From a virus, in the IMG/VR virus record IMGVR_UViG_3300032516_000189, positions 1 through 25,054 of that record: a DNA stretch of 25,054 nucleotides; one strand, given 5' to 3'. This document shows positions 1 to 25,054 of this stretch, in pieces. The notes under the pieces are model-generated. The model searched no databases. It saw nothing but the letters and a program-made list of their open reading frames with translations, and was not told the origin of the DNA. A program made the translations under genes and the position numbers. How positions within the stretch are numbered: position 1 is the first letter of the stretch; every line of letters starts with the position of its first letter.

Positions 1-1
1 T

Positions 2-157
2 GTTAAATCGGATGAAATTTATTATAATAAATGTTTAGAAGAAGCTAATCAAGAAATTATAGTTAAATATTTAGAAGCAGTTGTAGATTCAATTTTAAAA
101 ATGGGATTTCAAATTAAAAATTATATTGAACTTCAAAAATTAAAAAATGGTATTTGA
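2..157 (+). CDS. C-terminal end of an unknown protein, cut by window edge
   Basis: An open frame runs in from the left edge and stops at TGA 155-157, giving the last 51 residues of a protein whose start lies outside the window. The visible part is Glu/Lys-rich and looks helical (for example KYLEAVVDSILKMGFQIKNY); no motif is recognisable. Good reading through the first 150 bases, no internal stop, and a promoter plus strong ribosome binding site just after it argue that this is a true gene end. Function unknown. Confidence 0.6.
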   Translation, partial: VKSDEIYYNKCLEEANQEIIVKYLEAVVDSILKMGFQIKNYIELQKLKNGI

Positions 158-178
158 GTTAAACTTTTGGATGAAAAA

Positions 179-186
179 TATAAATA
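179..186 (+). promoter_or_regulatory. T4-type late promoter before HNH endonuclease
   Basis: Exact TATAAATA followed by CTTTA, matching the T4 late-promoter core. By T4 spacing the transcript would start near 192, just before the AAAGGAGG ribosome binding site and the ATG at 207. No -35 box is needed at such promoters. Octamer is seen; promoter activity is inferred. Confidence 0.7.
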
Positions 187-208
187 CTTTATAAAAGGAG
201 GTATTTAT
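180..208 (+). promoter_or_regulatory. Hairpin masking the HNH endonuclease start
   Basis: ATAAATAC (180-187) pairs perfectly with GTATTTAT (201-208), with a U.G pair possible at each end. The 13-nt loop holds most of the Shine-Dalgarno, and the 3' arm covers the first two bases of the ATG at 207. The 5' arm is part of the late promoter, so a late transcript starting near 192 would lack it. Read-through RNA would form the hairpin and late RNA would not. This is the same logic as at T4 I-TevI. Stem seen, regulation inferred. Confidence 0.5.
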
Positions 209-992
209 GATTATAACAGAAAAAGTAAAAATTAAAGTTACTAAAACATATAGACATTTTGAAGAAAAAGGATATATAATTCCTAAAAAATTTGAGCAAA
301 GAACTAAAAAATATGTAGCAAATTTTGAAGCAGAAATAGAAGTTCTAGTTAAAGATTTACCTAAAAATTCTGTAATAGAAGTAGAATGTAAATGTGATTT
401 GTGTGGAAAAATTAGAATTCAAAAATATTATAGATATAGAGATATTTGTTCAAACTGTATGAGAACTAAAATCCAATTAGGAGAAAACTCTCCTGGTTGG
501 AAACATGGTAATGGTATGAAAAAAGAATGTATTGATTGCGGAACAAAAATACATTGGAACACAAAAAGATGTTCTGTTTGTCGAACTAAATATTTGAAAA
601 GTTTAAATAAATTTTGTACAGATTGTGGTAAACCTATATCAAGACAAGCTAAAAGATGTTCAGCCTGTGCTAATAATGGTAAAAATAATCCAGCATATAA
701 TGAAAATTTAACAGAACAAGATAGAGAAGATCAAAAATATTATAAAGGCATTCATAAATGGAAGACAGAGGTAAGAAAAAAATTTAATTATACCTGTAAA
801 AAATGTGGTAAAAAAGGACATAAAAATTCTGGTATAATTGAATGTCATCATATTAATAATTTTAAAGAATATATTAATTTAAGAATAGATGTTAATAATG
901 GTATAGCTTTATGTCAACAATGTCATAAAGAAATTCATAAAAAATATGGAAAATTAACGAATGAAAAACAATTATTAGAATTTTTGAATTGA
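207..992 (+). CDS. Free-standing HNH homing endonuclease, multi-zinc-finger
   Basis: A 261-residue HNH nuclease, expected to nick or cut DNA at a cognate site and promote its own copying into phages lacking it. The C-terminal HNH domain has paired cysteines C197/C200 and C236/C239, the H214-H215 pair, N230/N231 and H240/H244. Upstream are three more CxxC zinc-ribbon pairs (C63/C66 with C81/C84; C108/C111 with C122/C125; C137/C140 with C151/C154), probably DNA-reading modules. The middle carries SPGWKHG, like the NPxWKGG motif common in phage HNH proteins. The first ~90 residues resemble those of the second endonuclease (17761), including GYIIP and the CDxCG turn, so the two share a targeting domain but differ in the middle. 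AAAGGAGG sets the start. It has its own late promoter and a start-masking hairpin. Confidence 0.9.
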   Translation: MIITEKVKIKVTKTYRHFEEKGYIIPKKFEQRTKKYVANFEAEIEVLVKDLPKNSVIEVECKCDLCGKIRIQKYYRYRDICSNCMRTKIQLGENSPGWKHGNGMKKECIDCGTKIHWNTKRCSVCRTKYLKSLNKFCTDCGKPISRQAKRCSACANNGKNNPAYNENLTEQDREDQKYYKGIHKWKTEVRKKFNYTCKKCGKKGHKNSGIIECHHINNFKEYINLRIDVNNGIALCQQCHKEIHKKYGKLTNEKQLLEFLN

Positions 993-994
993 TT

Positions 995-1051
995 ATTTAT
1001 TTTCTATAAATAGTTAAGTATATAAGATATAACTATTTATAGGAGATAAAT
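995..1051 (+). promoter_or_regulatory. 22-bp hairpin burying the uvsW ribosome binding site
   Basis: Bases 995-1016 pair with 1030-1051 without a break: 20 Watson-Crick pairs plus two U.G pairs (1003/1043, 1001/1045), around a 13-nt loop (1017-1029). The inner 13 bp, CTATAAATAGTTA against its exact complement, are perfect. The 3' arm contains the whole AGGAG (1041-1045) and ends two bases before the TTG start at 1053. The 5' arm contains a late-promoter core at 1005-1012 whose predicted start, about 1018, lies in the loop. RNA arriving from upstream would thus be masked and late RNA would be translatable. The 3' arm also reads TATAAATA on the minus strand. Confidence 0.8.
1005..1012 (+). promoter_or_regulatory. 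T4-type late promoter before uvsW
   Basis: Exact TATAAATA inside the 5' arm of the 995-1051 hairpin; predicted transcript start near 1018. T4 uvsW itself is known to be made from a late promoter, which fits this placement. Confidence 0.75.
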
Positions 1052-1052
1052 T

Positions 1053-2549
1053 TTGGAAAAAATTATTGTTGAAAAATTGAATCAAGTGTATTTTAAAATA
1101 CGATGTGATAGTTCACAAAGTATGGAACTTAAAAATTATTTTTCGTATTATATTCCTAATTATTGGTTTTCGCCACGTTTTAAAAATAAAGTTTGGGATG
1201 GAAAAGTTTCATCTTATAATCGCCAATCCCAAACCTTACCTATAGGTTTATATCCAATGTTGAAGCAATTTTGTATTCATTATGGATATGAACTAGTCTT
1301 AGATTTTGATAAAACTAATATGTTTAATCAGATAGAAGATGAAGATATACAAAAATTTTATGAAACAATTTTTACAGATACAAAGTATTATCCAAGAGAT
1401 TATCAAGCAGAAACTATTTTAAAAGCTTTAAAATATAAACGTGGAGTAATAGAATCACCAACTGGTTCTGGAAAATCGATTGTCATATATTCGATTATTA
1501 GATTTATATTAGGAATAACCGAAGGTAAAATATTACTTATAGTACCAAATGTAAGTCTAGTCAACCAAATGTTTAATGATTTTAAAGATTATGGTTGGAC
1601 TGCATGTGAATCATATACAAATATACTTTATAGTGGTAAAAAGCCCGATTGGAGTAAACCTATATTAATTTCTACATGGCAATCTGTTTATAAGAAGACT
1701 AGTTCTTTTTTTGAAAGTTTTAATGCTGTTATAGTTGATGAAACTCATGGGGCAAAAGCTAATTCAATTAAATCTGTTTTAGAAAAATGTACAGGAGCAG
1801 ATTATAGAATTGGATTGACAGGAACTTTACCTACAGAGAAATCAGATATTTATACAATATATGGGTATATAGGACCAAAAATATATGAAATTTCATCTAA
1901 AGAATTGATGGATAAAGGTATTTTATCTAAGATTAAGATAGCTAATTTATTATTACAATATTCAGAAGATGAGATTGCAACTAATAAACATAGAACTTAT
2001 GATGAAGAAGTTCGATTCTTAGTAGATCACCCTAAAAGAAATGGTGTTTTTAAGTATATAATAGACCATATTAATCCTGAAGAGAATGTTCTAATATTAT
2101 GTTATTTAATAGATCATTTAAAAAGTATTAAAAGTTATTTAGAAAAGATATATCCAAATAAAAAAATTCAAGAAATTTATGGTGAAATAGATGCCGATAA
2201 AAGAGAACAAATAAGGATAGGAATGGAGAATAGTAAAGGGGTAATCTTACTTGGCACATATGCTACAATGGGCATAGGAATTAATATAAAAAGGTTACAT
2301 CATGTAATTTTTGCTAGTAGTTATAAATCTAAGATTAAAATCTTACAAAGCATAGGTAGAGGACTTAGAACCCACGAATCTAAAACTAAATTGATCCTTT
2401 GGGATATTGTAGACGATCTTACTTATGTCAAAAGAACAGGTACAATAGGTAAGAATTATGTATATGAACATTTTGAGCAAAGACTAGAATATTATAAAAC
2501 ACAAGAGTTCTCATATATTAATAAGAACATAATAGTAAAAAATTTATAA
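1053..2549 (+). CDS. uvsW: UvsW-like superfamily 2 DNA helicase
   Basis: A 498-residue protein, against about 503 in T4. UvsW unwinds R-loops, D-loops and branched DNA, and in T4 drives the switch from origin-dependent to recombination-dependent replication. The N-terminal DNA-binding domain (about 1-85) matches the UvsW type, with YWFSPRFKNKVWDGKV followed by LPIGLYPMLKQFC. Helicase motifs appear in order: Walker A TGSGKS (137-142), DETH box (229-232), GLTGTLP (254-260), and QSIGRGLR (432-439) with its arginine finger. The start is TTG at 1053, 7 bases after AGGAG; no better ATG lies nearby, and the family N-terminus begins at once. Expression appears gated by a 22-bp hairpin with an embedded late promoter. 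Its TAA overlaps the next late promoter. Confidence 0.95.
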   Translation: MEKIIVEKLNQVYFKIRCDSSQSMELKNYFSYYIPNYWFSPRFKNKVWDGKVSSYNRQSQTLPIGLYPMLKQFCIHYGYELVLDFDKTNMFNQIEDEDIQKFYETIFTDTKYYPRDYQAETILKALKYKRGVIESPTGSGKSIVIYSIIRFILGITEGKILLIVPNVSLVNQMFNDFKDYGWTACESYTNILYSGKKPDWSKPILISTWQSVYKKTSSFFESFNAVIVDETHGAKANSIKSVLEKCTGADYRIGLTGTLPTEKSDIYTIYGYIGPKIYEISSKELMDKGILSKIKIANLLLQYSEDEIATNKHRTYDEEVRFLVDHPKRNGVFKYIIDHINPEENVLILCYLIDHLKSIKSYLEKIYPNKKIQEIYGEIDADKREQIRIGMENSKGVILLGTYATMGIGINIKRLHHVIFASSYKSKIKILQSIGRGLRTHESKTKLILWDIVDDLTYVKRTGTIGKNYVYEHFEQRLEYYKTQEFSYINKNIIVKNL

Positions 2550-2552
2550 ATA
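2545..2552 (+). promoter_or_regulatory. T4-type late promoter overlapping the uvsW stop
   Basis: Exact TATAAATA followed by CTAATAA; it contains the uvsW TAA (2547-2549). Predicted start near 2558, about 22 bases before the ATG at 2580. The TATAAATACTA extension matches the favoured T4 form. Confidence 0.7.
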
Positions 2553-2579
2553 CTAATAAATAACTAATTAGGATTTAAA

Positions 2580-2999
2580 ATGAAAAAGTATGAAGAATAT
2601 TTACTAGAAAAATTACAAGAAGAGCCATCTCCTATTTTAGATATATATGGAAGTGGTAAAGAATTTGATATTTCGGATAATGAAGATTTGTTTCAGATTG
2701 TTAAAATGATTAAAGATATGATTGATAAACATTTTTATGCTTCTAATTTTAAATATTCCTATAAAGTAGATTATCAGACGCTAGTTTTTGAAGTTGAAAG
2801 TCAGAAGAATAGTCAAGAAGTGTCAATGGTTAATCATTTAATAGTTGATGATTTAGTCAACATGATTGAAACTGGAATAAGTAGGAGGTATCAAAATTTA
2901 TTTAAAATAAGCAGGGAAACCTGTGATATTGGTGAAGGGAAAGAAAATATTATAATAATTATTAAAAAGATTGATAAATTTCCTTATTTGCCAGATTAA
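2580..2999 (+). CDS. Small protein with capsid-targeting-like N-terminus
   Basis: A 139-residue protein of unknown fold. Its first residues, MKKYEEYLLEKLQEE, resemble the capsid-targeting sequence of T4 internal proteins (MKTYQEFIAEA) and offer gp21-type cleavage sites L-x-E after E10 and E14. Four other genes in the window (16152, 16570, 20383, 20956) begin alike and then diverge, which is how packaged internal proteins look. The remaining ~125 residues mix helix and strand (a core near FKYSYKVDYQTLVFEV and a late run IIIIIKKID), with no catalytic motif recognised. A late promoter lies just upstream. Packaging in the head is inferred from the leader only; a plain cytoplasmic protein is possible. 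Confidence 0.75.
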   Translation: MKKYEEYLLEKLQEEPSPILDIYGSGKEFDISDNEDLFQIVKMIKDMIDKHFYASNFKYSYKVDYQTLVFEVESQKNSQEVSMVNHLIVDDLVNMIETGISRRYQNLFKISRETCDIGEGKENIIIIIKKIDKFPYLPD

Positions 3000-3057
3000 C
3001 ATTATAAGAGATAGAAACAACAAATTTACATAGATTAGCTTAATAATGGAGGTTTTC

Positions 3058-3861
3058 ATGTCCCTTGATCCTGCTTTTTTAAAAGATTTTTGGACATATC
3101 TATCGGGTTTAGAATGGTGGCAAGGTCTAATTTTTATAATTGTTTTGGGATTAATAATCATAATTAGCGGTTATGGAAAGAAAATAATTGAAAAAATTAA
3201 AGAACAATTTACACCAAAAAAACTAAAATGTGAGGTATGTATTAAAATGGTACTAATGAAATCAATAATGATCCAAACAAAGATGGGATTTATATTAAAT
3301 AATATCCTAAGAGATCAAATGAATATAGTAGAACAAAAAATATCAGAAATTAAAACGATATTAATTAATACATATTCAGAAGAATTAAATAAGAGTAGGT
3401 CTATCGAAAAAGATAATAGATATTTGTATGATGAAACTATTCAATATAAACTTTATTTAGGTTTAATTAATGATGCTTTATTTTTAGTTAAAGATGAATT
3501 AAGAAGATCATTAAAAGAAAACGGATTTCATAAAAAAGCTGGATTAGAATTTTCTGTTTATGTTAAAGATAAAGTAAAACAAATAATATATTTAATAGAA
3601 CAACATTTAAGAAATCTTTATCCTATGATGGGAATGATTGTTCTTTTAGATAAAGAATTAGAAAATATTAATAATAATTCTCATAAAATTGAAGATATTA
3701 TGTTTGAATTATTTGCAGATTCTAAAGTTATTAAAAATGAAGCAGATTTGAAGTTAAAAGAGTGTGAAGAAGAATTATTAAAATTTATTAATAAAGATTT
3801 AAATATAACTCTATCAGATACTTCGAAAATTCCGATAGAATCTTATATGTTAGCAGTATAA
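3058..3861 (+). CDS. Single-pass membrane protein, unknown function
   Basis: A 267-residue protein. Residues 21-38 (WQGLIFIIVLGLIIIISG) form one transmembrane helix, followed by a Lys-rich stretch (KKIIEKIKE). By the positive-inside rule the short N-terminus would face the periplasm and the long helical C-terminal region (about 45-267) the cytoplasm. An ATG exists at 3046, but TGGAGG at 3047-3052 is the ribosome binding site for the ATG at 3058, so the later start is used. A holin usually is much shorter; a membrane-anchored host-takeover protein or a virion component are equally possible. No enzymatic motif seen. The gene's TAA lies within the next late-promoter octamer. Confidence 0.75.
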   Translation: MSLDPAFLKDFWTYLSGLEWWQGLIFIIVLGLIIIISGYGKKIIEKIKEQFTPKKLKCEVCIKMVLMKSIMIQTKMGFILNNILRDQMNIVEQKISEIKTILINTYSEELNKSRSIEKDNRYLYDETIQYKLYLGLINDALFLVKDELRRSLKENGFHKKAGLEFSVYVKDKVKQIIYLIEQHLRNLYPMMGMIVLLDKELENINNNSHKIEDIMFELFADSKVIKNEADLKLKECEEELLKFINKDLNITLSDTSKIPIESYMLAV

Positions 3862-3864
3862 ATA
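3857..3864 (+). promoter_or_regulatory. Possible T4-type late promoter, overlaps stop codon
   Basis: Exact TATAAATA spanning the TAA at 3859-3861 of the membrane-protein gene. By T4 spacing transcription would start near 3870, at the GGAGG (3870-3874) serving the ATG at 3880, leaving a leader of about 10 bases. Placement fits the other octamers, but the very short leader lowers confidence. Confidence 0.5.
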
Positions 3865-3879
3865 TTAATGGAGGATTAA

Positions 3880-4269
3880 ATGGCAAATATAAAAGAAGTT
3901 ATTACGGATTTAATATCATATGATGTTCAAAAAGATTATTATAAAAATGATGAAAAGAATAAAGTAGTTGATAATTTTAAAAAGATTCTTTTTGAAGATG
4001 ATGTTAGAGTTAGAAAGTTTCTTGAAAAATGGTTTAAAGAAACAGCTAAAATGGCAAAAGAATTTAATCTAGTCGATACAGGTAAAGAAGAAGTAGGTGG
4101 AAAAGATACAGAACCTACAGGTGAAGAAGATACTAAAAAAGAATTTGCTGATCCAGAAGTAAGAGCAACCAATCCAGTTCAAGAGCCTAGTGGTCAAGAT
4201 ATTGCGGTTAGACCAATGACAGGAATGGAAAGTACAATGACACATCAAGCAAATAAATATCTTATGTAG
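3880..4269 (+). CDS. Small acidic protein, unknown, possibly virion
   Basis: A 129-residue protein. The first 65 residues are charged and helical (DDVRVRKFLEKWFKETAKMAKEF). Residues 66-110 are rich in Gly, Glu, Thr and Pro and probably disordered. The C-terminus carries AVRPMTGM and ends THQANKYLM. The next gene has a matching EVRPM segment followed by an Met-Thr-rich stretch, suggesting that the two contact the same partner or share an ancestor at this end. GGAGG six bases before ATG fixes the start. The TAG stop overlaps the next gene's ribosome binding site. No function is recognised; the setting before virion genes suggests a structural or assembly role. Confidence 0.75.
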   Translation: MANIKEVITDLISYDVQKDYYKNDEKNKVVDNFKKILFEDDVRVRKFLEKWFKETAKMAKEFNLVDTGKEEVGGKDTEPTGEEDTKKEFADPEVRATNPVQEPSGQDIAVRPMTGMESTMTHQANKYLM

Positions 4270-4280
4270 GAGAATTGACT

Positions 4281-4772
4281 ATGGGATTTATGAATTTTTT
4301 GGATAAATATGAAAAGAAAATAGATATTTTAATTGAAGAACCTAAGATAATTGAAGAAAAAAATATTAAAGTTAAACATGTAGTTACTAAAAAGAAAGAA
4401 ATAAAAGAAGATAAACATGTTTGTACTTGTAAGTATTGTGGCAAAACATTATCTGAAAAAAATAATATTCATAGTTATGCTGCATCTATTTTAGATGGAG
4501 TTAAAGATGATGGAAGTATAACTATAAATAATAGTATACCAATTCAAAATAAAATAGAAGTAGTTCCGGCTATTATAAAAAGTCATGCTGCATCTATTTT
4601 AGATGGTGTAGAAGAAACAAATACAGAAGTAAGACCGATGTTACCAAATCAAAATGTAATATTAGATCAAGCACCTGTACAACAAAGTATAATGACACCA
4701 GAAATGGCAGAACAAATAATTAAAAGAGGTAATGGTAGTGAAACAACAAACCATGCTTCTTTGTTGGTATAA
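4281..4772 (+). CDS. Low-complexity protein with duplicated HAASILDGV motif
   Basis: A 163-residue protein with a Lys/Glu-rich helical start (FLDKYEKKIDILIEEPK), a lone knuckle CTCKYCGK at about residues 50-57, then a mostly disordered region. The peptide AASILDGV occurs twice, 36 residues apart, preceded by HSY or KSH, and the protein ends NHASLLV, a possible third copy. The two DNA copies (4477-4498 and 4585-4606) are identical over 22 bases. Such repeated short motifs in a flexible chain suggest multivalent binding to a partner. TTG at 4275 is only two bases from the AGGAG, so ATG 4281 at eight bases is preferred. The EVRPM segment echoes the preceding gene. Function unknown. Confidence 0.75.
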   Translation: MGFMNFLDKYEKKIDILIEEPKIIEEKNIKVKHVVTKKKEIKEDKHVCTCKYCGKTLSEKNNIHSYAASILDGVKDDGSITINNSIPIQNKIEVVPAIIKSHAASILDGVEETNTEVRPMLPNQNVILDQAPVQQSIMTPEMAEQIIKRGNGSETTNHASLLV

Positions 4773-4781
4773 GGATATAAA

Positions 4782-5207
4782 ATGGCTAATAAAATATATA
4801 ATAAATGTAAAGATTTAATGATAAGACAACAATTAAATCTAGTCTCAGATACACTTAGAATTATATTAGTTAATTCTTATACACCAAATATTGATACGCA
4901 TCAATATTATTCAAATGTATCTGCATATGAAGTTAATGGAACAGGATATACTACAAATGGTCAATTAATAAGTGGATCATCTTTTACGAGAGATGATGTT
5001 AATGATAGAATAGAATTTGATGCTCAAGATAATGTATGGGAGAACTTAACAACATCGACAAATGGTGCTATTATATATAAAAGTTTAAGTGCAACTAATA
5101 TTTCTCCACTAGTCGCATTTATAGATTTTAATGGTACAAAAGTAGCAAGTAATACTAGATTTAAGATAGAGTGGAGTAATGAGGAAGGTATAATTTATTT
5201 AACGTAA
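4782..5207 (+). CDS. Virion structural protein, copy 1 of a tandem pair
   Basis: A 141-residue beta-rich protein of a type recurring in tailed phages: an N-terminal MANKIYNKCKDLMIRQQLNL, then DTLRIILVNSYTPNIDTHQY, then GAIIYKSL and a closing AFIDFNGTK...FKIEWSNEEGIIYL strand set. The next gene has the same layout (Y.FNNFKSKLMKG...GAVIYKR...AIDFGSKK...FTISWNTEGIL), so the two are diverged paralogues. Function in the particle is unproven; small surface or decoration protein are options. Placed directly before fibre and neck genes and probably translated in one transcript with its neighbours. Confidence 0.8.
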   Translation: MANKIYNKCKDLMIRQQLNLVSDTLRIILVNSYTPNIDTHQYYSNVSAYEVNGTGYTTNGQLISGSSFTRDDVNDRIEFDAQDNVWENLTTSTNGAIIYKSLSATNISPLVAFIDFNGTKVASNTRFKIEWSNEEGIIYLT

Positions 5208-5227
5208 GGTAATATGAGGAGGAATAT

Positions 5228-5668
5228 ATGGCAAGTTATGTTTTTAATAATTTTAAAAGTAAATTGATGAAAGGAACATATAACCTTTCAGCAGCCAATA
5301 ATACATATAAAATTGGATTAATTAATGTTTCAGCTTTTAATCAAACTAATCCAGATGATACTGAATTTTGGAATTCGGTTTCTGCAAACTGGTCGATTAC
5401 GGCTGATCCAGGTTATTTAGCTCAAAATTATATTGATAGAGGATTGTCAGGAACAAATGTATCATTAGCACTGGTAGCAAATGAGGCTAGATGGAGTGCA
5501 ACAAATGTAACATGGGCAAGTTCTACTATTGATGCTAGAGGAGCAGTAATTTATAAAAGAACGGATAGTTCATTAATTTGTGCTATTGATTTTGGAAGTA
5601 AGAAAAGCTCATCTAATGGAGATTTTACAATTTCATGGAATACTGAAGGTATTTTAAACCTAGGATAA
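5228..5668 (+). CDS. Virion structural protein, copy 2 of a tandem pair
   Basis: A 146-residue paralogue of the preceding gene. It shares the N-terminal helix pattern (FNNFKSKLMKGTYNL), the central WASSTIDARGAVIYKR segment and the C-terminal DFGSKKSSSNGDFTISWN end, with an insertion in the first half (FNQTNPDDTEFWNSVSANW). Start set by GAGGAGG at 5216-5222. It is the last gene before a strong intrinsic terminator, so the two copies may be made in excess over the fibre genes beyond. Exact particle role unknown. Confidence 0.8.
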   Translation: MASYVFNNFKSKLMKGTYNLSAANNTYKIGLINVSAFNQTNPDDTEFWNSVSANWSITADPGYLAQNYIDRGLSGTNVSLALVANEARWSATNVTWASSTIDARGAVIYKRTDSSLICAIDFGSKKSSSNGDFTISWNTEGILNLG

Positions 5669-5689
5669 TATAAATTTTTAAAATTTAAT

Positions 5690-5726
5690 AAGCTTAATTA
5701 TGGTTATCCATAGTTAAGCTTTTTTT
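5690..5726 (+). terminator. Intrinsic terminator after tandem virion genes
   Basis: A near-perfect stem: AAGCTTAA and TATGG (5690-5703) pair with CCATA and TTAAGCTT (5708-5721) through one U.G pair, with a TTAT loop, followed by seven T (5720-5726). Fourteen stem pairs plus a T run make a textbook intrinsic terminator. Confidence 0.9.
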
Positions 5727-5742
5727 GAAACGGAGGATTAAT

Positions 5743-6333
5743 ATGTGGATTGTAGCAAGAAAAACAAATCGTTCTTTAGTAGAAATTATTAGAGTTAGAC
5801 CAGAACCAATATTAGACGCTCTTAAATTTGCAATTGTAGCAAATTATGGAGGTACTGCTAATGATTATGCGTTTTATCAAACATCAGATGCAACAATACA
5901 AAGTAGAATAGATAATGGAGATCAATATGCATTAATATGGGATAATATGGGAACAGCAGGAGATCCATTAGATGATGAAATTACTGGAGTAGATTTTTCA
6001 GTCGAAAATACTAAAAGATGGGTTAAAGTATATGAACAAACTGGAAAACAATTTATTAATGGAAATGGTACAGATACAGCAACTATTATAATTGAAATTT
6101 GGAATAGTGCATTAACAGCTATTGATACAAATATTACTGGAGTAACTAAAAAAATTCCTATAGCTATGCCTGTTTATGGAACAGTTTTTAAAGAAGCTAC
6201 TTTTACAAATGGGGTTGCAACTATGCCAATTTCTAGTAAAATTTATGGTTCATGGATGATTCCATCTGATTCTGTTAGATATGAAAATACTAGAGTTGCT
6301 CAAACTTGTAGTTTTAATGTAATGTTAGTATAA
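5743..6333 (+). CDS. Beta-rich virion protein, unknown
   Basis: A 196-residue protein. The N-terminus is mixed (MWIVARKTNRSLVEIIRV), followed by a Gly/Asp/Thr-rich middle and a C-terminal part with alternating strands (TATIIIEIWNSALTAI, KKIPIAMPVYG, ATFTNGVATMPI, GSWMIP) that reads like an Ig-like or beta-sandwich domain. CGGAGG at 5731-5736 puts the start at ATG 5743; a TTG at 5725 lies inside the terminator T run and is rejected. It follows a terminator with no clear promoter in the gap, so it may depend on read-through. Neighbouring fibre genes suggest a tail or surface role. Confidence 0.75.
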   Translation: MWIVARKTNRSLVEIIRVRPEPILDALKFAIVANYGGTANDYAFYQTSDATIQSRIDNGDQYALIWDNMGTAGDPLDDEITGVDFSVENTKRWVKVYEQTGKQFINGNGTDTATIIIEIWNSALTAIDTNITGVTKKIPIAMPVYGTVFKEATFTNGVATMPISSKIYGSWMIPSDSVRYENTRVAQTCSFNVMLV

Positions 6334-6341
6334 GGAATTAA

Positions 6342-8222
6342 ATGGCTTTAAATATTCAAAGAATTCAGAGAGGTACATCTATACTTACTTCTGCTGGAAA
6401 TCAAGTAAATGCAACAATTACTGATATTGATATTGCTAAAACTATGCTTTTATTTACATATAGAAGTAATACAGCAGCATCTATTAATGATAGTGTTAGA
6501 GGATTTATAACATCTTCTACACAATTAACATTTAGTTGTAATACAGCAGCAACGGGAACAGGTCAACAATGGATTGAATGGGTTATAATTGAATTTTCAC
6601 CCGATTCAGATATTACAACTCAACACGGTACAACGGTTGGTGGTGGTGTAGCAACAATTACAGCAGTAACATTAGCAAATGCTTTTGTAATGGCATCTTT
6701 TGAAAAATCGGGTAGTTCTACTTTTGGTGGTGATGATTGCGGATGGGCGCAATTAACATCTACAACTAAAGTAACATTTTATCAAGGAGCAGTTCATGAT
6801 GATGATACATATCAAGTTGTATCTTCACCACATTTTAAAGTTCAAGAAATTCAAAAAATAAAAACTTCTGGAACTCAAGTAATGATTACAATACCTACAG
6901 CAGTAGATTTAACAAAATCTACAATGTCATCATTTATTAAATTAACAAATGGAGGTACAAATACTATAACTTTTAATGTTTTGCCATCATTTCAATTTTC
7001 AGCAGCAACGAAGATTCAACGAGATGCTTATGCTACTGGTCTTGCTATAGATGATTTAATTTATGTTGTAGAATTGTCAGGTAATAATAAAATTAAACCA
7101 ACTGTTCAACAATGTATTATGTCAGTATCATCTACTACACAAATAAGTGCTATTAATACTATTAATTCTATAAATCAAAATTCTTCATTTTTAAAAACTT
7201 TAGGTATAATACAAGGATTATATGCTACAAATGCTGCAAACGATAATCGTTTTAATGCACAATATACATTAAAATTTAATTCAAATACACAAGCATTTTA
7301 TAGACGTTCTATAGCAGGAACAGCAGCAGCCGCAGTTTCTCAGGGTGGATTTAATGTGGTAGAATTACAATATGCTCCAACTATTGTATTTTTTAATGCT
7401 CATTTAAGATCAGCTTATAATTCAACATCTTCTACTTTATCATGGTCTATAGTAGATGGTCAAATGTTAGGCAATAGTAAATTAACTAATAATACTTTTA
7501 AAAAGAGTGCAACTCAATGGACAACATATGTAGCACCAGGAGCAGCAGCAACACCTAGCATTGTATCAGCAGGATCGGATGATTTTTATTATAAAATAAA
7601 TGTAACAGATCAAGGTGCTAATTATTATGATATTCAATTATTGTCAGATGCATCTCCTGGGGCTTTTATACTTAAACAAACAAAACCATATTTTTTAACT
7701 TTTAAAGTTAAAAATGATGGTGGAAATAAAAATTTACTTTTAAATGTTGAATTAAATAATGGAGCATTTACTAATTATAGAAGATATAATTATGTTTCAA
7801 CTTCTGCTTGGAGAGTACATGATGTACCATTTACAATGATGTCAGCTACAACTTCCGCAGCAAGATTGACATTTCAATTAGGACTGGCTGGAACAGGTAA
7901 TATCTATATAGATGATGTTTATCTTTATGAAGTAATGTCTAATAATCCATCAAATAAAGCATCAATTTCTATTTATAATGATATGTCAAAAACATATTTT
8001 AAAACAGGATTGACTACATCTGGAGGAGTAAATGTTACACCTTCAGGAATAACTAGATATATTCTTTCGGCTAGAAATAATGTAGGATGGACAACATGGG
8101 CAACTGTAGTATCTGGAGCAGCCTCAGTAGTAACTAGTGTTATAGGAGCGCCTATATTTAAAACATATGGATATGGTTTAATGATGCCTATGACATATGC
8201 ATTACAGGGCGTAAATTTATAA
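6342..8222 (+). CDS. Large virion protein with carbohydrate-binding-like domain
   Basis: A 626-residue Ser/Thr/Ala-rich, beta-rich protein. The first ~200 residues hold two or three copies of a phage module: IQRGTSILTSAG then ATITDIDIAKTMLLF with a closing TQLTFSCN and EWVIIEF; next GGGVATITAVTLANAFVMASF with TSTTKVTFYQG; then QKIKTSGTQVMITIPTAVDLTKS. Residues about 370-530 look like a carbohydrate-binding module (CBM4/9 or galactose-binding-like jelly roll): NSKLTNNTFKKSATQW at the start, YYDIQLLS in the middle and GNIYIDDVYLYEV at the end. A virion-surface protein that binds glycans is the likely role; whether on head or tail is not shown. It sits 8 bases after the previous gene, with AAGGA as binding site. 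Confidence 0.8.
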   Translation: MALNIQRIQRGTSILTSAGNQVNATITDIDIAKTMLLFTYRSNTAASINDSVRGFITSSTQLTFSCNTAATGTGQQWIEWVIIEFSPDSDITTQHGTTVGGGVATITAVTLANAFVMASFEKSGSSTFGGDDCGWAQLTSTTKVTFYQGAVHDDDTYQVVSSPHFKVQEIQKIKTSGTQVMITIPTAVDLTKSTMSSFIKLTNGGTNTITFNVLPSFQFSAATKIQRDAYATGLAIDDLIYVVELSGNNKIKPTVQQCIMSVSSTTQISAINTINSINQNSSFLKTLGIIQGLYATNAANDNRFNAQYTLKFNSNTQAFYRRSIAGTAAAAVSQGGFNVVELQYAPTIVFFNAHLRSAYNSTSSTLSWSIVDGQMLGNSKLTNNTFKKSATQWTTYVAPGAAATPSIVSAGSDDFYYKINVTDQGANYYDIQLLSDASPGAFILKQTKPYFLTFKVKNDGGNKNLLLNVELNNGAFTNYRRYNYVSTSAWRVHDVPFTMMSATTSAARLTFQLGLAGTGNIYIDDVYLYEVMSNNPSNKASISIYNDMSKTYFKTGLTTSGGVNVTPSGITRYILSARNNVGWTTWATVVSGAASVVTSVIGAPIFKTYGYGLMMPMTYALQGVNL

Positions 8223-8227
8223 TATTT

Positions 8228-8235
8228 TATAAATA
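8228..8235 (+). promoter_or_regulatory. T4-type late promoter before long fibre gene
   Basis: Exact TATAAATA followed by TTAATA in a 53-base gap. Predicted start near 8241, 35 bases before the ATG at 8276; AAGGGAG lies between. Confidence 0.7.
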
Positions 8236-8275
8236 TTAATATAATACGTTCTAAAATTTAAAAGGGAGAATATCA

Positions 8276-10288
8276 ATGCCTTTTGATGGAAAATTAAGTA
8301 CTGATAGATTTTATCCAGTTACATTATATACAAGTGGTATGAAGAATGTTAATTCTATTAATATTAATAGCATTATTGTAAAATATTTTGAAAGTGCAGA
8401 TACAGCATTTACAAAATATACTCCTGCAAGTGCTGATTGGGTATTAATGGGTAATGGAAAATATAAGTTAAATATTGGAGCAGGAGAATTTTCAAAATTA
8501 GGAACATATGAAATAACGGTTACTGCCGCAGGAGGTGCTGCTACTATTGGAAATACTTTTATTGATTATAACTTTGTAGTAGATGTTAGACCTTATACAA
8601 TGATAGAATTTATGAATAGAACAGCAACATCTGCTGTATTAAATACAACTTCTGGAAATACTGCTTATATTAAAAATAGAATTCCTTTTAATATGAATAC
8701 ATATGCAACATCTTCTGTGTTAAATACAACTTCTGGAAATACAACATATAATAAAAATAGAATTCCTTTTAATTTAAATAATTATGCAACATCTTCAACT
8801 TTGAATACCGTAAGTACAAACGTTACAACAATTTCTGGATATACAGCAGGAACTAAAAATAGAATATCTAAAAATATTAATTTACTTTCAACATCAGCAG
8901 TATTGAGTAATGTGTCGGCTGATGTAAGTTATATGCAAAATAGATTTCCATTTAATATGAATACATATGCAACATCTTCTGTGTTAAATACCGTAAGTAC
9001 AAATGTTACTATAATTTCAGGAATAACACAAAATATAGATAATGAAATAGATTCAATGTCTGGAAGTGTAGCTTATATTAAAAATAGAATTCCTAAAAAT
9101 ATTAATTTACTTGCAACATCTGCTATATTAAATACAGTAAATACAAACGTATCAACTATTTCGGGATATACAGCAGGAACTAAAAATTTTATTTCTAAAA
9201 ATATTAATTTATTATCTACATCAGCAGTATTAAGTAATGTATCTGCAAGTGTAGAATATATGCAAAATAGATTTCCGTTTAATTTAAATAATTATGCAAC
9301 ATCAGCAGTATTAAGTACAACTTCTGGAAGTACAATATATATTAAAAATAGATTTCCATTTAATATGAATACATATGCAACATCTTCAACTTTGAATACC
9401 GTAGGAACAGATGTAATTACTATTTCAGGTAATATGATATTTGTTAAGAATAGAATTCCTAAAAATATTAATTTACTTGCAACATCTGCTATATTAAGTA
9501 ATGTATCTGCAAGTGTAGAATATATGCAAAATAGATTTCCATTTAATTTAAATAATTATGCAACATCAGCAGTATTAAGTACAGTAAATACAAATGTAAA
9601 TACGATTTCTGGATATGACGTATATATTAAAAATAGAATAGCAAAAAATCTTAATCAACTTGCAACGTCTTCAACATTAGATGTAGTAAATACAAATGTA
9701 TCTATTATTTCAGGATATACAGCAGGAACTAAAAATTTTATTTCTAAGAATTTGAACCAGCTCGCAACATCTGCTATATTAAGTAATGTATCAGCTAATA
9801 CAACATATATTCAAAATAAATTTCCTTTTAATATGAATATATATGCAACATCTTCAACATTAAGTACAGTAAATACAAATGTAAATACAATTTCTGGATA
9901 TGATGTATATATTAAAAATAGAATATCTAAGAATTTAAATCAATTAGGAACATCAGCTATATTAGATACAGTAAGTACAAATGTAATAACTATTTCAAGT
10001 AATACTATAATAATTAAACAAGTAACAAATAATTTTACATTTAGTGGAAATAATGTTAATGCATATATTGCAGATACACATAACTTTAATGATATAACAG
10101 TTGGAGAAATTTTATCGGGAACAGTTGATAATACAACATTAGAAATTGCTTTAGAAAAAATTCTAGCATATTGTCAAGGAAAAATACAAGTTAATGGAAG
10201 TTTATTAACTTATTATTATAGAGATAATTCAACTCCTGCTATGTCATTAAGTAGCACAAATTATCACAGAACTAGAAATTCTGGATAA
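8276..10288 (+). CDS. Long tail-fibre-like protein with 14-unit repeat
   Basis: A 670-residue fibre protein. Residues 1-115 form a beta domain (LGTYEITVTAAGG, FIDYNFVVDVRPY), likely the attachment or spacer end. Residues 134-581 hold 14 tandem units starting N-(R/F/K)-(I/F)-x-(F/K)-N-(I/L/M)-N and containing (A/S/G)TS(A/S)(V/I/T)L. Unit lengths are 27, 34 or 48 residues, so they differ by exact multiples of seven, as expected of a coiled-coil shaft with inserted heptads. Residues ~582-670 are a C-terminal cap (DITVGEILSG, ALEKILAYCQGKI, LLTYYYRDN, ending HRTRNSG) of a kind often seen closing phage fibre proteins. Late promoter and AAGGGAG precede it. A trimeric rod is inferred. Receptor specificity cannot be read. 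Confidence 0.85.
   Translation: MPFDGKLSTDRFYPVTLYTSGMKNVNSININSIIVKYFESADTAFTKYTPASADWVLMGNGKYKLNIGAGEFSKLGTYEITVTAAGGAATIGNTFIDYNFVVDVRPYTMIEFMNRTATSAVLNTTSGNTAYIKNRIPFNMNTYATSSVLNTTSGNTTYNKNRIPFNLNNYATSSTLNTVSTNVTTISGYTAGTKNRISKNINLLSTSAVLSNVSADVSYMQNRFPFNMNTYATSSVLNTVSTNVTIISGITQNIDNEIDSMSGSVAYIKNRIPKNINLLATSAILNTVNTNVSTISGYTAGTKNFISKNINLLSTSAVLSNVSASVEYMQNRFPFNLNNYATSAVLSTTSGSTIYIKNRFPFNMNTYATSSTLNTVGTDVITISGNMIFVKNRIPKNINLLATSAILSNVSASVEYMQNRFPFNLNNYATSAVLSTVNTNVNTISGYDVYIKNRIAKNLNQLATSSTLDVVNTNVSIISGYTAGTKNFISKNLNQLATSAILSNVSANTTYIQNKFPFNMNIYATSSTLSTVNTNVNTISGYDVYIKNRISKNLNQLGTSAILDTVSTNVITISSNTIIIKQVTNNFTFSGNNVNAYIADTHNFNDITVGEILSGTVDNTTLEIALEKILAYCQGKIQVNGSLLTYYYRDNSTPAMSLSSTNYHRTRNSG
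8675..10018 (+). repeat. In-frame tandem repeat array of the fibre shaft
   Basis: Fourteen units of 81, 102 or 144 bases. Order of residue lengths: 27, 34, 27, 48, 34, 27, 27, 34, 27, 34, 34, 27, 34, 34. DNA copies are close enough (for example the segments encoding FPFNLNNYATSAVLS at 9270s and 9540s) to suggest recent duplication and exchange between units. Confidence 0.9.
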
Positions 10289-10303
10289 TAAAAGGATGTT
10301 ATA

Positions 10304-11971
10304 ATGCCTTTTACTGCTGGTGATATTCTAGGAATATTAACAGGAGGATTACTAGGAAATGTAGTCCTTCCGTTTGATTATTTTACTGATGGTTGGTTTG
10401 AATTTACTAGTGGTGATGTTGTAATATCTCCTAGTACAATAGATTTAACAGGCATAGTTGTTAATCCTAATCTTAATATTTCATATGTTGAATCTATATC
10501 TATTACTACACTTAATTTTACACTTAATGATAATTCCGTTTATGGAAGTGCTATAATATTACCGAATCCAATAGATAATACTTTATATGTAATAAATCCG
10601 ATTATAGGTGAAGGATATGGAATTATAAATTCTATATCGGGAATTAATCTAGATTCAATTATAAACAATCCTACAATAATTCAAGGACAAGGTAATACAG
10701 AAACCATATCAACTATTAATTTTGCAACTAGTATAATTGATCCATCAATTGCTGGAAATGCATTAATTGATTTAGATATAATTGGAATTGGAACTTCATT
10801 ACCATCTATAAGTGCTAGTGTTGGTCAAGGAAATATAGAATCAGCAAATGCATTAACAATGACATTGGATACTTTAAATCCAAGTATATTATTATCGTCT
10901 ATACTTTATCCAAATCCTGTTGATTTAAATTTAGTTATTTATGAACCAGATATTTTTGTAAATGGAGGTATAATAGTTTACATTAATACTCTTAATTTGA
11001 CTACTTATACTGTTCCAAATGGATTACAAGTTATAATGAAACTAGATGGTCCTGGTAATTTTACTCATATCTATAATATTTCTAATAGTGGAACAGATAT
11101 TAGTAATATATTATCAGCCGTTCCAAATAGTGTTTTATTAAGTGGAACAATAAATGATTTGAATTATATAGAGACTGTTTATCATGTAAGTGGAACAGAA
11201 CTAGATTTAATAGTGCCTCCATATGAAAAGATTCATACATCATTATTTGGAGATTTTGCAACAGGATATGGAATGGGTAACGGAACAAATATGGTTAATG
11301 GATGGATTACAAAATGTGATGATAGTCAATTTTATAATAATGAAAGAAAATTATTTGATAATTTAATAACAGAAGCTTACAACTTACATGGTGTTTGTAT
11401 GGATTATTATATTACATCTTATAATAAAAATTATGATAAGGTATGGGGAGAAGATAATAATAGATTTTTTGAAAGAAAATTCCCTGTCAATGTTTATTAT
11501 ATGTTACCTAGAGAAGAAAAAATGTGGTCTAAATTTGGTATTCAAGGAGTTGATACTTTTAGCATGTATATATCAAAATTACATTTTAGAGATACTTCAA
11601 CTATAGGTATGAATGAAGTTGCTGGAGATATTGGACAAGGTACATATAATTCATATATTCCTCAAATTGGAGATATTATAAGATCAGAATATAATAATTA
11701 TATATATGAAATAACTGAAGTAAAAGAAGAAATAGGAATGTTTTTATTATCTAAACAACACATATGGGAATTAATTGTGAAAACTTATAAAGATGAACAC
11801 ATATCATTGTCAGCTACAACATCGGCAGGAATGGCAGAAATTTCTGCTGTTACAAATAAATCAAGTGATATGTTTAATATTTCTAGTGTTATAGATACTA
11901 AAAAAGTACCAATTAAATACGTTTCAAAAAATTTTGAAAAACCTAGTAACGATCCATATGCAGGATGGTAA
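10304..11971 (+). CDS. gp14: gp14-like neck protein with long beta-repeat extension
   Basis: A 555-residue two-part protein. Residues ~305-555 match the T4 gp14 neck family, which with gp13 completes the head at the portal for tail joining: GVCMDYY, VWGEDNNRFFERKF, SKFGIQGVDTFSM, then GDIIRSEYNNYIYEITEV, parallel to T4 GED..KF, FGMQVQD and GDLIYFPMDNSLFEI. The following gene is a close paralogue of this half. Residues ~1-300 are extra: beta-rich repeats with recurring Ile-Ser-Thr-Ile/Leu-Asn and Pro-Asn-Pro turns (IISINSIS-like units, NPIDNTLYVINP, NPVDLNLVIYEP). The extension could form collar or neck decoration. T4 gp14 is about 256 residues, so the extension is unusual. The next gene starts three bases after the stop. 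Confidence 0.8.
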   Translation: MPFTAGDILGILTGGLLGNVVLPFDYFTDGWFEFTSGDVVISPSTIDLTGIVVNPNLNISYVESISITTLNFTLNDNSVYGSAIILPNPIDNTLYVINPIIGEGYGIINSISGINLDSIINNPTIIQGQGNTETISTINFATSIIDPSIAGNALIDLDIIGIGTSLPSISASVGQGNIESANALTMTLDTLNPSILLSSILYPNPVDLNLVIYEPDIFVNGGIIVYINTLNLTTYTVPNGLQVIMKLDGPGNFTHIYNISNSGTDISNILSAVPNSVLLSGTINDLNYIETVYHVSGTELDLIVPPYEKIHTSLFGDFATGYGMGNGTNMVNGWITKCDDSQFYNNERKLFDNLITEAYNLHGVCMDYYITSYNKNYDKVWGEDNNRFFERKFPVNVYYMLPREEKMWSKFGIQGVDTFSMYISKLHFRDTSTIGMNEVAGDIGQGTYNSYIPQIGDIIRSEYNNYIYEITEVKEEIGMFLLSKQHIWELIVKTYKDEHISLSATTSAGMAEISAVTNKSSDMFNISSVIDTKKVPIKYVSKNFEKPSNDPYAGW

Positions 11972-11974
11972 TAA

Positions 11975-12838
11975 ATGGCTAATATAATTGTTAGTGCTGA
12001 TACTACAGATATGAATTTTTCAATATTAAGTGCAACACCAGAATTTTCGATTTCTGTTAGTTCGACTAATTTAAGATTATTTGTTCCTGCATATGAAGAA
12101 GCATTTACTCCAATGTTTCATGATTATAAAGGACAAAATTATAGCATGGGAACAGGCACAAATTTAAGACACGGATATATTACTAAATGTTCTCCTACTT
12201 ATAATAATGAAAGAAGATTGTTTGATTATTTTTTAGTAGAATCTTACAATCATCATGGAGTATGTATGACTTATTATATAGCGTCATATAATAAAAATTA
12301 TGATAAGATTTGGGGTGAAGATAATTATAGATTTTTCGAAAGAAAATTTAATTTTATGGCATTTTATTCTTTACCTAGAGAAGAAAAAATGTGGTCTAAG
12401 TTTGGTATTCCTGGTATGGATAGATTTAGTATATTTTCTTCTAAATTACATTTTAGAGATGCATCAACTTTTGGATTTAATTCAGTTAAAGGAAATATTG
12501 GACAAGGTACTTATCCTACTTATATTCCTAAAATGGGAGATATTATTAGGTCTAAATATAATAATTATCTTTATGAAATTGTAGAATTAAAAGAAGAAAT
12601 AGGAATGTATTTATTATCAAAACAACATGTTTGGGAATTTATAGTTGCTCCTTATAAAGATGAACATATATCATTATCAGCTACGACTTCAACATCTATG
12701 AATGAAATATCTGCTTATACAAATAAATCAAGCGATATATTTAATATTTCTAGTGTTATAGATACTAAGAAAGTACCTGTTAAATATGTTCCTAAATCGG
12801 GGGAACATCCAAACAATGACCCGTTTGCAAACTGGTGA
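11975..12838 (+). CDS. gp14: gp14-like neck protein, standard length
   Basis: A 287-residue protein close to the usual gp14 size. From about residue 35 it aligns end to end with the C-terminal half of the preceding protein: YNNERRLFD, HGVCMTYYIASYNKNYDK, WGEDNYRFFERKF, LPREEKMWSKFG, GDIIRSKYNNYLYEI, LLSKQHVWEFIV, YKDEHISLSATTS, VIDTKKVPVKYV. Both end NDP(Y/F)A(G/N)W. The short N-terminal 34 residues (ADTTDMNFSILSATPEF) are a remnant-length version of the beta repeats in copy 1. Expected role is head completion at the neck. Having two versions suggests either a mixed ring or one copy taken over for another site. It ends TGG TGA, confirming TGA as stop. Confidence 0.85.
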   Translation: MANIIVSADTTDMNFSILSATPEFSISVSSTNLRLFVPAYEEAFTPMFHDYKGQNYSMGTGTNLRHGYITKCSPTYNNERRLFDYFLVESYNHHGVCMTYYIASYNKNYDKIWGEDNYRFFERKFNFMAFYSLPREEKMWSKFGIPGMDRFSIFSSKLHFRDASTFGFNSVKGNIGQGTYPTYIPKMGDIIRSKYNNYLYEIVELKEEIGMYLLSKQHVWEFIVAPYKDEHISLSATTSTSMNEISAYTNKSSDIFNISSVIDTKKVPVKYVPKSGEHPNNDPFANW

Positions 12839-12866
12839 AATTTTTTTGACATTAAAAGTATAAAAG

Positions 12867-12874
12867 TATAAATA
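12867..12874 (+). promoter_or_regulatory. T4-type late promoter before fibre gene
   Basis: Exact TATAAATA followed by CTAATA, the favoured T4 form, in a 64-base gap. Predicted start near 12880; ATG at 12903 with TTGGAGA between. A TTGACA at 12846-12851 lies 17 bases before TAAATA, so a weak sigma-70-like reading is also possible. Confidence 0.75.
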
Positions 12875-12902
12875 CTAATAAAGACTTATATTGGAGATGT
12901 AA

Positions 12903-14126
12903 ATGAAATTAAGTGATTATAAAGAACAAAAAGATATTAAAGATTTAGTTACCGGAAAACTTTTTGAAGAAGAAAAAGTTCAAGAAATTGTTATACCTTT
13001 AGTTGAAGAAAAAAAGATTGAAAATACTATAGAATTAATTGAAGCAAAACTTCCAGAAGAATCTAAAATTGAAGAACCTAAACCTAAAAAATGTGGTATT
13101 GAAGAATATAAAAAACAACAAGAAATTAAAAAAGCTATTGAAGAATCTTTTAAAGAACTAGTCAACATTCCAAAATTAATTAAAAAAGATAATAATATAA
13201 TAATCGAAGGAACTGGAGAAGTGACTAGACAAGATATTATTAATTCTGTTGTTGAAAAATTAAAAGATGATCCTTTATTTTTAGATAAAGTTAAAGAATT
13301 AAAAGAAGAAGAAAATATAGATGATGAACCAAAACCAGTAGATCAACCTAATAGATCGACAGCATTTACAGGTGGTGGATTTACTGTTACTCAAATTAAT
13401 TCTATTATTGATGAATATTTTATAACTCATCCAGATGCAGGAGCAGTTGATACTGTATTTGGAAGAACTGGAAATATTATATCACAAGTAAATGATTATA
13501 GTGCAAGTCAAATTAAAAATAATTCATCTGTTTCTGGATCACATGTAAATAATACTTTAAATATTTTAAACAGAAATATAAATTCAGTATCGGCAACAGT
13601 ATATCATTTAAATTCAGATCAAATTATAGATAGATCAAGTGCAACTCCTTTACCAACAAATATTACATATGCTTTAAATTATTTAAATGATACTTTAGAA
13701 CATTTATCATTATCAGCAGGGGAAGTAACTTCTGTATTTGGAAGAGCAGCAGATGTAGTAGCTACAGTTGGAGATTATAGTGCAAGTCAAATTAAGAACG
13801 ATTCTGCTGTTTCAGGAACATATGTAAAACAAGCATTAAATGTATTATATAATAATTATGAATTAAAAAAAATGATTTTTTCGACTAAAACATCTGCATA
13901 TGATATAATAACAAATGATAAATTAATTAGATGTAGTGGAACATTTATGGTAAGACTTCCAACAGCAAATGGAAGTGGAAGAAATTATCATATTAAAAAT
14001 ATATGGACGGGAACGGTTACATTATCTGGTGGTTTAATAGATGGAGAAACTACAAAAATAATTGATTCTAGATATTCAAATATTACAGTTGTAGATACTG
14101 ATACAAATACATGGGATATTATTTAA
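12903..14126 (+). CDS. Fibre protein with FGRTG-type repeats and charged N-terminus
   Basis: A 407-residue protein in two halves. Residues 1-150 are Lys/Glu-rich and helical, with an internal duplication (LSDYKEQKDIKDLV at 3-16 and IEEYKKQQEIKKAI at 66-79). Residues 182-225 and 274-315 are two copies of the phage fibre module (VDTVFGRTGNIISQVNDYSA; VTSVFGRAADVVATVGDYSA, each then SQIKN). The C-terminal ~80 residues (FMVRLPTANGSGRNYHIKN, IDGETTKIIDSRYSNITVVD) are a beta end common in fibres. A surface fibre is the natural call; the long charged N-terminus is unusual for one and may be the attachment part. Late promoter upstream. Confidence 0.8.
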   Translation: MKLSDYKEQKDIKDLVTGKLFEEEKVQEIVIPLVEEKKIENTIELIEAKLPEESKIEEPKPKKCGIEEYKKQQEIKKAIEESFKELVNIPKLIKKDNNIIIEGTGEVTRQDIINSVVEKLKDDPLFLDKVKELKEEENIDDEPKPVDQPNRSTAFTGGGFTVTQINSIIDEYFITHPDAGAVDTVFGRTGNIISQVNDYSASQIKNNSSVSGSHVNNTLNILNRNINSVSATVYHLNSDQIIDRSSATPLPTNITYALNYLNDTLEHLSLSAGEVTSVFGRAADVVATVGDYSASQIKNDSAVSGTYVKQALNVLYNNYELKKMIFSTKTSAYDIITNDKLIRCSGTFMVRLPTANGSGRNYHIKNIWTGTVTLSGGLIDGETTKIIDSRYSNITVVDTDTNTWDII

Positions 14127-14135
14127 GGAGTAAAC

Positions 14136-15581
14136 ATGTCTTATTTTAATAATATAAAAATTCAAGGTATAGATAAAGAAGGAATTATAAGAAATTTTCA
14201 AATTGATGAAGATGGATGTTTTCTTATAGAACAAGAAGTTAAAGAGTCTGCTTTAAATGGTAAAATAACTAATCTTAGTGCAGATACAACATTTACAGGA
14301 CAAGCAGCATCTACATTAGGGGTTAATGCTATTCAAGTAGAATTAAAAACAGATAAAAATTGTACTGTATATGTTGATCAAGGTATAACTAGTGCTAATT
14401 TTGATGTAACAGATACTTATAATTATTATTATACATTGGGTGGTAATTCATGGACTACTCAAGCAGTCGGATCATGGTTTAGAGTTAGAGTAAAAAATTT
14501 AACATCAACATCAACATCATTTTTTAGATTAGGAACTGTAACATGTCCTATTGTTGAAGCATTACCTAGAAGTTTATCTACAAATGGTAATTTAAAAACA
14601 GCAACAAATGAATTATTAAATGGAGATTTTGTTGGAGTTAAATCTTCTCCTGTTGGAGCTATGAAAGTAGCAGAAACAGTTAGATTGGTTGGATCTAATT
14701 TTGGAGGAAATAATTTTGATACAAATTTTTGGACTAAAACAATAAAGACAGGAACAGCAAATGCACTATTATCAGCATCACCAAATCAATTAACATTAGC
14801 AACAGGAACAAGTGCAAATTCATCTATTATAGTTAATTCTTTTCGTACAGGAAGATATATAGCAGGAAATGCAAATTTTTTTAGAGGAGTAGTTCGTAGT
14901 CCTATTACATCAGGAAATAATCTTAAAAGATGGGGAGCATTTACATCAGCAGATGGTTTTTATTTTGAAACTAGTGGAGCTTCACAAGAATTTAGTGTTA
15001 ATTCTAGAAAAGGAGCGACTAGTAATAAAATAAAAAGTGGTAGTTTAAATGGAACCAATGGATCAATATATACAATAGATACAAATGCAAATACATATGA
15101 AATATATTGGACAAATAGAAGTAGTTGGTTTTTTATAAATGATATTTTAATTCATAAATTTACAGGAAATACTGAACCATTAACAAATACAAATCATTTA
15201 AAAATAGGATTAGAATGTACAAATTTTGCTGGAACAAATTCAAATAATAAATTAGAAGCTAGAGTAACATCAATTAGTCGAATAGGATCACCAATATCAA
15301 AACCTATATCAAAATTAATAAATGCCAATGGAACTACTGTTTTAAAATATGGTCCTGGAACTTTACATTCGATTATTTTTGCATCAAAAGGAGCAAACAC
15401 AAATACAATTAATATATATGATGGTATAACAGCCGTTAATTTAATATTTGGTCCCTTAGATACTTCAACAATATTATCAAATGAAATATCATTTGGTTAT
15501 ACTGGATTAGATTTTTATAATGGATTAACAATAGTTGTAGCAACATCTACAGCATCAGTATTTACGGTTATATATGAATAA
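14136..15581 (+). CDS. Receptor-binding-like virion protein with lectin-like middle
   Basis: A 481-residue beta-rich protein. Residues ~35-150 form a phage module with NCTVYVDQGITSANFDVTD, SWFRVRVKNLTSTST and CPIVEALPRSLSTNGNLKTA, often seen in tail-associated proteins. Residues ~195-385 read like a concanavalin-A/laminin-G-type sandwich: FDTNFWTKTIKTGTA, SSIIVNSFRTGRYIAG, GAFTSADGFYFETSG, ANTYEIYWTNRSSWFFINDI, HLKIGLECTN. The last ~95 residues (LKYGPGTLHSIIFASKG, NTINIYDGITAVNLI) are another beta domain. Glycan or cell-surface binding is likely but no binding residues can be assigned. It follows the previous fibre by nine bases with AAGGAG, so both are probably made together. Confidence 0.8.
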   Translation: MSYFNNIKIQGIDKEGIIRNFQIDEDGCFLIEQEVKESALNGKITNLSADTTFTGQAASTLGVNAIQVELKTDKNCTVYVDQGITSANFDVTDTYNYYYTLGGNSWTTQAVGSWFRVRVKNLTSTSTSFFRLGTVTCPIVEALPRSLSTNGNLKTATNELLNGDFVGVKSSPVGAMKVAETVRLVGSNFGGNNFDTNFWTKTIKTGTANALLSASPNQLTLATGTSANSSIIVNSFRTGRYIAGNANFFRGVVRSPITSGNNLKRWGAFTSADGFYFETSGASQEFSVNSRKGATSNKIKSGSLNGTNGSIYTIDTNANTYEIYWTNRSSWFFINDILIHKFTGNTEPLTNTNHLKIGLECTNFAGTNSNNKLEARVTSISRIGSPISKPISKLINANGTTVLKYGPGTLHSIIFASKGANTNTINIYDGITAVNLIFGPLDTSTILSNEISFGYTGLDFYNGLTIVVATSTASVFTVIYE

Positions 15582-15592
15582 AAGGAATTAAA

Positions 15593-16126
15593 ATGAATTT
15601 TAATGATTTTTATAATTTAGAATTATATGAAATAGATTTATCAAATCTTTCTTTATTAAGAGAAATGGATAAAGAAGATTTAATGAATAATACCGATCCA
15701 AAGAGAGTAGAGAGAGCTAGAAAAGAATTAAGGACTAGACCTCCTAAAGTTACAGTAATGGATGATGGTATTGAGAGAGTTGAATATAATTTTAAAGCTA
15801 ATCCTACAGTAGAATTTAGAAACCATTGGGGATATTGTGATCATAAAGATGATGATATAGTAGAGCTTTTTTGTGATTGCAAGGATTTCTTTTTTAGATT
15901 ATATGCACCATTGGTTAAAGCAGGAATTGCTAAATATAAAGTTCCTCCTAAATTTGTTAAAAGAGGAAATATGTTAAATGGTCTTCCTTTAGCTGCTCCA
16001 CCACCAAAATCAACTGGATATGGTGGAATATTGCCACATAATAAGCAATGGACTAAAAAGACTAATCCTAATGGAACTTTATATGTTTGTAAACACTTAT
16101 ATGCCTTACTATCAGATTATATATAA
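15593..16126 (+). CDS. SWIM-type zinc-finger protein
   Basis: A 177-residue protein with the SWIM signature CxC...CxH: C94-D-C96 in ELFCDCKDFFFRLY and C166-K-H168 in TLYVCKHLYALL. The cysteines and the CKH pair are ~70 residues apart, a long insert for the family; the insert is Pro/Lys/Gly-rich. SWIM domains bind zinc and usually mediate DNA or protein contacts. Residues 36-60 are Arg/Lys-rich (PKRVERARKELRTRPPK). The N-terminal MNFNDFYNLELYE faintly resembles the capsid-targeting leaders of nearby genes, but not enough to call. Location between fibres and small head-associated genes suggests a virion or DNA-packaging accessory role. Its stop lies in the next late promoter. Confidence 0.75.
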   Translation: MNFNDFYNLELYEIDLSNLSLLREMDKEDLMNNTDPKRVERARKELRTRPPKVTVMDDGIERVEYNFKANPTVEFRNHWGYCDHKDDDIVELFCDCKDFFFRLYAPLVKAGIAKYKVPPKFVKRGNMLNGLPLAAPPPKSTGYGGILPHNKQWTKKTNPNGTLYVCKHLYALLSDYI

Positions 16127-16153
16127 ATAATTATTAAAGGGAGATTATTATAT
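16121..16153 (+). promoter_or_regulatory. Late promoter with a small start-masking hairpin
   Basis: TATAAATA lies at 16122-16129, overlapping the TAA of the SWIM gene; predicted start near 16135. ATATAAATAAT (16121-16131) can pair with ATTATTATAT (16144-16153) with one bulged A, loop 16132-16143 holding AAGGGAG, and the 3' arm covering the first two bases of ATG 16152. Same layout as at 179 and 1005 but all A-U, so the hairpin may be chance. Confidence 0.55.
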
Positions 16154-16553
16154 GAGTTATAAAGAATATTTAATAGAAAAATTAAACGAAGAAGTAGAAG
16201 ATTGGAAAGAAGTATCGGGACAAAAAATTAGATCATCTATTAAAAATGATCTTCAATTAAAAAGTGGGGATGTAATTCCACAAGGAACTAATATTGAATT
16301 TGTTTTTGTTGAAAAAGATAGACAATATAGAATTAAAATAATTAAAACAGATAATGCTCAAGTTAAAGTTCCTATTTTATTAAAAGCATATAATCAAAAT
16401 ATTAAAGCTATTAATAAAATACCTAGTGAAAATACATTAGGAAAATATGTAATGGATGGAAATACTAAAACTGTTACAGGAAAAATTACGGATCCAGATT
16501 CAACAGCAACAGATGGTTCACCATCTTGGTTATTAGTATTAGGAATGATTTAA
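16152..16553 (+). CDS. Small protein with capsid-targeting-like N-terminus
   Basis: A 133-residue protein that starts MSYKEYLIEKLNEE, close to the leader of the gene at 2580 and to T4 internal-protein leaders; L-x-E cleavage sites fall after E9 and E13. The rest has strand-rich segments (GTNIEFVFVEKDRQYRIKII, AQVKVPILLKAY) and a C-terminal Asp/Thr-rich stretch before LLVLGMI. No enzyme motif. Clear AAGGGAG fixes the start. The neighbouring gene at 16570 has a related leader but an unrelated body. Candidate head-internal protein processed by the gp21-type protease; function after delivery unknown. Confidence 0.75.
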   Translation: MSYKEYLIEKLNEEVEDWKEVSGQKIRSSIKNDLQLKSGDVIPQGTNIEFVFVEKDRQYRIKIIKTDNAQVKVPILLKAYNQNIKAINKIPSENTLGKYVMDGNTKTVTGKITDPDSTATDGSPSWLLVLGMI

Positions 16554-16569
16554 ATAATAAGGATATAAA

Positions 16570-16968
16570 ATGAAATTTAAACAATATTTAAAAGAAAGAC
16601 TTATTATTGAAGAATTAACTTTGTTGGAAGATGAAGTTGAAACTAAACCTCTTGATAAAAAATTTATTATCAAATTGATGAATTATTTAGAAAGTCTTTT
16701 TCCTTCGTATGGAGATTTTGATAATAGCATGAGTGTTGAATTAAGTAAATATGTTAAAGGTGATATTAAAGATGTTAGAAAATTAAAGAAAAGAATTCAT
16801 GAAATTATTTTAAGACTTAAACATAAACTTATAAGAGATACTCAAACTAAAGTTGAAAAATTAACAGCCGAACCTAAAACACAAGAAGGAAGTAAACCAC
16901 TAGAAAAATTAATACCAAAATCTGTTCCTAGTCCTATGGAAATTTTAGATAGAGGTTATAATGGCTAA
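16570..16968 (+). CDS. Small helical protein with capsid-targeting-like N-terminus
   Basis: A 132-residue, Lys/Glu-rich, helical protein beginning MKFKQYLKERLIIEEL, with possible L-x-E/I-x-E sites at E9 and E14. The middle (KKFIIKLMNYLESLFPSYGDF; DVRKLKKRIHEIILRLKHKLI) is amphipathic and basic, like T4 internal proteins, which are basic and DNA-associated in the head. Overlaps the next gene by 8 bases, so translation is probably coupled. Packaging is inferred. Confidence 0.75.
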   Translation: MKFKQYLKERLIIEELTLLEDEVETKPLDKKFIIKLMNYLESLFPSYGDFDNSMSVELSKYVKGDIKDVRKLKKRIHEIILRLKHKLIRDTQTKVEKLTAEPKTQEGSKPLEKLIPKSVPSPMEILDRGYNG

Positions 16969-17386
16969 ATTAGAACATCGTATTAATATAGATACGATAT
17001 TGACATATATTTTAATTAAGAAATTAATAACTCCAATTGTTCGTTCAAAAGCATATAAATTAGGATTAATAAATAATGCTGGGAAACAATTGAGAGAAGC
17101 AAATACGGAGGAAGAAAGAGGAGCTTTTACATTATTAGATAAAGTTGTTTTTAAATTAAAAAGATTATTAGGGACTAGACTTTTAAATTTAAATAATTTT
17201 TTATATTTACAAACTATTAATTCAGATTTTTATAATAAGTTAATGGTTAAAGGATCAATAACACAAAGAGCAGAAATTATAAGAATTAATCAAGATGTAA
17301 AAACTATTAAAGAAAAATATAATATGTCAGAGGATGACTTAGTATATACGTTACTTAAAGAAGATTTAGATAGAGAATTCGAATAA
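16961..17386 (+). CDS. Conserved-looking helical phage protein, unknown
   Basis: A 141-residue protein. The stretch AYKLGLINNAGKQLREANTEEERGAFTLLDKVVFKLKRLLG is of a pattern I recall from many T4-like phage hypothetical proteins (an AYKLGLID.DGK leader followed by a KRLL helix), but I cannot attach a role. The start ATG lies within the end of the previous gene, with AGAGG 5 bases ahead. A long helical C-terminus ends in an acidic run (EEDLDREFE). Position between candidate internal proteins and the portal suggests a head-assembly or virion role. Confidence 0.75.
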   Translation: MAKLEHRINIDTILTYILIKKLITPIVRSKAYKLGLINNAGKQLREANTEEERGAFTLLDKVVFKLKRLLGTRLLNLNNFLYLQTINSDFYNKLMVKGSITQRAEIIRINQDVKTIKEKYNMSEDDLVYTLLKEDLDREFE

Positions 17387-17398
17387 GAGGAGAGAAAA

Positions 17399-17752
17399 AT
17401 GCCAAGTGCAGTAGTCAAATCATTTGCAAAGAAATCTGGTAAGAATGTAAAAGAAATTGAGAAGATGTGGAATAAAGTATTAGCAAAAGTTAAAGAAACA
17501 TATGAAGATAAAGATGATGATGAAATTTATGCTATTGTCACAGGTATCTTGAAAAAGAATTTAAAAATTCAAGAAGAAGATTCTGCGGCAGCAATTACAA
17601 CATCAACAGCAGGAGATGTATCATCATATGGTGGAGCAGGAAATTTTGCTCCAAAACTAAGTACAGTTTTGTCCCGAATTGGCGATTTTAAACCTAAAAA
17701 GAAAAAGAAAGTTAATGAAGTAAATGAATATATTGATACATTTGTTTTTTAA
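17399..17752 (+). CDS. Small helical protein with basic tail, phage family
   Basis: A 117-residue protein. The first ~58 residues are a helical domain beginning MPSAVVKSFAKKSGKNVKEI and ending DEIYAIVTGILKKNLKI, a type I recall from several T4-like and jumbo phages, function unknown to me. Then a low-complexity Ala/Thr/Ser/Gly segment (AAAITTSTAGDVSSYGG) and a Lys run (KPKKKKK) before NEVNEYIDTFVF. The basic tail could contact DNA. GAGGAG sets the start. It is the gene into whose downstream gap the second homing endonuclease seems to have been inserted. Confidence 0.75.
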   Translation: MPSAVVKSFAKKSGKNVKEIEKMWNKVLAKVKETYEDKDDDEIYAIVTGILKKNLKIQEEDSAAAITTSTAGDVSSYGGAGNFAPKLSTVLSRIGDFKPKKKKKVNEVNEYIDTFVF

Positions 17753-17760
17753 GGATTTAT

Positions 17761-18546
17761 ATGCTTGTATCAAAAAAAATTAAAGTTAATTTACATCCAA
17801 GAAATATAAAGTATTTTGAATCTTTAGGATATATAATACCTAGATTTTTAGATAAATGGGGAAGAATGGTTGTAATTAAAGGAACAAAATTAGAAGTCAA
17901 TATTAAAGATTTAATGAAAAATTCTCCTATTAAAGTATTAAGAAGGTGTGATAATTGTGGTGAAATAAAAAAAATTTCATGGATGAATTATTTCGATAGG
18001 TGTCAAAAATGTGCTAGAACAAAATATACACTTGATAATGTTATAGAAATTTTTAAAAAAGAAAATTGCAAATTATTAAGTTTAACCTATAATAATGTAT
18101 ATGAAAAATTAGAATATATTTGTAATTGTGGAAATAAATCAATTATAACATTGAGTAATTTTTTAAATGGACATAGATGTAATATATGTGGCTTAGAAAA
18201 ACGTATAGAATCTTCAAGGAAAAAAATAACAGAAGAAGATAGATTACGAGCAAAAAATGAAAAAAGAGAAAGAACTAAATTAGAACAACAACGATGGAAA
18301 AATATAATTAAAAGAAGAGATAATTATAAATGTCAAATATGTGGATATCAAGGTAAATTGCTTGATAATTTCATGAATGCCCATCATATAGAATCTTTTT
18401 TAAATAATAAAGAATTAAGATTGGATATAAATAACGGAATAACATTTTGTCATAAATGTCATAGAAAATTTCATAATAAATATGGAATTAAAAATAATAA
18501 TGAAAAACAGTTTAATGAATTTTTATTAATTGAAAAAGGAGTATAA
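17761..18546 (+). CDS. Free-standing HNH homing endonuclease, second copy
   Basis: A 261-residue HNH nuclease. The N-terminal ~90 residues parallel those of the first one (KIKVN..., GYIIP, EVNIKDLMKNSPIKV, RRCDNCG, CQKCARTKY). Residues 91-145 form a different module (LDNVIEIFKKENCKLLSLTY ... YICNCGNKS ... GHRCNICG), a zinc-ribbon repeat type known from phage endonucleases of the DUF723-like class. The C-terminal HNH core has C191/C194, H208-H209, N224/N225, C230/C233, H234 and H238. Domain swapping between the two genes is therefore visible. It lies in the gap before the portal gene; its last codons supply the portal's AAGGAG, and only three bases separate the two genes. No late promoter precedes it. 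Confidence 0.9.
   Translation: MLVSKKIKVNLHPRNIKYFESLGYIIPRFLDKWGRMVVIKGTKLEVNIKDLMKNSPIKVLRRCDNCGEIKKISWMNYFDRCQKCARTKYTLDNVIEIFKKENCKLLSLTYNNVYEKLEYICNCGNKSIITLSNFLNGHRCNICGLEKRIESSRKKITEEDRLRAKNEKRERTKLEQQRWKNIIKRRDNYKCQICGYQGKLLDNFMNAHHIESFLNNKELRLDINNGITFCHKCHRKFHNKYGIKNNNEKQFNEFLLIEKGV
18426..18433 (+). promoter_or_regulatory. Possible late promoter inside HNH gene, before portal
   Basis: Exact TATAAATA followed by ACGG, within the HNH codons for DINNG, about 120 bases before the portal ATG. Such octamers also occur by chance in AT-rich coding DNA, so only weak support; it would give the portal gene a promoter independent of the endonuclease. Confidence 0.25.
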
Positions 18547-18549
18547 CAT

Positions 18550-20373
18550 ATGGACCTTTCCAAGATTTTTTTGATGAACCCCTTTTCTAAATTTTTTAGA
18601 GCAGCTAGAGTAAGTACGGGTGAAGAAAGAAAAGAAAATGAAGAAATTCTAAATAGCCAAGGTGCTTCTCAAGAAGAAATCGATTTCGGAAGGTTTGCAA
18701 ATTACGAGGGATTAGAAGGACTTGGTAGTGGTGGATTAACCTATATAGGAATTCAATTTGAACAATTCTTTGCAAACAAAGCGGCTAGAATCGGTAAGTA
18801 TAGAGAAATGTCTTTATATCCTGAAATTTCAGATGCGTTAGATCAAATATGTGATGAAGCTATTCAAGAAAATGATACCGGAGAAATTGTATCATTAGAA
18901 ATTAAAAAAGAAATGCCAGAACATATTGAAGAAGAAGTTCGTAAACAATGGAAATATATTCTCAATGATGTTTTTTCTTTTAATGCTAGAGCATGGGATT
19001 TATTTAGAAAATGGTTAGTCGATGATGAATTATATGTAGAAGTAATAAGTGATAAAAATGGAGATAATATAATAGGAATTAAAATATTAGCTCCACAAAC
19101 TGTAATGCCTATCTATGTAGAAAATACAATTAAAGGCTTTATGCAGACTAGTCTTCCTAAAAAAGATGTAAATGAAGTTGCATCTTCATCGGTTGAAAAT
19201 GCTACTGTAATGTTTGATAAAGATCAAATTGCATATTCTAATTATGGATTGTATGGACAAAACTTTTTGGATGTAAGAGGATTTTTAGAATCTACAATCA
19301 GAGTATATAATCAATTAAGAAACTTAGAAGATTCATTAGTTATCTATAGACTAGTTCGTGCGCCAGAAAGAAGGGTATGGAATATTAATGTTGGTAAGAT
19401 GCCAAAGGGAAAAGCTGAAGAATATATTAAAGGACTTATTCAAAAATATAAGAAAAGAATTATATATGATACAAATACTGGTGCAATGAATTCTGCTCAA
19501 AATGTTCAAGCTTTAACAGAAGATTTTTGGTTTGCAAAAAATGAAAATGGAGAAGGAACATCTGTAGATACAATTGGTGGAGGAATGAATTTAGGAGAAT
19601 TAGATGATGTTAATTATTTTCTTCAAAAAATGTATAAGACTTTAAAGTTACCTAGATCAAGATGGGAAGATCCTGCTAATAGTGTTTATTCATCTGGTAA
19701 GTCAGGTGAAGTTGTAAGGGAAGAAATTAAATTTTCAAATTTTGTAGGAAGACTTCAAAATAGATTTAAATATATTCTTATTGATCCATTTTTAACACAA
19801 TTGAGAATGCAAGGTATAGATCCAATGTATATAAATGATTCTATTTATAATGTAAGTTTTACTAGATCAAATTTATACAGAGAATATAAAGAAATGGAAT
19901 TAACAGAATCTAGATTTGCATTATTAACAACTATGAATGATTTTGTTTTTAGTGATGAAAATCCACAAGGATATTTTTCTAAAGAGTTTATACTTAAAAA
20001 ATATTTCTTAATGTCAGATGAAGAATGGGATGAAAATCTTAATGATTTAAGAAAAGAAAAGTTACAAGCTTCTGAAGCAAAAGCAGAAGGTGGTGAAGAA
20101 GGATTTGGTGGTGAAGAAGAAGGTGGTGAAGAAGGTGGAGGAGAATTTGGAGGTGGTGGTGAAGAAGCACCAGCAGAAGGTGAAGCGGCACCTGAAAAAC
20201 CTACTACACCAGAGGAAGAATTACCAGTAGCTCCAGAATCTACTAATATTGAATTTGGTAAAGAAAGCGATGATGATACTGAGATTTTTAAAAACTGGAT
20301 GAAAGATGATAAAACTATACAAAATAAAAAAAGAGATAATAGTTTATTATCAAAAGGGGATAAAATTATTTAA
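18550..20373 (+). CDS. gp20: Portal vertex protein (T4 gp20 type)
   Basis: A 607-residue portal, against about 524 in T4. The dodecameric portal nucleates prohead assembly, docks the terminase for packaging and later joins the neck. Hallmarks: KAARIGKYREMSLYPEISDA (~residues 77-96), the WDLFRKWLVDDELYVEVI region, VYNQLRNLEDSLVIYRLVRA followed by PERRVWNINVGKMPKGKAEE, and KLPRSRWEDPANS. Residues ~512-560 are an added Gly/Glu-rich low-complexity tail ending in an acidic/Lys segment. Ribosome binding site AAGGAG lies in the end of the endonuclease gene. The gp20-gp67-gp21-gp22-gp23 order downstream is that of T4, here interrupted by two GNAT-like genes. Confidence 0.95.
   Translation: MDLSKIFLMNPFSKFFRAARVSTGEERKENEEILNSQGASQEEIDFGRFANYEGLEGLGSGGLTYIGIQFEQFFANKAARIGKYREMSLYPEISDALDQICDEAIQENDTGEIVSLEIKKEMPEHIEEEVRKQWKYILNDVFSFNARAWDLFRKWLVDDELYVEVISDKNGDNIIGIKILAPQTVMPIYVENTIKGFMQTSLPKKDVNEVASSSVENATVMFDKDQIAYSNYGLYGQNFLDVRGFLESTIRVYNQLRNLEDSLVIYRLVRAPERRVWNINVGKMPKGKAEEYIKGLIQKYKKRIIYDTNTGAMNSAQNVQALTEDFWFAKNENGEGTSVDTIGGGMNLGELDDVNYFLQKMYKTLKLPRSRWEDPANSVYSSGKSGEVVREEIKFSNFVGRLQNRFKYILIDPFLTQLRMQGIDPMYINDSIYNVSFTRSNLYREYKEMELTESRFALLTTMNDFVFSDENPQGYFSKEFILKKYFLMSDEEWDENLNDLRKEKLQASEAKAEGGEEGFGGEEEGGEEGGGEFGGGGEEAPAEGEAAPEKPTTPEEELPVAPESTNIEFGKESDDDTEIFKNWMKDDKTIQNKKRDNSLLSKGDKII
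20085..20165 (+). repeat. Low-complexity GGN-GAA repeat in portal C-terminus
   Basis: A run of GGT/GGA and GAA codons encoding Gly-Glu-rich units (GGEEGFGGEEEGGEEGGGEF). The simple-sequence DNA is likely prone to length change by slippage. It codes for a flexible acidic linker absent from T4 gp20. Confidence 0.8.
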
Positions 20374-20382
20374 GGAGATATA

Positions 20383-20928
20383 ATGAGTTATATAGAATGT
20401 TTAAATAATTTAATTACTGAAAATAATTTATCTAATGAAATTAAAGATTTAAAATTTCGTGATGAAGTTGTTGGACATCATAACGGTCAAACAGATTTTA
20501 TACTTTATGCTATTCTTAATAATAAAGCTGTGGGAACAACTGAATATGTAGAATTTAATAAAATTCCTTCTATTTCGATGATTAAAGTACAACCATCTTA
20601 TAGAAGATTAGGTATTGCAAAAAATATGGTAAGATATATACAATCACAATATCCACAGAAAGAAATTGAATGGGGGATGACAACTCCTGAAGGGACTGCA
20701 TTATATCAATCAATTAAAGATGAATTATATGTTGATAAAGAAAAAATACTTTTAAAGAAAAAATATGAAGATTTAGTTTTAGAAAGAGATAAATTAAAAA
20801 AGGCTATGGATGATTTATATAAAAAATTTGATACTAATCCAGATAAAATTAGAAATAAAATTAAAGAATTAAATGACAGATTTGTTGTTGTTGATGATGA
20901 AATTTATGAATTAGAAAAAGAAATTTAG
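20383..20928 (+). CDS. GNAT-like acetyltransferase with capsid-targeting-like leader
   Basis: A 181-residue protein. Residues 65-80 (SMIKVQPSYRRLGIAK) match GNAT motif A, the acetyl-CoA pyrophosphate loop (R-R-x-G-x-A at 74-79), after a strand region (FILYAILNNKAVGTTEYVEF). A catalytic residue cannot be picked out. Residues ~117-180 form a charged coiled coil (KKKYEDLVLERDKLKKAMDD). The N-terminus MSYIECLNNLITEN resembles the leaders of the other candidate internal proteins, with an I-x-E site after E13. It stands between portal and protease, where T4 has only gp67 and gp68. Acetylation of a host or virion target after packaging is inferred, not shown. AAGGAG precedes the start. Confidence 0.75.
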   Translation: MSYIECLNNLITENNLSNEIKDLKFRDEVVGHHNGQTDFILYAILNNKAVGTTEYVEFNKIPSISMIKVQPSYRRLGIAKNMVRYIQSQYPQKEIEWGMTTPEGTALYQSIKDELYVDKEKILLKKKYEDLVLERDKLKKAMDDLYKKFDTNPDKIRNKIKELNDRFVVVDDEIYELEKEI

Positions 20929-20936
20929 AATAAATA

Positions 20937-20944
20937 TATAAATA
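20937..20944 (+). promoter_or_regulatory. T4-type late promoter, near-leaderless start
   Basis: Exact TATAAATA in a 27-base gap. T4 spacing puts the transcript start near 20950, only about six bases before the ATG at 20956, with no room for a ribosome binding site. Either the mRNA is almost leaderless or this octamer serves the genes further down. Confidence 0.5.
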
Positions 20945-20955
20945 ATAATAAGACT

Positions 20956-21393
20956 ATGAGTTATATAAAATATTTAACACAACATTTAGAATATTTTAAT
21001 TTTCTAAATGAAGACATAATGAATGAAACAGATTTAAAAGAGGCAAATATATTTGCCGAAGATAATAATGTTTTAATATATGATGATAAGAAATTGATAA
21101 CCATAGTAAAAGAATCTAGTTCAAATAAATTGATTGGAGCATTGTGGACTTCTTGGAATGTGAATGAAGAATTTTCTTTTGAAACAATTGTTGATGTAAA
21201 ATATGGAAATATGGGAATAGGTTCTAGATTAGTAGATGAAGCAATTGAGGAATATAATTTTGAATCTAAAAAATATAAAAATCCAAAAATGAGAATGCAA
21301 GTTATTTCTCAAGTTATGGAAAAGATGTTATTGAAAAGAAATTTTAAAATAGAAAGTGTTGCTCCAGGTAGAAAAATAATGATAAGAAAATAG
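20956..21393 (+). CDS. Second GNAT-like protein with capsid-targeting-like leader
   Basis: A 145-residue protein. Residues 73-95 (FSFETIVDVKYGNMGIGSRL) carry the GNAT acetyl-CoA loop G-N-x-G-I-G (84-89) after a strand, and a C-terminal KMLLKRNFKIESV end typical of the fold. A strand pair (NVLIYDDKKLITIVKE; KLIGALWTSW) precedes it. The N-terminus MSYIKYLTQHL shares MSYI with the gene before and an L-x-E site after E19 (FLNE). No good Shine-Dalgarno lies before the ATG (only AAG), unlike nearly all neighbours. Two different GNATs side by side inside the head operon is unusual. Enzyme activity and target unknown. Confidence 0.7.
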   Translation: MSYIKYLTQHLEYFNFLNEDIMNETDLKEANIFAEDNNVLIYDDKKLITIVKESSSNKLIGALWTSWNVNEEFSFETIVDVKYGNMGIGSRLVDEAIEEYNFESKKYKNPKMRMQVISQVMEKMLLKRNFKIESVAPGRKIMIRK

Positions 21394-21404
21394 AGGAGGT
21401 TAAA

Positions 21405-21590
21405 ATGGATTCGGTTATTAAAACAATTTTGGATGGTGATTGGACAGAGATGAAATCTTATTGTGAAAAGAAGTTGGCAGAAAAAACAACAGAAAGAATT
21501 AATGATAAGAAAATCGAAGTATTGGCAAAAATTAATGGAGTTGATGTAGAAAAACAAAAGGAAATAATGGATATTTCAAAGGGAGAATAA
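21405..21590 (+). CDS. gp67: Prohead core protein, gp67-like
   Basis: A 61-residue protein. MDSVIKTILDGDWTEMKSYC then KKLAEKTTERINDKKIEVLA matches the pattern of T4 gp67 (MEGLIEAIKSNDLVAARKLF..., then AARTIDLIKEEKIAIA), and the gene lies between portal and protease as in T4. gp67 is a minor prohead core component needed for correct head shape and is degraded by gp21. The long acidic tail of T4 gp67 is missing here. GAGGAGG precedes the ATG, and it ends one base before the protease ATG region. Confidence 0.75.
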   Translation: MDSVIKTILDGDWTEMKSYCEKKLAEKTTERINDKKIEVLAKINGVDVEKQKEIMDISKGE

Positions 21591-21591
21591 T

Positions 21592-22257
21592 ATGGCAAAA
21601 CTCTTAACAGAATTTCTCTCATTTGATAAGCTAGAGGTTTTGACAGAGAAAATAGAAAATTCGGAAGAAAAAACATATAAATTGAAGGGTCCGTTTTTAG
21701 AAGCAGAAAGTAAAAATAAGAATGGTAGAATTTATAGTAAAGAAACTCTTATTAGAGAAGTTAAAGATTTTTATGAAACTAAAATCCTAAAGAAAAGATC
21801 AATGGGAGAATTAGATCATCCTGAAAACCCACAAATTAATTTAGAAAGAGTTTCTCATATTATTGAAGATTTAAAAATGGAAGGCAATGTTGGTATTGGT
21901 GTGGCTAAATTGATAGATACACCAATGGGAAGAATCGCACAAACACTAGTCAAAGAAGGTGTAGTTGTAGGAATGTCAACAAGAGGTGTTGGTTCTTTAG
22001 ATGGTGATAGAGTTAAAGAAGATTATAAACTTATAACTGTGGATATAGTTGCTGATCCTTCTGCACCTAATGCATTTGTGGAAGGTGTATTAGAGAATAA
22101 AAATTTTATTATTGGTAAAGATGGCGAAATTGTAGAGGAAGCAATTGAAAATTTACAAAAAGAAGTTGATAAAAAATATAGCGGTAAAGATATGTCACAA
22201 CTAGTTTTGCGTTATATGATGAATTTTGTTAGAGAAATTAGAAGTAAAAAAAATTAA
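21592..22257 (+). CDS. gp21: Prohead maturation protease (T4 gp21 type)
   Basis: A 221-residue serine protease of the T4 prohead class (MEROPS S80), close to the T4 size of about 212. It cleaves scaffold, capsid and internal proteins after (L/I/F)-x-E, and then itself. Catalytic region: GELDHPE with H76, and VVVGMSTRGVGS with S129; the acidic partner is probably in VDIVADPSAP (D151 or D155). The conserved NKNGRIYSKETL segment (43-54) also fits. It would process the leaders of the candidate internal proteins in this window. Ribosome binding site AAGGGAG; start one base after the gp67-like stop. Confidence 0.93.
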   Translation: MAKLLTEFLSFDKLEVLTEKIENSEEKTYKLKGPFLEAESKNKNGRIYSKETLIREVKDFYETKILKKRSMGELDHPENPQINLERVSHIIEDLKMEGNVGIGVAKLIDTPMGRIAQTLVKEGVVVGMSTRGVGSLDGDRVKEDYKLITVDIVADPSAPNAFVEGVLENKNFIIGKDGEIVEEAIENLQKEVDKKYSGKDMSQLVLRYMMNFVREIRSKKN

Positions 22258-22286
22258 AGAAAAAAGTTATTTTTAAGTCTAAGAAC

Positions 22287-22294
22287 TATAAATA
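22287..22294 (+). promoter_or_regulatory. T4-type late promoter before scaffold and capsid genes
   Basis: Exact TATAAATA followed by ATTATAA in a 77-base gap; predicted start near 22300, then AAAGGAGGA and ATG 22335. No octamer precedes gp23, so this may drive both gp22 and gp23. Confidence 0.75.
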
Positions 22295-22334
22295 ATTATA
22301 ATAGTAACATAGGACCGTTAAAGGAGGAAAATAT

Positions 22335-23132
22335 ATGAGCAAAAAAATTACCGATAAAATTAAAGAAATCTTAACTCCTGAAGACCTTAAAATCTTCGAA
22401 GCAGCATTAGAACAAATGGTGGACGAAAAGGTTGCTTTAAAAGAGGAAGCGATAAAGACTAAATATGATACAATTGCTGAAGAGTATGTACAAAAGAAAG
22501 TTGCAGAAAAACTTGAGGAAGAAAAAGCTAAATTGGTAGAAGATTATGATACAAAATTAAATAATCTTGAAAAGAAGATTGTTACCAAGTTAGATAGTTT
22601 TCTAGATCATGTTATCGTAGAACAAGTTTCTGATGAAGCTTTAGCTAAGATTGCTATTAATGAAGTAGCAAGCCCAATTGTAGAAGCTATTAAGAATATC
22701 TATACTGAAAATTATATTGCTATAGATTCCAATGGTGATAAGAAAGTAAAAGATTTAGAAAAGAAAGTAAAAGAAACTGAAAAAAATCTTTCAGAATCTC
22801 TTGCTAAAGTTATGGAAACTGAAGAAAGATTAGAAAAGACTGCTACTTATCTATTAATTTCAGAGAAAGTAGAAGGAATGACAAAGACACAAAAAGGTCA
22901 AGTTACTAAAATGCTTAAAGATAAATCTTTCGATGAAGTAAAAGAAAAGATTGATACTTTGATTGAAATGGTAAAGAAAGATGGAAAGAAATTAGATGAA
23001 AAAACAGAAGAAAAGAAAGTTATTGATTCTGTTTTGCCTAATGAAGATGTAATAGAAGAAGATAAGAAAATTGTTCCAGATAATGATAAGACCGAATCTA
23101 CATTTGCAGATTATGCTAATAGATATCTTTAA
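22335..23132 (+). CDS. gp22: Prohead scaffolding core protein (T4 gp22 type)
   Basis: A 265-residue, Lys/Glu-rich, almost wholly helical coiled-coil protein, close to T4 gp22 (269). It forms the inner core around which the capsid shell assembles and is then degraded by gp21 to small peptides. The N-terminal ITDKIKEILTPEDLKIFEAA, long heptad stretches (KKVAEKLEEEKAKLVEDYDT; KKVKETEKNLSESLAKVMET) and the end TFADYANRYL suit the family. Between protease and major capsid, as in T4. A strong AAAGGAGG and its own late promoter suit the high copy number. Confidence 0.93.
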   Translation: MSKKITDKIKEILTPEDLKIFEAALEQMVDEKVALKEEAIKTKYDTIAEEYVQKKVAEKLEEEKAKLVEDYDTKLNNLEKKIVTKLDSFLDHVIVEQVSDEALAKIAINEVASPIVEAIKNIYTENYIAIDSNGDKKVKDLEKKVKETEKNLSESLAKVMETEERLEKTATYLLISEKVEGMTKTQKGQVTKMLKDKSFDEVKEKIDTLIEMVKKDGKKLDEKTEEKKVIDSVLPNEDVIEEDKKIVPDNDKTESTFADYANRYL

Positions 23133-23183
23133 GAAATGTAGGATTCATAGTATTTCAAAATAAAAAATAGAGGAGGAAATTAT

Positions 23184-24584
23184 ATGATTAATAAAGAAAC
23201 CCTTGTTAAGAAATGGGAAAGTGCAGAAGGAAAAATGAGCATTAAGGGAATTAAAGACCCTTATATTAAAGAAAATATGGCACAACTTCTTGAGAACCAA
23301 GAAGCGAAAGATTTTCACGGAGAAGAAGTTTTCACAGAAGCTACACAAGGTAGTATCTCGCATACTAGTTTGGGAACAAATGCTACTAAGTTAGCACAAG
23401 ATGGTTCTTTTGGATATGCGTCACAAGCAGACGGTTGGAAATTCAGACCAGTTGCTCTTGCTCTTGTAAGACGTACATTCCCAGACCTTTTTGCTAATAA
23501 AGTAGTTGGTGTACAAGCTATGTCAACACCTGTTGGTCTTGCTTATGCTCTTCGTATTGTATATCAAAATACAAAACAAGAAGCTGCATGGGATTTGGTA
23601 GATTATTATGGTGGATATACAGGTAGCCAAGTTGGTGTTTCAGGTACATTGGCTGGAGTTTCTGCTCTTGGTAATTATGCTCGTAATACAGGTATTCATG
23701 ATACTTCTGGTATTGGAGCTAGAACATCTGCGGCAGAAGGTTGGACACTTAGCGATGGTTGTAAGTTTACAGCCACTTCTACATCAACTTCGGGTACAGT
23801 AACAACAACTCTTAATAATCCTGCTGGTTGTGGATCATGGCCTCAACTTCAATTGAAGATTGACCAAACAGCTATTGAAGCTAGAACAAGAAAGTTAGCA
23901 GCAAGCTTCTCTCTTGAATCAGCACAAGATATTCGTGCAATGCATGGTATCGACATTGAAAGAGAAATGGTAAATGTTCTTCAATATGAGATCACAGCAG
24001 AACTTGATAGAGAGCTTCTTTATAGAATGAAGAGAGCAGCAACAGATACAAGTAATGGTGGAGCAACAATCTCTGCTATTAACGTAACACCTTCTACAAC
24101 TGGTTTTGGTAGATGGGCTGGTGAATCTTATATGAGCGTAGTTGCTTCTATTATTCACCAAGCTAATAAGATTGCTATCGCAACTCGTAGAGGTGCTGGT
24201 AATTTTGTAGTAGCTTCTCCTTCCGTTATTTCTATTCTTCAAGCCGCAGGACATCAATTTGTACAATATACAAGTGATGTAAAACCTGGCACAATTATGG
24301 CTCAAGTAGGAAAACTTAATGGAACTATTGATGTTTATAGAGATCAATATGCTGAAACTGATTATGCTCTTGTTGGATATAAAGGTAGTGGAATTTCTGA
24401 TACTGGTATTATTTTCAGCCCATATATCATGGGATTGACAAATAGAGCAATACATCCTAATGACTTCACACCAAGAGTAGGTGTTATGGCTCGTTATGCC
24501 ATCACAGACAGCTTACTTGGTGCAGGACGTTATTACAGATTAATTCCTTACTACAATCTTTCAACTATCCTTGCTGGTGCGTAA
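23184..24584 (+). CDS. gp23: Major capsid protein (T4 gp23 type)
   Basis: A 466-residue HK97-fold capsid protein, shorter than T4 gp23 (521). Conserved blocks: ALVRRTFPDLFANKVVGVQA and MSTPVGLAYALRIVY, then LQLKIDQTAIEARTRKLAAS, SLESAQDIRAMHGID, FGRWAGESYMSVVASI, GAGNFVVASPSVISIL, IDVYRDQYAETDYALVGYKG and IIFSPYIMGL. The N-terminal region to be removed by gp21 most likely ends at VFTE52|ATQG, matching T4 LTE|AEIGG. Codons differ from the neighbours (several CGT Arg and many CTT Leu), as expected of the most abundant phage protein. GAGGAGG precedes the ATG. A strong terminator follows. Confidence 0.97.
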   Translation: MINKETLVKKWESAEGKMSIKGIKDPYIKENMAQLLENQEAKDFHGEEVFTEATQGSISHTSLGTNATKLAQDGSFGYASQADGWKFRPVALALVRRTFPDLFANKVVGVQAMSTPVGLAYALRIVYQNTKQEAAWDLVDYYGGYTGSQVGVSGTLAGVSALGNYARNTGIHDTSGIGARTSAAEGWTLSDGCKFTATSTSTSGTVTTTLNNPAGCGSWPQLQLKIDQTAIEARTRKLAASFSLESAQDIRAMHGIDIEREMVNVLQYEITAELDRELLYRMKRAATDTSNGGATISAINVTPSTTGFGRWAGESYMSVVASIIHQANKIAIATRRGAGNFVVASPSVISILQAAGHQFVQYTSDVKPGTIMAQVGKLNGTIDVYRDQYAETDYALVGYKGSGISDTGIIFSPYIMGLTNRAIHPNDFTPRVGVMARYAITDSLLGAGRYYRLIPYYNLSTILAGA

Positions 24585-24607
24585 TAGTAAGTAGTAATTA
24601 GATAATT

Positions 24608-24640
24608 AAAAGGATGTAGAGAAATCTACATCCTTTTTTT
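24608..24640 (+). terminator. Intrinsic terminator after major capsid gene
   Basis: AAAAGGATGTAGA (24608-24620) pairs perfectly with TCTACATCCTTTT (24625-24637) around a GAAA loop, ending in seven T (24634-24640). Thirteen pairs plus a T run; it ends the head-gene transcript. Confidence 0.95.
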
Positions 24641-24658
24641 ATTTTATTTGAAAAATTT

Positions 24659-24666
24659 TATAAATA
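24659..24666 (+). promoter_or_regulatory. T4-type late promoter after capsid terminator
   Basis: Exact TATAAATA followed by TATATA; predicted start near 24672. AAAGGAGG and ATG 24704 follow. Being just after a terminator, it must restart transcription for the next gene. Confidence 0.7.
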
Positions 24667-24703
24667 TATATATAATACTGATAAATGTTTAAAGGAGGTT
24701 ATT

Positions 24704-25045
24704 ATGATGGTTGGTAATATTGCAGGATTTGATTTTACATTTGAACACAAAGGACAAAAAATATCAATACCAAATAACAGAAAAGGACATATAGTACCAG
24801 ATGATATCGACATAAATGGTTTTAAAAATATGTTAATAATTTTAGTCCCCCCTGTACCTAAACCAATACAAAAACCAATTGAAAGACAAATAGAAGTATT
24901 AGAAATAGATTTAGATAAAGTTGAAATAAAAGAAGAAGAGATTAAACCTAGAAAGACAAAGAAAGGAAAACCTCTTAATGGTATAAAAATTAAAAAAGAA
25001 AAAAGAGAAAAACTTCTTTCTGAAATTTATTCTAAAACAGAATAA
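24704..25045 (+). CDS. Small basic protein, unknown, downstream of capsid gene
   Basis: A 113-residue protein. The first ~50 residues look like a small beta domain (IAGFDFTFEHKGQKISIPNN, KNMLIILVPP), then a Pro-rich hinge (VPKPIQKPIERQ), then a strongly basic tail (KPRKTKKGKPLNGIKIKKEK). Start may be ATG 24704 or ATG 24707; AGGAGG at 24693-24698 serves either. Not T4 gp24 or hoc by eye. A capsid-associated or DNA-contacting role is a guess from position and charge. Right after its TAA, AGGAGA (25047-25052) probably serves a gene beyond the window. Confidence 0.75.
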   Translation: MMVGNIAGFDFTFEHKGQKISIPNNRKGHIVPDDIDINGFKNMLIILVPPVPKPIQKPIERQIEVLEIDLDKVEIKEEEIKPRKTKKGKPLNGIKIKKEKREKLLSEIYSKTE

Positions 25046-25054
25046 TAGGAGATT

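What the first reader, a model, noticed from the sequence alone, without database searches (positions are those of the whole stretch)
180..208. Homing endonuclease start masked by a late-promoter hairpin
Seen: ATAAATAC of the late promoter pairs perfectly with GTATTTAT overlapping the ATG; the loop holds the Shine-Dalgarno; late RNA would start in the loop near 192. Known: I-TevI of T4 is controlled in this way. Inference: independent or shared use of the same switch to delay a toxic nuclease.
Basis: partly seen in the sequence, partly recalled or inferred. Interest (0 to 1): 0.55.

Follow-up and report, generated by a model that had tools for sequence, protein, structure and literature searches.

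The report
Late-phase RNA lock on phage genes
A T4-like phage appears to hide the start sites of a mobile DNA-cutting enzyme gene and of the repair helicase gene next to it inside RNA hairpins that should open only late in infection, a known T4 trick found here on two neighbouring genes.

Summary
In detail: ATAAATAC (180-187) pairs with GTATTTAT (201-208), ATG at 207, T4-type late promoter TATAAATA at 179-186. In read-through RNA the hairpin covers the Shine-Dalgarno (SD) and ATG; RNA from about 192 is open. Alone it is only modestly beyond chance (95 of 3000 random leaders do as well). Only 3 of 10 uvsY-uvsW records have it. The mechanism is known for T4 e, I-TevI/II/III and segB: the HNH gene is a new member, and I found no mention of uvsW under it. 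The HNH orthologue in another phage led to a different leader: a covarying three-way-junction RNA whose P2 loop pairs with the SD in 28 of 31 copies, in 11 contigs, before homing-endonuclease-type genes or fragments, without an Rfam match. It is not in the window.

The parts
2..157 (+). 3' end of uvsY (recombination mediator), co-oriented gene whose transcripts could read into the HNH gene and uvsW
   Evidence: PHROG 231 UvsY, E 1.4e-8 for the peptide encoded by 2-154
179..186 (+). T4-type late promoter TATAAATA of the HNH gene
   Evidence: 9 of 12 forward TATAAATA sites in the window lie 18-80 nt before an SD-bearing start of an ORF of 60 aa or more
179..209 (+). predicted RNA hairpin: stem 179-190/198-209, loop 191-197; covers most of SD 197-201 and the ATG
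192..192 (+). approximate late transcription start, inferred from T4 spacing (recalled), not mapped
   Evidence: inference; RNA 192-257 has no hairpin over the SD
207..992 (+). free-standing HNH endonuclease gene, 261 aa, between uvsY and uvsW
   Evidence: Pfam HNH PF01844 25.8 bits, cut-off 21.4; PHROG 5104 and HNH families; absent at this site in L015
995..1051 (+). second, stronger predicted hairpin before uvsW: arms 995-1016 and 1030-1051, 22 bp
   Evidence: -20.5 kcal/mol, z -6.6, 0 of 200 shuffles; pair list
1005..1012 (+). late promoter TATAAATA inside the 5' arm of the uvsW hairpin
1041..1045 (+). SD AGGAG of uvsW inside the 3' arm
1053..2549 (+). uvsW, helicase, 498 aa, TTG start
   Evidence: Pfam UvsW_N 50.9 bits, ResIII, Helicase_C

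Best explanation
Two adjacent genes carry the T4 'late promoter inside an RBS hairpin' switch. RNA that reads through from uvsY includes the 5' arms, so one hairpin closes over the SD and start codon of the HNH gene and a second closes over the SD of uvsW, and neither is translated well. Once the late sigma factor uses the promoters embedded in the two 5' arms, RNA starts too far downstream to form the hairpins, and both proteins are made. For uvsW the likely purpose is to keep an R-loop-unwinding helicase off until origin replication is over, although uvsW sits behind a gene expected to be needed earlier. For the HNH gene it is late-only expression, as for other T4-type homing endonucleases. 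Shown: sequence anatomy, predicted folds, a relative without the HNH gene, pairing kept in two relatives of uvsW. Inferred: read-through RNA from uvsY, the late start points, and the effect on translation.
For: Cost of opening SD-to-start is 10.3 kcal/mol (HNH) and 14.2 (uvsW) in read-through RNA against 0.4 and 2.7 in late RNA; the differences rank 2 and 1 of 9 late genes of the window, the next being 3.1. The same scan puts e and I-TevII on top in T4, with gene 26 next. Swapping leaders among the 9 genes never reaches 9.9 (0 of 72; best 7.4). The uvsW hairpin is kept in L015 (-22.6, z -6.3) and L011 (-23.5, z -6.2), the latter with different sequence; between window and L015 three outer pairs (-3, -5, -7) change on both sides and stay paired. 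In L011's 56-kb record the scan finds only two genes: uvsW (7.1) and a zinc-finger gene with HNH-endonuclease PHROG similarity (11.4) under a 24-bp hairpin. L015 lacks the HNH gene; over 157 nt of uvsY compared, identity is 100% in the first 120 nt and 70% in the last block, and 65% in the first 40 nt of uvsW. T4 UvsW is made from a late promoter and unwinds origin R-loops (PMC3016281, passages).
Against: No transcript data; early or middle promoters upstream were not looked for, and the window begins inside uvsY. The HNH hairpin alone is about p 0.03. Of ten records in which a UvsY gene (PHROG 231 in all ten) precedes uvsW, directly or with an HNH gene between, only window, L015 and L011 have the uvsW hairpin; L010, L013, L019, L190, L193 and L201 have uvsW within 30 nt of uvsY or overlapping it and no exact TATAAATA before it, and L020 has an HNH gene and no uvsW hairpin. 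L018 has TATAAATA but another upstream gene and weak masking (1.5). L015's uvsW scores only 5.2 on the opening measure although its fold is strong. The scan is neither complete nor specific: in the 16 of 20 T4 rows listed, soc scores 3.8 and I-TevI, I-TevIII, segB and 49 do not appear, while gene 51 scores 8.2 and gene 24 6.6, which the passages I saw do not name as switched.
Confidence: 0.75

Rival explanations
1. Chance in a 27% GC genome: late promoter TATAAATAC and a common start region GTATTTATG happen to be complementary, so the HNH hairpin forms but was not selected.
For: 95 of 3000 random leaders mask the HNH start as well; near-identical promoter-to-ATG modules occur elsewhere, e.g. 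before an unknown gene in G004.
Against: Does not explain uvsW (2 of 3000), its retention in L015 and L011 or the hairpin gene of L011's phage. Even if unselected, the pairing could still act.
Confidence: 0.17
2. DNA-level inverted repeat: divergent late promoters or an operator (I-TevI-like autorepression), not an RNA switch.
For: The minus strand also reads TATAAATA at 1041-1034. In Serratia phage PS2 (L285) TATAAATA and its reverse complement lie between divergent inh and uvsW. I-TevI represses its own late promoter (PMC2988022, passages).
Against: The neighbouring gene upstream is co-oriented, not divergent. L011's 3' arm does not read TATTTATA, and the pairing extends over the SD with G.U pairs, which a DNA site would not need.
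Confidence: 0.06
3. The hairpin between the HNH gene and uvsW is an RNA-processing or termination signal.
For: It lies between two genes and is strong.
Against: AT-rich stem with no U tract after it, SD inside the 3' arm, late promoter in the 5' arm; a like hairpin is present in L015 without the HNH gene.
Confidence: 0.04

Closest known systems
T4 I-TevI, I-TevII, I-TevIII, segB and Aeh1 mobE late-promoter hairpins (PMC2988022, passages seen)
   Same: Homing endonuclease whose SD is in a hairpin in upstream-initiated RNA; late promoter placed so that late RNA lacks the inhibitory structure
   Different: Here a free-standing HNH gene of the PHROG 5104 type between uvsY and uvsW in an unnamed AT-rich T4-like virus record; prediction only
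T4 gene e (lysozyme), soc, 49 (PMC3014915, passages seen)
   Same: Ordinary phage genes under the same switch; the window HNH promoter-to-ATG module resembles that of e
   Different: Here the ordinary gene is uvsW; a search for uvsW with late promoter and hairpin gave two papers, neither of which describes this in the passages seen
T4 segE-uvsW
   Same: A homing endonuclease gene sits directly upstream of uvsW
   Different: segE is GIY-YIG and inh is divergent; the review names segE among genes whose coding region holds promoters for the gene downstream; I recognised no late-promoter hairpin over the uvsW SD in T4

Membership tests
T4-type late-promoter/RBS-hairpin switch | late promoter lies within the 5' arm of the inhibitory hairpin | tested here: met
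   179-186 and 1005-1012
T4-type late-promoter/RBS-hairpin switch | SD and/or start codon sequestered in read-through RNA, free in late RNA | tested here: met
   by prediction only: opening cost 10.3 to 0.4 and 14.2 to 2.7 kcal/mol
T4-type late-promoter/RBS-hairpin switch | early or middle RNA reads through the gene from upstream | tested here: inconclusive
   co-oriented uvsY lies directly upstream; its promoters lie outside the window and were not tested
T4-type late-promoter/RBS-hairpin switch | translation repressed early, released late | not testable with these tools
   needs expression data
free-standing HNH homing endonuclease | HNH domain | tested here: met
   PF01844 above its cut-off
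free-standing HNH homing endonuclease | present in one phage, absent at the same intergenic site in a close relative | tested here: met
   L015: uvsY stop 2932, uvsW ATG 2998, no HNH gene
free-standing HNH homing endonuclease | cuts the empty allele and promotes its own transfer | not testable with these tools
   local drop in identity at the junction is compatible but not proof

The most novel reading that the evidence does not exclude
In this phage lineage homing endonucleases of unrelated nuclease types are held under RNA-locked late leaders that travel with them. Class A is the late-promoter hairpin of the window. Class B is a new structured RNA: a late promoter, then a three-way junction (conserved GACAG / UUU / AUUA) whose P2 loop pairs with the SD as a pseudoknot, and which stays in the late RNA, so it would need a trans factor, a ligand or the ribosome to open it.
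Probability: 0.65. Interest if true: 0.75.

Novelty: new member of a known kind. Interest (0 to 1): 0.5.

Why it matters
It extends a T4 paradigm to another lineage and to uvsW, which in T4 is made from a late promoter and unwinds the R-loops used by replication origins. Where uvsY and uvsW are in tandem, as here, a hairpin would uncouple them. The side finding, a leader RNA shared by several endonuclease types, would be a regulatory cassette for phage homing genes and a marker for finding their remnants.

Tried and rejected
Rfam: nothing at gathering score on the window and ten loci, nothing on window 140-1080 at E <= 1. tRNA search: none. HNH relatives by a single-sequence scan: one weak locus. 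Class-B model on window 1-1100 with filters off: best 6 bits, E 0.8, so the window HNH gene does not have class B. The MAFFT alignment of the uvsW leaders misplaced L011, so I compared pair lists. Nine further named phages were checked by eye for a uvsW hairpin: I recognised no SD-masking late-promoter hairpin; of these PS2 and Whisky have an exact TATAAATA upstream. A scan of bacterial genome contigs gave 9 uvsW loci, not examined further. The idea that the second window HNH gene (17761-18546) has the switch was dropped: it starts 8 nt after the preceding ORF and I saw no late promoter in 17600-17760.

Class-B caveats. In the four leaders first seen I noticed the loop-SD match by eye; the descriptor requires it. 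One search gave 11 hits in 1.88 Mb, of which 3 (L018, L048, L278) looked like chance; one search gave 15, of which L034 looked like chance. One search applied the two patterns without asking for that match and listed 17 stretches with P1 of 6 or more: 13 before a gene start, two (L294, L300 at 19860) before fragments, two (L366, L396) with no late promoter within one mismatch, taken as chance and dropped. Seven of the 13 (L312, L313, L320, L335, L338, L348, L369) were found through the patterns, not through the descriptor, and all seven have a match of 5 or 6 nt. 15 of the 32 model hits built the model and one (L319) is an identical duplicate, so 16 are independent of it. In a first count 22 of 31 hits had a loop-SD match of 5 or more; that count used only GATTA as anchor. 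With AATTA allowed and a wider loop window, six more have one of 6 or 7 nt, each next to a G-rich SD; the wider window makes chance matches somewhat easier. The late-promoter octamer within about 20 nt before P1 is exact in 20 of 31, one mismatch in 7, two in 4; two mismatches mean little in such AT-rich DNA.

Full report
What the window is. A 25,054-base virus record, 27.4% GC, T4-like: gp20 portal, gp21 protease, gp23 capsid and UvsW are recognised by Pfam. It begins inside uvsY.

The observation. TATAAATA 179-186, ATAAATAC 180-187, GTATTTAT 201-208 and ATG 207 are as described. The fold extends the stem over the SD (179-190 with 198-209), so the SD is mostly in the stem rather than the loop. 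z is -4.1 with 0 of 200 shuffles as stable, but a stem of this length on the promoter arises in 3.1% of 2000 shuffles and 95 of 3000 random leaders mask the start equally. I treat the HNH hairpin as real, with modest evidence of selection by itself.

The neighbour. Between the HNH gene and uvsW, 995-1016 pairs with 1030-1051: 22 bp, -20.5 kcal/mol, z -6.6. TATAAATA 1005-1012 is in the 5' arm and the SD of uvsW (1041-1045) in the 3' arm. Random leaders reach its masking in 2 of 3000 cases, and 0 of 2000 shuffles give its 13-bp perfect stem. RNA from 192 or 1019 onward has no hairpin over the SD in the minimum-energy fold.

A scan with a control. For exact TATAAATA sites followed within 18-80 nt by an SD and an ORF of 60 aa or more I computed the cost of opening SD-to-start in read-through RNA minus that in late RNA. 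T4 as control: e 14.9 and 12.5 (two promoters), I-TevII 13.2, gene 26 10.5, gene 51 8.2, gene 24 6.6, soc 3.8; I-TevI, I-TevIII, segB and 49 are not among the 16 of 20 rows listed. Window: uvsW 11.5, HNH 9.9, then 3.1 (9 rows). L011's record: a zinc-finger gene 11.4 and uvsW 7.1 (2 rows). Record of L010 (G002, 23 rows): an unknown gene 12.2, an HNH gene 11.5, an endonuclease 8.9; record of L013 (G004, 9 rows): a likely orthologue of the unknown gene 7.0 (families; orthology by eye). With L276 (1 row, uvsW 5.2), L277 (5), L278 (5) and L279 (3), 8 of 57 rows reach 7: four nuclease-type genes, two uvsW and the two unknown genes. The gene of L011's phage is called nuclease-type on PHROG 1271 'HNH endonuclease' similarity (E 3.6e-21); Pfam shows no nuclease domain in it.

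Relatives. L015 (UvsW residues 1-79, 85% identical) lacks the HNH gene: uvsY ends at 2932 and uvsW starts at 2998. Its uvsW hairpin is kept (-22.6, z -6.3), and L011 at 55% identity has one of different sequence (-23.5, z -6.2). Against this, L010, L013, L019, L190, L193 and L201 have uvsW within 30 nt of uvsY or overlapping it and no exact TATAAATA before it, and L020 has an HNH gene directly before uvsW and no hairpin there. The upstream gene is UvsY (PHROG 231) in all ten of these records, window included, so three of ten have the hairpin. Window and L015 are identical over 120 nt of uvsY but 70% and 65% identical in the blocks next to the junction, and three outer pairs of the uvsW hairpin differ on both sides while staying paired.

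Literature. Passages of PMC2988022 and PMC3014915 describe this switch for I-TevI/II/III, segB, Aeh1 mobE, e, soc and 49, and report that removing the I-TevI hairpin did not reduce viability but impaired td intron splicing. Passages of PMC3016281 state that T4 UvsW is expressed from a late promoter and unwinds origin R-loops. A search for uvsW + late promoter + hairpin returned two papers. In the first, the passages shown name uvsW only as segE's target and neighbour; in the second, a jumbo-phage survey, the hairpins are protein hairpins. In T4 segE lies directly before uvsW, so this place has probably received unrelated homing endonucleases more than once (inference).

The other leader. The HNH gene of L020/L100, 46% identical to the window HNH and at the same site, has no TATAAATA hairpin. 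Its leader resembles those of HNH genes in G002: a late-promoter-like octamer, then helix P1, GACAG, a short hairpin P3, UUU, hairpin P2 whose loop matches the SD, AUUA, P1'. A descriptor found 7 in G002 and none in three shuffles. Two pattern scans added contigs. On 15 aligned leaders the three helices pair in 88.3% of cells with 57 two-sided changes; covariation 0.629 against 0.245 shuffled, 0 of 500. Rfam has no match at gathering for L100, L101, L103 and L105 and none up to E 5 for the one leader tested that way. A covariance model gives 32 hits in 43 sources, 730 kb, none in the window or T4; L313 and L319 are identical there, leaving 31 in 11 contigs, 17 of them in G002. In 82 other loci, 376 kb, the only hit has E 0.47.

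What follows class B. Of the 31, 22 precede an ORF of 190 aa or more and 9 a fragment under 60 aa. Nine of the 22 were scanned and all nine match PHROGs annotated as homing or HNH endonucleases; L302:9404 and L100 have Pfam HNH, and L103 and L105 matched PHROG 5104: 13 of 13 tested. Three of the scanned ones (L273, L298, L293) match PHROG 314 'homing endonuclease', and in L293 Pfam GIY-YIG falls just under its cut-off. The other nine long ORFs were judged by eye; L369's is not recognisable. The fragments were judged by eye only. Loop-SD complement: own 6 nt or more in 14 of 17 against 9 of 270 swapped pairs. Over all 31, 28 have 5-7 nt: 22 of the 22 before long ORFs and 6 of the 9 before fragments; the three without (L294 at 7091, L300 at 19850, L307) lie before fragments, as expected of decaying copies. 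Three paper searches (homing endonuclease with riboswitch and pseudoknot; with structured RNA and T4-like; with noncoding RNA and covariation) listed nothing whose title or abstract start points to such a leader (listings only).

Verdict. The class-B RNA is the most novel outcome but lies outside the window.

Noticed in passing
L300:18809-18898 (+), L301:11353-11443 (+), L312:2583-2671 (-), L273:14341-14431 (-), L279:8095-8183 (+) and others: Class-B leader: a covarying three-way-junction RNA, mostly just 3' of a late promoter and 5' of homing-endonuclease-type genes or fragments, with a P2-loop/SD match in 28 of 31 distinct copies in 11 contigs; no Rfam match for those tested.
   Followed up: yes
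L273:11542-12372 (-): Zinc-finger gene with HNH-endonuclease PHROG similarity behind a dUTPase gene, under a 24-bp late-promoter hairpin, in the phage that also has the uvsW hairpin and one class-B leader.
   Followed up: partly
L297:3614 (+) and G004 about 25558 (-): Unknown 186/191-aa gene (no PHROG hit for the first) with a late-promoter hairpin in both phages; nearly the same promoter-to-ATG module as the window HNH gene.
   Followed up: partly
L013:2983-4812 (+): uvsW interrupted by an apparent intein (Pfam Intein_splicing above cut-off) within what reads as its DExH motif.
   Followed up: partly
L015:1342-2523 (+): Phage-borne lysine-2,3-aminomutase-like radical SAM gene directly upstream of uvsY (Pfam LAM_C).
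   Followed up: partly
window 17761-18546 (+) and L113: Second HNH gene of the same PHROG family before the portal gene, with no late promoter seen; another contig (L113) has the same upstream sequence before a related gene.
   Followed up: no
L134, L141, L143, L155, about 80 bases before the match start: Another shared, apparently structured leader (TTGTTGGATA...ACC.ACC) before HNH-type genes of other phages.
   Followed up: no
L285 about 1157-1182; L017 22-44: Late promoter followed by its own reverse complement between divergent inh and uvsW (Serratia PS2) or inh and segE (T4), perhaps paired divergent late promoters (inference).
   Followed up: no

Follow-up and report, generated by a model that had tools for sequence, protein, structure and literature searches.

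The window, meaning the whole stretch of 25,054 bases analysed here, is an IMG/VR virus record (IMGVR_UViG_3300032516_000189) of an uncultured T4-like phage. It carries T4-type head genes, namely those for the portal protein gp20 (18550-20373, plus strand; phrog_213, E 1e-118), a gp67-like prohead core protein (21405-21590, plus strand; phrog_1064, E 9e-4), the prohead protease gp21 (21592-22257, plus strand; PF03420, 8e-24, and phrog_207, 5e-58), which is the candidate leader-removing enzyme, a gp22-type scaffold (22335-23132, plus strand; PF25623, 5e-17) and a probable MCP (23184-24584) assigned by position and context. A reading of the sequence alone had placed two GNAT-type genes between the portal gene and the gp67-like and gp21 genes, and their coordinates and order were borne out by the ORFs and by the Pfam and phrog profiles: GNAT1 (20383-20928, plus strand) encodes 181 aa and GNAT2 (20956-21393, plus strand) 145 aa.

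The gp20-gp21 interval and the GNAT1 cassette

The T4 late promoter motif, TATAAATA, is present in 12 copies on the plus strand of the window and in 4 on the minus strand, and 10 of the 12 sit 19-48 bp upstream of a gene start. One of them (20937-20944, plus strand) precedes the start of GNAT2 by 19 bp. GNAT1 lacks a separate promoter of this kind. In the sister contig L003 the portal gene is followed by this promoter and GNAT2, without GNAT1, and the head genes are otherwise alike. According to blastn, L003 positions 1-750 correspond to window positions 19624-20373 and L003 from 753 onward to the window from 20935 onward, so that GNAT1 is contained in a 561-bp cassette (20374-20934, plus strand), absent from L003, that extends exactly from the portal stop codon to the GNAT2 promoter. 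The sequence-only reading had proposed the recurrence of the pair in related gp20-gp21 intervals as a check, and this went against it: the pair is uncommon there and, among the contigs listed, only near-identical ones have it, the interval of close relatives holding the gp67-like gene alone and that of distant relatives unrelated genes. We have therefore rejected a constant presence of GNATs in this interval; they are accessory genes.

Other genes of the window are also worth recording. Two 261-aa proteins encoded at 207-992 and 17761-18546 resemble each other at their ends and both have zinc-finger-like cysteines. The second one, located just upstream of the portal gene, has an HNH domain according to Pfam, and both are probably homing endonucleases. 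In addition, two pairs of neighbouring paralogues (4782-5207 with 5228-5668, and 10304-11971 with 11975-12838) each match a single gene of G002, a 254-kb related record whose gp21 is 72% identical.

Fold and family of the two proteins

The GNAT-like character that had been proposed for GNAT1 was confirmed, as it scored 24.9 bits against PF00583 (cut-off 20.7) and further GNAT models matched too. Its acetyl-CoA pyrophosphate loop RRLGIA (R74-A79; 20602-20619, plus strand) follows the Q/R-x-x-G-x-G/A consensus (R74-R-L-G-I-A79), R75 and G77 are the same in all members of an alignment of eight sequences, and the motif B Tyr is present (A-L-Y108). GNAT1 is probably the active enzyme of the pair. 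The C-terminal part (residues about 119-180) is a predicted coiled coil and is the only confident part of the structure model. The single-sequence models of GNAT1 and GNAT2 had pLDDT values of 63 and 48 and were without a significant Foldseek match, and a sequence search of solved structures with both proteins gave nothing significant, the best GNAT2 match being a putative streptothricin acetyltransferase (E 0.11).

Fourteen relatives of GNAT1 were found, of which 13 lie within ORFs of 1.5-2.8 k aa and the remaining one in an open frame of 484 aa, and the alignment of the 15 sequences revealed a common core in which most members have the YRRxGIA loop and the GxALY motif. Beyond this phage group, most of the relatives are parts of large proteins. 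In ten genome-collection contigs, most of them titled as Clostridia genera and MAGs, the relatives are in ORFs of about 1,900-2,800 aa. Others are a domain of a 2,331-aa ORF from a faecal record, an LPD23-domain protein of the Pseudomonas plasmid pPME5, a shorter GNAT protein of a Cupriavidus plasmid and a 1,489-aa protein of the jumbo phage Tunturi_5 that adjoins a minor head protein. This Tunturi_5 protein, gp273 (PP885688.1 225802-230271; L017:2294-6763), is annotated as a MutT/NUDIX hydrolase and has a GNAT1-type domain. Polyvalent proteins, giant proteins of conjugative elements that have been proposed to be delivered with the DNA, include two GNAT families, and Mycobacterium phage Alice gp113 is a solo member of the second one (Iyer et al. 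2017; PMC5512222). Because the GNAT1-family profile finds Alice gp113 (E 2.5e-13), GNAT1 can be assigned to the second polyvalent GNAT family, in which it too is a solo protein. It is a solo GNAT with a coiled coil, whereas a polyvalent protein proper has at least two effector domains per polypeptide. Alice gp115 (L116:9243-9671), encoded two genes downstream of gp113 and annotated as hypothetical, matched the same profile at about 1e-12 when the ORFs of that stretch were searched and is another GNAT of this family.

In the case of GNAT2, the proposed GNAT likeness holds through a relative, while the protein on its own stays below threshold. The only three Pfam matches up to E 10 are all GNAT models, and all sub-threshold (among them PF13508, E 0.009, 16.8 bits against a cut-off of 27, and PF00583, E 0.046). 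Its relative in G002 (199834-200313, 159 aa), with 32% identity over 130 aa (E 3e-23), exceeds the cut-offs of both PF13508 and PF00583, and this supports the membership of GNAT2 in the fold. The annotated phage collection contained no significant relative of GNAT2 and the NCBIfam search gave noise only; an NCBIfam match to CodY lay far below the family cut-off and was rejected, the GNAT kinship being clear through G002. The alignment points to a degenerate acetyl-CoA loop, GNMGIG (G84-G89; 21205-21222, plus strand), where the G002 relative has QGKGVG, and to a Leu in place of the usual motif B Tyr in both proteins, so that GNAT2 lacks the full Q/R-x-x-G-x-G/A loop and the motif B Tyr. Some GNATs function without the catalytic Tyr. 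As the Q/R of the loop is lost, the activity of GNAT2 appears less certain than that of GNAT1, and with changes at the CoA-loop and acid positions GNAT2 may be a weak enzyme or a binding partner.

N-terminal leaders

In T4, residues 4 and 7 of the capsid-targeting leader (CTS) are the main determinants of targeting, and residues 8 and 10 those of processing (PMC9026906). The IPII and IPIII N-termini read MKTYQEFIAE. The sequence-only reading had pointed to MSYI... starts with an (I/L)-x-E site in both GNATs; of this, the shared M-S-Y-I-x-(Y/C)-L and the CTS spacing stand, while the (I/L)-x-E site by itself says little. The CTS-like leader of GNAT1 would comprise residues 1-13, MSYIECLNNLITE (20383-20421, plus strand), with a candidate gp21 site after E13, and that of GNAT2 residues 1-19, MSYIKYLTQHLEYFNFLNE (20956-21012, plus strand), with a candidate site after E19. 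The alignments of most GNAT1 relatives start at residue 12-31, which places the leader outside the conserved domain, and the G002 relative of GNAT2 begins MNFVEFYENV, with the aromatics at positions 3 and 6 retained. Neither GNAT leader has E at position 9; the later ITE13 and LNE19 are of a site type that is common by chance, since [IL]xE was found at residues 6-25 in 12 of 29 window genes versus 16% of internal 20-mers, and their P1' residue is N or D, compared with A in IPII and IPIII. As evidence, the predicted gp21 sites are weak.

We searched gene starts with a strict T4-derived pattern, M.{1,2}[FYW]..[FYW][ILVM].E, and with a relaxed one, corresponding to the targeting half, in which the Glu was dropped and Cys permitted at the second aromatic position, taking positions inside these proteins as the background (a DNA-level pattern was too narrow for use and was dropped). 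The strict pattern was found in 3/29 window genes (P 2e-6). The relaxed one matched 5/29, both GNATs included (P 6e-7, a value that is partly fitted because Cys was admitted on account of the Cys in GNAT1), and without Cys 4/29 (P 2e-5); GNAT2 fits the targeting half as it is, and GNAT1 only with Cys allowed at the second aromatic. In contigs with gp21 51-73% alike, six of 181 genes matched the strict pattern (P 4e-9), and in distant T4-like contigs none of 719 did. As a control, the strict pattern widened to Y/F after the second aromatic picked three of the 278 ORFs of the T4 genome, which are IPII, IPIII and 61.1. Gene 61.1 (L130:18966-19130), annotated only as hypothetical, begins MKTFKEFIKED and matches the targeting pattern of IPII and IPIII in full.

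Three further window proteins without assigned function, all encoded on the plus strand, have leaders of this type. The one at 2580-2999 starts with MKKYEEYLLEKLQEE (strict match MKKYEEYLLE), which has a near-perfect T4 CTS spacing, and has a late promoter at 2545; the one at 16152-16553 starts with the CTS-like MSYKEYLIEKLNEE (strict match MSYKEYLIE) and has a late promoter at 16122; and the one at 16570-16968 starts with the CTS-like MKFKQYLKERL, its G002 relative (E 1.8e-23) starting with MKKFQDHYFQES. The leader is shared by a number of late genes, unrelated to one another, in this phage and in related ones.

A related observation concerns the scaffold, whose C-terminus (23103-23132) reads ...FADYANRYL. 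In the same phage, two more proteins, encoded at L007:10958-11317 and L007:11327-12091, begin with MDELQVRIANRYLKEAG and MDFIKCANRYLVEADD, and the G002 relative (E 5e-51) of the second one, a cupin protein, begins instead with the CTS-like MSFKDFVKEAEA. Scaffold-end-like and CTS-like N-termini look as if they were interchangeable targeting signals.

When the 416 predicted genes of G002 were scanned, the leaders were concentrated at 23-25 kb, close to the neck genes, and in a minus-strand island at 195-208 kb (L117, L118), where the relaxed pattern was found in 7/21 genes versus 11/393 elsewhere (P 7e-6, with the bounds of the island drawn post hoc from the hits). A GNAT pair similar to that of the window recurs in this island in the same order, far from the head genes. 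The first gene (200310-200693, minus strand; leader MNFISFYKEN) has a distant likeness only to the GNAT1 family (HMM E 2.3e-5, 18.6 bits), and the next in transcription order is the GNAT2 relative, on the minus strand and with the leader mentioned above. Two genes separate the latter from an ADP-ribosyltransferase of the ART-PolyVal type (PF18760; 198066-198620, minus strand; leader MKFDEYYLTEE), which scored 31.8 bits against a cut-off of 31.2 and, in the DNA search, 30.2, below the cut-off; this is followed by a poly(A) polymerase/CCA-type enzyme (leader MRFEKYYFQET). A search for ART-PolyVal in ten related records was negative in nine of them. The island also holds several further proteins without assigned function, and an AAA ATPase is among the further leader genes found at 233-234 kb in G002. 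The GNATs of G002 (148 kb) and G006 that lie outside leader-gene settings are leaderless, which indicates that the leader goes with the setting and not with the fold.

Proposed role and relation to known systems

In T4, the injected proteins include the ADP-ribosyltransferase Alt (PMC9026906), and IPI-III are injected inhibitors of the GmrSD nucleases (PMC12373910). The explanation that we lean towards, with moderate confidence, is that GNAT1 and GNAT2 are prohead-addressed accessory conflict enzymes, probably injected like the T4 IPs and Alt; packaging, cleavage, injection, acetylation and target are the parts of it that we infer. The sequence-only reading had likewise proposed delivery from the head, and the analysis supports its interpretation in part. 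Both proteins would be expressed late, and the T4 CTS-type leader (an aromatic, two residues, an aromatic and a hydrophobic residue) would bring both of them to the prohead core that is formed around portal, gp22 and gp67. There gp21 would probably trim the leaders, that of GNAT1 after E13 and that of GNAT2 after E19. Once matured, the proteins would be injected together with the DNA and act in the host cell as conflict enzymes, most likely as protein acetyltransferases, in a role corresponding to that of Alt (ADP-ribosylation) and the IPs (anti-restriction) in T4. The kin of GNAT1, being domains of proteins proposed as codelivered with DNA, supports the injected-enzyme reading by homology.

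An alternative that we consider unlikely is that the likeness of the leaders is a coincidence and both proteins are ordinary late cytoplasmic GNAT morons, serving counter-defence or host takeover like Rac of the phiKMV-like phages. The presence or absence of the GNAT1 cassette between sister contigs and the weakness of the gp21 sites would agree with this, as would the numerous GNATs of jumbo phages, which are thought to act like Rac (PMC7824862). However, coincidence does not account well for leaders enriched on unrelated proteins across the clade, for their clustering in G002, for a T4 control in which the strict pattern picks IPII, IPIII and 61.1, or for GNATs elsewhere in G002 and in G006 that are leaderless, and GNAT2 is preceded by a late promoter.

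Less probable still is that both GNATs enter the prohead and act there on head proteins, for example by acetylating core or shell lysines, rather than as host effectors. Their genes do sit between the portal and the core and protease genes, and in relatives leader-bearing genes are found by the neck genes also, so this class of leader might mark virion assembly instead of injection. But L003 lacks GNAT1 although its head genes are otherwise alike, the related pair of G002 is far from the head genes, and relatives of GNAT1 occur in headless conjugative elements and plasmids. Least likely of all is that GNAT2 is a dead GNAT, working as a binding protein that inhibits a host defence as IPI-III do with GmrSD, and that GNAT1 is the sole enzyme. 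The loop without Q/R and the motif B Leu would fit this, but the G002 relative has a normal loop, QGKGVG, and the Tyr is dispensable in some GNATs.

Going back to prohead-addressed, injected enzymes, a broader proposal, which we make tentatively and to which we give slightly less than even chances, is that some T4-like phages carry an "unfused" polyvalent protein, that is, separate leader-bearing acetyltransferases, a polyvalent-type ADP-ribosyltransferase and other enzymes that are loaded into the head and co-injected, and whose members are gained and lost gene by gene. Our data suggest, without proving it, the injection of protein-modifying enzymes along with phage DNA. Injected phage enzymes work ahead of any phage gene expression, and in the literature searched Alt is the sole head-carried modifying enzyme of T4 that is named, so the question of whether acetylation, besides ADP-ribosylation, is delivered along with the DNA becomes directly testable. 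Furthermore, a short leader recognisable in the sequence itself would allow candidate injected enzymes to be listed in uncultured T4-like phages. A search of a limited literature collection found no report of GNATs with capsid-targeting leaders.

Among known systems, the T4 internal proteins IPI, IPII and IPIII are like the GNATs in the aromatic-x-x-aromatic spacing of the leader and in being small accessory genes of variable presence. IPI begins with MKTFKEFTSTTTPVSTITEA (MKTFKEFTSTTTPVSTITE), with the targeting half and a later I-T-E, a layout common to GNAT1 and GNAT2. In contrast, the GNAT leaders are one residue shorter ahead of the first aromatic than those of the IPs and lack the immediate E9/E10 of IPII and IPIII, and the GNATs are enzymes by homology, with a predicted packaging and processing in the head. 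Compared with Alt, they would likewise be head-carried protein-modifying enzymes, with a different chemistry, although the Alt N-terminus (MELITELFDE) is outside the IP-type pattern; the leader-bearing polyvalent-type ADP-ribosyltransferase near the G002 GNAT pair fits this analogy. Rac, which shuts down host transcription (PMC7552054), is also a phage GNAT that acts on the host, but it does so during infection and belongs to non-T4-like phages. Finally, GNAT1 is of the same sequence family as the second family of polyvalent GNATs (Iyer et al. 2017), as are Alice gp113 and gp115, but it is encoded by a solo gene located in a T4-type gp20-gp21 interval, has a CTS-like leader to itself and is not a domain of a giant protein. 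The leader-bearing GNATs thus connect the work on T4 internal proteins with that on polyvalent proteins, and what is new is the combination of polyvalent-type solo GNATs with a proposed T4-type head targeting, both parts of which were already known.
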